A program made the translations under genes and the position numbers. This document shows, in pieces, positions 1-64,000 of a stretch of DNA of 64,000 nucleotides. Where the stretch lies: positions 4,526,001 through 4,590,000 of the forward strand of contig NZ_JAOQNK010000001.1 in assembly GCF_025961315.1 (NCBI RefSeq), read 5' to 3'. Source of the DNA: Sphingobacterium kitahiroshimense. Lineage in GTDB: Bacteria; Bacteroidota; Bacteroidia; Sphingobacteriales; Sphingobacteriaceae. Each line of letters starts with the position of its first letter. Positions within the stretch are counted from its first letter, which is position 1. Under the pieces are notes generated by a model that was not told the DNA's origin, ran no database searches, and saw only the letters and a list, made by a program, of their open reading frames with translations.

Positions 1-821
1 TCTAAATAATACATATTATCAGAAGGAATCAGTTTTTTAAACTGTTCGCGATAAGGTTTGAAACTTACGCCACCATGGGTATAAAATTCCAGATTAGGCC
101 AGACTTCAAGCAAATTATTCTTACCTGTGATTTCCAATATCTTTTTTGCTAGAACAATATTCCATGTTGGAACACCAGCCAGATTGGTGACATTCTCATG
201 GATGGTGATATTGGCCACCTTTTCTATTTTTTCCTCAAAATCAGGAAGTAAAGTTACTTCTAAATTTGGAGTACGCTTAAATTCGGCCCAAAAAGGGAGA
301 TTCCGCAATAGAATAGAAGATAAATCACCATAATAAGAGTCTGAACTAAAACTGTTAATCTGAGAACTCCCTCCTAATACGACCGATTTTCCACAGAAAA
401 TCTGGCTTTCGGGTTTATTGTTGAAGTAAATTGTCAACATATCTTTCCCACCCTGAAAGTGACATTCTGTTAAAGACTCTTCACTGACTGGGATAAATTT
501 GCTACGGTCTGAGGTAGTTCCCGAAGATTTGGCGAACCACTTGATGTCAGATGGCCATAGTATATTTTGCTCTCCTTTGATCATCCGATCGATATAAGGC
601 TTCAATGAATTGTAATCTTGAATTGGAACTCTGTTTTTAAATTCCTCAGGCGTTAAAATACTGTTGTAATCGTATTTTTTCCCCCATTCTGTTGCTTCGG
701 CTGATGATATTAAACTTTGAAACCATTCTTCTTGTACATCATGTGGATATTTCATGAATAATTCAATCTGATGAATCCGTTTTTTCATGAACCAAGTAAG
801 TAGGGAGTCTAATATTGCCAT
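1..821 (-). CDS. GH3 superfamily acyl-adenylating enzyme, 3' end outside window
   Basis: Translating the minus strand from the ATG at 821 gives an open frame to the window edge, so the C-terminus is missing. It begins MAILDSLLTWFMKKR and contains KSSGTTSDRSKFIPVS, the ATP/AMP-binding SSGTT loop of the GH3 (auxin-responsive promoter) superfamily, members of the acyl-adenylate-forming enzymes. Plant GH3 proteins conjugate amino acids to acyl acids; the bacterial substrate is not known. The gene starts 18 bases after the lptB stop on the same strand, so it is probably the third gene of a recJ-lptB-GH3 transcription unit. Family call is firm; the reaction catalysed is not. Confidence 0.85.
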   Translation of the reverse strand, partial: MAILDSLLTWFMKKRIHQIELFMKYPHDVQEEWFQSLISSAEATEWGKKYDYNSILTPEEFKNRVPIQDYNSLKPYIDRMIKGEQNILWPSDIKWFAKSSGTTSDRSKFIPVSEESLTECHFQGGKDMLTIYFNNKPESQIFCGKSVVLGGSSQINSFSSDSYYGDLSSILLRNLPFWAEFKRTPNLEVTLLPDFEEKIEKVANITIHENVTNLAGVPTWNIVLAKKILEITGKNNLLEVWPNLEFYTHGGVSFKPYREQFKKLIPSDNMYYL

Positions 822-839
822 ATAAAGGTAGAATTAACG

Positions 840-1580
840 TTAAATAATTATCTTTTTGCGACGGAGTTCAAAATGTTGGCCTAAATAGAATGTACGGGCC
901 ATTTCATTACTGGCAATTTCTTCTGGAGTTCCAGCAAGCATAATTTTACCTTCTGTCAATAAGTAAGCCCTATCTGTAATGGATAACGTTTCTTGTACGT
1001 TATGATCGGTAATTAAAATTCCGATATTACGTGTTTTTAGCTTTGCGACAATTGTTTGAATTTCCTCTACAGCGATTGGATCGACACCCGCAAAAGGTTC
1101 ATCTAACAAGATAAAAGATGGGTTTGCCGCTAATGCCCGTGCGATCTCTGTACGACGTCTTTCTCCTCCGGAGAGAAGATCACCTCTATTTTTACGAACA
1201 CGGTGCAAGCTAAATTCGGTTAAAAGTTCTTCCAGTTTTTCTAAGCGTTCCTTTTTATTTGGATAATGGATCTCCAGTACAGATAATATGTTGTGCTCAA
1301 CCGATAGTTTTCTAAAGATGGAAGCTTCTTGGGCAAGATAACCGATTCCTTTTTGAGCGCGTTGGTACATGGCATCCTGTGTGATTTCTTGATCGTCCAA
1401 ATAAACATGACCCTCATTAGGTTTTATTAATCCAACAATCATATAAAAAGAAGTCGTCTTTCCTGCTCCGTTAGGTCCTAGAAGACCAACAATTTCTCCT
1501 TGCTCTACCTGGAAAGAAACATCGTTTACAACAGTGCGTTGCTTATATTTTTTGATTAGATGTTCTGCTCTTAGTATCAT
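840..1580 (-). CDS. lptB: LPS export ABC transporter ATP-binding protein LptB
   Basis: A 246-residue ABC ATPase of the usual LptB length. Walker A is GPNGAGKTT near residues 35-43, the signature is LSGGERRR near 137, Walker B is [13 protein letters not shown] near 156, and the switch histidine lies in ITDHN. LptB powers extraction of lipopolysaccharide from the inner membrane with LptFG and its transfer through the periplasmic Lpt bridge. LptF/G are not in the window. It is followed at 18 bases by the GH3 gene and preceded by recJ (49-base gap) on the same strand. A possible promoter -7 box sits in that gap at the recJ stop. Confidence 0.95.
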
Positions 1581-1620
1581 TTGATTCGTGTTTTAACTCA
1601 AAAAAACAATCTGATAATTA

Positions 1621-1628
1621 CAAATATA
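1621..1628 (-). promoter_or_regulatory. Putative -7 box upstream of lptB
   Basis: Minus-strand TATATTTG fits the Bacteroidota -7 consensus TAnnTTTG and lies about 40 bases before the lptB start, just beyond the recJ stop. No -33 TTG is seen at the expected distance, so it may be a weak internal promoter. Confidence 0.4.
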
Positions 1629-1629
1629 T

Positions 1630-3330
1630 TTAATATCGGATTCCTTTTATATTTAATTGCAAATTCTTTTTGCCTCGCCATACATTTTCTTCTATGCTAT
1701 AACAGATGTCAAATGGCTTACCACTATTAATAGCCTGTATATGTTCAGATAATCCAAAACCAATGCAATCAAAAGAAGGAGAGTTTTCTTGTTTGATGGT
1801 CATTTTTAAGTGATTCGATCCTACTAAATAGGCCGGTCCGATTAAACTAACTTTTTGACTAAGGAAAATAGGGCTTTCGTTTTGAGGCCCGAATGGTTCA
1901 AATTGACTTAGAATGCGGTGAAATTTGGCATCAATATCTTGCAGGTTTAGTTTAGTATCAATCAAGATCTCTTGTATTAACATCTGAGGAGTAATGAGTT
2001 TAGAAACAACCTCTTCGAAACGATCCTGAAATAATTTGATATTTCCGATTTGCATCGTCAACCCTGCTGCATATTTATGCCCTCCAAATTGATCTAATAG
2101 ATCGCTACATTCACTTAAGGCTTCATATAAATCAAACCCGATTACAGATCTACAGGAACCTGCGATATGACCATTGGTTTCGGTCAGAATAATCGTTGGT
2201 CTATAATATTTTTCAGTCAACCTTGATGCCACAATGCCGATAACACCTTTATGCCAATCTGATTTATAGAGCACAGTTGATTTTCGTGTTTTTAGCGAGT
2301 CATTTTGATCTATAATCGCTAGAGCTTCTTCGGTTATTCTAAGGTCAAAATCTTTACGAACATTATTTTGATCATCAATATTGATACTAAAATCTTTTGC
2401 TTCTTGCAGTGATTTTGATATCAATAATTTTACCGCATCTTTTGCATGATCAATACGACCAGAAGCATTGATCCGCGGACCTATTTGAAAAACAATATCA
2501 TTTACTGTGAATGTCTTTGTTTTATTGGTGGATAAATCAACAAGCGCTTGAAGGCCGCAGCAAGGATTAGTATTTAATTTAATGAGTCCGAAATGTGTCA
2601 GAATTCTATTTTCTCCAGTGATAGGTACAATATCCGATGCAATACTTACCGCAACAAGATCTAAAAATTGATAGCAAATATCCAAAGACATATCATTTTT
2701 CATGATAAAGGCTTGGATAAGTTTAAATCCTATACCGCAACCCGATAATTCTTTGTATGGATAAGCACAGTCTTTTCTTTTTGGATCAAGTACAGCAAAT
2801 GCTTTTGGAAGTTCATCTCCAGGTAAATGGTGATCACCAATAATGAAGTCGATATTCTTAGAATTGGCATAGTCAACTTTATCGTTTGCTTTTATACCAC
2901 AATCAAGAGCAATGATCAATGAGAAACCGTTTTCTGCAGCATAATCTATACCCTGTGTAGAGATACCATATCCTTCAGCATAACGATCAGGAATATAGAA
3001 TTCAATGCGCGAGTGAAACTCTCGAAAAAAACTATACACAACAGCTACAGCAGTAGTGCCATCTACATCATAATCTCCATAAATTAAGATCTTTTCATTC
3101 TGGCCGATTGCGGTCGTAATTCGCGCAATGGCTTTTTCCATATCTTGCATTAAGAATGGATTGTGCAGTTGGTCTAGAGAAGGTCTAAAAAACTGTTTTG
3201 AAGTATCAAAAGTCTCAATATTTCTACTGACTAACAATTCTGCTAATACTGGATTAATACCAAGTTCATTGCCTAATTGATTAACTTTTTTGACCTCACT
3301 TTTAGATTTTAGTACCCACCTTTTTTGCAT
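1630..3330 (-). CDS. recJ: Single-stranded-DNA-specific 5'-3' exonuclease RecJ
   Basis: A 566-residue DHH-family phosphoesterase. The metal-binding motifs are in order: DYDVDGTTA near residue 85, ALDCGIK near 142, GDHH near 165 and the DHHA1-domain GGHKYAAG near 420. RecJ degrades single-stranded DNA 5' to 3' in RecF-pathway recombination and in mismatch and base-excision repair. Length matches the family. The ATG at 3330 directly precedes a conserved-looking N-terminus (MQKRWVLKSKSEV). It is divergent from the MBL-fold gene and heads the lptB-GH3 run. Confidence 0.95.
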   Translation of the reverse strand: MQKRWVLKSKSEVKKVNQLGNELGINPVLAELLVSRNIETFDTSKQFFRPSLDQLHNPFLMQDMEKAIARITTAIGQNEKILIYGDYDVDGTTAVAVVYSFFREFHSRIEFYIPDRYAEGYGISTQGIDYAAENGFSLIIALDCGIKANDKVDYANSKNIDFIIGDHHLPGDELPKAFAVLDPKRKDCAYPYKELSGCGIGFKLIQAFIMKNDMSLDICYQFLDLVAVSIASDIVPITGENRILTHFGLIKLNTNPCCGLQALVDLSTNKTKTFTVNDIVFQIGPRINASGRIDHAKDAVKLLISKSLQEAKDFSINIDDQNNVRKDFDLRITEEALAIIDQNDSLKTRKSTVLYKSDWHKGVIGIVASRLTEKYYRPTIILTETNGHIAGSCRSVIGFDLYEALSECSDLLDQFGGHKYAAGLTMQIGNIKLFQDRFEEVVSKLITPQMLIQEILIDTKLNLQDIDAKFHRILSQFEPFGPQNESPIFLSQKVSLIGPAYLVGSNHLKMTIKQENSPSFDCIGFGLSEHIQAINSGKPFDICYSIEENVWRGKKNLQLNIKGIRY

Positions 3331-3337
3331 ATCTTTG
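3330..3337 (+). promoter_or_regulatory. Putative -7 box for the MBL-fold hydrolase gene
   Basis: Plus-strand TATCTTTG fits TAnnTTTG and overlaps the recJ start codon. It would give a leader of roughly 65 bases before the GTG at 3411. No clear -33 element. Confidence 0.35.
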
Positions 3338-3410
3338 CATCGTAATTATGTGTAAATATACGTTTTGTCTATTGACTAACCTAATTATACACTAGGGTAA
3401 TCATAGCGTT

Positions 3411-4223
3411 GTGTCTAACACGCAAGTTTCCAATAAATTAAAGATGTTACAAGTATATTCCTTATTCGAAGGCTCATTTTCGGTCGATGTTTCTAAAAAA
3501 TTTATTCCCTTTGACCCTGCTGTTGATAGTAAAAATGATCGTCCAGCTTCTATGTTTATTCAAGTGCATCCGTTTCTAATCGAGACCGCAAATGGATTGG
3601 TTTTATGTGATACTGGACTTGGATTAACAAACAGTGATGGGAAACTACTTCTCTATGAAAATATTGAAAAATTAGGTTATTCCCCCAAAGATGTGAAATA
3701 TGTATTGATGTCACATTTGCATAAAGATCATGCTGGTGGTATGGTGAGTTTCACTGATCAGGTCGGAAGGATTGCATTTCCCGAAGCAGAGTATATAGTG
3801 CAACGAGGTGAATGGGAAGATGCTTATTCCGGAATTAATAGCTCTTACCGTACTGAAATTTTTGATGTTGTGCAAAGAAGCGGAAATCTGAATCTTGTTG
3901 AAGGAGATGGTAAAGTTAATGAAGAAGTTGAATATTGTTTAAGTGGCGGGCATACCCAACATCATCAGACCTTCCACATTAATAATGGAAAAGATCATTA
4001 TTTTTTTGGAGGAGACGTCCTTCCGGAACCAGAGATGATCTTTCAAAATCAGAGCGCAAAATATGACTATGATGGACATTTGTCAAGAAAGTTACGTCAG
4101 GAGTACTGGGAAAATGGAGCTCCAAACGATTGGATTTATCTTTTTTATCATGCCACAAGTATAGCAATAGGAAAGCCTACCATGCAGTTTGATGGAAGTT
4201 TTACAGTGATTGAAGCAAAATAA
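3411..4223 (+). CDS. MBL-fold metallo-hydrolase
   Basis: A 270-residue metallo-beta-lactamase-fold protein. The zinc motif HxHxDH is visible as SHLHKDHAGG near residues 102-111, with a later histidine in GGHTQHH and an aspartate in FGGDVLPEP. This is the lactonase/glyoxalase II-like hydrolase layout, but the substrate cannot be read from the sequence. The open frame begins with GTG at 3411; an ATG at 3444 (MLQVYSLFEG) is in frame and is an equally credible start, since the motif region begins later. There is no signal peptide, so it is cytoplasmic. It stands alone, divergent from recJ. Confidence 0.85.
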   Translation: MSNTQVSNKLKMLQVYSLFEGSFSVDVSKKFIPFDPAVDSKNDRPASMFIQVHPFLIETANGLVLCDTGLGLTNSDGKLLLYENIEKLGYSPKDVKYVLMSHLHKDHAGGMVSFTDQVGRIAFPEAEYIVQRGEWEDAYSGINSSYRTEIFDVVQRSGNLNLVEGDGKVNEEVEYCLSGGHTQHHQTFHINNGKDHYFFGGDVLPEPEMIFQNQSAKYDYDGHLSRKLRQEYWENGAPNDWIYLFYHATSIAIGKPTMQFDGSFTVIEAK

Positions 4224-4228
4224 AAATC

Positions 4229-4260
4229 AAGAAAAGATAAAAAATACCGCATCTTTTCTT
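4229..4260 (+). terminator. Rho-independent terminator after MBL-fold gene
   Basis: A perfect 10-bp stem AAGAAAAGAT/ATCTTTTCTT with a 12-base loop starts 5 bases after the stop codon. The U-tract is interrupted, so its strength is uncertain. Confidence 0.6.
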
Positions 4261-4359
4261 AACTTAAGGAAGACCTGTGTACAAGGACTTCATTGTATCT
4301 GTATTTGAATTAATCCGATGGTCACGTCATATAAATTCTATTATGACTGGATTTTTGGT

Positions 4360-4367
4360 TAAGTTTG
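4360..4367 (+). promoter_or_regulatory. Putative -7 box for the khtTU operon
   Basis: TAAGTTTG fits TAnnTTTG and would place transcription start about 65 bases before the ATG at 4439. The stretch 4261-4438 shows nothing else recognisable. Confidence 0.45.
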
Positions 4368-4438
4368 TATAAAGCTGTATAGTATGCCTTTTTACTTCAG
4401 CTATTGAAAAATTAAGTTTTATAATAAAGCAAAAAAAT

Positions 4439-4918
4439 ATGTCTATTGTAAGAGAGTCGGATCTTATTGGTATTGGAAAAAAGTATCAAATTGAAACTGA
4501 AGCTGGAGACAATATGGTCGTGGTTATTCATGACGATGGTCGAAGAGAATTATATCGTTATGATGAGGAAGAGAGTGAGTCTCGCTGTGTCATGACCTTA
4601 AGCGATGAGGAATCAAGACAGGTTGCCGGTATTATCGGAGGATTGTCCTATAAGCCTAAAGCTTTAGAAACAATTGAAGTCGCTTTAGATGATTTAAGAA
4701 TTGAATGGTATAAAGTTGAAGGCAAATTTGAAGGAGCCAATAAAACGATTGGCGAATTGGAAGTTCGTCAACGTACAGGAGCATCTATTATAGCAGGAAT
4801 ACTAGGTGATAATACGGTTATTAATCCAGGACCTGATTATATGATTAGTCCAGGGACTACCTTAGTTATTGCCGGAAAAAAGAATAATATTAAATTATTG
4901 AAAGAGATATTATTGTAA
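4439..4918 (+). CDS. khtT: K+/H+ antiporter regulatory subunit, KhtT type (TrkA-C domain)
   Basis: A 159-residue soluble protein. The N-terminal half (ESDLIGIGKKYQIET, HDDGRRELY) matches the KhtT family, and the C-terminal 75 residues form a TrkA-C (RCK_C) domain with TIGELEVRQRTGASIIAGI and TLVIAGKKNNIKLLKE. KhtT binds nucleotide and ligands through RCK_C and gates the antiporter KhtU. The antiporter gene follows after 24 bases on the same strand, which supports the pairing. Bacillus KhtTU exports K+ in response to methylglyoxal or alkaline stress; whether the same signals apply here is inference. Confidence 0.88.
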   Translation: MSIVRESDLIGIGKKYQIETEAGDNMVVVIHDDGRRELYRYDEEESESRCVMTLSDEESRQVAGIIGGLSYKPKALETIEVALDDLRIEWYKVEGKFEGANKTIGELEVRQRTGASIIAGILGDNTVINPGPDYMISPGTTLVIAGKKNNIKLLKEILL

Positions 4919-4942
4919 ACATTGTAAACTAAATAAATATAT

Positions 4943-6184
4943 ATGCCATCACACACACTTATTTTAGAAATTGGAATCGCAGTAGGCCTTGTCGCATTTG
5001 TTGGTTTAATCGCCAATAAGTTAAAGTTTTCAGTTATTCCATTTTTTATATTGATAGGTATGGTGTTGGGCCAGCATGCTCCCCAAATTGGTCATATAGA
5101 CCTGACATTTACGGAAAGTAAACCGTTTATTGATTTTATGGGGCGCTTAGGCGTACTTTTTCTTTTGTTTTATCTCGGACTGGAATTCTCGGTTGGCCGA
5201 TTAATTAAGTCCGGAAAATCAATCGTGACAGGTGGAACAGTGTATGTTTTACTCAATTTTGTGTCTGGGTTACTCATTGGATGGATGATGGATCTGCCAT
5301 TTAAGGAGATGATGGTACTTTGTGGTATTATGACAAGTTCTTCCACAGCCATTGTAGCAAAGGTATTGACAGATTTGAAACGGACTGCAAATCCTGAAAC
5401 AGAGGTGATTATGGGAATGATTATGTTTGATGATTTATTTATTGCCATGCATATTTCTTTCCTTTCGGGATTGATTCTAACGGGAAGTAGTTCCTTTTGG
5501 ACTGTTGCCGGAACTTCATTGCTAGCATTGGGATTTATTTTAACATTTCTAATTCTGGGAAGAAAGCTAGTTCCTGCAATTGATAAGCTATTGCAGGTTA
5601 AATCTTCTGAGCTATTTGTCCTTGTTATCTTTGCACTACTATTTATAACAGCTGGATTTTCTGAAACTATTCACGTTGCGGAAGCCATTGGAGCATTAAT
5701 GGCAGGATTAGTTTTAGCAGATTCGCAATATATCAAGAAGATTGAAGCGATGGTATTGCCCTACAAAGATTTTTTTGGAGCAATGTTCTTTTTTAGCTTT
5801 GGTTTATCAATAGATATACTATCCTTGGGTGGTGCGGTATTATGGGCCTCAATTGCTGCTCTGGTTACTATCCTCGGTAATTTGGCTTCAGGATATTTTG
5901 CGGCAAGGTTCTCAGGAATGAAGAATAAAACAGCTTTTGATATCGGATTTACATTATCTGCTCGAGGTGAGTTTTCCATTATCATGGCCAATATTGGTAA
6001 GGCAGGAGGGTTATTGCCTGTTATCCAGTCGTTTGTCGTTGTGTATGTGTTGATTCTGTCAATTGTATCACCGCTGTTAACAAAAGAATCCCGTAATCTA
6101 TGGACAAAATTATTCGGTAAGGATGAAATTAAACCAAAAACAGTTAAAAGACTAAGTGATCTGGAGTCTGGTCAAACATTATAA
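4943..6184 (+). CDS. khtU: Cation:proton antiporter, CPA2 family (KhtU-like)
   Basis: A 413-residue integral membrane protein with about 12 hydrophobic segments. CPA2 hallmarks are GVLFLLFYLGLEFS in the early membrane region, MTSSSTAIVAKVL, MIMFDDLFIAM (the acidic ion-binding region, with a D-D pair) and GFTLSARGEFSII. It lacks the C-terminal cytoplasmic RCK domain of KefB/C, consistent with regulation by the separate upstream KhtT subunit. It probably exchanges K+ or Na+ for H+ across the inner membrane. A strong bidirectional terminator follows. Confidence 0.88.
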   Translation: MPSHTLILEIGIAVGLVAFVGLIANKLKFSVIPFFILIGMVLGQHAPQIGHIDLTFTESKPFIDFMGRLGVLFLLFYLGLEFSVGRLIKSGKSIVTGGTVYVLLNFVSGLLIGWMMDLPFKEMMVLCGIMTSSSTAIVAKVLTDLKRTANPETEVIMGMIMFDDLFIAMHISFLSGLILTGSSSFWTVAGTSLLALGFILTFLILGRKLVPAIDKLLQVKSSELFVLVIFALLFITAGFSETIHVAEAIGALMAGLVLADSQYIKKIEAMVLPYKDFFGAMFFFSFGLSIDILSLGGAVLWASIAALVTILGNLASGYFAARFSGMKNKTAFDIGFTLSARGEFSIIMANIGKAGGLLPVIQSFVVVYVLILSIVSPLLTKESRNLWTKLFGKDEIKPKTVKRLSDLESGQTL

Positions 6185-6217
6185 AAAAAAGGGAATCTAT
6201 TATAGATTCCCTTTTTT
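6184..6217. terminator. Bidirectional terminator between khtU and sufT
   Basis: Stem GGGAATCTA/TAGATTCCC with a 3-base loop, flanked by A7 on the left and T6 on the right, so it can end transcription from both converging genes. Confidence 0.9.
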
Positions 6218-6221
6218 ACTA

Positions 6222-6551
6222 TTACAAGAAGCCTAATTCTAATTTTGCTTCTTCGCTCATCATATCCCTTGTCCACGGTGGATCGAATGTAAGCTCAACT
6301 AGAGCTTCTGTAACACCAGGTACAGCAGCAACCTTACTTTGTACCTCATCCATGATCTGACCAGCAACTGGACATCCTGGCGCAGTTAATGTCATCACTA
6401 TCTTAGCGGTTCCATTTTCTTTGGTTATGATTTCATATACCAATCCTAAATCGACAATATTTGCCGGTTTTAATTCTGGATCATAAACAGTTTCTAATGC
6501 TTCCTGGATAGCTGGCGCAATATTTAACTTATCTAAAATTATAATACTCAT
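6222..6551 (-). CDS. sufT: DUF59/MIP18 family iron-sulfur assembly protein (SufT-like)
   Basis: A 109-residue single-domain protein with the DUF59 core: VYDPELKPANIVDLGLVYE near residues 22-40 and MTLTAPGCPVAGQI near 70-83, with the conserved cysteine in the second motif. SufT/MIP18 proteins help maturation of Fe-S proteins. No other suf gene is nearby, unlike many Bacteroidota where sufT lies with sufBCD. It begins 1 base after the stop of the upstream GT4 gene on the same strand, so the two are probably co-transcribed even though functionally unrelated. Confidence 0.85.
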   Translation of the reverse strand: MSIIILDKLNIAPAIQEALETVYDPELKPANIVDLGLVYEIITKENGTAKIVMTLTAPGCPVAGQIMDEVQSKVAAVPGVTEALVELTFDPPWTRDMMSEEAKLELGFL

Positions 6552-6552
6552 T

Positions 6553-7722
6553 TTAAGATCGTTTTATGTTATCTTCAATTGCTTCATTATATATTTCAAG
6601 CAATTTCTTTTTATTCTCTTCTGGAGTAAAATTACTAAAATAGAACTCTTTTGTTGTTTGTCTAATGTTATATTTTTCTTTAATACTGTAATTTTTCCAT
6701 TGCTGTACAGTTTTTAACATATTATCCACACTTTGTGGGTTAAATAGTAATCCTGTCTTATCTGGGATAATTAATTCACTTAAAGCTCCGATATCACTGC
6801 CGATCACTGGGGTTCCGACTGAGAAAGCCTCTAAGATCGTCATTGGCATCCCCTCAAACCATACTGAGGGCATGAGCAATGCTTCGGCTTTTTCAACTAA
6901 TGGCAGTATTTCATCACGGGTTCTAAAACCCATATATTTTATATTGGCATGACGATTTGCAGTATCGACTACTGTTTGTTTTAAAGGTCCGTCACCTATA
7001 ATGATGATCTTGCTATCTGTTTTTGAAAATGCTTTCAAAAGATTTACGATACCTTTTTCTTCTGTAAGTCTTCCGATATATATAAAAAAGTCTTCCTGAG
7101 CATCGATTGTATCTTTAATAGGAAAGGTAAAGTTTGGTTTGATTGTAAATTTTTGTGCAGGAACATGTAAGGTTGAATCTATAAAAAGTTTTTTCGCAAA
7201 ACTTGATAAAGCTATATATCGATCTACCATATTCCATGTTCCAATTCGTCTATGAAACCAATAGTTCAATGCAAGTACAAAAGTCTTGACAGTAGATCCG
7301 TCTAGTACTTTCTTTTTAATGGCTGTCCATGGAAAATTTTCTTTTAAACTGGAAAGAAATAGCTGATGCTCATGATATAATATAGCAGAGGGACAAAGAA
7401 TACGAAAATTGTGCAAGGTCATGATGAGTGGAACGCCCAATTTGTGAATTGTCCTTAAAATGATAGGACCACTTGCATAATGTGTATTATGAATATGGAC
7501 AACCTGAGGTTTAAAATTATTAATGCACTTTCTTACGCGATAAGCCGCAGCAATATTCCAAAAAGAAAAAAGTGTTTGCAAAGCGCCTTTCCATCCTTTT
7601 TTATTTTGAAAGGTAAACGTCTCCACATCATGATCTATAGCGAGTAATTCACTTTCCTGTTTGAAAACGGTGTCTTCACCTCCTGGCCCTTGATAAAAAG
7701 TATGGATGATTAGAATACGCAT
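6553..7722 (-). CDS. Glycosyltransferase family 4 (surface polysaccharide/LPS)
   Basis: A GT4 glycosyltransferase of 389 residues from the ATG at 7722 (MRILIIHTFYQGPGGEDTVF). The frame stays open to 7839, but a perfect promoter (7740-7769) lies inside that extension, so the upstream start cannot be used by the main transcript. The GT-B fold is shown by an N-terminal HIHNTHYASGP acceptor-side motif, IYIGRLTEEKGI, the GxGP loop and the EAFSVGTPVIGSDIGAL donor-site E-x7-E-like region near 310. It likely adds a sugar from a nucleotide donor to a lipid-linked glycan. It sits apart from the main glycosyltransferase cluster but shares its promoter sequence. Confidence 0.88.
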   Translation of the reverse strand: MRILIIHTFYQGPGGEDTVFKQESELLAIDHDVETFTFQNKKGWKGALQTLFSFWNIAAAYRVRKCINNFKPQVVHIHNTHYASGPIILRTIHKLGVPLIMTLHNFRILCPSAILYHEHQLFLSSLKENFPWTAIKKKVLDGSTVKTFVLALNYWFHRRIGTWNMVDRYIALSSFAKKLFIDSTLHVPAQKFTIKPNFTFPIKDTIDAQEDFFIYIGRLTEEKGIVNLLKAFSKTDSKIIIIGDGPLKQTVVDTANRHANIKYMGFRTRDEILPLVEKAEALLMPSVWFEGMPMTILEAFSVGTPVIGSDIGALSELIIPDKTGLLFNPQSVDNMLKTVQQWKNYSIKEKYNIRQTTKEFYFSNFTPEENKKKLLEIYNEAIEDNIKRS

Positions 7723-7739
7723 ATATGCTTGCTTTTTTA

Positions 7740-7769
7740 CAAACTTAGATAAATTTGTTTTATGTGCAA
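7740..7769 (-). promoter_or_regulatory. Bacteroidota promoter for the GT4-sufT unit
   Basis: On the minus strand TTG, 19-base spacer, TAAGTTTG match the -33/-7 consensus. The start of transcription would be about 10 bases before the ATG at 7722. About 40 bases here are nearly identical to 46871-46910. Confidence 0.75.
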
Positions 7770-7995
7770 TTTTAATTCCAGTGCAGTAACAACAAATATA
7801 ATCGATCCTAGGTAAGGTATCTATCTGCTCACGATTCATTAACTTTAAATATTTTATCTTTTTCTCACTAAGAAAGTAGGTGTAGGAGATAAAAACTATT
7901 TGAAATGAATTAAACTGTTTTCAACGGTACTTAGTAAAAGTTTGTTTTTATAATTGTTATCTTCGCGTATCATTAGGAGAAGATGACTAGATACT

Positions 7996-8964
7996 ATGCA
8001 GCATTTACAAAAACTAATCTCTGACTCGATTCAAAACAGTCAATTTCCGAATCAACCGAATAATCTTTACGACCCAATTCGCTATTTTTTAAGTTTAGGT
8101 GGTAAACGTATTAGACCAGCCTTGACATTGGTTGCCGCTGAAATGTTTGATATTAAAGAAATTAATGATGCTTTACCTGCTGCAAAATCAATCGAATATT
8201 TTCATAACTTTTCTTTAGTTCATGATGACGTTATGGATAAAGCACCTCTACGAAGAGGAAAAGCAACCGTTCATGAGAAATGGGATTTGAATGTCGCTAT
8301 CCTTTCAGGAGATGGATTATTGGTAAAAGCTTATGATGAATTGGCTAATAGCAATCCGCTTTATATAGCAGATCTCCTTAAAACTTTTAATAGAGTTGCT
8401 ATGCAAGTCTGTGAAGGCCAACAACTGGATATGGATTATGAACATACTGATAAAATTAGTATGGATCAATATATTGAGATGATTAGGCTTAAAACTTCAG
8501 TACTGTTAGGAGGTGCACTACAGATGGGGGCAATATTGGCCGAAGCAAATCTTAGTGATCAAAAATTAATTTATGAATTTGGAGAATATATAGGAATAGC
8601 TTTCCAGCTTCAAGATGATGTACTAGATGCTTATGGCAACCCTGAAACTTTTGGTAAACAGATTGGAGGAGATATTCTAATTAATAAAAAGACCTATCTG
8701 TTGGTCAAATTAATGGAAATCATAAAGGAAGAGGATCTTACAAAACTTCAGAATTTATTAAACGCAACAATACAGGATAATCCAAACAAATTGCATGATA
8801 TGTTATCACTATACCAAAACTATAATATTAAAGAATATGCAGACAAATTAAAAGATGCATATACACAACGTGCATTTGAAAGATTATCGGCGATTAATAT
8901 ACCAAATCACAAGAAAGAGACGTTAATAACATTATCGACTCAACTCCTCATCAGGGAACAATAG
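7996..8964 (+). CDS. Polyprenyl diphosphate synthase (trans-isoprenyl family)
   Basis: A 322-residue all-alpha prenyltransferase. The two aspartate-rich Mg2+ sites are present: HDDVMDKAPLRRG near residues 75-87 and QLQDDVLDAYG near 207-217, plus the early GGKRIRPAL motif. It condenses isopentenyl diphosphate onto an allylic primer, giving the prenyl tail of menaquinone or a shorter chain; product length cannot be set from sequence alone. It is a single gene with its own upstream region (7840-7995). Confidence 0.92.
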   Translation: MQHLQKLISDSIQNSQFPNQPNNLYDPIRYFLSLGGKRIRPALTLVAAEMFDIKEINDALPAAKSIEYFHNFSLVHDDVMDKAPLRRGKATVHEKWDLNVAILSGDGLLVKAYDELANSNPLYIADLLKTFNRVAMQVCEGQQLDMDYEHTDKISMDQYIEMIRLKTSVLLGGALQMGAILAEANLSDQKLIYEFGEYIGIAFQLQDDVLDAYGNPETFGKQIGGDILINKKTYLLVKLMEIIKEEDLTKLQNLLNATIQDNPNKLHDMLSLYQNYNIKEYADKLKDAYTQRAFERLSAINIPNHKKETLITLSTQLLIREQ

Positions 8965-9055
8965 TAATAGCTATTAATTGTCTATTTAATCTTTATTTAT
9001 TTAAAAAATTCTTAATTTGTAGACTTAGGTCATCATAATTTACGAAACAACTACA

Positions 9056-9832
9056 ATGGAACCGTTAAAAGTAACAATCTTTCAAGCATATATCTTTTGG
9101 GAAAATGTCGATAAGAACTTGAGTAATCTCGCGCTTAAACTCTCGAATTTAAGAGAAAAAACGGATCTTATTATTTTGCCTGAAATGTTCAATACCGGAT
9201 TTACAAATAATGTAGAGAAGTGTGCAGAACCAAGTGATGGTAAAACCATGCAGTGGCTGTTCCACATGTCCCAAAGTTTAAATTGTGTGATAGCAGGTTC
9301 ATTGATTATAACAGAAGACGGGAAATACTTTAATCGTTTTGTCTGGATGTCTCCAGATGGAACCTACGTAAAATATGACAAAAGACATTTGTTTGCAATG
9401 GCAAAAGAAGACCTCTATTTTACAGCTGGACGAGAACGTATTATTGTAAACATCAGAGGTTGGAATATATGTCCTATGATTTGTTATGATATACGCTTTC
9501 CGGTATGGTCAAGAAATATTGGTGGCGCTTATGATTTATTGATATATACTGCAAACTGGCCAGATAAACGTTCTGCTCATTGGAGAACCTTAATTCCAGC
9601 ACGTGCTATAGAAAATCAAGCTTTTGTTATTGGTGTTAATCGTGTAGGTCACGATGGTAATGATATTTATTATTCAGGTGGTTCTATGTGTATTTCTCCT
9701 GTAGGAGATGTGGTTTATTATAAACCTGAAGATGAAGATCTGTATACATTTACTATTCATCCCAAAGATCTTCATGAAGCAAGAAAATCTTTTCCATTTT
9801 TACAGGATGCAGATAGCTTCACAATAGATTAA
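9056..9832 (+). CDS. Nitrilase-superfamily amidohydrolase (omega-amidase/YafV-like)
   Basis: A 258-residue C-N hydrolase. The catalytic triad is visible: Glu43 in LPEMFNTGF, Lys109 in KYDKRHLFA and Cys143 in MICYDIRFP. The FNTGF and RHLFAMAKED motifs are typical of the YafV/omega-amidase branch, which hydrolyses alpha-ketoglutaramate or alpha-ketosuccinamate, products of glutamine and methionine-salvage transaminations. It ends 5 bases before the convergent small membrane protein gene, with no room for a terminator. Confidence 0.88.
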   Translation: MEPLKVTIFQAYIFWENVDKNLSNLALKLSNLREKTDLIILPEMFNTGFTNNVEKCAEPSDGKTMQWLFHMSQSLNCVIAGSLIITEDGKYFNRFVWMSPDGTYVKYDKRHLFAMAKEDLYFTAGRERIIVNIRGWNICPMICYDIRFPVWSRNIGGAYDLLIYTANWPDKRSAHWRTLIPARAIENQAFVIGVNRVGHDGNDIYYSGGSMCISPVGDVVYYKPEDEDLYTFTIHPKDLHEARKSFPFLQDADSFTID

Positions 9833-9837
9833 TGTCA

Positions 9838-10221
9838 TTATTTGTAGGGTCTATCAAGAATGATAGACATTATGACTGCCTTTCTTAAATCAAAGTCTTC
9901 TGTTACCATTGGTTCTTTTTGTAAAGATTGTGGTAATTTATTTTTTTTATTCAAAGCTAAGCGGTGCTCTTCTCTTTCTTTTTTAAATCGCTGAATTTCG
10001 TTTGTATCTTTTATTTTTTCTGAGTAAAAAGGTGGTGGGGTAACCACATTCTTTTCTTTCTGAGAGGGCTGATATGCAGGTGGTTCTGTTTTGTTTTTGC
10101 TAGGAATAGGGGCATTTGCCTTTCTTCTTTTTAGCGCAGCATCTTGCTCTTTCATATAGTTCTGATATGACTTAAAACCAAAGATTGCTAATGCAATTAA
10201 TAGGGGGACCAACTTTTCCAT
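9838..10221 (-). CDS. Small conserved membrane-anchored protein, function unknown
   Basis: A 127-residue protein with one N-terminal membrane helix (residues 4-17), a Lys/Pro/Glu-rich disordered middle and a C-terminal motif DLRKAVIMSIILDRPYK. That C-terminal motif resembles one I recall in short Bacteroidota proteins of this layout, but I cannot name a function. The composition suggests a single-pass anchor with a cytoplasmic tail. It is convergent with the amidohydrolase gene. Confidence 0.7.
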   Translation of the reverse strand: MEKLVPLLIALAIFGFKSYQNYMKEQDAALKRRKANAPIPSKNKTEPPAYQPSQKEKNVVTPPPFYSEKIKDTNEIQRFKKEREEHRLALNKKNKLPQSLQKEPMVTEDFDLRKAVIMSIILDRPYK

Positions 10222-10396
10222 AGCATGAAGATAACAAAAAAAAACAATTTAATTTTTGTTATACCATGTAAAGCATTATATTTATAATATAAACCTATTT
10301 GGCCAACGAGTTATAGTTAATTTTATCTTTTTTGAAAATAAAGATCCGTTGGCTAAAAAGTACGATATAGTATAACCTAAAAAGACTTTGATTATT

Positions 10397-10843
10397 ATGC
10401 TTAATGAAGATTTAATTGGAAAGATAGAGTTCTATGATTTTCTAACTGGAAAAGCGACTACAGCCATATCGCGTAGAATGCAGCGTAATTTAAAAGATGT
10501 GGGAATCAATATTACGGCTGAGCAATGGAGTATTTTGTACAATTTATGGCAAGAGGAGGGACTTACACAACAAGAGTTGGCCATTAGAACCTTTAGAGAT
10601 AAACCAAGTATTACGCGTTTAATTAATAATTTGGAGAAATTAAATTTAGTTATCCGAGTAAATGATAAAGATGATCGTAGATCAAATTTGATTTATTTAA
10701 CTAAGTCTGCCCGTAAGTTAAAAGAGATGGGTATGCAACAAGCTAATAAGACTATTGCTGAAGCATTGGATGGGGTATCTCCAGATACAATTGATATGGC
10801 GCAAGTAACGCTTCAACAAGTTATCTGCAATTTGAGAAAATAA
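10397..10843 (+). CDS. MarR-family transcriptional regulator
   Basis: A winged-helix regulator of 148 residues from the ATG at 10397; a TTG three codons earlier is also open but less likely. Helix-turn-helix features are LTQQELAIRTFRDKPSITRL and the wing is VIRVNDKDDRRSNLIYLT, with the DxRS-like basic wing of MarR proteins. Such dimers usually repress neighbouring or own genes and respond to small phenolic or oxidative signals. No divergent partner gene is adjacent, so its targets are unknown. Confidence 0.9.
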   Translation: MLNEDLIGKIEFYDFLTGKATTAISRRMQRNLKDVGINITAEQWSILYNLWQEEGLTQQELAIRTFRDKPSITRLINNLEKLNLVIRVNDKDDRRSNLIYLTKSARKLKEMGMQQANKTIAEALDGVSPDTIDMAQVTLQQVICNLRK

Positions 10844-10845
10844 TA

Positions 10846-10880
10846 AAGAAGGGCTTTTGTTTTATGAAAAGCCCTTCTTT
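10846..10880. terminator. Bidirectional terminator between marR-like and FMN-binding gene
   Basis: Stem AAAGAAGGGCTTTT / GAAAAGCCCTTCTTT with a short loop, just after the MarR stop and just before the convergent stop at 10885. Confidence 0.9.
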
Positions 10881-10884
10881 ATTA

Positions 10885-12435
10885 TTAAAATATTTTTGCC
10901 TCAAAATCAGTATGACTTTCGATTAGACGACCTTCTCTTCCAAAATAGATGTCTTGAAAACTTAATGTGTTAACAGCATCAACTTTTCTGAAAAATTTAT
11001 CGGCACTGACATCGGATAAAGTTTTAAATCCACAAGCTTCCATAATCTCTACAGTAGCACGTAAAGTGTTACGATGGAATTGTGCGACACGTACATATTT
11101 ATCGTTAACATCTAATCCTTTATACAAGTGGGGCTGTTGTGTTGCAACTCCTACAGGACAAGTATCTTCGTTACATTTCAAAGCTTGAATGCAGCCTAAT
11201 GCAAACATCATTCCTCTGGCACTATAGCATGCATCTGCTCCGAGAGCAATTACTTTTAACAAATCAAAACCAGTGACGATTCTACTCGAAACTAAGAGCT
11301 TGATATGTCTTTTAAGACCAAAAGCAATTAGAGTTTTTGTAACAAAAGCTAAAGCATCATATAATGGCATTCCTAGATTATCTGTAAATTCGAGTGGTGC
11401 AGCACCTGTTCCACCCTCGGAACCATCAATAGCAATAAAATCCGGAAATATCTGTGTTGTTTGCATTGCACGACAGATTTCAATAAACTCTTGTTTATCA
11501 CCAATACACATTTTAAAACCTACAGGTTTGAAGTCACTTAATTCTTTCAATCTATGAATGAATTCCATCATTTCAATTGGATTTGAGAATGCACTGTGTG
11601 CAGGAGGTGACATGACATCTGTACCTGGGATGACGTGGCGAATTGCCGCAACTTCGGGTGTGTTTTTGGCTGCAGGTAGTATACCTCCATGGCCAGGTTT
11701 AGCACCTTGTGATATTTTCAGTTCAATCATCTTGATGTTAGGACGTGAAGTTTTTTCTCTAAAAAGTTCACCATCAAATTTACCGTCATGCGTACGACAG
11801 CCAAAATAACCCGTACCTACCTGCCAGATCAAATCGCCACCACTGTTATGATAGTCACTGATACCACCTTCTCCAGTGTTGTGTGCAAAATTTTGTAATT
11901 GAGCACCTTTATTTAATGCGGTAATAGCTGTTTTACTCAATGCGCCATAACTCATTGCAGAAATGTTAAATACACTTAAACTATAAGGATGTTTACAAGC
12001 TGCATTCCCTACAGTAGTACGTAAGTCATGATTATCAATGTGACAAGGAAAGACAGAGTGAGCTGCCCATTCATTACCGACTGTTTGTGGATCTGTCTGC
12101 ATACCGAAAGCAACAGTTTCCCGTTGGTTTTTAGCGCGTTGATAAACGATAGAACGTTGTCTTCTATTAAAAGGACGTCCATCAGTATCAGACTCCCAAA
12201 AGTATTGACGTAATTCTGGACGAATGGATTCAAAGAAATAACGGAAATATCCAACTAAAGGATAGTTTCTTAAAATAGCATGTTTATGTTGGAAACTGTG
12301 ATATATCGCCACAAATAAAAGAGGCATCGGTATGACTAACAACCAAAACCACTGTGGTGTAAAAATAAGCCCAAAAGAGATTATAATCAAATTGATTACA
12401 GTCATGGTGCCAAGAATTAATTTTCTAACGGTCAT
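10885..12435 (-). CDS. FMN-binding glutamate synthase family protein
   Basis: A 516-residue protein: two N-terminal membrane helices (about 5-23 and 28-46), then a GltB-like FMN-binding TIM barrel. The three iron-sulfur ligands of glutamate synthase are kept in GCIQALKCNEDTCPVG (C-x5-C-x4-C), and glycine-rich flavin and phosphate loops are visible (GQGAKPGHGGILP-like near 240, DGSEGGTGAAPLEF near 325). The glutaminase domain is absent, so it is not a full glutamate synthase; stand-alone membrane-anchored members have no assigned reaction. It has its own possible promoter. Confidence 0.88.
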   Translation of the reverse strand: MTVRKLILGTMTVINLIIISFGLIFTPQWFWLLVIPMPLLFVAIYHSFQHKHAILRNYPLVGYFRYFFESIRPELRQYFWESDTDGRPFNRRQRSIVYQRAKNQRETVAFGMQTDPQTVGNEWAAHSVFPCHIDNHDLRTTVGNAACKHPYSLSVFNISAMSYGALSKTAITALNKGAQLQNFAHNTGEGGISDYHNSGGDLIWQVGTGYFGCRTHDGKFDGELFREKTSRPNIKMIELKISQGAKPGHGGILPAAKNTPEVAAIRHVIPGTDVMSPPAHSAFSNPIEMMEFIHRLKELSDFKPVGFKMCIGDKQEFIEICRAMQTTQIFPDFIAIDGSEGGTGAAPLEFTDNLGMPLYDALAFVTKTLIAFGLKRHIKLLVSSRIVTGFDLLKVIALGADACYSARGMMFALGCIQALKCNEDTCPVGVATQQPHLYKGLDVNDKYVRVAQFHRNTLRATVEIMEACGFKTLSDVSADKFFRKVDAVNTLSFQDIYFGREGRLIESHTDFEAKIF

Positions 12436-12489
12436 AATTTAAATAGTATTTAGACTCTTACTTTAATAAAAATTTGATCAAATATCAAT

Positions 12490-12497
12490 CAAATGTA
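12490..12497 (-). promoter_or_regulatory. Putative -7 box for the FMN-binding glutamate synthase-like gene
   Basis: Minus-strand TACATTTG fits TAnnTTTG, with a TTG 16 bases further upstream (shorter than the usual 19-21). Leader would be about 45 bases. Nothing else was recognised in 12436-12652. Confidence 0.4.
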
Positions 12498-12652
12498 ATC
12501 GATTGATCTGTTACAATTTTAATGTTTACTATGCTTTCAAATATTGAACCAATGTTCATTTTATACAAAGCAAAAGTACTAAGTTACTTGTTGTAAAAGA
12601 AAATTAATGGCCGTTATGAAGAAGTTTTAAAATCTTGGTAAAGAAATGATAT

Positions 12653-13417
12653 TTAGCTTTTTCTTTTTACAATCTCTTGTGATAATAGTTGATAGATTTG
12701 TTTCCAATCATCATGTTCGCTGATAAAATTTAAATGCTTTTTTATCGTGATTTCGTCATTTCTAACAGCTGGTCCGGTCTGAACTTGACTAGGTAGCTTA
12801 GATTGTACCTTTTGTGCAGTTTCAAGAATAATTGGCCTAATTATATCAAACGGTAAATCGTGCTGCTGTAAGAGGTCATAACTGATTTGAAAGAGTGCGT
12901 TTGTGAAGTTATTCGCAAATACTGAGGCTATATGAATAGCTAATCTTTGACTTGAGCTACAAGCGATAGATTTTGGTGCTATAGTAGCCATAAGCTTCAT
13001 CAGAATATTAAATGTTATGGAGTCATTTCCTTCAATACAAAACGGAATAAGACTGAAGTCGGATTGATCATTTTTAGAAATGGACTGCGGAGGATATATC
13101 ACACCATAATGCTGAAATTTACTTAAAACTTGTATATCTGTAGCTCCAGAACAGTGCACAACAATGCCGGAGATAGCTGTAGATATGGTTTCAATAAGTG
13201 ATGGAATAGCATGATCCGGAATTGCGATCATATAGAGATCAGCTTCTTTATTTATTTCTGATACCTTAGAAATAGCCTCTGCATTTACAGCAAAGGCCAA
13301 TGCTTGAGCATTGACCTTCTGTTGACTGAATATTTGCAAGATTTTGTGACCTTTGTTATGGAAGTTATGTGCAAAGTGTGTTGCAACATTTCCACTTCCT
13401 AAGATGACAATATTCAT
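12653..13417 (-). CDS. DUF2520 Rossmann-fold protein (NADP oxidoreductase-like)
   Basis: A 254-residue protein with an N-terminal dinucleotide-binding motif MNIVILGSGNVATHF (GxGxxA/G type) and a C-terminal helical DUF2520 domain (SQRLAIHIASVFANNFTNAL). This family resembles ketopantoate reductase and F420-dependent NADP oxidoreductase, but no reaction is established. Its start codon overlaps the ccmF stop by one base (TAATG), so it is translationally coupled to cytochrome c maturation genes; whether this is functional or incidental is not known. Confidence 0.82.
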   Translation of the reverse strand: MNIVILGSGNVATHFAHNFHNKGHKILQIFSQQKVNAQALAFAVNAEAISKVSEINKEADLYMIAIPDHAIPSLIETISTAISGIVVHCSGATDIQVLSKFQHYGVIYPPQSISKNDQSDFSLIPFCIEGNDSITFNILMKLMATIAPKSIACSSSQRLAIHIASVFANNFTNALFQISYDLLQQHDLPFDIIRPIILETAQKVQSKLPSQVQTGPAVRNDEITIKKHLNFISEHDDWKQIYQLLSQEIVKRKS

Positions 13418-15882
13418 TAGCTTTGTTTTTTATCTAATCTTTTTGCCTCACTATTTCTTCTAAAAATAGACATGAAAAATCCGATTGTCATGACAATAGT
13501 TCCACACCAGAAGAAATTAATATATGGAAATTTAATCGCTTTAAATACAATCCATTTTTTCTCTGGAAGTGGTTTTTGGTAAACCATAACTTCTAATTTA
13601 TCTTTTTTAGGCAAGATATTTGAAAAACGGAAACGTAGTCCTTCTTCATTTACATCTTTATTAAAATCATATGAAGTACCATCTTTGATTAAAAACACCG
13701 GTTCAACGTTGTATTCTTTTTTATCAGAAGCGATAACTTTGATTTTTAATCCTACAATGACATCTTTCTCTCCCTTAGGGATGTTTTCTAAATGAGCATT
13801 TCTGTTAATACCTTCAATGACAAAGAAACCATTTCTATAACGAAGGGTGTCACCAACATTGACCTCATAAGTTGCCGGTTCTTCATAATCCTCAAAGCCT
13901 GTTTTCTGATCGGCAGGGATATTTGCATTTTTCGCCTGTAAGTCCGAAGCTGCCGCAGTTATTAGGGTGTAAATATCATGTGTGAAGTAGTGCTTTGTCG
14001 CAGGAGTACCGATCAAGCCTCCCATTTTCTCATTATTCTGAGCAAACGGCATAAGTACAAACGAATTTTTTACTTTTCCACTTTCCTCATCGATTGCTTC
14101 ATATTTTATCTTATAAAACACATTGGGTTGTGCTACACTATCACCAATATAAGTGATGCGGTATTCACCCATCTGCACCGGTTCACCCTCTGTTAAGAAC
14201 AGGTTGTCACCAGGTTTTTCAACCTTGTCAAATCCAGATACAGCAATATAACCCGTATTATTGATTGAAATCACTTCATTGGTAGATGCTGCTATCATGG
14301 CTCCAATTAATAATAATCCAAATCCAATGTGCGCAATAGCTGACCCCGCTAATTTCCACTTACCTTTTACGGCATCTGCTAATACGCGAATATTCGCGAG
14401 AATACAGAATAGGGAAGAGAAGGTTATTAAGATGAAAATTAAATTTGTGTATGTTTTCGTGATGTAAGAAACTGCAGCAGTTAATACAATAGCTACGATT
14501 AAAGAAGCGATGGTTGACGCGAAAAATTTTCTAGGATCTGTTTTTTTATACTTCAAGAATTGGGTGATTGAAGTTAAAATCATAATAATGACCGCAAATC
14601 CCGACTGCCATTTGTTATAATGTTGGATCGGATCTAAAGGTGGAGCAACCTTGGTTCCAAAAATAGCATTGAAGACTGGAATTGAAGTTGAAGAGATCAT
14701 TTGAACGCAGGCAACAGTTAGAACCAAAGCGCCTATGAACAACCAAAATTCTCTTGAATAGATATCCTCCTCTTTTTGAGTCGTCGGCATTTGTTTTTTA
14801 CGGACAACCAACGCCACAACCATAATTATAAAGAAGGTCGCATTAAAGGCTATAAGTTGAACATTTAACCCCAAATCAGTAAATGAGTGCACAGATGTTT
14901 CTCCTAGAATCCCACTTCTTGTTAAATAGGAAGCATAGATGACAAGAACGAAACTGATTAAAGCCAAGAATGTAGCTGTAAAGTAAGAATGCCCAGAGTT
15001 TTTATAAGCAATCATTACGTGAACAGCAGCAATTAAAGTAAACCAAGGAATAATAGATGCATTTTCTACAGGATCCCAAGCCCAAAAACCACCAAAGTTA
15101 AGTGCCTCATATGCCCAAAATGATCCCATAATTATACCTACACCCAATATCATGACAGCAAAAAGTGCCCATGGTAATCCTGGTGTTATCCACTCTTTAT
15201 AACGTTTAGTCCATAAAGCAGCCGCCGCATAAGCAAAGGGAACAACCATAGAAGCAAAACCTAAAAATAGCGTTGGGGGGTGAATAACCATCCAATAGTT
15301 TTGTAATAATGGGTTTAATCCACGACCATCAGGAATTAATGATAAATAATCACCTTGTTTTAGAATTGGCCAATCCATTGCCTCTCTTAATAAAATAAAT
15401 GGAGAACTGCCGAGGTGAAACCCGAAGATTTGAACTCCAATAATCATAGAGGCTAGAAAAACTTGACATAGCATAATGAATGTCATAACTGGGCCTTCCC
15501 AATCTTTAGCTTTAAAAAGTAAAACTGATCCTAATACACTTTGCCAGAACATCCAGAGTAAAAAACTACCCTCTTGACCTTCCCAAAAACTGGAGATGAT
15601 GTAATGTGTAGGCAATGATTTAGAACTATGCGCGTAAGCATAATGATATTCAAATAAATGAGTATGAATAATGAAAAAAAGCGTTGCAGCAATCGCAATG
15701 ATTGAAGCGGCATTCGTCCAAAAAGCAATCCGGGCAATTTTTAACCAAGATTTCTCTTCTTTATTTGTAGTAGCAAAATAATAACTAATGAAAGATAGTA
15801 ATGCTGCTCCGAATGAGAGAACAATAAAAAACTGACCTATTTTTCCAGGCAATAGATTCTCGCCTACGTAGTTTACGTCCAT
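13417..15882 (-). CDS. ccmF: Cytochrome c maturation haem lyase CcmF
   Basis: An 821-residue polytopic membrane protein with the haem-handling WWD region (GGFWAWDPVENASIIPW, about residue 260-276) and flanking histidine motifs (HPPTLFLG, and WFTLIAAVHVMIAY just after WWD). CcmF receives haem from CcmE and attaches it to apocytochrome c. It is longer than the roughly 650 residues of the Escherichia coli protein because of a large C-terminal periplasmic domain of about 270 residues between the last two membrane segments. It lies 20 bases downstream of ccmE in the same direction. The c-type cytochrome at 57.9-58.8 kb is one plausible client. Confidence 0.93.
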   Translation of the reverse strand: MDVNYVGENLLPGKIGQFFIVLSFGAALLSFISYYFATTNKEEKSWLKIARIAFWTNAASIIAIAATLFFIIHTHLFEYHYAYAHSSKSLPTHYIISSFWEGQEGSFLLWMFWQSVLGSVLLFKAKDWEGPVMTFIMLCQVFLASMIIGVQIFGFHLGSSPFILLREAMDWPILKQGDYLSLIPDGRGLNPLLQNYWMVIHPPTLFLGFASMVVPFAYAAAALWTKRYKEWITPGLPWALFAVMILGVGIIMGSFWAYEALNFGGFWAWDPVENASIIPWFTLIAAVHVMIAYKNSGHSYFTATFLALISFVLVIYASYLTRSGILGETSVHSFTDLGLNVQLIAFNATFFIIMVVALVVRKKQMPTTQKEEDIYSREFWLFIGALVLTVACVQMISSTSIPVFNAIFGTKVAPPLDPIQHYNKWQSGFAVIIMILTSITQFLKYKKTDPRKFFASTIASLIVAIVLTAAVSYITKTYTNLIFILITFSSLFCILANIRVLADAVKGKWKLAGSAIAHIGFGLLLIGAMIAASTNEVISINNTGYIAVSGFDKVEKPGDNLFLTEGEPVQMGEYRITYIGDSVAQPNVFYKIKYEAIDEESGKVKNSFVLMPFAQNNEKMGGLIGTPATKHYFTHDIYTLITAAASDLQAKNANIPADQKTGFEDYEEPATYEVNVGDTLRYRNGFFVIEGINRNAHLENIPKGEKDVIVGLKIKVIASDKKEYNVEPVFLIKDGTSYDFNKDVNEEGLRFRFSNILPKKDKLEVMVYQKPLPEKKWIVFKAIKFPYINFFWCGTIVMTIGFFMSIFRRNSEAKRLDKKQS

Positions 15883-15902
15883 TTATTTGGTGATTATGAA
15901 TT

Positions 15903-16313
15903 TTAGTTATTAAATGCTGTAGCGTTAGTTTCTGTAACCTCGAATTTATCTTGGTTATATTTCGAAGGACATTTCATCAATATTTTTGACGCATGAAATA
16001 CATTGCCATCCATTTTACCTGTTAATACGATTTGTTCAGATCGTTCGATATCCTGAGGTTTTGAACCATTGAATACAATTTGACATTCTGTACTATCATT
16101 GTCATACATGTAAAATGAAAAGTGATTTGCATTAGTTTTTGGATCATAATGCAATGCTTTTTCCTTATTAAGTACGCCTACAACATAGAGTTCTGTTTTT
16201 TTCTCTTTCGCTTCAGTAAAAGTTGAATAGGTGCTTGAATCTGTGTAAATTACAAGAATCATCGCAATTGCAACAGCAATAAGGGCGATTAGAATAATGG
16301 AACTTTTTTTCAT
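15903..16313 (-). CDS. ccmE: Haem chaperone CcmE, CxxxY type
   Basis: A 136-residue protein from the ATG at 16313 (MKKSSIILIALIAV); the frame continues to 16376 but the extension lacks a membrane-anchor character. One N-terminal membrane helix (residues 5-23) precedes a beta-barrel periplasmic domain. The haem-attachment segment reads ILMKCPSKYN, with Cys115 and Tyr119 in place of the HxxxY motif of Escherichia coli. CxxxY-type CcmE proteins are known from Desulfovibrio and archaea. It is the first gene of the ccmE-ccmF-DUF2520 operon. Confidence 0.9.
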   Translation of the reverse strand: MKKSSIILIALIAVAIAMILVIYTDSSTYSTFTEAKEKKTELYVVGVLNKEKALHYDPKTNANHFSFYMYDNDSTECQIVFNGSKPQDIERSEQIVLTGKMDGNVFHASKILMKCPSKYNQDKFEVTETNATAFNN

Positions 16314-16670
16314 TAGAATAATTTGTTTAATAAATGAGCGCCAGCTTTCTATTTGTATTATTGAGCTCGCTAACACTCGGTTTTAAAGGCCATGAAGCTA
16401 TCATGAGCAGTTATTCATTTTATTAATGAGCTGATTTAAGCTCATGATGGTTTCATTTTTAAAAAAAATTAACACTTTATCGAATACAAAATTACGAATA
16501 GATTGGCGAAGTAACTAAATTTGCAACCGGGATCGTTTATTTATAACCTTTCTAAATAAATTTATAATGCGTTGAAAATAGGTTTAAATCATTCTATACA
16601 ACATACATTTAATCTTATTAAATATCTTTAATTTAGTTTATATCTTAATTTTTACAATCATTTGGATCGA
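16314..16670. other. Divergent intergenic region, ccmE / LpxR-like gene
   Basis: About 357 bases between two divergent starts. It must hold both promoters. A minus-strand TAATTTTG (16494-16487) fits the -7 consensus but would give a long leader for ccmE. No hairpin, repeat or small gene was recognised. Confidence 0.4.
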
Positions 16671-17618
16671 ATGAAAATAATCGTGTTGCGTATTGTGTGT
16701 TTGCTCGTAGGGATATTGCCTTTACAACTTGCTTTATCGCAAAGCAAAATTTTAAAAAGTGAAATTGCTCTCCAAAATGATAATGACGTTTATTTATTAA
16801 CATCTCAGGACCGTTATTATACAAATGGAATCAATATAAACTATAGATTAGGTTTAAAATCAGATACTTCGAAAGTTAAAAATCGTGTGTTGGATATTGA
16901 GCTTGGACAAAAGATGTACAATGGGGTTAATTTGTATAATAATAGATCATCACAATGGGATAGACCGTTTGCAGCCTATCTATACCTATCGGGTGAATTG
17001 AATCAGTATTATAGACAGGAACAGGTATTAAGTTTAAAAGTTGAATTCGGGCAGGTTGGACCACTTGCAAAAGGAAAGGAGGTGCAAAAAATTATCCATC
17101 AGGTATTCAATATTTATGAAGTATCTGGTTGGGAAGGACAGATCCCAAATGCATTTGGTGTTGATCTAGGATTAAAGTATCAAAGGCTGTTCTATAGATC
17201 ATCTGGCAGAAGTTTCGAAATTTCGGGTGTAAGTTCAGGAACATTAGGAATGAACCATGTAAATGCAAATATTGGTTTGCCTATCAGATGGGGGCGCTTA
17301 CGGTCATTTTATCATTCTGCATTTACTAAGGGACATGTTCAGAGTACGGAGACCGATCGAGAATTATTTTTCTATTATATACCATCCTTATATTATCACG
17401 GATATAACTCCACTATTCAAGGCGGGATTGGACATGATAAAACATTCAGAGATCAATATACGATTGAGAAATTCATGCCTAGCCATAAAGTTGGATTTAT
17501 GCTGGCAAGTGGTCGATCAACCCTAGGATTATCCTATGTCTTTCAATCACGAGAAGCGAAAGAAATGCTTTATGGTACGCATCAATATGGATCCTTGTTT
17601 TATGGATTACGATTTTAA
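16671..17618 (+). CDS. LpxR-like outer-membrane lipid A deacylase (DUF2219)
   Basis: A 315-residue outer-membrane protein from the ATG at 16671; a TTG three codons earlier is also in frame. A signal peptide (residues 1-24, ending ALSQS) is followed by LpxR hallmarks: LQNDNDVYLLTSQDRYYTNG near 37-55 (the N-D active-site pair), WDRPFAAYLY, and GQVGPLAKGKEVQKIIHQV carrying the catalytic-type histidine. LpxR removes 3'-acyloxyacyl chains from lipid A. It overlaps the convergent symporter gene by 12 bases at the 3' end. Activity is inferred from the family. Confidence 0.82.
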   Translation: MKIIVLRIVCLLVGILPLQLALSQSKILKSEIALQNDNDVYLLTSQDRYYTNGININYRLGLKSDTSKVKNRVLDIELGQKMYNGVNLYNNRSSQWDRPFAAYLYLSGELNQYYRQEQVLSLKVEFGQVGPLAKGKEVQKIIHQVFNIYEVSGWEGQIPNAFGVDLGLKYQRLFYRSSGRSFEISGVSSGTLGMNHVNANIGLPIRWGRLRSFYHSAFTKGHVQSTETDRELFFYYIPSLYYHGYNSTIQGGIGHDKTFRDQYTIEKFMPSHKVGFMLASGRSTLGLSYVFQSREAKEMLYGTHQYGSLFYGLRF

Positions 17619-18857
17619 AACCTCCGCTGTAACAACCTGATATTTATTTCCGGTAAATTTTGTCACGAGCATACTTGCTACAGTGTCTCCGGTAGAATTT
17701 AATATGGTCGCTAATGGATCAACGAGCGTTCCGATAATCATTACAGCAGGGACGGCTTCGATTGGAAGATCTAAAACAGAGATCATTAACATTTCTCCAA
17801 TATATCCACCATTAGGAATTCCTCCTGCTACCACACTAACTAGAACAGTAATTCCGAGTGACATAACGAGCGTCATCGGATCAAAAAAATCTTTTCCTAT
17901 TAACAAAAATGCAACGTATATTTTAAAAATAGAAGATATACTGGATCCTTGTTTATGTAGCGTTGTTCCCAAAGGAATGACCACATTAGCGATTGTATCT
18001 GGAACTCCAATTTTTTTTGCAGCCAGTAAGTTAGCAGGCATTGTTGCCAAACTACTGCAAGAACCTAATGCAGTCAGCGTGGGAACAATATTATTTTTCC
18101 AATAAGAGGTAATTCCATATTTGCCATTCGCAATAAATGCAAAGACAGTGAAACCCACAAAAAAATAACAGGTTCCAAATAAATAATAAAGCCCTAAAGG
18201 TTTGGCATAGAAACCAAAAAGTTGTGGTCCTAAACTACTGACTTGATAAGCAAAATAAGCACCTAAACCGATCGGTGAAATTTTCATGATCAAAATCAAC
18301 AGATTTTTCATCACTTCATTTCCAGCATTTAAGAAAGATAGGAATGGCTGTGCAACAGCACTTGATTTTCGCGTAGCGATACCCACTAAAAATGAGAAAA
18401 TTACAAGAGCAAGCATATTCTCTCGTGATAGTAGTTTACCAAACTCTGAAACGGTTAAAAAGCGAACCATCTTATCACTCCATGTGTCATCAGGATTATT
18501 GTCCAGAAGTTCTGAGCCAGTTGGTACCATGGGAGCGTCAAGAGGAAAGAAATAAAGGACGGCAATCGTAGCACAGGCAGAGATGAGTACACCCATTAAA
18601 AAAACACCGGTCATTGCCCCGATGATCTTGCCGAGTTGGTTTGTTCCTTCAATATTAGCTACAGATGATGAGATAGCAAAAAAAACTAGAGGAATGACAG
18701 CAACAAATAACAAGTTCAGGAAAATATCACCTATAGGCTTGATATATGGAACTATAGTAGGTAAATATATTCCTAAGATACTCCCTGCAAGGATACCTAC
18801 AATAAGTAGGATGATGCTTCCATAATTTTGGAGAAATATATTGGTTGTGTATGTCAT
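17607..18857 (-). CDS. Dicarboxylate/amino acid:cation symporter (DAACS family)
   Basis: A 416-residue transporter with eight membrane helices and two re-entrant loops. The substrate and sodium-site motif of the family is kept as NSTGDTVASMLVTK near the C-terminus, and the first hairpin carries GSCSSLATMPANL in place of the usual serine-rich TSSSxATLP. It imports glutamate, aspartate, C4-dicarboxylates or neutral amino acids with Na+ or H+; the exact substrate cannot be chosen. It is a single gene. Confidence 0.9.
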   Translation of the reverse strand: MTYTTNIFLQNYGSIILLIVGILAGSILGIYLPTIVPYIKPIGDIFLNLLFVAVIPLVFFAISSSVANIEGTNQLGKIIGAMTGVFLMGVLISACATIAVLYFFPLDAPMVPTGSELLDNNPDDTWSDKMVRFLTVSEFGKLLSRENMLALVIFSFLVGIATRKSSAVAQPFLSFLNAGNEVMKNLLILIMKISPIGLGAYFAYQVSSLGPQLFGFYAKPLGLYYLFGTCYFFVGFTVFAFIANGKYGITSYWKNNIVPTLTALGSCSSLATMPANLLAAKKIGVPDTIANVVIPLGTTLHKQGSSISSIFKIYVAFLLIGKDFFDPMTLVMSLGITVLVSVVAGGIPNGGYIGEMLMISVLDLPIEAVPAVMIIGTLVDPLATILNSTGDTVASMLVTKFTGNKYQVVTAEVLKS

Positions 18858-19235
18858 TGTGGATACTAATTTAGTTTTTTTTATTTATATATCATTTAAT
18901 ATATAGTGAACGGAACTTAAAATTCAAAATTTTCAATTTATACTAGTTTGATTTTGAATATCTAGTAATTAGATTTAGCTTTTGGTAAGTAGTAAATCAA
19001 CAGTTTTCAATTTTAATATTGACTAAATGGTAAAGAGGTTTATACAACTTATCGGTGTTTTAATGCATTTGAACAGTTAACGGTATGATATGAGTGTTTT
19101 AAATAATTGTTAACAACTTGATATTCTAAAAAGTCTTTTCTATTTTAGTCCAAAATAGTGACTCTAACCTATGTATCACTTTAAATAGATGCCTTTTCGT
19201 TTTTTTGAAAAAATAGTCTAATTTCACACTGCCTT
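18858..19235. other. Intergenic region, symporter / ECF sigma gene
   Basis: 378 AT-rich bases between divergent starts, presumably with promoters for both. No consensus TAnnTTTG box, strong hairpin or small open frame with a recognisable product was found. Confidence 0.4.
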
Positions 19236-19817
19236 ATGACAGATTCACAATTGATAGACAGTTTGAAAGGAGACGATCAAACGGGATTTGTTATCATCTA
19301 TCATCGATTTTATAAGCAATTATTCTTTTTTATACTGAAGTATATCAAAGAAGCAGATGTTGCGGAAGAGATCGTAGCTGACGTATTTGTTAAGGTGTGG
19401 GATCGTCGGATGGATTTTCCCACTATGGAAAACCTACGGGCGTTTATTTATATTTCAGCTAAAAATGCAAGTCTTAACACGATTCGGGCAAAACGTTCCA
19501 AAGGTATTCATGAATCTTTATCAGACTATGAAGATCTTTTAGTTGATGACAAGGATGCCTTTTCGAATTTGATACATGCCGAACTTGTTCATGCTATTTT
19601 TACAGAAGTAGAAAAATTACCTGAAAAACAAAAAGAAGTTTTTAATTTAACCTTCCTAGAAGATAAGACCGTTGAGGAAATTGCAGAAGAACTGGCAATG
19701 AGTCCTGCCGCCGTATACACTAACCGTTCTCGTGCAATTAACACAATTAGACACCTGTTAAAGGCAAAAAATACATTAGCACTTTTTGCTTTTTTATCCT
19801 TTGTTGGTCAAAAGTAA
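19236..19817 (+). CDS. ECF RNA polymerase sigma factor (FecI-like)
   Basis: A 193-residue sigma-70 factor with region 2 (YHRFYKQLFFFILKYIKEADVAEE, DVFVKVWD) and region 4 (LPEKQKEVFNLTFLEDKTVEEIAEEL). It is the Bacteroidota FecI type that pairs with a FecR anti-sigma factor and drives a downstream SusC/SusD operon when the transporter senses its ligand. The fecR gene follows after 100 bases on the same strand, then susC and susD. Confidence 0.93.
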   Translation: MTDSQLIDSLKGDDQTGFVIIYHRFYKQLFFFILKYIKEADVAEEIVADVFVKVWDRRMDFPTMENLRAFIYISAKNASLNTIRAKRSKGIHESLSDYEDLLVDDKDAFSNLIHAELVHAIFTEVEKLPEKQKEVFNLTFLEDKTVEEIAEELAMSPAAVYTNRSRAINTIRHLLKAKNTLALFAFLSFVGQK

Positions 19818-19917
19818 ATATATATTTTATTTAATTCATTATTAGATATTTAGGTGTTTTCCTCAAATGTGCTGTAAGATTGTTAAGTAACTCGTGTTTC
19901 TATTATCAAAATGAATA

Positions 19918-21105
19918 ATGGCAAACACGAAGCATCATATAGACAACACCTTAATCCTATTGCAAGAATATTTGAAAGGCAATATTCATCCAACTACAGA
20001 TAGAGAGCTTCGGATGCTTTTTCAGCAATATCCAGATTTACGAATCATGGTAGAAAAGTTGGAAAATGCTGATCATTTGCGTCAAGAACTAGAATACTAT
20101 CGTGTGCACGTCAAAGATATCGAAAAAAGAGAATCTCGAGTACTCTCTAATATCATGACAAAAATTGAGAAACCATCTTTAAAGAAAACGACAAGTTATA
20201 AAAAGTTACCACTATGGTATACAGTTGCTGCTTGTTTCATTGGATTAGCAATATTTGGTATTTGGACCATCAAAAGTAAAGATCACAATAACAATATTGA
20301 TGTTACAAAATTAGCAGAAAACCTGCACCCTGGTGGAAACAAAGCAACACTTCATTTTTCTGACGGGAGCAGTTTAGGATTAGATCAAAGCCATAATGGA
20401 ATAGTTATAGGCAGTAGTATCACCTATAATGATGGTTCCGTAGCCTTAGGTAGCTCGACGGATAAAAGACAGATGATGACCTTATCAACTCCGCGGGGAG
20501 GGCAATATGAGATTCAGTTGTCGGATGGTACAAAAGTATGGCTAAATGCATCTACAAGTCTAAAATACCCAGATAAATTTACAGAACAGCAACGTTTAGT
20601 GGAATTAGACGGTGAAGCCTTCTTTGAAGTAGCGAAATCGCAAGGTAGACCATTTATTGTTATTACTGCAAAGGAAAAAATAGAAGTGTTAGGAACTCAT
20701 TTCAATGTCTATTCTTATCCAAATGAGAAAGAATCCAAAGTTTCTTTAAAAGAAGGTAAAGTTAAAGTTTCTGTTCCCACTGGAGAAGAGAAAGTACTTG
20801 CACCAGGCGAACAGGCAGTGGTCAATGGAGAAAACCTTCGTGTGCAACAAGTCTCTATAGATGAAAGTATCTCTTGGACAAATGATGAGTTTATGTTTAA
20901 TAATGAACCTCTAGGTACAGTGCTGACACAGGTCGCAAGATGGTATGATATAGATATCGATATAGACCCTAGTCTTTCAAAAATTACGCTATGGGGATCC
21001 GTTTCCCGACTTGATACTTTTGATAAAGTGTTAAAAATTATAAAAATGACTGACGATAAAATTAAAATTCAAATCGAAGGGAGGAGGGTAAAGCTTATGA
21101 AATAA
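19918..21105 (+). CDS. FecR-family anti-sigma factor
   Basis: A 395-residue membrane protein: cytoplasmic N-terminal anti-sigma part (about 1-97), one membrane helix (about 100-118, WYTVAACFIGLAIFGIW), then a periplasmic FecR domain with LSTPRGGQYEIQLSDG and GEAFFEVAKSQGRPF, and a C-terminal DUF4974 region (NNEPLGTVLTQVARWYDIDI). It holds the sigma factor until the STN domain of the partner SusC reports substrate. Position between sigma and susC genes fits this. Confidence 0.93.
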   Translation: MANTKHHIDNTLILLQEYLKGNIHPTTDRELRMLFQQYPDLRIMVEKLENADHLRQELEYYRVHVKDIEKRESRVLSNIMTKIEKPSLKKTTSYKKLPLWYTVAACFIGLAIFGIWTIKSKDHNNNIDVTKLAENLHPGGNKATLHFSDGSSLGLDQSHNGIVIGSSITYNDGSVALGSSTDKRQMMTLSTPRGGQYEIQLSDGTKVWLNASTSLKYPDKFTEQQRLVELDGEAFFEVAKSQGRPFIVITAKEKIEVLGTHFNVYSYPNEKESKVSLKEGKVKVSVPTGEEKVLAPGEQAVVNGENLRVQQVSIDESISWTNDEFMFNNEPLGTVLTQVARWYDIDIDIDPSLSKITLWGSVSRLDTFDKVLKIIKMTDDKIKIQIEGRRVKLMK

Positions 21106-21144
21106 TGATTACACTCAGAATCTAATATTTCGTAATCTTAAGTA

Positions 21145-21170
21145 GCTGAGGAAGGTGGTACTTCCCCAGC
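21145..21170 (+). promoter_or_regulatory. Hairpin in the fecR-susC gap
   Basis: GCTGaGGAAG / CTTCCcCAGC with one mismatch and a 6-base loop lies midway in the 131-base gap. It has no T-tract, so it is not a classic terminator; it could protect or attenuate the susC transcript. Function not shown. Confidence 0.4.
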
Positions 21171-21236
21171 AATTGGTTCGAAAATTAAAAAATACTTGCT
21201 AACTATTTATTAAACTAACAAAACCAACCAAATGTA

Positions 21237-24200
21237 ATGAAAAAGTATAAATACCTCATTATTATGAAAATGATTATTATGCTTCTTTTGTTTACCGTGG
21301 GACAGCTTCATGCAGGAAGTTTTGCTCAAACGGTACGTATTAAGAAGAAGAATAGTGCTATTGTTGACGTATTCCGTGAAATAAAAAAGCAGACTGGATA
21401 TACAGTTCTTTGTAAATCGGAAATTATCAACAATACGCCTTCTGTAAGTGTAGATTTTGATAATGTAACGTTAGACCGTGCCCTTTCCGAGTTGCTAACT
21501 CCACGTGGACTGACTTATATTAAAGATGGAAAGTCTATCGTCGTTAAATCGGGTAAACCTGATTTTGATAACCAACAAACTATTAAGAATTCCAAAATCA
21601 CAATCTTAAGTGAACAAAAATCGGTACATGGACAAGTAACAGACCAAAGTGGACAGGTGCTTTCTGGTGTCAGTGTTTCGATTAAAGGAACAAAAAATAC
21701 TGTAGGAACCGACCAAAATGGCAATTATTCGATTGTAGCATCACGAGGATCTATCTTACAGTTTAACTTTTTAGGTTATGAAAGAAAAGAAGTAGAAGTT
21801 GTTTCTGAGACCGTAAATGTGAGCCTGCAGTTTAGTCAAGCAAATTTAGAAGAGGTTGTTGTAACGGGGTATGGTACGTTTAAGAAATCAGATTATACTG
21901 GATCTGCTTCAACAATCCGTACTGAGCGCATGTCCGACGTGCCTGCTGTCGATTTTTCGACAATGCTTCAGGGAAATGCGCCTGGGGTGCAAGTTAATTC
22001 ACTTTCCGGTCAGCCAGGTGGTGCTACTGATATCCGTATTAGAGGAATGGGATCTATTAATGCTTCTAGCAAACCTTTATTTGTCATCGACGGTGTTCCC
22101 GTAATGTCTAATGATATTTCATCAAGTAGTTCAAATAATGCTGGATTGGATGTCATGTCTACTTTGAGTAATGCCGATATTGAGCAGATTACAGTAATTA
22201 AAGATGCCGCAGCAGCTTCACTTTATGGATCACGTGCTGCTGGTGGAGTAATTTTGATTACCACAAAGTCTGGAAAAGCTGGAAAGCCAGTATTCTCATT
22301 TAAGGGTGCTTATGGTCTTTCAAGTCAAGCAACAGATTTCCGTGAGGTCATGGATGGTCCCCAACGACGCGAGATGCTTTTGGAAGGACTTCGAAACCGC
22401 GCTCGTTATATTGATAAGGTGATCGATGATAACTTAATAGAAGAATATGCACAAGCGAACATCGATAAGTATGCACCTAAACCTTGGAGTGGTTGGACAG
22501 ATTGGAAGAAAGAATTGTTTCGCCAAAATTCTCCATTTAGAAATGCAGATCTTTCTGCTTCAGGAGGTGATGGTAAGCTCTCTTACTACACATCGATGGG
22601 GTATGTCAATCAAACAGGTTTGTCTTATCAATCTGGTTTTGAGCGTATAACTGGCCGTTTGAATGTTAAATATAAAATGAGCGATAAAATAGAACTTGGA
22701 GCTAATATTCTATACTCAAACATTGCTCAAGATGTGAATTCAGAAGGAGGAGCTTATACTTCACCGATCTATTCAACTCGTCATAAGATTACAGCTTCGG
22801 AGCCGGTGTACAATGAAGATGGTTCATTTTTCACAGATTTCTTTTCTAATGGACCGCGTAATCCTAAAGCAACTTCCTTGTATAATTACCGAAGAGAACA
22901 GGGTGATCGTTCTTTTAATACCGTATTTGCCAATTATAAGTTCTTTGATGGTTTAGTCTTTAATACAACTTTTAGTTTAGACCATACCAATACCAAATAT
23001 AATTCTTGGTCAGATCCACGTACATCAGACGGTGAGAAAACAAATGGTTCTTTAACTACAAGTTTTACAGATTATAATCAGATCGTATGGCGGAATAGTT
23101 TAACTTATAATAAGACTTTTGCTAACAAACATCATTTGGATATATTGGGCGGATATGAGGTTAATAAATTTCGCAAAGATGGAATTGATGGTGCAAAAGA
23201 TAATTTTCCTTCAGTAGATAAAGTTGTTCTTTCAAATGGATCTGTAATTACAGATCTTTCTGGTTCCAATTCAGAATGGCGTTTGTTGTCTTACCTTTCC
23301 AGAGCAAACTATAATTATGATGATAAATATTTCTTTGGTGGTAGCGTTCGTATGGATGGTAGCTCTCGTATTCATCGTGATAGCCGTTGGGGGAAATTCT
23401 GGTCCTTATCAGGAGCATGGAAGTTTTCAAAAGAAAACTTTATGGAATCATTAGGTGACGTTGTAACTGACGGTAAGATTCGGGTGTCATATGGTACTAA
23501 TGGTACTCTACCCAATACGTATTATACTTATATGGATTTGACCGGTTTTGGTTTTCCTTATCTTAATAATCCTGGTATAAGAGAAACTCAGATTGGAAAC
23601 CCGGCTTTACAATGGGAGAAACAAAATAATCTAAATATTGGATTAGATCTTCGTCTTTTTGATCGTTTGGGAGCTACCTTCGAATGGTACAGACGCCAGT
23701 CGTCAGATCTATTGAACGATATGCCTACGTCCTATACAACAGGTTTTTCTGCTTATCTAACTAATATTGGAGCACTTCGTAACTCAGGAATAGAAGTTGA
23801 TTTGAATGCAGATATTTTAAGAGATTCTGAATTTAAATGGACTTCAAATCTAAATTTTGGAATGAACAGAAATAAGACTGTATCATTAGCTGATGGAAGT
23901 TCTGAGTTAAGGGACGGTACATTGATTCACCGTGTCGGCCAACCATGGTATAGCTATTATCTGATCGAATTTGCGGGGATAAGTAAGGAAACGGGTGTTC
24001 CGCAATATTACATCAATGATCCAGCTAATCTAGATTCAAGAGATATCACAGAAGATTATACCAAAGCAAACAGAATTCTTTATAAAAGTGTTGATCCTAA
24101 GTTGATCGGTGGTTTTACTAATACCCTTCGTTATAAGATTTTTGATCTAAACTTTACATGGACATATTCTCTGGGTGGTTATTCATACGATAGCGGTGCG

Positions 24201-24584
24201 AGTAAAACAGAGCTTGCTGGAAAAACGGGTTATGATAATATTCCGCAATATTATGAACGCAGATGGCAAAAGCCAGGTGATGATACCGATATCGAGATGT
24301 TTATGGTTGGAAATACTTACGATATGAGCAGTGTAGCCAATACACGTCGTGTTCATTCAACAGATCATATCCGATTGAAAAACTTGACTTTCGGAGTATC
24401 TCTTCCGCAACACATTGCACGTCGTCTTAAAGTGAGTAATATCAGAGCATATTGTTCAGGAGTCAATCTTTTGACTTTTGCAGCTTATAATAATTATGAT
24501 CCTGAGGTACCTGTAAATGGTACAGTATATTTTGAATCCCCAAAACTGAAGACGGTTACTTTTGGTTTGGATATTAAATTCTAA
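21237..24584 (+). CDS. SusC/RagA TonB-linked outer-membrane transporter with STN domain
   Basis: An 1115-residue outer-membrane receptor. In order: signal peptide (to about residue 31, ending FAQ), STN signalling domain (about 45-105), carboxypeptidase-regulatory-like domain (about 125-205, VHGQVTDQSGQVLSGVSVSIKG), the VVVTGYGT boundary motif, plug (about 215-350, with DAAAASLYGSRAAGGVILITT), then a beta-barrel ending in FGLDIKF. The STN domain implies trans-envelope signalling to the FecR protein upstream. It imports a large substrate captured with SusD, 9 bases downstream. The substrate cannot be read from the sequence. Confidence 0.95.
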   Translation: MKKYKYLIIMKMIIMLLLFTVGQLHAGSFAQTVRIKKKNSAIVDVFREIKKQTGYTVLCKSEIINNTPSVSVDFDNVTLDRALSELLTPRGLTYIKDGKSIVVKSGKPDFDNQQTIKNSKITILSEQKSVHGQVTDQSGQVLSGVSVSIKGTKNTVGTDQNGNYSIVASRGSILQFNFLGYERKEVEVVSETVNVSLQFSQANLEEVVVTGYGTFKKSDYTGSASTIRTERMSDVPAVDFSTMLQGNAPGVQVNSLSGQPGGATDIRIRGMGSINASSKPLFVIDGVPVMSNDISSSSSNNAGLDVMSTLSNADIEQITVIKDAAAASLYGSRAAGGVILITTKSGKAGKPVFSFKGAYGLSSQATDFREVMDGPQRREMLLEGLRNRARYIDKVIDDNLIEEYAQANIDKYAPKPWSGWTDWKKELFRQNSPFRNADLSASGGDGKLSYYTSMGYVNQTGLSYQSGFERITGRLNVKYKMSDKIELGANILYSNIAQDVNSEGGAYTSPIYSTRHKITASEPVYNEDGSFFTDFFSNGPRNPKATSLYNYRREQGDRSFNTVFANYKFFDGLVFNTTFSLDHTNTKYNSWSDPRTSDGEKTNGSLTTSFTDYNQIVWRNSLTYNKTFANKHHLDILGGYEVNKFRKDGIDGAKDNFPSVDKVVLSNGSVITDLSGSNSEWRLLSYLSRANYNYDDKYFFGGSVRMDGSSRIHRDSRWGKFWSLSGAWKFSKENFMESLGDVVTDGKIRVSYGTNGTLPNTYYTYMDLTGFGFPYLNNPGIRETQIGNPALQWEKQNNLNIGLDLRLFDRLGATFEWYRRQSSDLLNDMPTSYTTGFSAYLTNIGALRNSGIEVDLNADILRDSEFKWTSNLNFGMNRNKTVSLADGSSELRDGTLIHRVGQPWYSYYLIEFAGISKETGVPQYYINDPANLDSRDITEDYTKANRILYKSVDPKLIGGFTNTLRYKIFDLNFTWTYSLGGYSYDSGASKTELAGKTGYDNIPQYYERRWQKPGDDTDIEMFMVGNTYDMSSVANTRRVHSTDHIRLKNLTFGVSLPQHIARRLKVSNIRAYCSGVNLLTFAAYNNYDPEVPVNGTVYFESPKLKTVTFGLDIKF

Positions 24585-24593
24585 AAAAAGACT

Positions 24594-26045
24594 ATGAAAC
24601 TTATATTATCAACGGTTCTGATATCTTGTACTTTGTTAGTTGGATGTGGGGACCAATGGCTGGAGAAATCCCAGCCAAGTACTTCTACAGAAAGTTCTGA
24701 AGCAATTAAATCTCCCCGAGAAGCTCAATATGCTTTAAATGGCATTTACGATATTCTACGTGGTTATGAATATTATGGAGCTCGTATGACTTATTATGGC
24801 GATGTAACTGGAGAAGATATGTTGTCGAACGGTGACACAAAACGTGCTGCAAAATATTATCTTTTTGATTTTAACAAGGACAATACTCCTTCATCACTGT
24901 GGTATCAGCCTTATCGTGTTTTAAGAAATGCGAATGGTGTTTTGGCCTTCGTTAATGGAGTTGAGAAAGAACAATTGACCGATGAACTCAATGACATAAA
25001 AGGACAGGCATTAACACTTCGCGCGTTGGCACATTTTGATCTGGTTAAAGTGTTTGGAGATCCTTATACAAAAAACAACGGGGCCTCACTAGGGGTACCG
25101 ATTGAAATAGAAAAACATAATTCAACTAATAAACCTGCACGTAATTCAGTAAAAGAAGTCTATACACAGATTGTAGATGATTTGGAAAATGCTGTAATAT
25201 TATTGAGTACTGCGAAAAAAAATGGCAAACTTAATAAATTTGGTGCACAGCAACTATTAGCAAGAGCTTATCTTTATATGGGCGAAAATTCCAATGCTTT
25301 AACTGTCGCGATGCAATTGATCAAAGAAGCGGAAACAACCCAGAGCTCGACTAAAGGTCAATATCTGTTATGGACAAATAGTGAATACGCTTCTGTTTGG
25401 TCAAAGGATTTTACAAATGAAGTTTTGTTTCAGCTATCTATTGTAAAGACTGAAAACGGTCCTGGAAAAGAAGGAATAGGGTACCTATTGTGGAGAAATG
25501 GATATAATGACATTATTTTATCGGACGATTATATGAAGTTAATCAAAGATGACTCCAATGATGTCCGTCATAAGGTCATTACAAAATATACCAGTAAACA
25601 GGTTGACTATTATTATTTGAACAAATATCCTGGAAATACTTCTGATGGTGAAAATCCTGAATTTGCAGATGTTCCTGTCCTTCGTCTTTCGGAGGGATAT
25701 TTAATTGCAGCTGAAGCTGCCGTTAAACTAAACGACAATAGTAATGCGTTGAAATACCTAAATGCAATAGTTTCGCGTGCAAATCCTGCAAAATCTGTTA
25801 CTGGTGTTGTGACTTTACAACGAGTTATGGAAGAGCGCCGTCGTGAACTTGTAGGTGAGGGACATCGACTATTTGATGCATTACGCAACAATATGCGTAT
25901 AGAGCGTAAAGGTAGTGCTCATGTTTCGCCATCTTTAAGACCTGAAACTAAATCTTTTGATCGTACTTTTTTCAAAACATTGATGGCTATTCCACGAATT
26001 GAGATTGATGCGAATAAAAACATCGTTCAAAACGACGGATATTAA
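24594..26045 (+). CDS. SusD/RagB surface lipoprotein
   Basis: A 483-residue lipoprotein: signal with lipobox LVGC (Cys18), then the SusD-like TPR fold. Family features are EAQYALNGIYDILRG at the N-terminus, KGQALTLRALAHFDLVKVFGDPY near 150 and the C-terminal ERRRELVGEGHRLFDALRN. SusD caps the SusC barrel on the cell surface and binds the substrate. It is separated from susC by 9 bases and from the phosphoesterase by 8. Confidence 0.94.
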   Translation: MKLILSTVLISCTLLVGCGDQWLEKSQPSTSTESSEAIKSPREAQYALNGIYDILRGYEYYGARMTYYGDVTGEDMLSNGDTKRAAKYYLFDFNKDNTPSSLWYQPYRVLRNANGVLAFVNGVEKEQLTDELNDIKGQALTLRALAHFDLVKVFGDPYTKNNGASLGVPIEIEKHNSTNKPARNSVKEVYTQIVDDLENAVILLSTAKKNGKLNKFGAQQLLARAYLYMGENSNALTVAMQLIKEAETTQSSTKGQYLLWTNSEYASVWSKDFTNEVLFQLSIVKTENGPGKEGIGYLLWRNGYNDIILSDDYMKLIKDDSNDVRHKVITKYTSKQVDYYYLNKYPGNTSDGENPEFADVPVLRLSEGYLIAAEAAVKLNDNSNALKYLNAIVSRANPAKSVTGVVTLQRVMEERRRELVGEGHRLFDALRNNMRIERKGSAHVSPSLRPETKSFDRTFFKTLMAIPRIEIDANKNIVQNDGY

Positions 26046-26053
26046 ACTATATT

Positions 26054-27205
26054 ATGATGTATAACTGCATTCAACAATATCTTAAAGTCAATTATACTGG
26101 TCCTTCTAGGATCAGTATAACTTGTGCTTTGACAGCTGTATTTGTTCTTTTTCAGATTGCCGATACACATAGTCAAACAACATTGGGAAATAACGATGGT
26201 CCCTATTTCTTTTATGAAAATGGAGGAACGAAGCTAGTGCGTGTCGAGAATGGTGAGATTCGAAGTGAAGTACCGGTTAAATCATCATTTAAAGTAGTGA
26301 CAGAAGATGGTGAACATCAGTTTGAAATAAAGCGACACCCGGTTAAGACACCTAGCTGGAATTCTCCAAAAAGTAGTAAGATCCTTGTTTTGTCAGACCC
26401 TCACGGCGATTTTCAATCTTTTTATGCTATTCTAAAAGCGCAGAAAGTAATAGGAAGTAATTATCAATGGACTTTTGGAAAAAATAACCTTGTCATTATC
26501 GGAGATGTATTTGATCGCGGTAAAGACGTATTACCCATCTTTTGGTTAATCTATAAATTGGAAAATGAAGCCGAAAAAGCTGGCGGTAAGGTGCATTTTC
26601 TTTTGGGTAATCATGAAGAAATGATCTTACGGGGTAATTATAAATATGCCCAAGATAAGTATAAGGTACTTGCTGACGCTATTGGAAAAGATTATCGTGA
26701 TTTCTGGTCATTAGATACTGAATTAGGAAAATGGCTACAAAGTAAAAATACGATGGAGAAGATAGGAGATCATCTTTTTGTACATGCAGGACTTAGTCAT
26801 ACCATGTTAGATCCACAATGGACAATACCTGCAGTAAATGATTCTGTTCGTTTCTATTTGTTTCAAACCAAAGAAGAGAGACATAAGTCGCGTGCAGGTA
26901 CTTTTCTATTTGGTAGTGAAGGACCTTTGTGGTATCGCGGCATGGTTCGTCAAGAAGAAAAGTATGAGCCTTTAAACGAAACAGATTTAGAAAAAATACT
27001 GCAGATTTACAGTGCAAAAAGAATATATCTTGGACATACAATTTTTCCAGAAGTTACCTCTTTTTATAAAGGTCGCGTTGTTGCCGTAAATGTGAGTAAT
27101 GAAGCAAATAGATTAGGAGGCAAAAGTCGTGGATTACTTATTGAAGGAAATAAGACGAGCGTCATTTATGATGATGTAAAGAAGAATAAGATATTAGCAC
27201 AATAA
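26054..27205 (+). CDS. Secreted calcineurin-like metallophosphoesterase
   Basis: A 383-residue protein with a hydrophobic N-terminal export signal (about residues 20-41, ending THSQ). All PPP-family metal motifs are present in order: SDPHGDF near 115, GDVFDRG near 153, GNHEE near 190, VHAGLS near 240 and GHT near 325. This resembles the Shewanella-like protein phosphatase branch. It starts 8 bases after susD, so it is almost certainly in the same operon and acts in the periplasm or at the surface on what SusCD captures or imports. Alternative: a secreted protein phosphatase unrelated to nutrition. Confidence 0.86.
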   Translation: MMYNCIQQYLKVNYTGPSRISITCALTAVFVLFQIADTHSQTTLGNNDGPYFFYENGGTKLVRVENGEIRSEVPVKSSFKVVTEDGEHQFEIKRHPVKTPSWNSPKSSKILVLSDPHGDFQSFYAILKAQKVIGSNYQWTFGKNNLVIIGDVFDRGKDVLPIFWLIYKLENEAEKAGGKVHFLLGNHEEMILRGNYKYAQDKYKVLADAIGKDYRDFWSLDTELGKWLQSKNTMEKIGDHLFVHAGLSHTMLDPQWTIPAVNDSVRFYLFQTKEERHKSRAGTFLFGSEGPLWYRGMVRQEEKYEPLNETDLEKILQIYSAKRIYLGHTIFPEVTSFYKGRVVAVNVSNEANRLGGKSRGLLIEGNKTSVIYDDVKKNKILAQ

Positions 27206-27232
27206 AGTACTATTGTTTTATAAATGAATGTT

Positions 27233-27262
27233 TAGGCTGGGACTTTCCCAGCCTATTTGTTA
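27233..27262. terminator. Terminator between phosphoesterase and FG-GAP genes
   Basis: Perfect 10-bp stem TAGGCTGGGA/TCCCAGCCTA with a 3-base loop, placed between two convergent stops. The T-tract on the plus strand is short (TTTGTT). Confidence 0.8.
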
Positions 27263-27266
27263 AAAT

Positions 27267-28478
27267 TTATTTTTGACCCAATAACAGACGAACCTGAGAG
27301 CCCCATCCGCCGATCACCATATCAGCTATCCCATCAGCGTTGACATCGCCAACTGCAATACCCCAGCTTCTACCACGTGTAATCTCAGGGATTGTTTTGT
27401 CAGTAACAAAAGAAAAGTGACCCTTTCCATCGTTTCTTAAAGCTTGCACTTGCATCTCTTCAAAAGGAGGAATCTTGATCGCACTCAGTATAATGTCTAA
27501 GTGTCCGTCATGATCAAAATCAATTGCAGTAGCAGCATACGTAGAAAATGTTTGTTCTGGCATTCTAGATTCTGTTTCATCTACAAAACGACGGTCGCCC
27601 TGATTTATAAACAATCGGGCTCTGGGATCTTTATCTTTTGCGCCACCATTACTTGTTAGATTGGCGAAAAGTATATCGGGTTTCCCATCGCCATTTGCAT
27701 CAAATACAATCACCTCGCGGGTGTGTAAGGGGACCATGAGCGGTAATCCTGCGGTATGTTCTATGAAATTTCCTTTCCCATCATTAAATAATAAGCGATT
27801 TGGCGGAGTTTCGTTACCAATAATCATATCCATGTGACCATCAGCATCCAAATCTGCAAATTTGATGGATTGAGTTTGATCTTCAACCTGTGGAAGTGAA
27901 ATTGAAGTATGGTCTAAAAAATAACCAGGTCGTTTAGCATCATTTATCCATAAAAAATTTTGTGGTGATTTACCCGAATTACCGATAACAATATCCATAA
28001 GACCATCTCCGTTGACATCTGCTATGTCTAGGCCGTTAGCTTCGCTTTTGCCTAATATTCGATCGGATACATCGATAAATGTGCCATCACCTTTACCTAA
28101 ATAATACTCATGGTTCTGATCATCCTCAGCCACAAAAATAAAGTCTATAAAACCATCTTTATTAAAATCTGCCGCCCTTACATGCTCTGTATCATGCGGT
28201 TTTTCAGCAAAAACACCTTTCTTCCAAGAAAACTTACCACTTCCATCGTTAAGGTATAATCTGTTGGGTTCAGATTCTAGAGCCAGTACAAGATCAAGAT
28301 CTCCATCAGCATCAACATCGATCAGGATTACATCCAAAGCATGCGCTTTTGCATCTTGTGGAATATTTGTTAACGTCACATCATTAAAATATTTCTGTTG
28401 AGCCACACTGCATTGTGTAGACCCAAACAATAAGCATATGCTCATATAACTTAGTGACTGTTGGATGTAATTTTTCAT
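27267..28478 (-). CDS. Secreted FG-GAP/VCBS repeat beta-propeller protein
   Basis: About 403 residues from the ATG at 28478 (two codons after an upstream in-frame ATG). A signal peptide ends near SVAQQ. The rest is six to seven FG-GAP repeats, each with a calcium-type DxDGDxD loop (DVDADGDLDLVLA, DFNKDGFIDFIFV, DVNGDGLMDIVIG, DLDADGHMDMIIG, DANGDGKPDILFA, DFDHDGHLDIILS, DVNADGIADMVIG). Such propellers bind ligands or partner proteins outside the cell. It converges on the SusCD-phosphatase operon, so a link is possible but not shown. Confidence 0.87.
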   Translation of the reverse strand: MKNYIQQSLSYMSICLLFGSTQCSVAQQKYFNDVTLTNIPQDAKAHALDVILIDVDADGDLDLVLALESEPNRLYLNDGSGKFSWKKGVFAEKPHDTEHVRAADFNKDGFIDFIFVAEDDQNHEYYLGKGDGTFIDVSDRILGKSEANGLDIADVNGDGLMDIVIGNSGKSPQNFLWINDAKRPGYFLDHTSISLPQVEDQTQSIKFADLDADGHMDMIIGNETPPNRLLFNDGKGNFIEHTAGLPLMVPLHTREVIVFDANGDGKPDILFANLTSNGGAKDKDPRARLFINQGDRRFVDETESRMPEQTFSTYAATAIDFDHDGHLDIILSAIKIPPFEEMQVQALRNDGKGHFSFVTDKTIPEITRGRSWGIAVGDVNADGIADMVIGGWGSQVRLLLGQK

Positions 28479-28657
28479 AATCATTTTGTTTACAAGATGT
28501 TAATATATAAATAATTATTCATTTTTAATGAAAGGTTTTTAAATTTTCTTGATAAGAACAAACAATTTTATGAGGTATTTTTTTTACTTTTAATAATCTC
28601 AATGAAATATAAAGACTGATTATATGGATATCCATAGCAATTAAGTTCTTTTTATTC

Positions 28658-28665
28658 TATTTTTG
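28658..28665 (+). promoter_or_regulatory. Putative -7 box of mnmD
   Basis: TATTTTTG fits TAnnTTTG. It covers the TTG at 28663 that opens the frame, so translation must begin further down, at the ATG at 28672 (almost leaderless) or 28681. Confidence 0.45.
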
Positions 28666-28671
28666 TTATAT

Positions 28672-29346
28672 ATGCATGAAATGGAATTTGTAACAACAGG
28701 AGATGGTTCAAAAACATTGTTTAATGAACAAATAGGAGAGTGCTACCACTCCAAACATGGTGCAGTTCAAGAAAGTAAACATGTTTTTATTCAGACAGGA
28801 CTTGATTATTACATTCAGAAACACTCCTTAAAGGATATCACTATTTTGGAAGTAGGTTTTGGAACAGGCTTAAACTTTACGCAAACGCTCGCTTATACAT
28901 CTGGTAAAGAAATTTCGGTAGATTATGTAGGTATAGAAGGCTATCCATTGTCACTGGAGGTTATTCAGCAAATTGGTTATGATGCATTCGTTTCTGAAGA
29001 AAACTGGAATAATTATATATCAGGATATAAACAAGCTCTAAATGAAACTACGCAAATTGATTCAAATACGAATTTATATATCGATCATACCTTATTGATG
29101 GATTTTGGTTCAGATAAAACTTTTGATTTGGTATACTTTGATGCCTTTGCTGCTATTCATCAACCCGAAATGTGGTCAGATGAGGCTTTGGCCCATGTTG
29201 CAAAATTTGTAAAACCAGGAGGTGTATTTGTTACCTATGCTATTACCGGCAATCTCAAAAGAAGCATGAAAGCACTAGGATTTACGATCGAAAAAGCACC
29301 GGGAGCACCAGGGAAGAGAGAGATGTTACGGGCGACAAAGGTTTAA
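28672..29346 (+). CDS. mnmD: tRNA 5-methylaminomethyl-2-thiouridine methyltransferase MnmD
   Basis: About 224 residues from the ATG at 28672. The N-terminal VTTGDGSKTLFNEQIGECYH and SKHGAVQESKHVFI are hallmarks of MnmD, the methyltransferase half of MnmC; the SAM site is ILEVGFGTGLNF and the catalytic-type acidic motif is VYFDAFAAIHQPEMW. It methylates the wobble uridine of some tRNAs. The FAD-dependent MnmC1 half is absent, as is usual in non-proteobacterial genomes. Confidence 0.9.
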   Translation: MHEMEFVTTGDGSKTLFNEQIGECYHSKHGAVQESKHVFIQTGLDYYIQKHSLKDITILEVGFGTGLNFTQTLAYTSGKEISVDYVGIEGYPLSLEVIQQIGYDAFVSEENWNNYISGYKQALNETTQIDSNTNLYIDHTLLMDFGSDKTFDLVYFDAFAAIHQPEMWSDEALAHVAKFVKPGGVFVTYAITGNLKRSMKALGFTIEKAPGAPGKREMLRATKV

Positions 29347-29732
29347 GGCAATGATTCATAATAGTAGGTTGTGAATATGAAAGTTACAACAATATGATTA
29401 TAAAGACAATTCTTAAAAAATAGGATTTAGCTAAAGTTTTTTAAGCTCAAAAGTTATAGGTTTGTGAGTTGGGCGATTCGGTGCAGTTACGCCACAGATA
29501 GGAAGATGTTTTCCGTATTCTTCTTTCATTTTGTCCTTGGGGTCTCGATCATTTCAAGTCAAGAATATGGACCAAGTAACTGTCATGACCATTTTATGGT
29601 TTGGAGACAATTAAGAGTCAGACTACTTTGAAATGAATAAGAAGGATATGTAGTATTTGCGGTAGTTATACTAGAGAACACGCTATGGAGGCTATGAGTT
29701 ACGCTTCATTTTAGAGTTATTGCAAAATAAGA
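29347..29732. other. Non-coding stretch before the minisatellite
   Basis: About 385 bases with stop codons in all frames. I see no recognisable protein remnant, RNA gene or strong terminator. It may be a decayed gene or IS, but no family signature could be found. Confidence 0.3.
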
Positions 29733-30067
29733 GCGTGGTTTCGCATTATGGCGGAAGGCTTTCAACAAAGGAAAAAACGATTCCGCCACAGGGGTAAATG
29801 AAACAGACAGGTGGCGAAACGAGTTTGCCACGTAAGGAAATGGCAGGGATAGGCGACGACAGGATTTTGTCACGTGGGGAAATGATGCATGCAACCTACT
29901 ACAAAATTCTATAACCTGTGAAATGATGCAGTCATAGGACAAAACGATTCTGCCACGTGGGAAAATGAAACATACAGTGGTCAATACGATTCCGCCACGT
30001 GCGGAAATGTCATATACTGGCGACGAAATGAGACCGCCATAGTGCGAAATCGATGAAAAATTGCCCT
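29733..30067. repeat. 42-bp minisatellite, about 8 degenerate units
   Basis: Tandem units start at about 29775, 29817, 29859, 29901, 29942, 29984 and 30026, with a degenerate unit from 29733. The period is 42 bases (41 once). A typical unit runs AAACGATTCCGCCACGTGGG, then about 16 variable bases, then AGGTGGCG. CGCCAC near the start and GTGGCG at the end are inverted copies, so adjacent units can pair as GTGGCG-9 bases-CGCCAC hairpins. Because 42 is a multiple of 3, a 129-codon frame stays open on the minus strand (29706-30095), but it has no protein-like features. Lies downstream of both mnmD and slyD. Confidence 0.8.
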
Positions 30068-30150
30068 TTCTCTTCTCGCTGAAGTTATTAACCAACAGTC
30101 AGAACTGTTAGCTCCTTTCTGAAATTAGACAACACGTTATAATTACTAAA

Positions 30151-30185
30151 AATAAAAACGGATGCTGGTTTGAACCAACATCCGT
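30151..30185 (-). terminator. Terminator of slyD
   Basis: Minus-strand stem ACGGATGtTGGT / ACCAgCATCCGT with short loop is followed by TTTTTATTTTT. Confidence 0.85.
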
Positions 30186-30209
30186 CTCTTATAAATATTT
30201 TGGTCAGAA

Positions 30210-30707
30210 TTAGTGACCTTGAGTACCATCTACACCGTGAGAGTGACCATGAGATAACTCTTCTTCAGTTGCAGGACGTACATTTAAAATTTCGATTTCG
30301 AAATGTAAGGATTTACCAGCCATTGGGTGGTTTAAGTCAGCAACTACAACCTCTGGAGTTACTTCTACAACTACTGCACGGAATTGGTTACCTTGGTTAT
30401 CTTGTAAAGGGATAACTTCACCTACTGGAGGTAAACCAGTTTCTTTAAACATATCTGCTGGCAATTGGGCAACAGCACGCTCGTCTTTTTCGCCATAAGC
30501 ATCTTCTGCAGATAATTCAAATGCAGTAGTGTCACCAACATTTAAGCCAGCGATGTTTTCTTCAAATTTAGGAAGCATCATGCCTACACCATACAAGAAG
30601 TCTAAAGGATTTTCTGTTGTTGTTTCTTCTACGAATACTTTTTCGCCGTTTTCGATTGTGTGAAGTTTGTAAGTTAACGCTACTACGTCATTAGTTACTA
30701 TTGCCAT
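30210..30707 (-). CDS. slyD: FKBP-type peptidyl-prolyl isomerase SlyD
   Basis: A 165-residue SlyD-type foldase. The split FKBP domain (about 1-70 and 125-150) contains NPLDFLYGVGMMLPKFEENIAGL, and the inserted IF chaperone domain covers about 70-125 (AYGEKDERAV...LPADMF). The C-terminus is histidine-rich (HGHSHGVDGTQGH), the metal-binding tail. It helps protein folding and can deliver nickel. The gene has its own terminator and is transcribed after the DUF255 gene. Confidence 0.93.
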   Translation of the reverse strand: MAIVTNDVVALTYKLHTIENGEKVFVEETTTENPLDFLYGVGMMLPKFEENIAGLNVGDTTAFELSAEDAYGEKDERAVAQLPADMFKETGLPPVGEVIPLQDNQGNQFRAVVVEVTPEVVVADLNHPMAGKSLHFEIEILNVRPATEEELSHGHSHGVDGTQGH

Positions 30708-30737
30708 TTGTTTTGATTTTTGGGATATCCCCCGTTA

Positions 30738-32741
30738 TTATTCTATTATTTTTATAAGTTCTGCAATTGTATTCTGTGGCAGACTGCATGTTTTATTTCG
30801 ACAAAGGTATGCTTTTGAATTTAAACCCTGTCTATTTAATAACAATGGCAGACTGCTTTTTGTTCCACCCAATACAATTTTATTCGGAATGTAATAATGA
30901 TCTAGCTCCTTACGAAATGCATGTGCATCTTCTCCAGTTAGCGCAATCTCATTGCAACCATACAATTCTTCTAACAATAATATTGCCCAATTTGAATATG
31001 CAGAACCATATGTCTTGATTTGTGGGGATACATTGGCAAATAACTGATCTGAAATTGCTATATACTCCTCATTATCAGTCAGTAGTCCTATTTTTTTTAA
31101 TTGATGACAAATTGCTGATGTAGATGACGGAATGACATTATCCATGACTTCACTTTTTCGTGCAATTAATTTTTCTGCGCTCGATGCACTGTAGTAAAAC
31201 GTTTTTTCGTTGCTATCGTAAAATAATTCGATTGTTTTATCGATTAAAGAGGTTGCTATTTGTAACCATTTTTCTTCAAAAGTAGCTTCGTAAAGTGCTG
31301 TAAATGCAGTGATCGTAAAAGCGTAATCATCTAAAAAACCGGGGATACTGCGATTTGAATCTTGTGGCTGATGTAACATACTGAAATCGCCGGCAATCAA
31401 TTCACTCTTCAGAAATTCAGCATTCAGTAAAGCCAGCTCTAAGTATTCCTTTTTATCAAAGATGCGGTATGCATCAATCAGCCCCTTTAGTAGTAACGCG
31501 TTCCATGTTGCTAATTGTTTGTGGTCAAGTCCAGGATGAATACGATTTTTTCTGTAGTCAAATAGTTTCTTCTTTATTGACTGTAGATAAATTTCCCATT
31601 CTTCTGTATTGTAGCCAGCTTCCTTAGCCATTTCATCAGCATCAATGTCACAAATCAATATATTAGTTTTTTCTTCTTCCCAGTTACCTTCAACAGTAAT
31701 GTTGTAATAAGCGATAAATAAATCAGCATCTTCACCTAACACCGTTTTAATTTCGGTGATGTCAAATGTGTAGAATTTTCCTTCGACGCCTTCACTATCG
31801 GCATCTAAAGCTGCATAAAAGCCATTGTTCGGAGCTAACATTTCGCGTTGCGCCCAAGCAATTGTCTCTTCAACGACACGTTTATATAAAGGATGGGGTT
31901 GCTGTTGATAAGCTTCTGCATACAGGGAAATGAGTTGGCCATTGTCGTACAGCATTTTTTCAAAATGTGGGACATGCCATTCACTATCGACTGAATAGCG
32001 CGCAAAGCCGCCTCCTATGTGGTCATAGATACCTCCAGAAGCAATTTTTTGGAGCGTAAAATGAACATGGCTTAGTGTTTCAGTATCCTGTGCCAAAACC
32101 GCGTAACGCAATAAGAATAACCAGTTGTTAGGAAGCGGAAATTTTGGACTGCGATGATAACCACCGTCCCTTGGATCAAATAATTCTTTCCAAGGTTTTA
32201 TAATATCTTCTAAATCTTCAAACTTATATTGCTCCGGTATTGCATTTATAGGTAATCGCTCACTCTGTTGAATGCCTTTTGTCAATTTGTCAGCATATTC
32301 CATTGCTACAGCAGGTTGTTCTTCCCACATGCGGGCAATCTGAATTAAAATATTCTGCCAATCATGAGCTTTGAAATAAGTACCACCGTATATGGGTCTA
32401 CCGTCAGGTAAACAGATGCAGTTTAATGGCCATCCACCAGCATTTGTCATCAACTGTACTGCAGTCATATAGACCTGATCAATATCTGGACGCTCTTCTC
32501 TGTCTATTTTGATCGGAACATAAAACTTGTTCATGGTCTGTGCGATCACATCATTTTCAAAGCTTTCGCGTTCCATCACATGACACCAGTGACAGGCAGA
32601 GTAGCCGATACTGATGATGATCAATTTATTTTCTTCCTGTGCTTTCTTTAATGCTTCTTCCCCCCATGGCATCCAGTGAACCGGATTGTGCGCATGTTGT
32701 TTCAGATATGGAGAATTTTCAAATTGCAATTGATTTGCCAT
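30738..32741 (-). CDS. DUF255 thioredoxin-like protein (YyaL/SPATA20 family)
   Basis: About 667 residues from the ATG at 32741 ([20 protein letters not shown]); the frame stays open five codons upstream but the family begins here. The N-terminal thioredoxin-like domain has the [14 protein letters not shown] signature, with the CxxC pair and WMPWGEEAL; the C-terminal 450 residues form an alpha/alpha-barrel like N-acylglucosamine epimerases ([24 protein letters not shown]). Widely conserved from bacteria to animals; reaction unknown. Confidence 0.9.
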
Positions 32742-32763
32742 AACCCGAAGATACAAAAATGAA

Positions 32764-32893
32764 TTATACTATGGTATTTAAAAGCGAGGCAGTATTAGAT
32801 GTCAAGCTATTAAAATCAAAACCTTCATCAAGAACAAGGTGTACAACTTGCGATGTTGATAGGGGTACAGATTCATTGCTGACATATTCAATA
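32764..32893 (-). pseudogene. Partial copy of the 3' end of sixA
   Basis: 130 bases match 35110-35239 (the last 43 codons of sixA, stop included) without gaps, with 13 mismatches by my count, about 90 % identity. Weaker similarity may continue to about 32930 after a deletion. The rest of sixA is absent, so this is a fragment. It lies just upstream of the DUF255 start. Confidence 0.9.
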
Positions 32894-33082
32894 TTTGTTT
32901 TCAAATATAAATCTCGGGTATCCTGAAGAGTCTTATATATAAAAGTATTATTGGCAATGTTAATCGAACTTTAATCGATAGCTCTAAATCAAACTTCTAC
33001 AACATGAATTAACTTAACGAAATAATTGGCGGGCTAATTTTTGTTAAAAAAGATTTGACCTTAATTTAAAAATTGTATACTT

Positions 33083-33125
33083 AAAAATAGATGAGACCAG
33101 AATTTTTCTGGTCTCATCTATTTTT
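33083..33125 (-). terminator. Terminator of the MACPF gene
   Basis: Perfect 18-bp stem AAAAATAGATGAGACCAG / CTGGTCTCATCTATTTTT with a 7-base loop, 28 bases after the stop codon at 33153 on the minus strand. The remaining bases 32894-33082 show no gene. Confidence 0.9.
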
Positions 33126-33152
33126 ATTTTATAAAGAATTTTTGAAATAAGC

Positions 33153-34628
33153 TTAATTTGGAAATGCCCAAAAAGCGATTCCATCTCTTTTCCATCCTGG
33201 ATGTGGCGCTGCTGCATTAGCATTTGGATGATAAAAATGATCTGAGCTTCCATTTATGAAAGAAAACTGATGGATCGGTACTGTTCCTGAAATTTGTGAA
33301 GAATAACCATAAAAGGTAATTCCATCATATTTATAGCCAGATAGATTGAAATTCCGGTTGGTTGTTAAGATTCTATCATCATATTTTTCATTAATAAATT
33401 GATACACTGGCACAGCATTATTATATGAATAAGGGAAACCTTTGAATGGTTGAGCGTTTGGCTGCCAGCCGCTTCCAGGCCATCTTAGATGCATATTAGC
33501 ATCTAAAGCATAAGCATGTTTACCATTTTTAGTATTATAGAATTCATGGATTATTGTTGGTGCTAATGTTAATTGACTAGCCTTAATATACTTTTCAACG
33601 GCACTTTTAACTAAAGCCTTTTTTGATGGATTAGTTATTAAATCATATAAAAAAACTGTTTTTTCGACTGAAATTAAAGCCGCGTTTGTATCATTAATAC
33701 TTTGTTCCCAACTGGCAATATTTACTGCTTCGCTAGTGTAGCCGTCTTTATCAATAGATATACTTTTACCAGAATTAGTTCCGCCGTAGAACTTCGTAGA
33801 GTATTCTTTTTCGCGCGTTTCATTTGTAATTTTGGTTATTTCTTCAGTGGAGTATTCTTTAGATATATTTAAACCCATCATGTTTAGAACGCTAAAACCT
33901 AAGGCGACTTTTACATTTTTTGTGTTTTTTTCATAATCACTATTAATAGCATTAAAGCCACTATAATTCACCATTAAACTTCCACCAATACCGATATCTA
34001 GCATGACATGTGTTCCATATCTTTTTACCAATTCATCTGCGCTTTGATTTGCTATATTATTTTTAAATTCTGGAGTTAGGTAATTAATTAATAATTCCGG
34101 TGTGGCATCCTGCGTAAAATAAAGCCTTTTCACTATTCGATAAACTTCAAAGGTGGCATATGAGTATTTACTTGAGTATGTTTTTATAGTAGAATCTGAG
34201 CTGTTTTTTTTAATACTTCCTGTAAAATTTAAATCTTTATCACTCGATCCTTTAATTTTTGCATTTCCATTTGCATCAAATGATTTCGATTTATTTACCT
34301 CCTTTAAGTAATCAAATGCTGAAACTCCGCCATAATAATTGTCTTTTCCGGAACCTGTTCTATTAACATCTACTCTACTAACATAGTCTTTCGCAAATTT
34401 TTCCACATCAATTATTGAAGCATCAGATATACTGTTAGCATCATATAAATCGCCAGTAACATCTAGACCATAACCCAATAGATCCCACTTTCCATCGCCC
34501 CCAGAAGCTAGGGTATTGGCTTTAAGGTTTGTGTCGGTTAAGTTATCCAATTTTTCATTTTTTTTACAGCTGCTTAGAACAGTAATGAAAGCTAACATTA
34601 TGCAAGCTCCTCTTCTTTTTTTTGTCAT
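33153..34628 (-). CDS. MACPF-domain lipoprotein (putative secreted pore-forming toxin)
   Basis: About 491 residues from the ATG at 34628; an in-frame TTG at 34649 is less likely. Lipobox LSSC gives a lipidated Cys21. The MACPF signature is YGTHVMLDIGIGG (Y204-G-T-H...G-G), the Y/W-G-T-H-x-GG motif of perforin-like proteins, within about residues 60-370. The C-terminal 115 residues contain two repeats of the DUF5648 kind (VPVYQFINEKYDDRILTT; VPIHQFSFINGSSDHFYHP). In Bacteroidota, MACPF lipoproteins such as BSAP-1 kill related strains. No immunity gene is obvious. It lies between a sixA fragment and intact sixA, next to an IS remnant, which suggests acquisition. Confidence 0.9.
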   Translation of the reverse strand: MTKKRRGACIMLAFITVLSSCKKNEKLDNLTDTNLKANTLASGGDGKWDLLGYGLDVTGDLYDANSISDASIIDVEKFAKDYVSRVDVNRTGSGKDNYYGGVSAFDYLKEVNKSKSFDANGNAKIKGSSDKDLNFTGSIKKNSSDSTIKTYSSKYSYATFEVYRIVKRLYFTQDATPELLINYLTPEFKNNIANQSADELVKRYGTHVMLDIGIGGSLMVNYSGFNAINSDYEKNTKNVKVALGFSVLNMMGLNISKEYSTEEITKITNETREKEYSTKFYGGTNSGKSISIDKDGYTSEAVNIASWEQSINDTNAALISVEKTVFLYDLITNPSKKALVKSAVEKYIKASQLTLAPTIIHEFYNTKNGKHAYALDANMHLRWPGSGWQPNAQPFKGFPYSYNNAVPVYQFINEKYDDRILTTNRNFNLSGYKYDGITFYGYSSQISGTVPIHQFSFINGSSDHFYHPNANAAAPHPGWKRDGIAFWAFPN

Positions 34629-34996
34629 TCTATGATATAATTTTGTCAACTTATTAAAGTTAACCGTTAGTAATTTCTTTTGTAATCGATTGTTGTGTAG
34701 TAAGGTAATAGGTTGTTTTTTTATGGTTTTGTATGTTTTTTACTCGTGATTTTAGGTTGTGCTTAATTAATATATGTTTAAGGAATTTTTTTATTTCACA
34801 AAGTTATTATAATTTTGTATTTACTAAAGTTTTTAATTAATTTTTTTACACTAATGATTCTATTTTTTATAATATTATATTAAAGAGCTACTGGTTAAGA
34901 ATATGGAAAGTTACTTTGCCTAATTACAAAAATCTAGAATATTTAAAAATAGAGACTTGGGGATTGAAATAATAATTTTTAACAGGAAGAAAAATT
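34629..34996. other. AT-rich leader region of the MACPF gene
   Basis: About 368 bases, strikingly rich in T and A, with no convincing open frame. It should contain the MACPF promoter; minus-strand TAAGTTGA near 34650 is only partly like a -7 box. Confidence 0.35.
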
Positions 34997-35110
34997 ATGA
35001 GTTAATCCATATTCACCGAACTTCAAATAGCCTTTGTAATGAAACAGTCTGAGACTGGTACCCGTGTGGAGGAAGTCTGTCGTAAGATCGTTATAAGTGA
35101 AGCCAAATAT
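34997..35110 (+). pseudogene. IS3-family transposase orfA remnant
   Basis: From the ATG at 34997 the frame reads M-S-stop-S-IFTELQIAFVMKQSETGTR and then VEEVCRKIVISEAKYY. This matches the helix-turn-helix start of IS3-family OrfA (FTExQI...QxExGxxVxEVCRxxGISEATFYNW). The third codon is a stop (TAA, likely from AAA), and the frame is cut after about 38 codons, exactly where homology with the sixA fragment begins. No orfB or terminal inverted repeat is recognisable. Confidence 0.82.
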
Positions 35111-35595
35111 TATACTAAGGTATTTAAAAGCGTAGCAGTATTGGATGTTAGACTATTAAAATCAAAACCTTCATCAAGAACAAGTTGTACAACTTGCGAT
35201 GTTGATAAAGGGACAGATTCATTACTCACATATTCAATAAAATCTGATAAACCAGGGTTGTGACCAAATATAAACAGGGTATGTATGTGAGGTGGAACCT
35301 GATTAATTAATTTTAGAATATCCAGATAAGTGGCCTCATACAGCTGATCTTCTTTAATTAAAGCGATTTGAGGGTATTTAATTGCTTTAATAAATATTTC
35401 TGCGGTTTGATATGCTCTGATTGCAGATGATGAGATACAGAGCGTAGCAGAATCCGCTTGCATCTGTAGGGCCAGCTGATAAGAAACACGTTGTGCTCTT
35501 TCTATGCCTTTGTCTAATAATATACGGTCAAAATCTTTCTTAGAAAATGACTGTTCAGCCTTGGCATGACGGACGATATAGAGATTTTTAGACAT
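35110..35595 (-). CDS. sixA: Histidine phosphatase SixA
   Basis: A 161-residue histidine phosphatase with the catalytic RHG-like motif VRHAKAEQ (His10), the second-half ISSSAIRAYQTAEIF and FGHNPGLSDF with the second active-site His. SixA-type proteins remove phosphate from phosphohistidine on phosphotransfer proteins. The 3' end is duplicated at 32764-32893. Its last bases abut the IS3 remnant on the other strand. It is the intact copy. Confidence 0.92.
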   Translation of the reverse strand: MSKNLYIVRHAKAEQSFSKKDFDRILLDKGIERAQRVSYQLALQMQADSATLCISSSAIRAYQTAEIFIKAIKYPQIALIKEDQLYEATYLDILKLINQVPPHIHTLFIFGHNPGLSDFIEYVSNESVPLSTSQVVQLVLDEGFDFNSLTSNTATLLNTLV

Positions 35596-35838
35596 ATTCT
35601 GAAGTTATCCATATAAATATAACTAAAATCAATTCATTTATTTCAATAGATCTAAAAGTTTAACATTAAATTAATGGTGGTTTTGCTTTAACAATTCTTT
35701 GTAAAATATTGGTATTTGTATCGCGAAATCATTTAAGGAAGAAATTGTCCAATTTCTGTCCCTTATTATATCTTATTAATAATCGGTGTTTTTACTTTAA
35801 TTGTATTTCAAATTCTATTTAAAAATATAATATGGATA

Positions 35839-36696
35839 TTAAAATGTCACAAAAGTTGGAAGAATTAAACCATCAGTTTTCAAATCAGTATCGTTAATCC
35901 ATTTTTCTGGACTTATTATTATTTTATTTGGATTTTTATTTAGCCAAGAAGCCCACCAGCTAAAACTACTATTGGCGATTATATTGTGTTGGCATAAGCT
36001 CATGAGTTGCATATCTCTAAAACTATCTTTACCTGTATTCCAATCTACAAATTTTGTATTTAATCCACTAAAATTATCTCTACACCACTTTATATCATTC
36101 GAGAAAAATACAAATAGAGGATCTTGTAAATTTTCTTGCATAAATTTGATTGCTTTTTGGTAGTAGACTAAATCACATATTCCAACAAATGATGGCTCAT
36201 TAAGGTAATCGCCTCTGCGGATATGAATAGAAACCGTATTTTGATTTTTAAGGTTTTCCACTAGCTTAATGTTATTATTTTCTATTATTGGGGGAAATTG
36301 AAAATCTTTGCTTAACTGATCTTCAACGGGTTTTATATAGTTGATATGTTGCCAGTAGCCCCAAAAATATCGTTTTTTATTTTCTTTGAAAAGAATGGGT
36401 TGGTAAGAAAAAAAGGTAGTTTCTTCAAGGTAAGCATTTTTTGAACCATTAAGCCTTTTTAATTTTCTCCAAATCCATTTTCTAATATAAGGTTGGTATA
36501 AGTTGAGTTGGGAAGAAGTCGCCATTTCTAACTTGATTGGAAAAATATCTTCCAATTCAAAACCATTATGTAAAGAGTAGGTCTCAAAATCTTTTAGATC
36601 TGCTTTTACAGTTTTAAAATGCTGTTGTAAGTTCAGATAGAATGCATATTGAAACATTTGATTTCCTAGCCCTCCTAGAAATTTGACGATTTTCAT
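35839..36696 (-). CDS. Alpha-1,2-fucosyltransferase, GT11 family
   Basis: A 285-residue GT11 enzyme. The N-terminus MKIVKFLGGLGNQMFQYAFY is the GT11 motif, and the GDP-fucose binding HIRRGDY motif lies near 160; NSSFSWWASWLNKNPNK near 245 is also family-typical. It transfers fucose in alpha-1,2 linkage to a galactose-like acceptor on a surface glycan. Its start overlaps the stop of the upstream GT2 gene, so the two are co-transcribed. GDP-fucose synthesis genes are not in the window. Confidence 0.9.
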   Translation of the reverse strand: MKIVKFLGGLGNQMFQYAFYLNLQQHFKTVKADLKDFETYSLHNGFELEDIFPIKLEMATSSQLNLYQPYIRKWIWRKLKRLNGSKNAYLEETTFFSYQPILFKENKKRYFWGYWQHINYIKPVEDQLSKDFQFPPIIENNNIKLVENLKNQNTVSIHIRRGDYLNEPSFVGICDLVYYQKAIKFMQENLQDPLFVFFSNDIKWCRDNFSGLNTKFVDWNTGKDSFRDMQLMSLCQHNIIANSSFSWWASWLNKNPNKIIISPEKWINDTDLKTDGLILPTFVTF

Positions 36697-37715
36697 GATT
36701 TAATCTTTGATGTTGCCAAAATTGATTTTAAAGATCTTTTAAATGTTTTTCGAATTTGTTTAGCTGTTACAATTCGCCATTCAAAAAGAGGTAAACGAAA
36801 TAAAAAAAGTATCGATTTAACATGACCTTTTTGTAAAACTAAGTTATACCATCTTTCGAAAAGAGCTATATTGAAGCTAGTTTTATCATAAATTAAAAAC
36901 TGATTGTTACTATTTTTTAAAGTGCAAAGCAATTTAAAACACTTGTCAAGTGTCAATGTAGCATCTTTAAAATTATTCAAAATCATATGAATATCTTCAT
37001 CATTTGACTGAACTCCGAGTTCAAGGAGTTGCTTTCTTTTTAATTTCAGAAGTGCTTCATCAAGTTCTTTACGTTTTTTTATAGAAATATTCGTGTCATG
37101 TATCCGGTATTCTACAAGATACTCTGTAAGATTTTCAATTGGATATAGCGTAGATATTCTAAAAAAAAGGTCATAATCTTCTATTAAAGAGTCTCCTTGA
37201 TACCCATTTACCTCTCTAAATACTTTGGTCCTTATCATTGCTGAAGAATGTACTATAGTATTTTCAAAAAACAAGGTCACTCGAATTTTATTTATTTCAG
37301 AGAAAACATCTAATTTTTCTCCAGTACGTATGCCTTTCTCATTAATAATTAATGCCCTGCTTCCAACAACGGCTAATGCCGAATTATTTTGAAAGGCTTT
37401 AAATTGAGTCATTAGACGATTGGGAAGAGCGAGGTCGTCACTATCCAAAATTGCAATATAGTTACCATTAGCTTCTTTTAATGCTATGTTTCTACTATAA
37501 ATAAGTCCTCTATTTCTATCATTTTCAATGATACGGATCCTTTCATCATTAAATGAATGTGCGATAAGACTCGTATTGTCTGTAGAACCGTCATTTATAA
37601 TTAAGAGTTCAAAGTTTTTAAAAGTTTGGTTTAATACACTTTTTATTGATTCTGAAATGTACTTTGAAGCATTATAGGCTGTCATTAAAACGGTTACTTC
37701 AATTTTATTTTCCAT
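36693..37715 (-). CDS. Glycosyltransferase family 2
   Basis: A 340-residue GT-A enzyme. N-terminal nucleotide-sugar site: VTVLMTAYNASKYISESI, NDGSTDNTS and the DxD-type ILDSDDLALPNRL near 90. The C-terminal third is basic (RKTFKRSLKSIL) and may bind the membrane surface. It overlaps the fucosyltransferase gene by four bases. Donor and acceptor cannot be set. Confidence 0.9.
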   Translation of the reverse strand: MENKIEVTVLMTAYNASKYISESIKSVLNQTFKNFELLIINDGSTDNTSLIAHSFNDERIRIIENDRNRGLIYSRNIALKEANGNYIAILDSDDLALPNRLMTQFKAFQNNSALAVVGSRALIINEKGIRTGEKLDVFSEINKIRVTLFFENTIVHSSAMIRTKVFREVNGYQGDSLIEDYDLFFRISTLYPIENLTEYLVEYRIHDTNISIKKRKELDEALLKLKRKQLLELGVQSNDEDIHMILNNFKDATLTLDKCFKLLCTLKNSNNQFLIYDKTSFNIALFERWYNLVLQKGHVKSILFLFRLPLFEWRIVTAKQIRKTFKRSLKSILATSKIKS

Positions 37716-37803
37716 TTTTAGTTAAACTATAATTTTTAGTTATCTCATTTTTGTAAATAGACTCAAATATCTGTTTAACCATCTGTAAAGATTAAGATAT
37801 TTC

Positions 37804-38679
37804 TTATGTCAAACTTTTTAAGTAAAGTTTACTTCTCTTAAATAAACTGATCGGCAACTTTAATGTCGGTTGTGGAACGGTATGGTTCATTGACAAGATA
37901 AATTCATCGATATTTTTTGCTTTGATATAATCAAGTTTTAACCAACTACAGTCTGGTAAGGGATGAAAATCTAAGTATTCCTTGTAGTTTTCTGAATTTA
38001 AATTACTCCAACTTTCATAAAAAAGCTTCGTATCGAAATCATTAACATGCCCCCAATTTCCTATTTTTTGTTGAATTTCTACGGAATCTCTTGCCCAAGA
38101 CTGATGAATGACATAATAGTCTAAGGTATACACGTTTTGATTAAAAGTCGCACGTGCCTTTGAATAATTTGGACTATTAGTAATCAAATTACAGAGCTCA
38201 TTGTAGGGATTAATAACATAAAATCCTTCTGATGTTTTCTTAAATAATACAATTAATTTGACTCTAAATGTAATTGGCGTTCTCGAAGGATTTTTTAAAA
38301 GATGATTATTTTTTCGTAAAAAAGTTGATAATTTTGAGAAATTATAAAGATACTCATCACTGTCAACTTGTATATGCCAGCCTCCTGTGCCAAGATATTT
38401 AGCTAACATGTTACGTTGTCTCGTTTCAGATTCTAATGGAGGATGGTTTGGAACATAGAAGTTATCACTATAAAATTGGATTTTATTGTTGACATCTAAT
38501 AATTTAATTTCGACAAATATTTCTTCTGGTAGTTCAAAACGATTGCCAGTCCATGTCTTTAGATCTTTATCGTAGCTAATCACAATTATATCTGCATGTT
38601 CATATACCTCCTTAAGAGAAGTTATTATATATCTATAGTCATACGATAAGAGATATCCTATTTTTATTCTTGTGTCCAT
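37804..38679 (-). CDS. Probable glycosyltransferase, GT-A-like
   Basis: A 291-residue protein not matched to a named family with confidence. It has an acidic DxD-like motif in WHIQVDSDEYLYNF near 115 and ESETRQRNMLAKYLGTGG before it, an arrangement found in GT2/GT92-like sugar transferases. No signal peptide or membrane helix. It shares its start with the stop of the bifunctional glycosyltransferase gene (ATG at 38679), so it belongs to the same operon. Confidence 0.6.
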   Translation of the reverse strand: MDTRIKIGYLLSYDYRYIITSLKEVYEHADIIVISYDKDLKTWTGNRFELPEEIFVEIKLLDVNNKIQFYSDNFYVPNHPPLESETRQRNMLAKYLGTGGWHIQVDSDEYLYNFSKLSTFLRKNNHLLKNPSRTPITFRVKLIVLFKKTSEGFYVINPYNELCNLITNSPNYSKARATFNQNVYTLDYYVIHQSWARDSVEIQQKIGNWGHVNDFDTKLFYESWSNLNSENYKEYLDFHPLPDCSWLKLDYIKAKNIDEFILSMNHTVPQPTLKLPISLFKRSKLYLKSLT

Positions 38680-40706
38680 TAAAATTTTCCTTCTATTTCT
38701 TTAATTTTATTAAATAACTCGTCTTTTGAAAATGGTTTTAGACTATCTTCAGAATTACTTTGTAATTTTTTCCATAGATTTTTATTTGTATATAGTTGAA
38801 TAATCTTCTCAGCAAATTCTTTTGCATCTTCTGCTAGCAAGACGTTCTTGTTGTCAATAAGCTCCATCCCTTCAGCTCCAATTTTACTTGTGACTACAGG
38901 GAGGTAGTATTCAAAAGCTTGTCCTATTTTACCTTTTACTCCCGCACCGTAGCGAAGTGGTGCGATCATAATTCTATTATTTAAGAATTGTGAAGTAACA
39001 TCTGGAACATACCCATGAAAAATAACTTTTGGATGAGATCTGGTAATTTTTAAATTTACATCACCAACGATATTGAGTAATATTTCTGGATGTGTTTGCC
39101 AAACTAGTGGCATAATCTCATCAATCATAAATTGTACCGAATCTATATTGGGATGGTGATGTGAACCAATAAAGAGCAGTCCACTTCTGTCGTCAAATAT
39201 GGGAATATTTTCGGTATTTACTTTTGGGTAATGAATATTTGAAATAATGACCATTTTTTCATTCGAACAGAATTTTTCCATGTACTTACCTTCCTCTTTA
39301 GAAATTGGTATGACTACATCTGCGGTTCTTGACGCTATAGTTTCATTTTTTAATGCATTTTTATATGCTTTTTTTAATGAGCTGTTTTTCTCATTGTTTT
39401 GCATTGCTCTTTGAAAACGTAGATGACTAATGTCTACCATGTCGTAGATGAGTATTTTTGGTTTTAAAATACTAGAAATCTTTTTATAGTATTTAGTGAA
39501 AACATCTGCTGTATAAAACCAGCTAATTGCAGTGTTTTCTGAAAATTTTCTAAGAAATTTTATAAGATCTCTATTCGGCAAGTATTCGTAAAAAGTACAC
39601 ACACCCAGTTTCTGAAAATATTCTAAGTAAGAATTAGTAATTCGATTTTTTGGAGCGATCAATGTAACATGATAATTAAGGTTTTTATATGCCTTTATAA
39701 TTTCTGTAAGTCTTAATTCTCCTGAGTTATTGTCATACGCGGGAAGTTTGTTATAAAAGAAAATTATACTTTTGTTTCCACATAGTTCTATTAATCTCTG
39801 ATCAGTAGTTTCTGCTTGAATTTTATTTATTTCTATTCCCCACTTTTGTTTAAATAACTTTAAATTTTTTGCAAAAAGTTCTTGTTTTTTTGTCAGGGTC
39901 TCTTCTTTTTTTGCATTGTAACTTACTCCATTAAAATGTACAATTTGTGAAAAAGGAGTATAATAAATATCTTTTCCTTGACGATATTTAAGATCGAAGC
40001 AAAGATCTGTTTCTTCAAAATAAGCTGGAGCAAACTGTATATCAAACCTATTAAGTTCATTATTGTCTTTATGCTTTTTAAACAAAATACTACACCCAGA
40101 GCAATAATCTACTTGGTATATATAGTTTACTTCCGGATAATAGTGTTCTTTCTTAACAATTTGGCTGATGGTGCAATCTTTCGTGAAAACACAACCCGCT
40201 TCCTGTAAACTACCGTCTTGATTTAACAATTTTGATCCCACTGCTCCAACGTTGTCGTATGTTGTAAATACGTAATATAATTCATCTAAAAAACCCTTAG
40301 AAACAATTGTATCATTATTAAGTAAATAGATATACTCGCCATTTGCTAGGTTGATAGCTTTGTTGACACTATTTAAGAAACCAATATTTTCAGTATTATT
40401 TACGATATGTATATTTTTAATAAAAGAGAAATCGAATTTTTCACTACTATTATCATTAACAAGAATAATTTCAAAACTTATATCAGGTAAGTTTTGAAAA
40501 ATTGATTTCAAACATTCCCAGGTGTAGTTCTGCTGATTATAGTATGGAATAATAATGGTGACGATCGGTTTATCATAAATAGGAAAAACAATCTCTTTAA
40601 AAACAGGTTTTGAGGGAATTTCAGTTGTAAATCTTTGATCTTTTTTAAGTTCTTTAATGTAATATTGTTTGTTGATCCAGTATTTTACGCTTTTTTTAAG
40701 TCCCAT
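38679..40706 (-). CDS. Bifunctional glycosyltransferase, GT2 fused to GT4
   Basis: A 675-residue two-domain enzyme. Residues about 45-290 form a GT2 domain (VTIIIPYYNQQNYTWECL, NENIGFLNSVN-like segment, LLNNDTIVSKGFLDEL). From about 310 a GT-B domain follows (PAYDNNSGELRLTEI, LLFIGSHHHPNIDSVQF, PLRYGAGVKGKIGQAFEY), i.e. a GT4/GT1-like transferase. It could add two successive sugars to a growing chain. It heads an operon with the following genes; a 50-bp element repeated elsewhere in the cluster lies upstream. Confidence 0.88.
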   Translation of the reverse strand: MGLKKSVKYWINKQYYIKELKKDQRFTTEIPSKPVFKEIVFPIYDKPIVTIIIPYYNQQNYTWECLKSIFQNLPDISFEIILVNDNSSEKFDFSFIKNIHIVNNTENIGFLNSVNKAINLANGEYIYLLNNDTIVSKGFLDELYYVFTTYDNVGAVGSKLLNQDGSLQEAGCVFTKDCTISQIVKKEHYYPEVNYIYQVDYCSGCSILFKKHKDNNELNRFDIQFAPAYFEETDLCFDLKYRQGKDIYYTPFSQIVHFNGVSYNAKKEETLTKKQELFAKNLKLFKQKWGIEINKIQAETTDQRLIELCGNKSIIFFYNKLPAYDNNSGELRLTEIIKAYKNLNYHVTLIAPKNRITNSYLEYFQKLGVCTFYEYLPNRDLIKFLRKFSENTAISWFYTADVFTKYYKKISSILKPKILIYDMVDISHLRFQRAMQNNEKNSSLKKAYKNALKNETIASRTADVVIPISKEEGKYMEKFCSNEKMVIISNIHYPKVNTENIPIFDDRSGLLFIGSHHHPNIDSVQFMIDEIMPLVWQTHPEILLNIVGDVNLKITRSHPKVIFHGYVPDVTSQFLNNRIMIAPLRYGAGVKGKIGQAFEYYLPVVTSKIGAEGMELIDNKNVLLAEDAKEFAEKIIQLYTNKNLWKKLQSNSEDSLKPFSKDELFNKIKEIEGKF

Positions 40707-40749
40707 GAAGTTTATTTTACTTGAATATTTTTGGATTAAAATATAAAGT

Positions 40750-40777
40750 CTCGTATGATATATTATATCATAACGAG
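40750..40777. promoter_or_regulatory. Hairpin in the leader of the bifunctional glycosyltransferase gene
   Basis: CTCG-TATGATAT / ATATCATA-aCGAG forms a long AT-rich stem with a tiny loop. It overlaps the left end of the repeated 50-bp element. Followed by no T-tract; could be a leader RNA structure. Confidence 0.4.
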
Positions 40778-40820
40778 CAGTATCTTTTTTATGTTACAAT
40801 ATTAATGTTAATTAATGTAA
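40771..40820. repeat. 50-bp intergenic element, copy A
   Basis: Matches 42843-42892 in 42 of 50 positions without gaps. On the minus strand it lies 65 bases before the start of the bifunctional glycosyltransferase. It contains ATGTTACAA and TTAATTAATGTAA blocks that are identical in both copies. Confidence 0.7.
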
Positions 40821-40938
40821 ATATTAATTTTGATTAGAAATTTATACTGTTATCATGTGTAATACTTCAAAATGTAAATAAGAAACAAAATTAAATTGTT
40901 TATTTTTGGTTAGATTAAAAAAGTGAATTATTGGTGTG

Positions 40939-41937
40939 ATGAGTATCCGTAAAAAAAAGCTTATTCTGGGAATGCCTAGAACTTTCAGTACTTACAAGGT
41001 TATTATTGATAGGTTGGAACAATTAGGTTATGATGTAATTGATATAAGCTACGATAACGATTTTTTTAAGTATAAAAATTTATGGGATCGTTTTATTAAT
41101 CTTGTTCGGAAGATAATCTTAAATGATAAGGGTTATAAAAGTAAATTAAGATTCGAATCCTTAGGCTCCTCCATATTAAATAAATTGAAACATATAGATG
41201 GTAAAGCTGACTATTGCTTATTAATTCGGGCTGATATTTATCCAAGAAATGTTATAAAAGAGATCTTATTGAAGTCAAATAAAACTATTGCCTATCAATG
41301 GGATGGGGTAGATAGATTTCCTGCAATTAAAGACTTAATAGATTTATTCGATCGTTTTTATATCTTTGATAAGAAGGATGCTAATTTAATTCAAGGAAAT
41401 TATTTAGAAACCACAAATTTTTATTTTAATCATCTTGATGATAAAAGGGTTAGTCCTAAACTCAATACTTTTTTTTTCGTTGGGAGTTTTATAAAATGCA
41501 GGTGGGACGAAATACAGGCCACCTCCAACTTAATACTTCAAAATTTAGGAATACCAAATTTTATTCTATATACTAATGATAACACAATCATAAATAATAA
41601 TAGTTTTGAAGGTATATCTTTTATAACAACTCCTATAAGTTATGAAGATACTATTAAGTTAACATTAGAACATCATATTTTAGTAGATTTCTTGACTAAG
41701 GTACATGCAGGTCTATCGTTTAGAATTTTTGAAGCAATTGGTTATAGAAGGAAACTAATAACCAATAATTCTGACGTTAAAAGTTATGACTTTTATCATC
41801 CTGATAATATTTATATTCTGGGGGAAGAGAACCGTACAATAAGTGACTTTATAAAATCTCCATATTTTGATATTGACGAAGAAATAATTTCCAAGTATAG
41901 TTTTGATAATTGGATTAAAAATATACTTGAAAATTAA
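40939..41937 (+). CDS. Probable glycosyltransferase, CgeB-like
   Basis: About 332 residues from the ATG at 40939 (a GTG one codon upstream is also open). No named family is certain. The C-terminal part has ILVDFLTKVHAGLSFRIFEAIGYRR, then KLITNN, the donor-site layout of GT-B enzymes such as CgeB-like proteins; the middle contains IAYQWDGVDRF. It is the only plus-strand gene of the polysaccharide cluster and is divergent from the bifunctional glycosyltransferase. Confidence 0.6.
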   Translation: MSIRKKKLILGMPRTFSTYKVIIDRLEQLGYDVIDISYDNDFFKYKNLWDRFINLVRKIILNDKGYKSKLRFESLGSSILNKLKHIDGKADYCLLIRADIYPRNVIKEILLKSNKTIAYQWDGVDRFPAIKDLIDLFDRFYIFDKKDANLIQGNYLETTNFYFNHLDDKRVSPKLNTFFFVGSFIKCRWDEIQATSNLILQNLGIPNFILYTNDNTIINNNSFEGISFITTPISYEDTIKLTLEHHILVDFLTKVHAGLSFRIFEAIGYRRKLITNNSDVKSYDFYHPDNIYILGEENRTISDFIKSPYFDIDEEIISKYSFDNWIKNILEN

Positions 41938-41975
41938 CATGATTGTAAATCACTTATTCCTACTATACCTAGCTT

Positions 41976-42809
41976 TTAAGCATTCTCAACTGACCTTAGA
42001 TCATGTAAATATTGACTGATACCCATTTGACATGAAAAAGAATTTGAGCTAAGTGTTTCTTGCATTATAATGTCATTTTCTAAAAGTTTATCTCGACTAG
42101 CAAAAGGATGCCAGATATGGTAAGTGATTCCTCCGAATTTTATAAACTGTTTTCTAAGATTCATTTTTAAAAAACGAATTACTAATTCCTCATCTTCTCT
42201 TCCCCAGCCACTAATTCTCTCATTGTATCCGTTCACTTTAATAAAATCATCTTTCCAAAAGGCCATATTACATCCTTTTGTATATGACCTGTATTTACCT
42301 CTTACTTTATAACGACTAGATAGAAAACGCATTAAAAAGTGATTTCTAGTTCTGTTGAGAGATGCTGTAGATATTTTATTTAGTTCTTTAACCGGAGGAA
42401 CTATAGATGAAGATAATATTTTTTTTGAGTTTACTTCAGTAATTAAAGCGCGACTACCTGTAACAAAATGGTTTTTCTTAGCGAGATAAAGATGATCTGT
42501 TATAAAATGCGGGTGCATGATAATATCTCCATCTATTTGCACGATATAATTACCTTCCGCTTTAGAAATTGCTTTATTGCGAATTTGGGAGAGTCTAAAA
42601 CCATTGTCTTCATGCCAGACATGTTTAATTTGAATCTTATTTTTGGCAATAAAATTACGAATTACTTCCTCTGTTTCTGCACTAGATCCATCATCTGCAA
42701 TTATAATTTCAAACGGTTTCGTTAAAAGATTTAAAGCACTAGATAGACAAAGGTGTAAAGCCTGAGGCCAATTATAGGTTGAAATTATTAAACTGATACG
42801 TATATCCAT
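41976..42809 (-). CDS. Glycosyltransferase family 2 with galactosyltransferase C-terminal domain
   Basis: A 277-residue enzyme with a GT2 start (ISLIISTYNWPQALHLCL, ADDGSSAETEEV, QIDGDIIMHPHF) and a C-terminal Glyco_transf_7C motif (GCNMAFWKDDFIKVNGYNE then WGREDEELVIRF), as in chondroitin and beta-1,4-galactosyl transferases. It probably adds galactose or N-acetylhexosamine. It lies between the convergent CgeB-like gene and the GT4 gene; copy B of the repeated element lies just upstream. Confidence 0.9.
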   Translation of the reverse strand: MDIRISLIISTYNWPQALHLCLSSALNLLTKPFEIIIADDGSSAETEEVIRNFIAKNKIQIKHVWHEDNGFRLSQIRNKAISKAEGNYIVQIDGDIIMHPHFITDHLYLAKKNHFVTGSRALITEVNSKKILSSSIVPPVKELNKISTASLNRTRNHFLMRFLSSRYKVRGKYRSYTKGCNMAFWKDDFIKVNGYNERISGWGREDEELVIRFLKMNLRKQFIKFGGITYHIWHPFASRDKLLENDIIMQETLSSNSFSCQMGISQYLHDLRSVENA

Positions 42810-42842
42810 ACTATGTGCATTATTACCTCATTTTTATATATA

Positions 42843-42892
42843 TAACGAGGTATGTCTTCTTTATGTTACAAAAATAGTGTTAATTAATGTAA
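42843..42892. repeat. 50-bp intergenic element, copy B
   Basis: Second copy of the element at 40771-40820 (42/50 identical). Reading on the minus strand it ends 34 bases before the start of the GT2/7C gene. An imperfect ACCTC...GAGGT hairpin overlaps its left end, comparable with the hairpin at copy A. Confidence 0.7.
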
Positions 42893-42936
42893 AATCTATT
42901 TTCAACCGAAAAATGATTGTCTACGGTCGAAATTTT

Positions 42937-44040
42937 CTAATTTAGGGTGCGCGTACCCTTTAAAATATAATCTTCGAGGTTCTTGTAGATTATATTTTTA
43001 TCAAAAGACTCTAGGATAAATTTCCGGCCTGATATACCCATTTCTTTTCGAAGCTTAATGTCTTGAAGTTTTTTGATTTTCTCCACCATTTGTGGAATAC
43101 TATTTACTTCCGTTAAAAAGCCAGAGATGTTATCCTTTACTAATTCAGGATTGCTACTATTGTTAAAAGCTATAATGGGCTTTTCTGCTAGAGAAGCCTC
43201 TGCTAGTACATATCCAAAACCCTCCCATAGTGAACTTAATATAAAAATATCAATATCAACTAAAAAGCTCCTCGGGGAATCTGTGAATCCTAGAAAATGA
43301 ACATTCTTATCTGTACCCTTTTCTATATTATAAGTTTTTAATTCGCTTTCCAGCTCACCTTTACCTGTAATGTAAATCTGATGTTTAATCTGTAGTCTGG
43401 TTAATTCTACAGAGAGATCGATTAAAAACTTCTGATTCTTTTGTGGAGCAAGTCTTGCTAGATTTCCTATAATTAATGAATCATCTTTGCGATCGGGAAC
43501 TATTTTTTTATAAACTAATTGATCAAATTTTTGAAAATCGATAGGGTTGTAAATTACTCTAATTTTTTCTTTTGGAAACAGTTGAGGATTATTTGCTAAT
43601 ATCGTTTCTCGAGTTGCATAGGAATTTGCTAGCACATCAGTGATATAGTTGCCAAAAATACGTTGATTTAGAAATGTATTTTTGATAGGAATAGCAGATC
43701 CTCTTCGGTATATAATACGAGGAACTCCTGCACTATGAGCGGCGTAAGCGGCAATTTTTAAATCTCTCGGATTATTGATTAATACGACTTCAATCTGTAA
43801 CTTTTCAAATGTCGAAGTCAAATAGCACCTCTTTACCGGATTTAGAAAACTAAGATTAGTTAAATGGACTTCAATATATGTGATTGCAGGGAATTCAAGT
43901 AGCTTTGTTTCTAATTTACTGTTCTTTGAACCAAAAAAATAAACATCATGACCAAGCTTCGCAAAATGTACTGCAGATTCAAAATGCCATTTCTCACCTC
44001 CGCCCCACGTCTCTATCGAATTAAAAAAACCTATTCTCAT
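42937..44040 (-). CDS. Glycosyltransferase family 4
   Basis: A 367-residue GT-B enzyme: MRIGFFNSIETWGGGEKW at the N-terminus, IGNLARLAPQKNQKFLIDL in the middle, and the donor-site SLWEGFGYVLAEASLAEKPI near 275. It adds a sugar to the LPS core or a surface glycan. It overlaps the upstream GT4 gene by 4 bases (ATGA), so the two are translationally coupled. Confidence 0.92.
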   Translation of the reverse strand: MRIGFFNSIETWGGGEKWHFESAVHFAKLGHDVYFFGSKNSKLETKLLEFPAITYIEVHLTNLSFLNPVKRCYLTSTFEKLQIEVVLINNPRDLKIAAYAAHSAGVPRIIYRRGSAIPIKNTFLNQRIFGNYITDVLANSYATRETILANNPQLFPKEKIRVIYNPIDFQKFDQLVYKKIVPDRKDDSLIIGNLARLAPQKNQKFLIDLSVELTRLQIKHQIYITGKGELESELKTYNIEKGTDKNVHFLGFTDSPRSFLVDIDIFILSSLWEGFGYVLAEASLAEKPIIAFNNSSNPELVKDNISGFLTEVNSIPQMVEKIKKLQDIKLRKEMGISGRKFILESFDKNIIYKNLEDYILKGTRTLN

Positions 44041-45155
44041 TTACTAATTTTTTTGTAAAGATTCATCCATTGAGCAGCCAATATTTCGTCATTGAACTGT
44101 TGTGCATACGCTAATCCTTTTTGACTCATGATCTCCTGTCGTTCCGGTGAATTCAAAATACTATCTATACTTAAGGAAAGTTGATTTATATCATTCGGAT
44201 CAATATAGTGGGAGAATGGTCCTCCAGCTTCAGGAAAAACGCCGGAATTTGTTGTGATGACAGGCGTTCCACTATATAATGCTTCAATGATAGGTATTCC
44301 AAATCCTTCAAAAATGGAAGGATAAACAAATATTTTAGCAATGCTATAGAGGACCGATAATTCATTCATTGTCAATCCTTGTAAAAAGATTATGCGATTT
44401 TCCATATTATGAGCCGCAACGTACGATCTTATTTCCTTAGCATAAGCAGTCTGTTTACCAACTATAACTAAAGGAATATCTTTATCTTTAATTGCCTGGA
44501 CAATTGAAAAAGCATTTTTACGAGGCTCGATTGTACCTACATTCAATATGAATTCGTTGGGAAGACCCAACTTCTTAATTAAGTTTTGCTTTTCTTCTTC
44601 CGATTTAACAGATTTAAATGATTCATGACATCCTTGGTAGATGACTTTGATCTTGTCTTTAGAAATGTGAAAAAAATCAACAATATCTAATTTGGTTTGT
44701 TCACTTATCGCTACAATTTGATCTGCATGCTCGCATGCATATTTAAATTTCTTATGGTAAAGCGCACGGTCAATCTTTTTATATAGTTCAGGATAGCGAA
44801 TAAAAATCAAATCATGAATTGTCACGACAGATTTAATGGATGTTTTATCTAGACCTATTGGGATCTCTCCGGAAAGACCGTGATAAATATCAATCTGATC
44901 ATGTTCTAAATCCTTAACAATACGGTTAGAACGCCAATTACTTGGTAAGGTACGATTTATAAAGCCAGAGGGACGTTTAATAATATGATCTGGAACTAGA
45001 CTATTATAGTGATATTTTCCAGTTTGTGGTGTGTAAAGGAGGTATTCTATCTCAGGATTATTAGCACGTAATATGCGAATTAAATCACGGCTGTAGTTCC
45101 CTAGCCCTGTGTGATTATTAAAAAATCGCTTTGCATCAAATCCTATTCTTAACAT
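44037..45155 (-). CDS. Glycosyltransferase family 4 (mannosyltransferase-like)
   Basis: A 372-residue GT4 enzyme. N-terminal GFDAKRFFNNHTGLGNYSRDL and IDIYHGLSGEIP, central VGTIEPRKN, and C-terminal PSIFEGFGIPIIEALYSGTPVIT with the E-x7-E pair. The FNNHTGLGNYSR motif is common in WbaZ-like mannosyltransferases; donor is not certain. It lies 80 bases downstream of the GT9 gene on the same strand. Confidence 0.92.
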   Translation of the reverse strand: MLRIGFDAKRFFNNHTGLGNYSRDLIRILRANNPEIEYLLYTPQTGKYHYNSLVPDHIIKRPSGFINRTLPSNWRSNRIVKDLEHDQIDIYHGLSGEIPIGLDKTSIKSVVTIHDLIFIRYPELYKKIDRALYHKKFKYACEHADQIVAISEQTKLDIVDFFHISKDKIKVIYQGCHESFKSVKSEEEKQNLIKKLGLPNEFILNVGTIEPRKNAFSIVQAIKDKDIPLVIVGKQTAYAKEIRSYVAAHNMENRIIFLQGLTMNELSVLYSIAKIFVYPSIFEGFGIPIIEALYSGTPVITTNSGVFPEAGGPFSHYIDPNDINQLSLSIDSILNSPERQEIMSQKGLAYAQQFNDEILAAQWMNLYKKISK

Positions 45156-45235
45156 TTTATTACTTGTATATTGTCTTATTTTAGATGTTACTTAAAGTGG
45201 GTAAAAGTATTATTCGATTATCTGTAAATTCAAAT

Positions 45236-46261
45236 TTAGATAATTTGTTTTATTTTGTTAATAATCATTTCCGAAGAGACTAAATCAATTGCTTCCTTAC
45301 CATCACAATCACAGGGCTTATTCCCATATATTGAATTTGGTCTATTAGGATGTTCTACCTGAACACAATCTTCTATGGATTGTCCATAACCAAGAAATCC
45401 CGCAAAAGGGTGGGTAGCACCCCACACGGACAAGCAACGAACACCCATTAAAGAAGCCATATGCATACCTGAAGAATCCATACTGATCATTAAGTCTAAA
45501 TTAGAAATAATAACAAGTTCTTCTTTAAGATTGAAACGACCAATTGTACTGTGGACACTGGGATATAGTGCTTGCCATTTTTCAGCTTGTGCTTGTTCCA
45601 ATTTCCCTCCGCCAAATATGAATGTGTCAAAGTTGTTCTGAGATAAGAAAGCAATTATTTCCTGCATTTTTGGAAGAGGAAAGACTTTATAGGAGTGTTG
45701 TGCAAATGGGGCGATCCCAATTTTTCTGCTTTCATCATCCGAAAATAAAGCATGTGCTAAGTTGGGTAATGCCAACTTAGTAGGCTCTAATTTATTCTGC
45801 AATATAAATTTAAAACCAAGATCACGAAATACATCGGCATAACGTTCAACAGTCGGTTTTAACGGTTTCAAAACCTTATTTTGAAATCGGGTAAGTGCTT
45901 TTTTTTCTTTTCGGCCTTTGTCCAATTGCTTGACCACAAGTCCCGATACTTTAAAAAGAACTGCTAAAATTCGAGATCTTAAATTAAAATGTAGATCAGC
46001 AACTGCATCGGCACCATAAGAAGTTAATTCTCTTTTTAGATTGACAATACCTTTTAAACCCTTATGTTGTTCTTTGGGATTAAAAGGATGGAATTGTACA
46101 TTCGGAATACCTTCAAAAAAAGCCTTAAAAGGTGGACGGGTTACCATAATAATCGTTACAGCAGGGTACTGTTGCACAAATTCCTTCAAGACTGAAGCAA
46201 CCATGGCAACATCTCCCATGGCAGAGAAGCGCGTAACAATTATTTTGGATGGTAAAGACAT
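45236..46261 (-). CDS. Glycosyltransferase family 9 (heptosyltransferase-like)
   Basis: A 341-residue GT9 protein: KIIVTRFSAMGDVAMVASVL at the N-terminus (the ADP-heptose transferase fold motif), IGIAPFAQHSYKVFPLPKM in the middle and the donor-site SMDSSGMHMASLMGVRCLSVWGATHP near 275. It likely adds heptose or a similar sugar to the LPS inner core. Its ATG overlaps the DUF4254 stop, which indicates coupled translation. Confidence 0.92.
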   Translation of the reverse strand: MSLPSKIIVTRFSAMGDVAMVASVLKEFVQQYPAVTIIMVTRPPFKAFFEGIPNVQFHPFNPKEQHKGLKGIVNLKRELTSYGADAVADLHFNLRSRILAVLFKVSGLVVKQLDKGRKEKKALTRFQNKVLKPLKPTVERYADVFRDLGFKFILQNKLEPTKLALPNLAHALFSDDESRKIGIAPFAQHSYKVFPLPKMQEIIAFLSQNNFDTFIFGGGKLEQAQAEKWQALYPSVHSTIGRFNLKEELVIISNLDLMISMDSSGMHMASLMGVRCLSVWGATHPFAGFLGYGQSIEDCVQVEHPNRPNSIYGNKPCDCDGKEAIDLVSSEMIINKIKQII

Positions 46262-46866
46262 TATTTTGATGCTTGATACAATACAGGATTTAAACTTGGA
46301 TCGTTATACATCTTCATCTGTTTATAGACTTTCATGTATTTTTTTCCAGCTTGGATATCAGAAAGCAATTCATCAATACTCTGAGAGAGATCAACACGTT
46401 GTTCTAAAAGAATATTCAATTTAATTTGACAAGCATCGATATGGCTCGGTGCTACATCATTACGTAAAGTCTCTTGCTCCATATGATAGATTTTTAAAGC
46501 TAGTATCGACAATCTGTCAATTGCCCAAGCAGGACTTTCTGTGTTGATTTTAGCATCTTCGTTTGGAGTAACATCTTGAAATTTCAATAGATAGTAGCTG
46601 TCTATATATTCCACAGTATCTGTACGATGCTGATTGGATTCATCGATTCTTCTTTTCCAGTATAAACCTACCTTAGGATCGATTTCAGGATTTCTGACCA
46701 CATCTTCCATATGCCATTGTACGGTATCAATCCAACATTTCATATACAGTAAATGTTCCAATGATGACGACTCAAAAGGGTTTTGAATAACTTGATCAAT
46801 TTCGTTTTCAACGTGATAATCTGCGATTGCACGTTGAAAAATAGTGTTAGCTAATGCACTTATCAT
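46261..46866 (-). CDS. DUF4254 protein
   Basis: A 201-residue all-alpha protein of the DUF4254 family (HLLYMKCWIDTVQWHMEDV, DPKVGLYWKRRIDESNQHRT, WAIDRLSILALKIYHME). No function is assigned. In Bacteroidota it is typically found beside a GT9/heptosyltransferase gene, and here the two genes overlap by one base, so a role in LPS core assembly is a reasonable inference. Its promoter ends only about five bases before the ATG, so the transcript is nearly or fully leaderless. Confidence 0.85.
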   Translation of the reverse strand: MISALANTIFQRAIADYHVENEIDQVIQNPFESSSLEHLLYMKCWIDTVQWHMEDVVRNPEIDPKVGLYWKRRIDESNQHRTDTVEYIDSYYLLKFQDVTPNEDAKINTESPAWAIDRLSILALKIYHMEQETLRNDVAPSHIDACQIKLNILLEQRVDLSQSIDELLSDIQAGKKYMKVYKQMKMYNDPSLNPVLYQASK

Positions 46867-46870
46867 AGTA

Positions 46871-46900
46871 CAAACTTAGATAAATTTGTTTTATTTACAA
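46871..46900 (-). promoter_or_regulatory. Bacteroidota promoter of the DUF4254-GT9 operon
   Basis: Minus strand TTG, 19-base spacer, TAAGTTTG. About 40 bases match the promoter at 7740-7779 in all but 4 positions. The -7 box ends 4 bases before the ATG at 46866. Confidence 0.75.
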
Positions 46901-47022
46901 TCTTAATTGCGTCATATCTAAAACAAATTTATTTGCCAGAATCTGTTTTAGGAAATGCTTTTAGGGTATTAGCCGCTAGACCCGAAAAGAACTTCTTAAT
47001 TGATGAAAGAAAATTGGGATGC

Positions 47023-48513
47023 CTATTTTAATAAATCTAAAAGCAGACTTGGATATATTCCGAGGAGTACAACCAAAATACTGATCGAAACAGCTATAAG
47101 AACTAAAAATCTGTTGAACTTAGGTAACGCTATAGCCGTGTCATTATCTCTTAAAAATGCAAGTAGTGGAATTTTAAAATAAAAGAATAACGAGATCACA
47201 GAAGTTAAGGCTCCTACAATAAGTAGGAATAATAAAGGTATTTCATTTAACGTCTGGTACTGTTCAAATACCTTAGAAAATACCAGAAGTTTTCCGATAA
47301 ATCCCGCAGTAGGAGGAAGTCCGATTAGTGAGATCAACAGAATAGAGAAGCTCACAAATATCACCGGGTATTTTTTACCCAAACCTTTATAAGATTCAAT
47401 AGTGGTACTTTCAAGACCTTGTTCCAGTTGATCAATAAATAAAAAGACTGCGATATTCATCAAAGCATAGATTGCCAGATAAAATAATAGAACATCAGGA
47501 TCGTTGTCAATATAAACAAGAGCCACCATCAAGAGTATACCAGTATGACCAATCGAAGAATAGGCCATCATTCTTTTAATATCTTTTTGCTTTAATGCGG
47601 CTAGATTTCCTATAAGCATTGTAGCGATTGCAATGATGATGATAACGGAGATTAAGAACTCTGAGTAGAAGAAAGGGCTAGCAGTCCAGCTCGCCAGTAA
47701 ACGCGATAACAGAACCAGTGCTCCAATTTTTGGTACTGTTGATAAATAGGCAGTTATTGGGGTCGGAGCACCTTGATAAACATCAGGACTCCACACATGA
47801 AAAGGGGCAAAGCTTAATTTAAAACCAATTCCGGTTAGTAAAAACAGAAATGCAATACAGGTCATGACTTTTGGAGCTTCAATAAGTCCCTGGATATGTT
47901 GCTGGCTATCAAAATTTAAGTTTCCCGTGAAACCGTAAATAAGTGATAGACCATACAGCATGACCGCCGCACAGATGGAACCAAATAAAACATATTTCAT
48001 TGCCGCTTCAGCCTCAAATTTCGTTTTAGAGAAATATCCGACCATGACGTACGAGCTGATCGATAAAGTTTCAATCGCGATAAAAATCAGCAACCAGTTG
48101 CTGCTTATCGTTAATAAGTGCAGTCCTAGTGTAGCTGTGAGAAATACTGCATAAAGATCACCAATAGGACGGATCTGATTTGAAAAACGTTGCTGGATGA
48201 ATACAGCTATAAGTATAGTTGATAGCGATAAGATGATTCGGGATAAAATAGATAATTTATCAATTTTGATCATCTCAAAAAATCCAGATTCACCAGTAAG
48301 TAGGCTATTCTGATCAAAAAGTAAATATAAACTAAGTAATAAACCGATTATGGTAATAGCAAATGAACTCTGTTTCCAAATTCGGTCTATAAATAAACTG
48401 CAAAATATACTGCATACAAAAGCAATCATGAGTGCAAGTTCCGGCTTGAATAAAGGGATACTTACTATGATATGGTCTAAAATTGACGAAATTGATGAAG
48501 CAAATGCGGCCAT
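47023..48513 (-). CDS. nuoN: NADH-quinone oxidoreductase subunit N
   Basis: About 496 residues from the ATG at 48513, which lies 4 bases after the nuoM stop; the frame stays open to 48564 inside nuoM but that extension is not conserved-like. An antiporter-like complex I subunit with about 14 membrane helices and the conserved Lys and His region in GIGFKLSFAPFHVWSPDVYQGAPTP and KDIKRMMAYSSIGHTG. It carries one of the proton channels of the membrane arm. Last gene of the nuoH-N operon. Confidence 0.94.
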   Translation of the reverse strand: MAAFASSISSILDHIIVSIPLFKPELALMIAFVCSIFCSLFIDRIWKQSSFAITIIGLLLSLYLLFDQNSLLTGESGFFEMIKIDKLSILSRIILSLSTILIAVFIQQRFSNQIRPIGDLYAVFLTATLGLHLLTISSNWLLIFIAIETLSISSYVMVGYFSKTKFEAEAAMKYVLFGSICAAVMLYGLSLIYGFTGNLNFDSQQHIQGLIEAPKVMTCIAFLFLLTGIGFKLSFAPFHVWSPDVYQGAPTPITAYLSTVPKIGALVLLSRLLASWTASPFFYSEFLISVIIIIAIATMLIGNLAALKQKDIKRMMAYSSIGHTGILLMVALVYIDNDPDVLLFYLAIYALMNIAVFLFIDQLEQGLESTTIESYKGLGKKYPVIFVSFSILLISLIGLPPTAGFIGKLLVFSKVFEQYQTLNEIPLLFLLIVGALTSVISLFFYFKIPLLAFLRDNDTAIALPKFNRFLVLIAVSISILVVLLGIYPSLLLDLLK

Positions 48514-48517
48514 GTTT

Positions 48518-50119
48518 TTAGTTATACTGTTGAATAAAGGAAACCAAATTGATGACAGAAGCATTCATTTGGTCGAATATAATAAAGGGACATATTCCTA
48601 AAAGTAGAGCAAGTGCTAAAGTCGGGAACAAGATCAGTTGTTCCCTAACGGAAAGATCGACTAGGGCCTGTTGCCAAGAATCTCCACCTTTTAATCTTGT
48701 TTCTCCAAAAAACATTCTTTGTAATGTCCATAGTAGATAGGCCGCACTCATTAGGATTCCAATAGATCCAGCTATAGCCATCCATCTTGGGAGACCAGTA
48801 CCTAAACTTGCTGAATTAAATGTTCCGATAATCACAAACGCCTCTGCAATAAATGCAGAGAAACCAGGTAAACCTAAAGAAGCAAAAAATGCAATAGCTA
48901 TATAAGCAGTATATTTAGGCATAATACTGGCCAATCCTCTAAAATGTGGAATGTAACGGTCATGTACACGGTCGTAGATAACACCGACCAAGAAAAATAA
49001 GGCCGCAGATAGAAAACCATGACTAATCATCTGAAACATTGCTCCCGAAATACCCTCTGCAGTAAAAGAAGCTAAGCCCAAGAGGACAAATCCCATATGG
49101 GATACAGAAGAATAAGCAATCATTCTTTTCAAATCTTTTTGTGCTAATGCATTAAAGGCACCATATAAGATCGAAATCACCCCGATAAGACCCAGCCACC
49201 AATTACTAGTAGCTGCAGCATCAGGGAAGATGCTGAAACAAACGCGGATGATACCATATCCACCAATCTTTAATAAGATACCCGCTAGGATAATAGAAAC
49301 GGGTGTCGGAGCTTCCACGTGCGCATCAGGCAACCAGGTATGTAGCGGGACAATAGGAACTTTAATAGCAAAAGCAAAGAAAAGTACGATAAATCCAATC
49401 AGACGGGCTGATATACCAAAAATCTCCTGATAACCATCCAGTGCAAAAATAGAACCTTGTACATAATTGTCCGGATTCATCATATGGATCATGCTAAAGG
49501 TATGAGCACCTGTAACAGGATTGATCACCGAGAAGTAAAGACCTACTATGACCAAGAGCATGAAAACAGAACCGAACAAGGTATAAATAAAAAACTTCAT
49601 GGCAGCATATTCTCTTCGCTCGCCACCCCAGATTCCGATGAGGAAGTATAATGGAAGTAACATCACCTCATAAAATAAATAGAATAAGAAGAAGTCTAAA
49701 GCACAGAATATGCCAATGACTGCCATATTCAGAAGCATAAGTAAGGCAAAATATCCTTTCATACTTTTTTGGATATTCCAGGAAGCACCAATTGCCATCA
49801 ACATCACAAATGCGCTTAAAACCAGTAAAGGCATAGAAATCCCGTCTACCCCGAGCAGGTAGTCAATCTCCAGTTTACCAATAGTTCCAAGATCTAGGCG
49901 GATCCACGGCAGTTGCTCTACCAATTGATATCCTTCAAGTGTATTGATACCTGTTGCCGTTGGATTAAACGAAAAGTAGGCCATTCCTGCCAGTAGAAAC
50001 TGAATAGCAGTTATAGCAAGGGCAATATATTTATAAGCATCCTTGAATCGACTAGGAAGTGCTAATATAATCGCTGTCGCTAGTAGAGGTAAAAAGATTA
50101 ATAAGGATAGTGTAGGCAT
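48518..50119 (-). CDS. nuoM: NADH-quinone oxidoreductase subunit M
   Basis: A 533-residue antiporter-like subunit. Features are LFYLFYEVMLLPLYFLIGIWGG (the key glutamate), KVPIVPLHTWLPDAHVEAPTP and KDLKRMIAYSSVSHMGF with the conserved lysines. It pumps protons in the complex I membrane arm. It begins 3 bases after the nuoL stop. Confidence 0.96.
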   Translation of the reverse strand: MPTLSLLIFLPLLATAIILALPSRFKDAYKYIALAITAIQFLLAGMAYFSFNPTATGINTLEGYQLVEQLPWIRLDLGTIGKLEIDYLLGVDGISMPLLVLSAFVMLMAIGASWNIQKSMKGYFALLMLLNMAVIGIFCALDFFLFYLFYEVMLLPLYFLIGIWGGERREYAAMKFFIYTLFGSVFMLLVIVGLYFSVINPVTGAHTFSMIHMMNPDNYVQGSIFALDGYQEIFGISARLIGFIVLFFAFAIKVPIVPLHTWLPDAHVEAPTPVSIILAGILLKIGGYGIIRVCFSIFPDAAATSNWWLGLIGVISILYGAFNALAQKDLKRMIAYSSVSHMGFVLLGLASFTAEGISGAMFQMISHGFLSAALFFLVGVIYDRVHDRYIPHFRGLASIMPKYTAYIAIAFFASLGLPGFSAFIAEAFVIIGTFNSASLGTGLPRWMAIAGSIGILMSAAYLLWTLQRMFFGETRLKGGDSWQQALVDLSVREQLILFPTLALALLLGICPFIIFDQMNASVINLVSFIQQYN

Positions 50120-50122
50120 TTT

Positions 50123-52165
50123 CTAACGTAATAAAAGATAAATTAAACCAACTATAACAAGTAAGAATACAGAATATAAATAAGTCTGTAGTCTCCCATT
50201 TTGGGGTGAACGCACAAAATTTCCTAATAGAAGGGCGATTTTCCCAATAGCATTAACTAAACCATCAACAATATGTTTATCAAGCCAATGACTCAAATGC
50301 GCGAGCTGCTGGATCAATTTTGTTAAGCTGTGTATAAAACCATCAACAATATTTCGATCTAACCAATAGGAAAGAGCACTTAATTTCAAAATACTGTTGA
50401 CAATAATTGTTTCATTAAATGAATTCAGATATCCCTGATGCAAGGATAACCGGTTTGCAAGACTATTTTCATTCAGTGGATATTGACCTTTTGCATACCA
50501 TTTCCATCCTAATATCCACACCGATAATGCACCGACTGTTAATAATATAGGAATAACCAGATGGGCAAGATGATTTGCCTCGTAAGGATAATCGACCAGT
50601 AATCCATCCATTATCCAGGAGTCATGATAGGAAATTGGATTGATCGAAAATAGAGGAAAGAAACAGCACATACCCAGGAAATACATTGGCCAAAGCATGA
50701 GCTTAGGCGATTCACTCAAATGGATAGATGATCCCAATAGATTTTTGATACGCAGTTCCGAAAAGAAGGCCTTAAAAATTAGACGTCCAATATAAAATGA
50801 AGTCATAATACTGACGATAATCAATGTCACTGGCACGATCTGAAACAAAGCTCCTTTTGTTGATGCCCATTCGAATGCAGAAATAATGATACTATCTTTT
50901 GATAAATAGCCCGAAGTCAACGGAAAACCCGCAAGTGCCAAGGAAGCTATTGTCATCAGTACAAATGTTTGTGGCATATAGTGACGAAGTCCACCCATAT
51001 TGCGCAGATCCTGTGGGTCGAAATCATGCTTGCTATGCGCTTTCAGATGTGCCATCTCATGGATAACAGCCCCAGCACATAAGAACAATAAACACTTGAA
51101 AAAAGCATGTGTCAATAAATGAAACATAGCTGCATCCCAAGTGCCGATACCTATTCCAACCATCATATAACCCAATTGGGAAATTGTCGAAAAAGCAAGT
51201 ATTTTTTTGATGTCATATTGTCCCAAAGCAAAATATGCAGCAGTAGTAGCTGTGATGGTACCGATGATAGCAATAGTCAAAAGCACTGTTTCGTTAAATA
51301 AAGGAAATAAAGTACTCATTAAAAATACACCGGCAGCCACCATGGTCGCAGCATGTATTAAAGATGAAACAGATGTAGGCCCCTCCATAGCATCAGGCAA
51401 CCAGACATGTAATGGAAATTGGGCTGATTTTGCCATCGCCCCTAAGAAAAATGCAAGGCCAGTAATCGTCAACCAGATCGCATCCATACTATTGTGTGGA
51501 GATATCCATAGGCCGTTTTCAATACTAGTATTAGCGATAAGTTCATCATTTCCAAATAGATTGACCAGATTGAGGGATCCAAATTGAGCGTAGACAATCG
51601 CTATGCCGATCAAGAAGCCCAAATCACCGATTCGGTTGACTAAAAAAGCCTTCTTATTTGCTTGCACGGCAGCATCCTTCGTATACCAGAATCCAATTAA
51701 TAGATAAGATGCAAACCCGACAAGTTCCCAGAACACATACATAAGCAGTAAATTGTTCATGATGACAAGCCCGAGCATTGCGAAGCAAAATAGACTGAGA
51801 TACATCCAATAACGATGTATGCCGGTATCATCGTGCATATATGATTTAGAATAAATATGCACCGGAACCGCTATTGTCGAAACTAACAGTAGCATCAAAG
51901 AGCTGAGGTTATTCAGCAATAGACCAACTGTAAAAGTGGTATTTCCTATTGTAAACCATCTGATCTCAGATGATAAAGGCATCGCGTTCCAGACATCCAG
52001 AAAGGTAATTAAACTAAAGATGAAGCTTAAAATAATCGCCGCTGTACCAACAAGGCCAGATTGATCTTTTTTACCAACAACAGCCTGATATAGAAAAGCC
52101 AGCAAAGGCATTGCCAAAGCAAACAATGCTGTATTAATGGGTGATATGTCAAATAAATAGTTCAA
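50123..52165 (-). CDS. nuoL: NADH-quinone oxidoreductase subunit L
   Basis: A 680-residue antiporter-like subunit with [36 protein letters not shown]-type motif (here [10 protein letters not shown]) and [17 protein letters not shown]. The long C-terminal lateral helix links the other pumps. Near the C-terminus two similar segments, [18 protein letters not shown] and [18 protein letters not shown], are 26 residues apart (78 bases), an internal repeat. It starts 2 bases after the nuoK stop. Confidence 0.96.
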   Translation of the reverse strand: [680 protein letters not shown]

Positions 52166-52167
52166 TG

Positions 52168-52473
52168 CTAGTCTTTTAATTCACGAATTTGATCCGGATT
52201 AATGCTTCTGTATTGTCGGTATACATTTAAAATGATGGCCAATCCAACTGCAACCGCAGCCGCAGCAAGTACGATTGCAAACAGTGCAAATATTTGACCC
52301 CCATAATTAATTTTATCATATTTTCCGAAAGCTACAAAATTGAGAATAGCCGCATTGATCATCAATTCAATGCCAACTAAAATCATAATGGCGTTCTTCT
52401 TTGCGAGAACGGCATATAGACCAATACAAAAAATACAGGCCGAGACAACTAGAAAGTGTGTTAAGGTGATCAT
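52168..52473 (-). CDS. nuoK: NADH-quinone oxidoreductase subunit K
   Basis: A 101-residue, three-helix subunit with GIELMINAAILNFVAFG (the essential membrane glutamate) and AAAAVAVGLAIIL. Its length is standard. The start overlaps the nuoJ stop by 4 bases (ATGA), so translation is coupled. Confidence 0.96.
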   Translation of the reverse strand: MITLTHFLVVSACIFCIGLYAVLAKKNAIMILVGIELMINAAILNFVAFGKYDKINYGGQIFALFAIVLAAAAVAVGLAIILNVYRQYRSINPDQIRELKD

Positions 52474-53018
52474 TTTTGTAAATCCTTTCGTGAAAGATGT
52501 GATGCTCCGATCAAAGCCATCATCAAAAAGATGGAAATAACTTCAAATGGAAGCACATACTGGGTCATAAACTTAATACCTAACTGATGAATATTATTGT
52601 CTGTACTTTTGATAACCGTATTATTTTGGATAGCTGTTGCCATCCAAGCTGGGAAAGATTCTTGCCATTCCAGAATGCCAAAAATCATGACTCCAAAAAA
52701 GGCGAGAGCAACAGGTAGCACCTTCCATGTCGGTAGGGAGAATAAAGAACCTGTTGTTTGCTGTAAGTCTTGCAACAGCTCTTTGTTAGAAAGCATAAAT
52801 GCAAAAAGCAGTAAGATTAATACACCGCCGACATATACCATGATTTGCGTAATAGCCACAAAGTCTGCTAAAGCAAATAAGTAAAGTCCGGCCATAGCAA
52901 ATAAAACAACGAAAAATAAAAATAGCGCGCGTGCTATATTTTTTAAGCTTACTACTAATAGGGCAGAACCTACAGCTAAAAGTGCAAAAGCATAAAATAA
53001 AAAAAGCTCTAAAGTCAT
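52470..53018 (-). CDS. nuoJ: NADH-quinone oxidoreductase subunit J
   Basis: A 182-residue membrane subunit with about five helices and the conserved VAITQIMVYVGGVLILLLFAFML region. It forms part of the quinone-coupling hinge of complex I. It overlaps both neighbours: nuoI stop/ATG as TAATG upstream and nuoK ATGA downstream. Confidence 0.95.
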   Translation of the reverse strand: MTLELFLFYAFALLAVGSALLVVSLKNIARALFLFFVVLFAMAGLYLFALADFVAITQIMVYVGGVLILLLFAFMLSNKELLQDLQQTTGSLFSLPTWKVLPVALAFFGVMIFGILEWQESFPAWMATAIQNNTVIKSTDNNIHQLGIKFMTQYVLPFEVISIFLMMALIGASHLSRKDLQK

Positions 53019-53581
53019 TATTTTGATTTTGCTGCCTCCTTTTCAGCTTGAAATTTGGTCCATTCAGATTTTCTTTGCGCAACTTGATCGTCGGTCATAT
53101 CCGAAAATCCATAAATCAGATCCGTTAATTTCGTTGAACTGCGGTCATATTGATTCGTCATAGTGATGCATTCTGTTGGACATACAACCGTACATAATCC
53201 ACAGTACATACACTTTGCCATGTCAATATCAAACTGAGCCGGGTAAAGACGTTTAACACTACCATCTGAAGTTTTTCCGATTGCTTCCGGAGATTTGATC
53301 GCTTCAATAGCGATACAATCGACAGGACAAGCCTTAGCACATAAATCACAGACAATGCAGTCGTCGATCTCAACTTCAAGCTGGTATCGCGCAACCTCAG
53401 GAATGGGCATTTTGACTTTCGGATACTGTACTGTTGCAATACCATCCTGTTTATCAAAATAATTATCTTTTGTAATATCCAGTTCTTGACGTGCCTTTCG
53501 AGCACCAAACAGATGCTTTACTGTTAAAGATAGTCCCTTGAAAGCAGTTGTTAATGCATGAAAAGCCGTTTTGAATATCAT
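53018..53581 (-). CDS. nuoI: NADH-quinone oxidoreductase subunit I (2[4Fe-4S])
   Basis: A 187-residue ferredoxin-like subunit with two 4Fe-4S motifs, CIVCDLCAKACPVDC near 77-91 and CMYCGLCTVVCPTEC near 124-138, clusters N6a and N6b that lead electrons to quinone. Between them lie about 30 residues typical of the family. Confidence 0.96.
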   Translation of the reverse strand: MIFKTAFHALTTAFKGLSLTVKHLFGARKARQELDITKDNYFDKQDGIATVQYPKVKMPIPEVARYQLEVEIDDCIVCDLCAKACPVDCIAIEAIKSPEAIGKTSDGSVKRLYPAQFDIDMAKCMYCGLCTVVCPTECITMTNQYDRSSTKLTDLIYGFSDMTDDQVAQRKSEWTKFQAEKEAAKSK

Positions 53582-53596
53582 ATCGAATTAACCAAA

Positions 53597-54670
53597 TTAA
53601 ACAATTACTAAAATTCTCCATATCGCTGATATAGCCATACATAAAAACGCGAGAGGTGTTAAAACCTTCCAGCATAAATTCATCAGTTGATCTGCACGTA
53701 AACGCGGTAAAGTCCATCTGATCCACATCTGAACCCCAACTAAAAAGAGGGATTTGGAAAAAGTCCAAAATATTCCCCAGCCAAAGCCTGTTGTCCAGTC
53801 GGCCAGTTTTAATGGGCCAATATTCGGAAGAGGTGTATTCCAAGCGCCTAAGAATAAAACTACACCCAACATGGATACCAGAAACATCATAGCATATTCA
53901 GCTAGAAATAAAAATGCAAACTGTATCCCCCCATATTCGGTATGAAAGCCACCAACAAGTTCTGATTCTGCTTCCGGAATATCAAAAGGAGCACGGTTAC
54001 ACTCTGCTAAAGTCGCTATAAAAAATATAATATAGGTGACGATCATATGGGGGGCTTGAAAAATATTCCAAGCAAATATACCACCGACATTTTTAACAGA
54101 CCAAATACCTAAAAACTTGATTTCTTCTGTTGATAATACACCTTGATTCGTCGCAATATCATTCAGATTTAGCGTCTGCGTAAGCATTACGGCTGCGATC
54201 AAGGATAATCCTACAGGAATTTCATAAGAAACCATTTGTGCAATTGCACGCATAGAACCAAGCAATGAAAATTTATTGTTAGAACCCCAACCGGCCATTA
54301 AGATACCAATAGCATCTATGGAGACTATAGCCATAATTAGGAATAAGCCAGTATGTGTATTGACTGGGATAAAATCCTTAGACCATGGCATAACAGAAAA
54401 CCCCGTGAAAACAGCTACGAAAATAACAATAGGAGCCATGCGGAATAAAATTTTATCCGCTAGTAGCGGAGTAATCAATTCCTTTTGTAGGAGCTTTAAA
54501 ATATCTGCTATGGTCTGGAGAGATCCATATTTTCCCGTTTCCATAGGACCAAGTCTATCTTGAACAAAGCCTGCAATTTTACGTTCCGCATATACCGCAA
54601 ACAACGTAAAAACTGCTATAAACATGAATATAGCAACAGGAACAAGGATATGGATGAATAAATCTAACAA
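53597..54670 (-). CDS. nuoH: NADH-quinone oxidoreductase subunit H
   Basis: A 357-residue membrane subunit with RKIAGFVQDRLGPMETGKYG, the quinone-site loop GWGSNNKFSLLGSMRAIAQMVSYE and ECNRAPFDIPEAESELVGG. It forms the quinone chamber. It is the first gene of the nuo run here; nuoA-G are not adjacent. A -7 box at 54713-54720 gives a short leader, so the operon has its own promoter. Confidence 0.96.
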   Translation of the reverse strand: MLDLFIHILVPVAIFMFIAVFTLFAVYAERKIAGFVQDRLGPMETGKYGSLQTIADILKLLQKELITPLLADKILFRMAPIVIFVAVFTGFSVMPWSKDFIPVNTHTGLFLIMAIVSIDAIGILMAGWGSNNKFSLLGSMRAIAQMVSYEIPVGLSLIAAVMLTQTLNLNDIATNQGVLSTEEIKFLGIWSVKNVGGIFAWNIFQAPHMIVTYIIFFIATLAECNRAPFDIPEAESELVGGFHTEYGGIQFAFLFLAEYAMMFLVSMLGVVLFLGAWNTPLPNIGPLKLADWTTGFGWGIFWTFSKSLFLVGVQMWIRWTLPRLRADQLMNLCWKVLTPLAFLCMAISAIWRILVIV

Positions 54671-54712
54671 TTCTTATTTGTAATGATTATTAATAAGTGA
54701 AATTCTAGTAGG

Positions 54713-54720
54713 CAAATTTA
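54713..54720 (-). promoter_or_regulatory. Putative -7 box of the nuoH-N operon
   Basis: Minus-strand TAAATTTG fits TAnnTTTG and lies 43 bases before the nuoH start, after the gltA terminator. No -33 at the standard distance. Confidence 0.55.
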
Positions 54721-54792
54721 ATGAAAAGGTATGAATTAAGAGAAGGAAAAACAAATTATATACTGGTTTAATAGACATTTGTTTATGGAAAT

Positions 54793-54820
54793 AAAAAAAG
54801 CATCTCGAAAGATGCTTTTT
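54793..54820 (-). terminator. Terminator of gltA
   Basis: AAAAAAGCATCT / AGATGCTTTTTT with a 4-base loop CGAA, 20 bases after the gltA stop on the minus strand. Symmetric tails allow both directions. Confidence 0.92.
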
Positions 54821-54839
54821 TATTAAAATATTTTAAGAA

Positions 54840-56126
54840 TTAACGTTGTGTTATTTCAACATAATCACGTTCCGTCGGACCAGTATATACTTGTCTTGGA
54901 CGACCGATAGGTTCTTTGTTTTCACGCATTTCTTTCCATTGTGCAATCCATCCCGGAAGACGACCTAAAGCAAATAATACGGTAAACATTTCCGAGTTGA
55001 ATCCTAATGCACGGTAAATAATACCTGAGTAGAAATCAACATTTGGATATAATTTTCTATCGATGAAGTATTGATCATTTAATGCCGCTTCTTCTAATTT
55101 TTTAGCGATATCTAAAACAGGATCATTAACACCTAATTTTTCTAAGATATCATCACATGCTTTTTTAATGATTTTAGCACGAGGATCGAAGTTTTTATAG
55201 ACACGGTGACCGAATCCCATCAAACGGAAAGGATCATTTTTATCTTTTGCTTTCGCTAAATATTTTTCAGCATCTCCGCCATCATTTTTGATCGCTTCAA
55301 GCATTTCAATTACAGCTTGGTTTGCTCCACCATGTAACGGTCCCCAAAGGGCATTGATACCAGCAGAAATAGAAGCATATAAATTTGCGTTTGATGAACC
55401 TACAATACGTACTGTAGAAGTCGAACAGTTCTGTTCGTGGTCAGCATGCAAAATCAATAATTTATGCATTGCATCAATCACAACAGGATCAAAAGTTTTA
55501 TCCTGATTGACTTCACCAAAGATCATATTTAAGAAGTTGTCGATATAACCTAAATTAGTTTTAGGATATACAACTGGATGACCTAAAGATTTCTTTTGAA
55601 TCCAAGAAACAATCGTAGGCATTTTAGCCAATAAATTGATAATTGTTTTGTCTTCTTCTTCAGGTGTTGGATTTGGATCTAAAGATTCAGGGTAAAATGC
55701 TGATAAAGCTCCAACTAGACAAGATAATTGTCCCATTGGATGGGATTTTGAAGGAAAGCCTGCAAAGAAGTTTTTCATGTCTTCATGAATCATCATCTGT
55801 GATTTGATGTCCGTTCTGAATTGTTCTAAAACTGCTTTTGTTGGAAGGTCTCCGTATATCAATAAATAAGCAACTTCCAAGAAAGTTGATTTTTCAGCTA
55901 ATTGTTCGATAGGGTAGCCACGGTATCTTAAAATACCTGTCTCACCATCAAGGAAAGTGACAGCACTTTTTGCTGCACCAGTGTTTTTAAAACCTGGATC
56001 TAATGTAATATATCCAGATTGATCTCTCAATTTTGAGATGTCAACTGCTTTTTCGTTTTCTGTACCAGTAATAACTGGAAATTCGTATGACGAACCATTT
56101 AAAATAATAGATGCTGTTTCAGACAT
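54840..56126 (-). CDS. gltA: Citrate synthase
   Basis: A 428-residue type II (hexameric-like) citrate synthase. Active-site histidines are in NCSTSTVRIVGSS context (HADHEQNCSTS near 233), GPLHGGANQAV near 268 and GFGHRVYKNFDPR near 306, with the catalytic aspartate in VDFYSGI near 363. It condenses acetyl-CoA and oxaloacetate at the entry of the citric acid cycle. It has its own promoter-like box and terminator and lies upstream of nuoH on the same strand. Confidence 0.96.
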   Translation of the reverse strand: MSETASIILNGSSYEFPVITGTENEKAVDISKLRDQSGYITLDPGFKNTGAAKSAVTFLDGETGILRYRGYPIEQLAEKSTFLEVAYLLIYGDLPTKAVLEQFRTDIKSQMMIHEDMKNFFAGFPSKSHPMGQLSCLVGALSAFYPESLDPNPTPEEEDKTIINLLAKMPTIVSWIQKKSLGHPVVYPKTNLGYIDNFLNMIFGEVNQDKTFDPVVIDAMHKLLILHADHEQNCSTSTVRIVGSSNANLYASISAGINALWGPLHGGANQAVIEMLEAIKNDGGDAEKYLAKAKDKNDPFRLMGFGHRVYKNFDPRAKIIKKACDDILEKLGVNDPVLDIAKKLEEAALNDQYFIDRKLYPNVDFYSGIIYRALGFNSEMFTVLFALGRLPGWIAQWKEMRENKEPIGRPRQVYTGPTERDYVEITQR

Positions 56127-56154
56127 AAGCTTCTTATGTTATCATGTGTTTATG

Positions 56155-56162
56155 CAAATGTA
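56155..56162 (-). promoter_or_regulatory. Putative -7 box of gltA
   Basis: TACATTTG on the minus strand, 29 bases before the start codon; no -33 TTG at the usual spacing. Confidence 0.5.
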
Positions 56163-56353
56163 ATAAAATTGAGGGCTAATATACTAGGTTTTCGTAATAA
56201 TAATGCCATAATCTAAGCATTTTTGACATTATTTTTAATTAAAAATCTGAGTTATTACTGATACGCGCCATTTGTTTATCCAAAAGTTTTCAATTGGCTG
56301 ATAAGGAAAAAATCTAATTTTTTAAGCATAATGTTGCTTATGCACATAATACG

Positions 56354-56407
56354 AAAAAAGCCCTTCCAATTTGCCTCTTCGATGAGTATAAAAGGAAAGA
56401 CTTTTTT
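56354..56407 (-). terminator. Probable terminator of the tsdA-dsrE-sbp unit
   Basis: Two-mismatch stem of 14 pairs with a long loop, about 50 bases after the solute-binding protein stop; the minus strand continues GGGCTTTTTT. Confidence 0.55.
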
Positions 56408-56455
56408 GATTCTTCCACGCAGAAATCTGAAACAAAATTTAGGCAATGCTAAAGC

Positions 56456-57367
56456 TTAATCTACCTGAAAACCATATTTTTTATAAATGTTTTTTGCAGA
56501 ATCTGATTGGAGGTAAGCCATAAAATCACTAGCAGCTTGTTTATTTTTAGATTTTTTCAATTTACCAGCCATATATTTCGCCGTAATGTTTTCATTATCC
56601 GGAATGGTAATACTTTCTACCGGATGATTGATCATTTTTTGAAAAAATGCCTCTGAGTACCATACTGGAGCAACATCGGCTTGACCTTCTAATATTCGAA
56701 GTGGACTCTCTCGATGATGTATTTTAGTGAGATAAGTAGATTTATCTGCAACCTTGTCTTCCATAATGGTATGTACGAGTTCTTCTCCACCAACTTTGCG
56801 ATAAGCGGTTTTTATCTGCTCGCCAACACCTTCCCAAGCTGGATTCGGCATGCTGATACGAACATCCTTACGTTTTAAATCCTTCAAGGATTTGATGTTT
56901 TTCGGATTACCCTTTGGAACCATTAAGGTAAGTTTGTTGGTTGCATAAGCAATAGTCTGATCAAAATAGTCAGCCATCTCTGTGATCCGTCTTTGACCCG
57001 CAGTGTAAATATCTGGCGTGTGCGTAATCTTCAAATTACCGATTGTTAGTGATCCACCTTGAATTTGTTTTGCCAGTATTCCCGGAGGTAATGTTTCGAC
57101 AAATATGCGCTCGTACTGTGGATGTTCTTTCTTGAAAGTTTTGATAAGATCATCGATAACCATAAACTGGTTTCCGGCAAAGAAAATAACCAATTGTGGA
57201 TTTTCAATTTCACCATAAAGATCAGGGATGTTGTCAATTCCAGGGATCGTAAAATTAACAGCAGATTCAGGAGGGGTATTCCAAGGAGGATGAAATTGAT
57301 GATCTTGTGCATAGGAACATGAAGTTCCAAGTAACAAAGCAAGTATAGTTTTAGTGAGTTTTTGCAT
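56456..57367 (-). CDS. Periplasmic substrate-binding protein (ModA-like)
   Basis: A 303-residue exported protein (signal peptide ending SCSYAQ) with a type II periplasmic-binding fold: LVIFFAGNQFMVIDDLIKTF near 60-80, NKLTLMVPKGNPKNIKSLKDL near 145 and DVRISMPNPAWEGVGEQI near 170. This resembles molybdate or sulfonate-binding ModA-type proteins, but no ABC permease or ATPase is adjacent. It is the last gene of a four-gene run with a dihaem cytochrome and a DsrE-like protein, so it may act as a periplasmic sensor, anion buffer or partner rather than a transporter part. Ligand unknown. Confidence 0.75.
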   Translation of the reverse strand: MQKLTKTILALLLGTSCSYAQDHQFHPPWNTPPESAVNFTIPGIDNIPDLYGEIENPQLVIFFAGNQFMVIDDLIKTFKKEHPQYERIFVETLPPGILAKQIQGGSLTIGNLKITHTPDIYTAGQRRITEMADYFDQTIAYATNKLTLMVPKGNPKNIKSLKDLKRKDVRISMPNPAWEGVGEQIKTAYRKVGGEELVHTIMEDKVADKSTYLTKIHHRESPLRILEGQADVAPVWYSEAFFQKMINHPVESITIPDNENITAKYMAGKLKKSKNKQAASDFMAYLQSDSAKNIYKKYGFQVD

Positions 57368-57381
57368 GTCTTGTTTTCAAA

Positions 57382-57852
57382 TTATGGTTTAACAATTGTC
57401 CAGCCTTGATGAGCTCTGATCACCAATTCACCATTACCGCTGGGAACATAACCGATGAAATCAAACAGTTGTTCCTTGGTCAGATTACGTTCTTTTAACG
57501 AGTTGGTACATTGTGCTACTTGGACCCCTCTTGCGATTAGTTTTTTGAACTGTTCTTCATATTTAGAAGTACTTTTTAAAAATGCCTCAGTACCACCAGA
57601 AAAAGCAATCAGTTCAAGCGTTAATTTTCCTTTTAATCGTGGATCGTCCAACACATTGTTGATGTTGCGAATTGCTTTCTCAATTGTTTTTGGATCATTG
57701 CTATCCAATTGGTAGATCGCATGATACGATTTTTTTTCAGCAACAGCTCCTTGAAATGACGCATTTTTCACCAATGCTTCCTCTTGCGTTTGTGCCGCTA
57801 ATTTACCCATGCTACAGATAGCAAGGATCATAATCATAATTGTTTTATTCAT
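57382..57852 (-). CDS. Secreted DsrE/F-like protein
   Basis: A 156-residue protein with a signal peptide (ending LAAQT) and a DsrE/F-like fold: KAIRNINNVLDDPRLKGKLTLELI, FSGGTEAFLK and ARGVQVAQCTNSLKER, where Cys115 sits at the position of the sulfur-carrier cysteine of the family. Cytoplasmic DsrE proteins shuttle persulfide; exported forms exist near sulfur and cytochrome genes. It lies 3 bases after the cytochrome stop and 14 before the binding-protein start, clearly in one operon. Confidence 0.78.
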   Translation of the reverse strand: MNKTIMIMILAICSMGKLAAQTQEEALVKNASFQGAVAEKKSYHAIYQLDSNDPKTIEKAIRNINNVLDDPRLKGKLTLELIAFSGGTEAFLKSTSKYEEQFKKLIARGVQVAQCTNSLKERNLTKEQLFDFIGYVPSGNGELVIRAHQGWTIVKP

Positions 57853-57855
57853 TTT

Positions 57856-58836
57856 TTAAAAATTAAAAGGACCGAATTTATGTTGTATTGCACTTATCTC
57901 GTCGTTATAAGGTGGATAAGGTGAGTCTTTTGGTTTTTTTGCTAAGTTAGGATAGTCATTTTCCTTATTTGCTTTGATTGGTCTAGAAAAAGAATTGATA
58001 TAAGCAGCCACATCAAATGCCTGTTCATCTGTTAAAATTGGACTGTCGTGAGTAGCACCTAAAGGCATATTTGCTTTGATAAATTTCATTGCAGTTAACA
58101 TACGTGCCATTCCTGCACCATCATTGTAGGAATCATTTCCCCATAGAGGTGGATATTGATATCCTTTAGTTCCAGCAAGTTTTTGGCCTTTTCCATTTGT
58201 ACCATGGCAACTTTGGCAATGCTGTTGAAAGACAGTAGCTCCATTCTTTTGATCGGCAGCTCTTTCCGGAATGGTCACTTTGACAAATCCCTGCCCAGTA
58301 ATTCGCTTTCCAATTGGCGTATCTTTACTGATATGTTTAATATAGGTAACAATTGCCCTCATTTCGGTACTGTTCACATCAATAGCTTTTCCGTTCATGC
58401 TACGTTCAAAACAACCGTTGATACGCTCTTCTAGTGATTCCACTTTATCTTCTCTGCCAATGTAAATCGGGAAAACACCTGTAAGCCCAACATAGGGAGC
58501 CGCAAATGATTTTGTTCCGCCATTGAGGTGGCAATTGGTGCAGGCCAGATGATTACCAATTTTACTTCCATCTTTTTCATAAAAATAGTTGTAAGTCTCC
58601 CTTATCAGTTTTTCACCATAGCTTGCCATTTTATCTTCGGCATTGTCAGCATAAGGTGTCAGTTTTAATTGATCAACATGGTTAATTATTTCGCTCTGTT
58701 CAGACTCTTTATCAGGAGATTTATGCGCTAAAGCATTTGTCATATAAGCAGATAAAACAATGAAGCATAATAATATGCTCGTCACGATAATAATGGTATT
58801 GCTGCTCCTCCTAATTTTTTTAATATCCTCTTCCAT
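57856..58836 (-). CDS. tsdA: Dihaem c-type cytochrome, thiosulfate dehydrogenase (TsdA) type
   Basis: A 326-residue protein with an N-terminal membrane helix (about 14-34) and two haem motifs: CTNCH at 99-103 and CQSCH at 207-211. Family marks include LTGVFPIYIGREDKVESLEERINGC-type region with Cys142 (the cysteine axial ligand of haem 1 in TsdA), RSMNG after it, PPLWGNDSYNDGAGMAR near 229-245 and KFIKANMPLG (Met257, Lys254) near 251. TsdA couples two thiosulfate to tetrathionate, or works in reverse. Reaction and direction are inferred from family motifs. Confidence 0.78.
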   Translation of the reverse strand: MEEDIKKIRRSSNTIIIVTSILLCFIVLSAYMTNALAHKSPDKESEQSEIINHVDQLKLTPYADNAEDKMASYGEKLIRETYNYFYEKDGSKIGNHLACTNCHLNGGTKSFAAPYVGLTGVFPIYIGREDKVESLEERINGCFERSMNGKAIDVNSTEMRAIVTYIKHISKDTPIGKRITGQGFVKVTIPERAADQKNGATVFQQHCQSCHGTNGKGQKLAGTKGYQYPPLWGNDSYNDGAGMARMLTAMKFIKANMPLGATHDSPILTDEQAFDVAAYINSFSRPIKANKENDYPNLAKKPKDSPYPPYNDEISAIQHKFGPFNF

Positions 58837-58853
58837 TCATACTAGGTTTTAAA

Positions 58854-58861
58854 CAAATGTA
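58854..58861 (-). promoter_or_regulatory. Putative -7 box of the tsdA operon
   Basis: TACATTTG on the minus strand fits TAnnTTTG, 18 bases before the ATG at 58836. No -33 TTG, as expected for an activator-dependent promoter. Confidence 0.55.
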
Positions 58862-58867
58862 CCCTAT

Positions 58868-58908
58868 TACAGAATGCTGTTATAATTCATAATTATTATC
58901 TGTTATAA
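58868..58908. promoter_or_regulatory. Candidate LysR operator upstream of tsdA
   Basis: Contains the inverted repeat ATTACAG-AATG-CTGTTAT-like motif (ACAG/CTGT around 58870-58882) and a direct repeat CTGTTATAA at 58877-58885 and 58900-58908, spaced 23 bases, about two helical turns. It sits directly upstream of the -7 box, the place where LysR activators bind. Confidence 0.5.
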
Positions 58909-58915
58909 CGAAATG

Positions 58916-59821
58916 TTATGAGTAGATTTTACCCTTATGCTGTTGAATAAAGTTCATGAATTTTAGTGGAAGGCCAGCAAGTCCTCCAACCAAATGGGTG
59001 ATGTAGAAATAACGCTCTATGCTAAAATCTTCTAACTCAATAATTTTTAAATCACCGTTTTTAAGCTCTTCTTGTATCGCATGGATCGAAAGAAATGCTG
59101 CGGTATTACTGTATTTAAGATACCTTTTAATACTTTCGGAGGATGATAAAATAATTTCTGTATGGAGATGCTGTAACGAAATTCCAGCTTCTTTCAATTT
59201 GCAATCGATGATATCACGAGTTCCAGATCCAGGTTCCCGGAATACGAGTGCTAATTTATAGATGTCATTTAAGACAAATCTCTCTTCTTTACATAAAGGA
59301 TTAGTATTGCGGGTGACCAAAACAATTTCATCTTTGATATAGGGTGTGAATTTTAATGATCTATTATCTGGCAATCCCTCTGTAATCCCCAGATGAATTT
59401 CGTTCTTGATGAGAAGTTGCTCAACCCGTTTTGAATTAGCCTGCGTGACTTTTATTTCATTTTGTGGAAAATGGAGGTTAAACTCCACTAACATTTTAGG
59501 AATTACATATTGAGAAATCGTTGTGCTGATTCCCAGGAAGAGATTTCCATTTTGCTTTCCTGTTATTTCGTTGATTTCATAAGTCGCCTGATTGTATTGT
59601 TCCAAAATGACCTGCGCATGTTTATAAAGAATCTTTCCAGCAGGAGTAAGGGCAAGCCGGTTGCCTAATCGTTCAAATAACGGTGTACCAATGGAGTTTT
59701 CAATCTCCTGTATATTTTTACTTACAGCTGGCTGTGAGATAAAAAGCTCTGATGCCGCTTTTGTGAAGTTGAGCGTATTGGCCGCAACGTAAAAAACTTT
59801 TAACCTAAAATCGAAATCCAT
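58916..59821 (-). CDS. LysR-family transcriptional regulator (CysL-like)
   Basis: A 301-residue regulator: helix-turn-helix at 2-60 (FTKAASELFISQPAVSKNI), then the co-inducer domain with REPGSGTRDIIDCKLKEAGI near 190. This effector-domain motif is common in CysL/CbbR-like LysR proteins, some of which control sulfur assimilation. It is followed on the same strand by tsdA, with a candidate operator between. It probably activates the cytochrome operon; ligand unknown. Confidence 0.88.
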   Translation of the reverse strand: MDFDFRLKVFYVAANTLNFTKAASELFISQPAVSKNIQEIENSIGTPLFERLGNRLALTPAGKILYKHAQVILEQYNQATYEINEITGKQNGNLFLGISTTISQYVIPKMLVEFNLHFPQNEIKVTQANSKRVEQLLIKNEIHLGITEGLPDNRSLKFTPYIKDEIVLVTRNTNPLCKEERFVLNDIYKLALVFREPGSGTRDIIDCKLKEAGISLQHLHTEIILSSSESIKRYLKYSNTAAFLSIHAIQEELKNGDLKIIELEDFSIERYFYITHLVGGLAGLPLKFMNFIQQHKGKIYS

Positions 59822-60273
59822 AAATGAAATACCCTTATCGTAATGAAATGTATAGAACCAAATCTAAAAAAAATTGAATGCGTTTTTAGCTATTAACAAA
59901 ATTGTCACAATTATAAATGTAAGTTGTTTTCAAATTTATTGAAGATTTGAATAGCATGATAGAATATGGTTTGGATTTAGAATATTAATTCAGGCCCAGT
60001 CAAAGCATGTTTATCAGCCATAGATCTATTGACAGTTTACTTTTATCGGGAATTACTAGACAAGGTGGATATCTTGAACTTGATCACAATATTGAATTCT
60101 GATAATAATGCTCTTGAACTATAAGCAAGGACAGCTTTGGCATTTCGTGTTTCATTTTTTTCAATGGAGAAATAGTATTTGAAAATCCAGAGAATAAAAA
60201 AAAAGAATTATTAATTTGAATTATTACGATTATTTCGTAGACTTGTGTATAATTAGTAGTTTAATAATCAGGT
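59822..60273. other. Divergent region, lysR / blaI-like gene
   Basis: 452 bases. Minus-strand TAGATTTG (59866-59859) fits a -7 box for lysR. The right end holds the blaI-like promoter and operator. A short open frame at 60007-60102 (31 residues) has no recognisable product and was not called. Confidence 0.5.
60215..60245 (+). promoter_or_regulatory. Promoter of blaI-like gene with overlapping palindrome
   Basis: TTTG at 60215-60218, 19-base spacer, TAGACTTG at 60238-60245 (one change from TAnnTTTG). The palindrome TACGA-ttatt-TCGTA at 60225-60239 lies in the spacer and overlaps the -7 box, the layout of a BlaI/MecI operator that blocks polymerase. Confidence 0.65.
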
Positions 60274-60636
60274 ATGGAAAAGTTAACAGCACAAGAAGAA
60301 CAGGCGATGCAGGCCATTTGGAATCTTAAGGCATGTTTTGTGAAAGAGATTTTGGACAATATCAAAGGCGAGAAGATGCCTTATACGACATTGGCCTCTA
60401 CAGTTAAAAATCTAGAAAAAAAGGGATTCGTAAAGTCAGTTAAGTATGCAAATGCAAATCGATACGAACCGTTGATTTCTGAAGAAGATTATAAAGAGAC
60501 ATTTATGCACTCTTTCGTAGGAGACTATTTTAAGAATTCATATAAGGAGATGGTTACATTTTTTGTGAAAGAAGAAAAGCTGTCTGCATCCGAATTGGAA
60601 GAAATCATGCAAATGATCAAGGAAAATAAAAGCTAG
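60274..60636 (+). CDS. BlaI/MecI/CopY-family repressor
   Basis: A 120-residue winged-helix repressor. The family pattern is clear: [24 protein letters not shown], then [20 protein letters not shown] and the wing with [11 protein letters not shown]. BlaI-type dimers repress an operon with their BlaR1-like sensor and are cleaved or released when the sensor is activated. The sensor gene starts 5 bases downstream, and an operator-like palindrome lies in its own promoter. Confidence 0.92.
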
Positions 60637-60641
60637 TAATC

Positions 60642-62684
60642 ATGGAAAATATCCTAAATTATGCGATCCAGATTAATGTATTACTAAGTGTGGTATACTT
60701 AGGATATGTATTGTTATTAAAGAACCTGACATTTTACCTGCTTAACCGCATGTATTTTATTACAGGTATTTTATTTTCATTTACCTATCCGTTCTTAGAT
60801 ATTCAATCTTGGTTTAGAAAACCAATTCCATCCGTAGGGGAGATCGCGATGGATTGGTCAATGGATCTCGGACAAGAGGTGGACAAATCGGTCTTTACCT
60901 TAAATAATGTATTGATCCTTTTACTTTTCATAGGGGTAACGATTTTATCAATTCGGTTCTTAATTCAGATGATCAGCCTATTGCGGATTCATATTTATTC
61001 TGAACCTGCACAGTGGCAATCTTATCTTTTTAGAAATGTTTTTATACCCATTGTACCTTTTTCGTTTTTAAATAAAATATACGTTAACAAAGATCATCAC
61101 CCAGAACCGGAGCTCATGGATATTTTTAAACATGAAGATATTCATGTGAAGGGTTTGCATTCTATTGATATCCTGATCAGTGAGTTTACTTTAATCAGCA
61201 GCTGGTTCAATCCTTTTGTATGGCTCATGCGAAAGGCAATCCGTGAAAATTTGGAATTTCTAACAGATCAGCAGGTACTCAATAACGGCGTAGATAGACA
61301 GACCTACCAGTATAGCTTGCTCCGTGTCAATACTGGTGGCGGGTCGGCGACATTAGGAAATCAGTTTAGTTTTAAGACACTAAAGCGAAGGATAATGATG
61401 ATGAATAAAAAACGATCCGCAAAAATACAGCTCGGAAAGTACGCATTTATGTTGCCTATTTTTGTATTGACAGCTGGAGCTTTTACGTTAAATAAAGCAG
61501 AGGCTAAGATCACGCAAGCGACAGATGCCGCGAAAGAGATTGATCTAGAGCCTGCAGTATCCACTTTTCAGTCCGCGAAAAATACCATTGAAGAAGCGGG
61601 TTTAGTTCAAGATACGTTAAAAGGAAAAGTAATCGGTATAAATGTAAAAGAGGAAGCCGTTTCAATTATTGGAATTAAGACAGATACCTCAAAGTTTACT
61701 GCTCATGGAGCAAAGACTAATATTGGTACAAGCCTCGACATTAAACCTACAGATTTATTGTATTTTGTGGATGGGAAGGAAGTTGATTCAGACGCATTTA
61801 AAAGCTTAGACAAAAATAATATTGAAGCGATGACTATTCTTAAGGATAAAGCTGTATTATTAAAATATGGAGAAAGGGGGAAGAAGGGTGCTATTGAAAT
61901 CGTAACTAAGGGAAAAAAGAGTGCATCTTCCATTTCGAATGACTATAAACAAACAAAAACCGGATTTTTTAATACAAAAGGAGATAAAATTGGATTGATC
62001 CTTTTGGATGGTAAAGAAGTGACGATGGATGAGGTGAATAAAGTTCCAGAAAATAAATTAAGTATAAAGGCACTTAGTACTGGTGATTATGCAATTCAAC
62101 AATATGGCGAAAAAGGTAAAAATGGCGTTGTTGAACTTAGAGATAGATCTAGAACAAAAGCTTTAAGAGATACTTCAGTACGCATTATATTTGGTAAATC
62201 GAATAAGCTTCCACCATTATATGTACTTGATGGTAAAATCTATGAGGGCGATATCAATACAATAAAGCCCGATAATATAGAAAGTATAACTGTATTAAAA
62301 GATGCTTCTGCTCAAGCTCTTTATGGTGCTAGAGGTGCTAATGGCGTAATTTTGATTGTCACCAAGGCTGGAAGTAAAAATAATCAGGTATCTGAAGAGT
62401 CTAAAACTAATGAAGTTATGGTTCTAGGGTCTGGAAAAATAAAGAAGTCCGAAATTGATTTTTCTAAAAAATATACCTACATGGTAGATAATCAGGAGGT
62501 TTCTTTGAATTATTTCACATCTATTCCTGAAAATAGTATACATTCCTATTCAATTGTTAATCCAAATCAAAAAGTGTCAAAAATAAAAGTGGATGGTAAA
62601 GAACTTGAACATGTAGGTACTGACGGGCTAGTTATGGCAATAAGTAAAGCTAAACACGATAGAATGCAATCAAGAGCTAGATAA
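60642..62684 (+). CDS. BlaR1-like M56 metallopeptidase with TonB-plug-like repeats
   Basis: A 680-residue membrane protein. Residues 1-285 are the BlaR1/M56 membrane peptidase: helices at about 5-25, 35-53, 88-113 and 267-283, and the zinc motif HEDIH at 164-168. The outer part carries three or four modules resembling the plug of TonB receptors, each with a VDGK/LDGK start and a KD..A..YG.(R/K)G..GV(I/E)..V end, for example at about 365-425, 440-500, 520-580 and 595-650. The third module ([27 protein letters not shown]-like) is closest to SusC plug sequence. Probable sensor for the upstream repressor; ligand unknown. Confidence 0.88.
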
Positions 62685-62691
62685 AATGATT

Positions 62692-62727
62692 AAAATCCTC
62701 AAAATCCATAAATTTTGAGGATTTTTT
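62692..62727. terminator. Terminator after the M56 sensor gene
   Basis: Perfect 14-bp stem AAAATCCTCAAAAT / ATTTTGAGGATTTT with a 6-base loop and T-tract, between two convergent stops. Confidence 0.9.
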
Positions 62728-62739
62728 GTGAAAGAACTT

Positions 62740-64000
62740 TTATCTCGGTTCAGCTACTGTGAACGGCTGATAAGGACTTAGATTAAAAGTAAAGTTGCCA
62801 TTTGAATCAGTACCGCCTACACTTCTAACTTGCGCTCTGACGGTGTATTTCGCTTTGGGATTGTACTGTTTCACTTCAAAATTGAAGAAGAATGGTTTGA
62901 TCTTATTTGTCCCTCTAAATTTATCTGCTAATGCGTGATGTTTGTCTGCACTGATCACCTGACCATTTTCCAAAAGTTCGACACCATCTATTTCCAAAAA
63001 GTCTTTACCTGCTGTAAAGAGGAAGCCCGCCTGCACACGACCTGTAGTATACACCTTTTTAGTCACGTCAATTGTCATTTCTTTAAACTCTTCAGTAACT
63101 GTTGCAGGACTCCATTTAGCTACCGTAAAACCGTCCTTTTTATAGTAGTCGACTTTCAGTTCGTCCAATCGATCATAATGTTTTTCCAATCGGTCTGTAA
63201 AATCTGCAAAATCTTTTTTATTCTTCACTGTCCATCCCGTCTCAGCTAGTGCCAGTAAGCGCGGGAAGTTATGGATATTCATATCCTTTAGTTCTTGTGT
63301 TAATGCAGTCCATTGATTAGCCTGTACACCTAACACCAGTTTTTCCTCATCTTTAGTTAATCCTTTACTCGGATCATACTCGTATACTTTTTCAAGCGTA
63401 TTGATATTACCGTAGGCTAGATCACTCATAGTACCGTCATTTCGATCTGCTTGTGTAATATCAAAATACAAAGGATCAGTTGGCGTTGCTACACTTTCAA
63501 ATCCATTTTCTACAGCCTTTTTGATCGCATCAGCTCCGAGCCAGCTCATAATAGCTGTTTCTTTAGGTAGATTTTTAACATCTGTCAAGATATCATTCCA
63601 TCCCAATGGTTTTCTACCTTTACTCGTGATAATTTTAGAGACGCGGGTCACAAAGTAACTCTGTAATTCAGTAACCGTTTTAATATTATTCTTTTTCATG
63701 AAGTCGATCACGTGTTGTTCCTTTTCCCATAGGTCGTGTCGTACCTCATCACCACCGAAATGTATGTATTGGCCTGGAAATAATGCGGTAACTTCAGTAA
63801 ATACATCATCAAGAAATTGATAAACAGCTTCTTTTGTTGGGTCTAAAGTATTCGGTGTAAATTGATTTCCCCAGTATCCCCATGAAGAAACAAAAGGAAA
63901 TACATGATTGGGGTAACTGTTATTATTAACGCCGAGTTCCGGATATACCAAAATTGTTGGCCAAGAGTGTCCCGGAACATCGATCTCAGGAACAATCGTG
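62740..64000 (-). CDS. GH20 beta-N-acetylhexosaminidase, 5' end outside window
   Basis: A minus-strand frame open to the window edge (the N-terminus is missing); the last 420 residues or so are visible. It starts in the window with TIVPEIDVPGHSWPTILVY, a GH20 barrel motif, followed by the catalytic pair HFGGDEVRHDLW (Asp-Glu) and the downstream GWNDIL motif and WLGADAIKKAV. The C-terminal 120 residues form a beta-rich appended domain (FLFTAGKDFLEIDGVELLENG). It removes terminal GlcNAc or GalNAc from glycans such as chitin oligomers or host N-glycans. Confidence 0.92.
   Translation of the reverse strand, partial: TIVPEIDVPGHSWPTILVYPELGVNNNSYPNHVFPFVSSWGYWGNQFTPNTLDPTKEAVYQFLDDVFTEVTALFPGQYIHFGGDEVRHDLWEKEQHVIDFMKKNNIKTVTELQSYFVTRVSKIITSKGRKPLGWNDILTDVKNLPKETAIMSWLGADAIKKAVENGFESVATPTDPLYFDITQADRNDGTMSDLAYGNINTLEKVYEYDPSKGLTKDEEKLVLGVQANQWTALTQELKDMNIHNFPRLLALAETGWTVKNKKDFADFTDRLEKHYDRLDELKVDYYKKDGFTVAKWSPATVTEEFKEMTIDVTKKVYTTGRVQAGFLFTAGKDFLEIDGVELLENGQVISADKHHALADKFRGTNKIKPFFFNFEVKQYNPKAKYTVRAQVRSVGGTDSNGNFTFNLSPYQPFTVAEPR

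Follow-up and report, generated by a model that had tools for sequence, protein, structure and literature searches.

We tentatively interpret five genes in the window (the whole 64,000-nucleotide stretch of Sphingobacterium kitahiroshimense DNA analysed) as an outer-membrane uptake operon with the layout of a phosphate utilisation system (PUS), one that would sense its substrate and import a phosphorylated oligomer, with a peptide or a peptide-bearing wall fragment a likelier cargo than a plain glycan. The genes are five open reading frames in series on the + strand at 19236-27205; a first-pass annotation, which had an ECF sigma factor, an anti-sigma factor, an STN-containing SusC, a SusD and a phosphoesterase in that order, placed all five correctly. 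Together with a hairpin taken up below, they are:

19236-19817, + strand: ECF-type RNA polymerase sigma factor, 193 aa (Pfam Sigma70_r2, r4 and r4_2)
19918-21105, + strand: FecR-type anti-sigma factor, 395 aa (Pfam FecR and FecR_C)
21145-21170, + strand: hairpin between fecR and susC (seen in the minimum-energy fold)
21237-24584, + strand: SusC/RagA-type TonB-dependent transporter, 1115 aa (Pfam STN, CarbopepD_reg_2, Plug and barrel)
24594-26045, + strand: SusD-type surface lipoprotein, 483 aa (Pfam SusD_RagB and SusD-like_3)
26054-27205, + strand: Shewanella-like PPP phosphatase, 383 aa, as judged from Pfam Metallophos and PDB matches

The intergenic gaps measure 100 bases (sigma-FecR), 131 (FecR-SusC), 9 (SusC-SusD) and 8 (SusD-phosphatase), the last two agreeing with the 8-9 bases given at first pass; the 131-base gap makes a separate promoter 5' of susC possible. 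The downstream neighbour, which has FG-GAP repeats (27267-28484), lies on the opposite strand. The sigma factor scores 119.7 bits against NCBIfam TIGR02985, below the cut-off of 126.4, and SusC scores 785 bits against TIGR04056 (NCBIfam) and carries its STN domain at the N-terminus. Read by eye, the FecR protein has a single membrane span and SusD has the lipobox LVGC. The phosphatase is the only enzyme of the locus, as had been annotated: a Pfam/NCBIfam scan of the locus genes found no glycoside hydrolase or lyase of the kind that marks a glycan PUL, and a SusC/SusD pair that adjoins a phosphatase, without a CAZyme, is the gene content of a PUS. SusCD loci are commonly taken as sugar loci, and the first-pass annotation held that most of them carry glycoside hydrolases. 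That generalisation fares poorly in this genome: among 20 SusD places, a non-random sample, the next gene is on the same strand in 18, and this one gene is a glycosidase in only two of the 18.

How might such an operon work? An ECF sigma factor, a FecR with FecR_C and an STN domain on SusC lie in series, as in ECF/FecR/STN trans-envelope signalling, and by analogy with that known type we infer that the operon senses its substrate. The cargo would be bound by the SusD lid and the SusC barrel, and the STN domain of SusC would signal to FecR, freeing the ECF sigma factor, which in turn would raise transcription of susC, susD and the phosphatase gene. SusC would import the phosphorylated oligomer into the periplasm, where the phosphatase would strip the phosphate, and both phosphate and remainder would then cross the inner membrane. 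That the enzyme is exported, that SusC imports the cargo and what the cargo is are likewise what we infer.

The phosphatase, by its sequence, is a Shewanella-like PPP phosphatase (Shelph). A PDB search matched 2z72, 1v73 and 2zbm at E values of 2.5e-55 to 1.8e-54, the alignment to the Shewanella enzyme covering 268 residues (E 2.5e-55); 2z72 is the nearest solved relative at 191.5 bits, against 17.2 bits for the best other PPP chain. The label 'calcineurin-like' is too broad, since this search places the protein among the Shewanella PPP phosphatases; identity as ApaH is rejected, the score being 29 bits where the cut-off is 176. The motifs read SDPHG (for GDxHG), GDVFDRG (GDxxDRG), GNHE (GNH(E/D)), HAG and GHT, with H244 and H328 as the downstream metal-binding histidines, and the catalytic residues D115, D151, N186, H187, H244 and H328 are invariant in 16 aligned phosphatase sequences. 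Invariant in the same alignment is Y198, in the LRYVHQRY stretch, where the comparison assumes that chain numbering equals author numbering. The available text of PMC5454105 describes the Shewanella family member as a protein-tyrosine phosphatase, Tyr-specific and acting on phosphotyrosine, and the Tyr of this stretch as unable to set specificity. With its probable signal sequence, the window enzyme is probably exported and would be periplasmic.

Is the phosphatase part of the SusCD unit? Among 93 genomes of the genus, it is the next gene at all 19 places of a close SusD, and SusD is present at 19 of the 21 phosphatase places. Because the two are paired at 19 of 19 SusD orthologue places, the phosphatase can be counted as part of the unit, and because their order is kept in 19 genus loci, it is more than chance; sigma, FecR and SusC are also there in 18 of the 19, and the nineteenth (L063) is interrupted by a contig end. 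The pairing, together with the Pi-induced PUS loci of like layout, makes the first-pass suggestion of phosphorylated-compound uptake or phosphate scavenging a reasonable one, although the enzyme family, as far as sequence can tell, is not that of a phytase, a nucleotidase or a classical scavenging enzyme. Nothing in these sequence comparisons pointed to phytate or nucleic acid as the cargo. The 21 genus loci with the window-type phosphatase, which we call group A, have few extra genes in their same-strand runs: upstream these are mostly MnmC-type (by similarity), and the sole downstream extra scanned, in L057, is a 594-aa gene with a SWIM zinc finger (Pfam). Over 77 loci of the phosphatase family, SusD lies immediately upstream in 29 and one gene off in nine (38 in total), and the linked members fall in separate clades, the labels requiring six changes on the phosphatase tree when SusD is directly upstream and two when it is one gene away. 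The genome coded g14 is of another genus within the bacterial family; weak or broken matches in G018, G227 and G299 stand outside the counts, and L084, which is split in two, was excluded from the tree. There is no SusD link in 35 of the 77 loci, and the gene is retained without SusCD in L003, L067 and L106, so that the phosphatase can serve an independent use. Three loci (L085, L090 and L126) were rejected as SusCD-peptidase-phosphatase operons, since an extra gene, of FAD/Fe-S type in L090, intervenes 5' of the phosphatase after a gap of 176-199 bases, and they were therefore scored as unlinked.

What kind of SusCD pair is this? Outside group A, the closest SusD of the genus among the candidates scored (17 per genome) belongs to a predicted muropeptide locus, our own name for a locus of NlpC/P60, L-Ala-D/L-Glu epimerase, SusC and SusD. 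The clade adjoining group A was chosen by similarity to the window SusD, which groups with it at a support of 0.996 in a tree that took in SusDs farther from the phosphatase too, as well as 50 from the same genome (30 and 20 of 79, a non-random choice by score and length); the closeness holds among the scored genus candidates and the own-genome SusDs tested. The window SusC scores 515 bits against the muropeptide-type SusC of its own genome, the closest of those compared, and its identity to the clade is 32-35%, so that the cargo may differ. Of the clade's 17 loci in the genus, 16 have NlpC/P60 and epimerase genes upstream and the seventeenth is interrupted by a contig end; the own genome has them upstream too, and those of L162 were identified by structure matches (3npf, 238 bits; 3iji, 475 bits). 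Within the genus, the closest relatives of the SusCD pair adjoin cell-wall peptide enzymes or none, not sugar-cutting enzymes, and point to peptidoglycan peptides as the predicted cargo. One may picture an importer devoted to peptides or peptidoglycan fragments that are phosphorylated, in which a SusCD pair sharing an ancestor with the muropeptide transporter gained a periplasmic tyrosine-type PPP phosphatase, and which would feed on phosphoproteins or phosphate-bearing walls of other bacteria; so specific a picture we consider unlikely.

Might the operon simply be a phosphate-starvation locus proper (PUS), with Pi as the nutrient, Pi control, a small or mixed organophosphate cargo and a carbon part that is irrelevant? 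In Flavobacterium johnsoniae, PUSI (ECF sigma, PusCD1 and a pf00149 phosphoesterase) and PUSII (FecR, PusCD2 and PhoA1) have nearly the same layout and are induced on Pi depletion, as far as PMC8115612 was available to us. Moreover, the present genome has two further sigma-FecR-SusC-SusD-phosphatase operons, with PhoA-like and purple-acid-phosphatase-like enzymes, which makes three similarly built operons with phosphatases of three different families; a genome search for PhoX gave no match. The window SusC is distant, however, from the SusCs of those two operons (313 and 270 bits, against 515 for the muropeptide type), and the available text of PMC8115612, where PusD is described as polyphyletic, does not name a Shewanella-like PPP enzyme for PUS. 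We hold this explanation to be somewhat doubtful.

The company kept by the family elsewhere is mixed. Same-family phosphatases are fused to or adjoin thioredoxin and peptidase genes, and they also occur with rhamnosidase, GH5/GH9 and sulfatase genes, partners that rule out a tie to peptidases alone, fit glycans and speak against the peptide reading. The enzyme is fused to a rhamnosidase with an arabinofuranosidase adjoining in L109, and to a GH5-like domain with GH9 adjoining in L124, and its gene follows a rhamnosidase gene in L122. These cases would suit a phospho-glycan utilisation locus with its glycosidases elsewhere in the genome, which nonetheless seems improbable for the window locus, given the few further genes in the 21 group-A runs and the nearest SusCD relatives described above. 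A different thought is that the targets of the phosphatase are envelope proteins of the cell itself, where it might, for example, tune the transporter by removing phosphate from tyrosine, the cargo being unphosphorylated. The activity of the Shewanella relative (PMC5454105, available text) and the three loci that keep the gene without SusCD agree with this, but the fact that the family became linked repeatedly, in separate clades, to SusCD pairs of different types fits cargo processing better, and a Pfam scan found no kinase gene in the unit; we think it very improbable.

The hairpin of the fecR-susC gap has stems of 4 and 5 bp with one mismatch between them and a 6-base loop. Taken whole, the gap folds only slightly better than expected (z -1.57), and 17 of 200 shuffles did equally well. 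The hairpin is seen in all 18 group-A loci with gap sequence, L065 included; three pairs are changed on both sides, 95.6% of cells are paired, a level reached by 0 of 500 shuffles, and one pair is broken in three of ten distinct rows. The idea that SusC leaders in general carry this mismatched hairpin was rejected: strict matches in two of 20 own-genome leaders against ten of 200 shuffles give no clear excess, the two being L180 (about 500 bases 5' of the frame) and L185 (where FecR was not found). By eye, folds from other clades contain similar hairpins. A search of Rfam with positions 18000-29000 had no hit even at an E threshold of 1, and the 64-kb window had none at gathering scores. A Pho-box scan of seven stretches with an E. 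coli-type consensus gave nothing better than in shuffles, neither upstream of the operon nor in the three stretches beside PstS-like genes, and so weighs neither for nor against Pi control.

We read the operon as a new PUS-like variant; a non-exhaustive literature search found no paper on SusCD paired with a Shewanella-like phosphatase. If our interpretation is true, this conserved unit, whose enzyme is of the protein-phosphatase family and whose SusCD is related by descent to a predicted importer of peptidoglycan peptides, would extend the range of SusCD cargo beyond sugars, and the Shewanella-like phosphatases of Bacteroidota would have a nutritional role.

How does the locus compare with known systems? 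The predicted muropeptide locus has the closest SusC and SusD of those compared outside group A, whereas a sigma factor, FecR and Shewanella-like phosphatase were not found there (17 genus stretches, several starting just 5' of NlpC/P60). RagAB of Porphyromonas gingivalis is implicated in protein uptake (PMC11817032, available text), and RagA is homologous to the window SusC (338 bits); another SusC homologue, 8aa4, scores alike (341 bits), so that the match to RagA does not fix the cargo. The top-scoring solved chain for SusD is 3kez (392 bits), and structure matches to solved SusC and SusD relatives leave the choice of cargo open. The Shelphs of Shewanella (psychrophilic phosphatase I / cold-active PTP; 1v73, 2z72) have the PPP motifs in common with the window enzyme, whose gene, by contrast, sits behind SusCD and whose activity is a predicted one. 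As for PUSI and PUSII, PMC8115612, in the text available, describes a SusCD-like pair with phosphatase genes that replace CAZymes, and an ECF sigma factor (PUSI) or a FecR (PUSII) in the cluster, as in the window locus. Their enzymes are pf00149/pf16670 phosphodiesterases or PhoA1 instead of a Shewanella-like PPP phosphatase, and Pi induction is a feature of the F. johnsoniae loci, to which the window locus is likened by its gene layout.

The first-pass annotation described a series of ECF sigma, anti-sigma, SusC, SusD and phosphatase genes with no glycosidase and with only 8-9 bases between the last three, and this observation is correct.

Features of the unit (window coordinates)
19236-19817, + strand, ECF sigma gene
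19918-21105, + strand, FecR gene
21145-21170, hairpin between the FecR and SusC genes, its stem interrupted by a mismatch
21237-24584, + strand, SusC gene with an STN domain
24594-26045, + strand, SusD gene
26054-27205, + strand, phosphatase gene

The gaps are 131 bases between FecR and SusC, 9 between SusC and SusD and 8 between SusD and the phosphatase, and a domain scan of the unit's genes found no glycosidase among the five. The unit is delimited upstream by a divergent sodium:dicarboxylate-type symporter gene and downstream by a convergent FG-GAP repeat gene. The S. kitahiroshimense genome is a single contig of 6.29 Mb; among named contigs, close relatives of the phosphatase occur at 95% in Sphingobacterium sp. 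B16 and at 70% in S. faecium. A stand-alone MnmC2-type tRNA methyltransferase gene occupies 28663-29346, and because a similar gene immediately precedes sigma in ten relatives among the window-type loci of the genus (group A), the unit is found on differing sides of it.

The hairpin is conserved in all 18 group-A loci with gap sequence at hand. At three of its nine pairs both partners vary; 95.6% of cells are paired and none of 500 shuffles reached the covariation score, with one pair disrupted in 3 of 10 distinct rows. Rfam gave no match for it, and 20 SusC leaders of the own genome showed no clear excess of hairpins. The gaps folded for groups B, C and D have, by eye, a similar shape with sequences that differ between clades. 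A role in controlling expression between regulators and transporter is our guess.

What kind of enzyme is the phosphatase? On sequence grounds it is a member of the Shewanella-like branch (Shelphs) of the PPP family. Among solved chains it matches 2z72 at 191.5 bits (E 2.5e-55), with 1v73 and 2zbm nearly equal, versus 17.2 bits for the best PPP chain other than the Shewanella enzymes; these three chains are named protein-tyrosine-phosphatase or psychrophilic phosphatase I, and the alignment shows the metal and catalytic residues conserved. In the available text of PMC5454105 the Shewanella enzyme is the sole metallophosphoesterase with phosphotyrosine activity demonstrated before WipA. PMC535813, which names the group, describes that enzyme as Tyr-specific and cautions that the specificity of uncharacterised bacterial-like PPPs is not predictable. 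A hydrophobic N-terminal stretch, read by eye and with an AQ-like end in several orthologues, suggests export; no lipobox was seen by eye, and Pfam matched no secretion-tail domain. Across 77 phosphatase-family loci (the window, L002, L003 and L053-L126, L numbers denoting fetched stretches) the first PPP motif is SDxEG in 41 (e.g. L095, L100, L102), SDxHG in 33 and neither in 3. SDxEG places Glu where the metal-binding His stands, and PMC5454105 reports the equivalent His as essential in WipA.

The SusD-phosphatase pairing is real. Phosphatase orthologues (at least 56% identity; next match 40%) occur at 21 places in 20 of 93 genus genomes, and SusD orthologues (at least 73%; next 38%; 17 candidates per genome scored) at 19 places in 18 of the 93. 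In the gene maps the phosphatase directly follows SusD at all 19, in L057 behind a SusD broken into two frames, and sigma and FecR are present at 18, L063 being truncated by a contig end. The two remaining phosphatase places, L003 (S. faecium; G023) and L067 (G021), have no SusCD within the fetched stretch. Regulators as well as SusCD are missing beside the phosphatase in these two and in L106.

More widely the family is patchy, with matches in 33/93 genomes of the genus, 46/301 of the family, 50/250 of the order and 6/395 of the phylum (the last two by profile, E 1e-15). SusD lies directly upstream in 29 of the 77 loci, one gene away in 9, farther off in the same run in 4 and nowhere in 35. 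On a 76-row tree the direct state changes 6 times versus a shuffled mean of 23.4, and the one-between state 2 versus 8.7; linkage arose more than once. SusD matches number 79 in the own genome, and a random gene of its estimated ~5,300 would follow a SusD with a chance of ~1.5%. In eight genus loci a small gene intervenes, DUF4843-like below the Pfam cut-off in both that were scanned (L075, L080); in eight loci of another genus of the family (g14) the full sigma-FecR-SusC-SusD-phosphatase order recurs; and in two loci a thioredoxin-type domain is fused to a phosphatase behind SusD.

A same-family phosphatase shares a single SusCD run with thioredoxin, Met-zincin, DsbD_N and an M1-type peptidase in L102, stands with a thioredoxin-ankyrin protein in L104 and accompanies an M1 peptidase with no SusCD in L113. 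Others are found with an arabinofuranosidase and a rhamnosidase fusion in L109, with a rhamnosidase plus a weak GH2-like gene in L122, with GH9 next to a GH5-like fusion in L124 and with sulfatases in L125. The family is used with polymers of more than one class. Phosphatase-domain fusions in L098, L101, L109 and L124 involve thioredoxin-type, rhamnosidase and GH5-like domains. Among 18 sampled own-genome genes directly behind SusD, thioredoxin-type domains occur in 6 (L202, L203, L206, L211, L213, L214) versus glycosidases in 2.

What does the transporter's own ancestry suggest? After the orthologues, the most similar SusDs in the genus have 31-36% identity by local alignment, and their SusCs 32-35% to the window SusC. 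Just upstream of these SusCDs stand two extra genes in 16 of 17 fetched genus loci and in the own genome, the seventeenth locus (L161) being truncated by a contig end; they share 60-96% and 79-98% identity with their L162 counterparts.

Predicted muropeptide-uptake loci (NlpC/P60, L-Ala-D/L-Glu-epimerase-type enolase, SusC, SusD)
L162:458-2723
L221:2557-9968 (own genome)

The L162 pair consists of an NlpC/P60 gene, whose best chain is 3npf (dipeptidyl-peptidase VI) at 238 bits, and a gene for an epimerase-type enolase, at 475 bits to 3iji and 134 bits to the L-Ala-D/L-Glu epimerase 1jpd. NCBIfam gave nothing over cut-off for the latter, the best matches being N-acetyl-D-Glu racemase (207 of 400 bits) and L-Ala-D/L-Glu epimerase (152 of 343). 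The own-genome locus has a muramoyltetrapeptide-carboxypeptidase-like gene nearby on the opposite strand (183 of 378 bits). A SusD tree set against 50 own-genome SusDs joins the window group and this clade with support 0.996, inner supports near the window group being lower. In other families of the class, L157-L159 have SusCs of 41-44% identity, and no partner enzyme is evident in their runs, neighbours being scanned for L157. A literature search on muropeptide-uptake SusCDs of the NlpC/P60-epimerase kind found nothing.

Two further own-genome operons share the layout.

Other SusCD-phosphatase operons
L219:4389-13190, sigma-FecR-SusC-SusD-alkaline phosphatase (PhoA-like; 196 bits to 2w5v)
L220:5399-12925, sigma-FecR-SusC-SusD-purple acid phosphatase-like enzyme (139 bits to 1qfc)

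The window SusC scores 313 and 270 bits against their SusCs versus 515 against the muropeptide type. The layout is a theme rather than a single family.

How might the unit work? Our tentative preference is that a ligand-sensed SusCD would import a phosphorylated oligomer that the Shelph would dephosphorylate in the periplasm, the cargo being likelier peptide-bearing than a plain glycan. The nearest SusCD relatives within the genus, through their NlpC/P60 and epimerase partners and the SusD tree, favour a peptide-bearing cargo at one remove. The annotation's guess of a phosphorylated cargo was sensible; the enzyme is now more specifically identified, and its identity and the transporter's pedigree point away from ordinary glycans. 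A phospho-glycan cargo, with which the glycosidase and sulfatase partners elsewhere in the family would fit, is improbable. An envelope phosphatase directed at the own cell has a slim chance, as recurrent linkage with differing SusCD types in several clades suits cargo processing better. Retention of the phosphatase without SusCD in L003, L067 and L106 tells against a simple SusCD-linked reading.

The remaining alternative, a phosphate utilisation system (PUS) proper driven by Pi starvation, we consider rather unlikely, and the readings overlap, as a Pi-regulated locus could import phosphopeptides. Searches of the literature on Bacteroidetes Shewanella-like phosphatases, phosphoprotein or muropeptide SusCDs and metallophosphoesterase SusCDs turned up nothing on the present pairing besides PMC8115612, which deals with PUS loci. 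In the available text of that paper, F. johnsoniae PUSI comprises ECF sigma, PusCD1 and pf00149/pf16670 phosphodiesterases, PUSII comprises FecR, PusCD2 and PhoA1, and Pi depletion is the inducer. Compared with PUS as described there, the window unit is alike in layout and differs in drawing its enzyme from another family.
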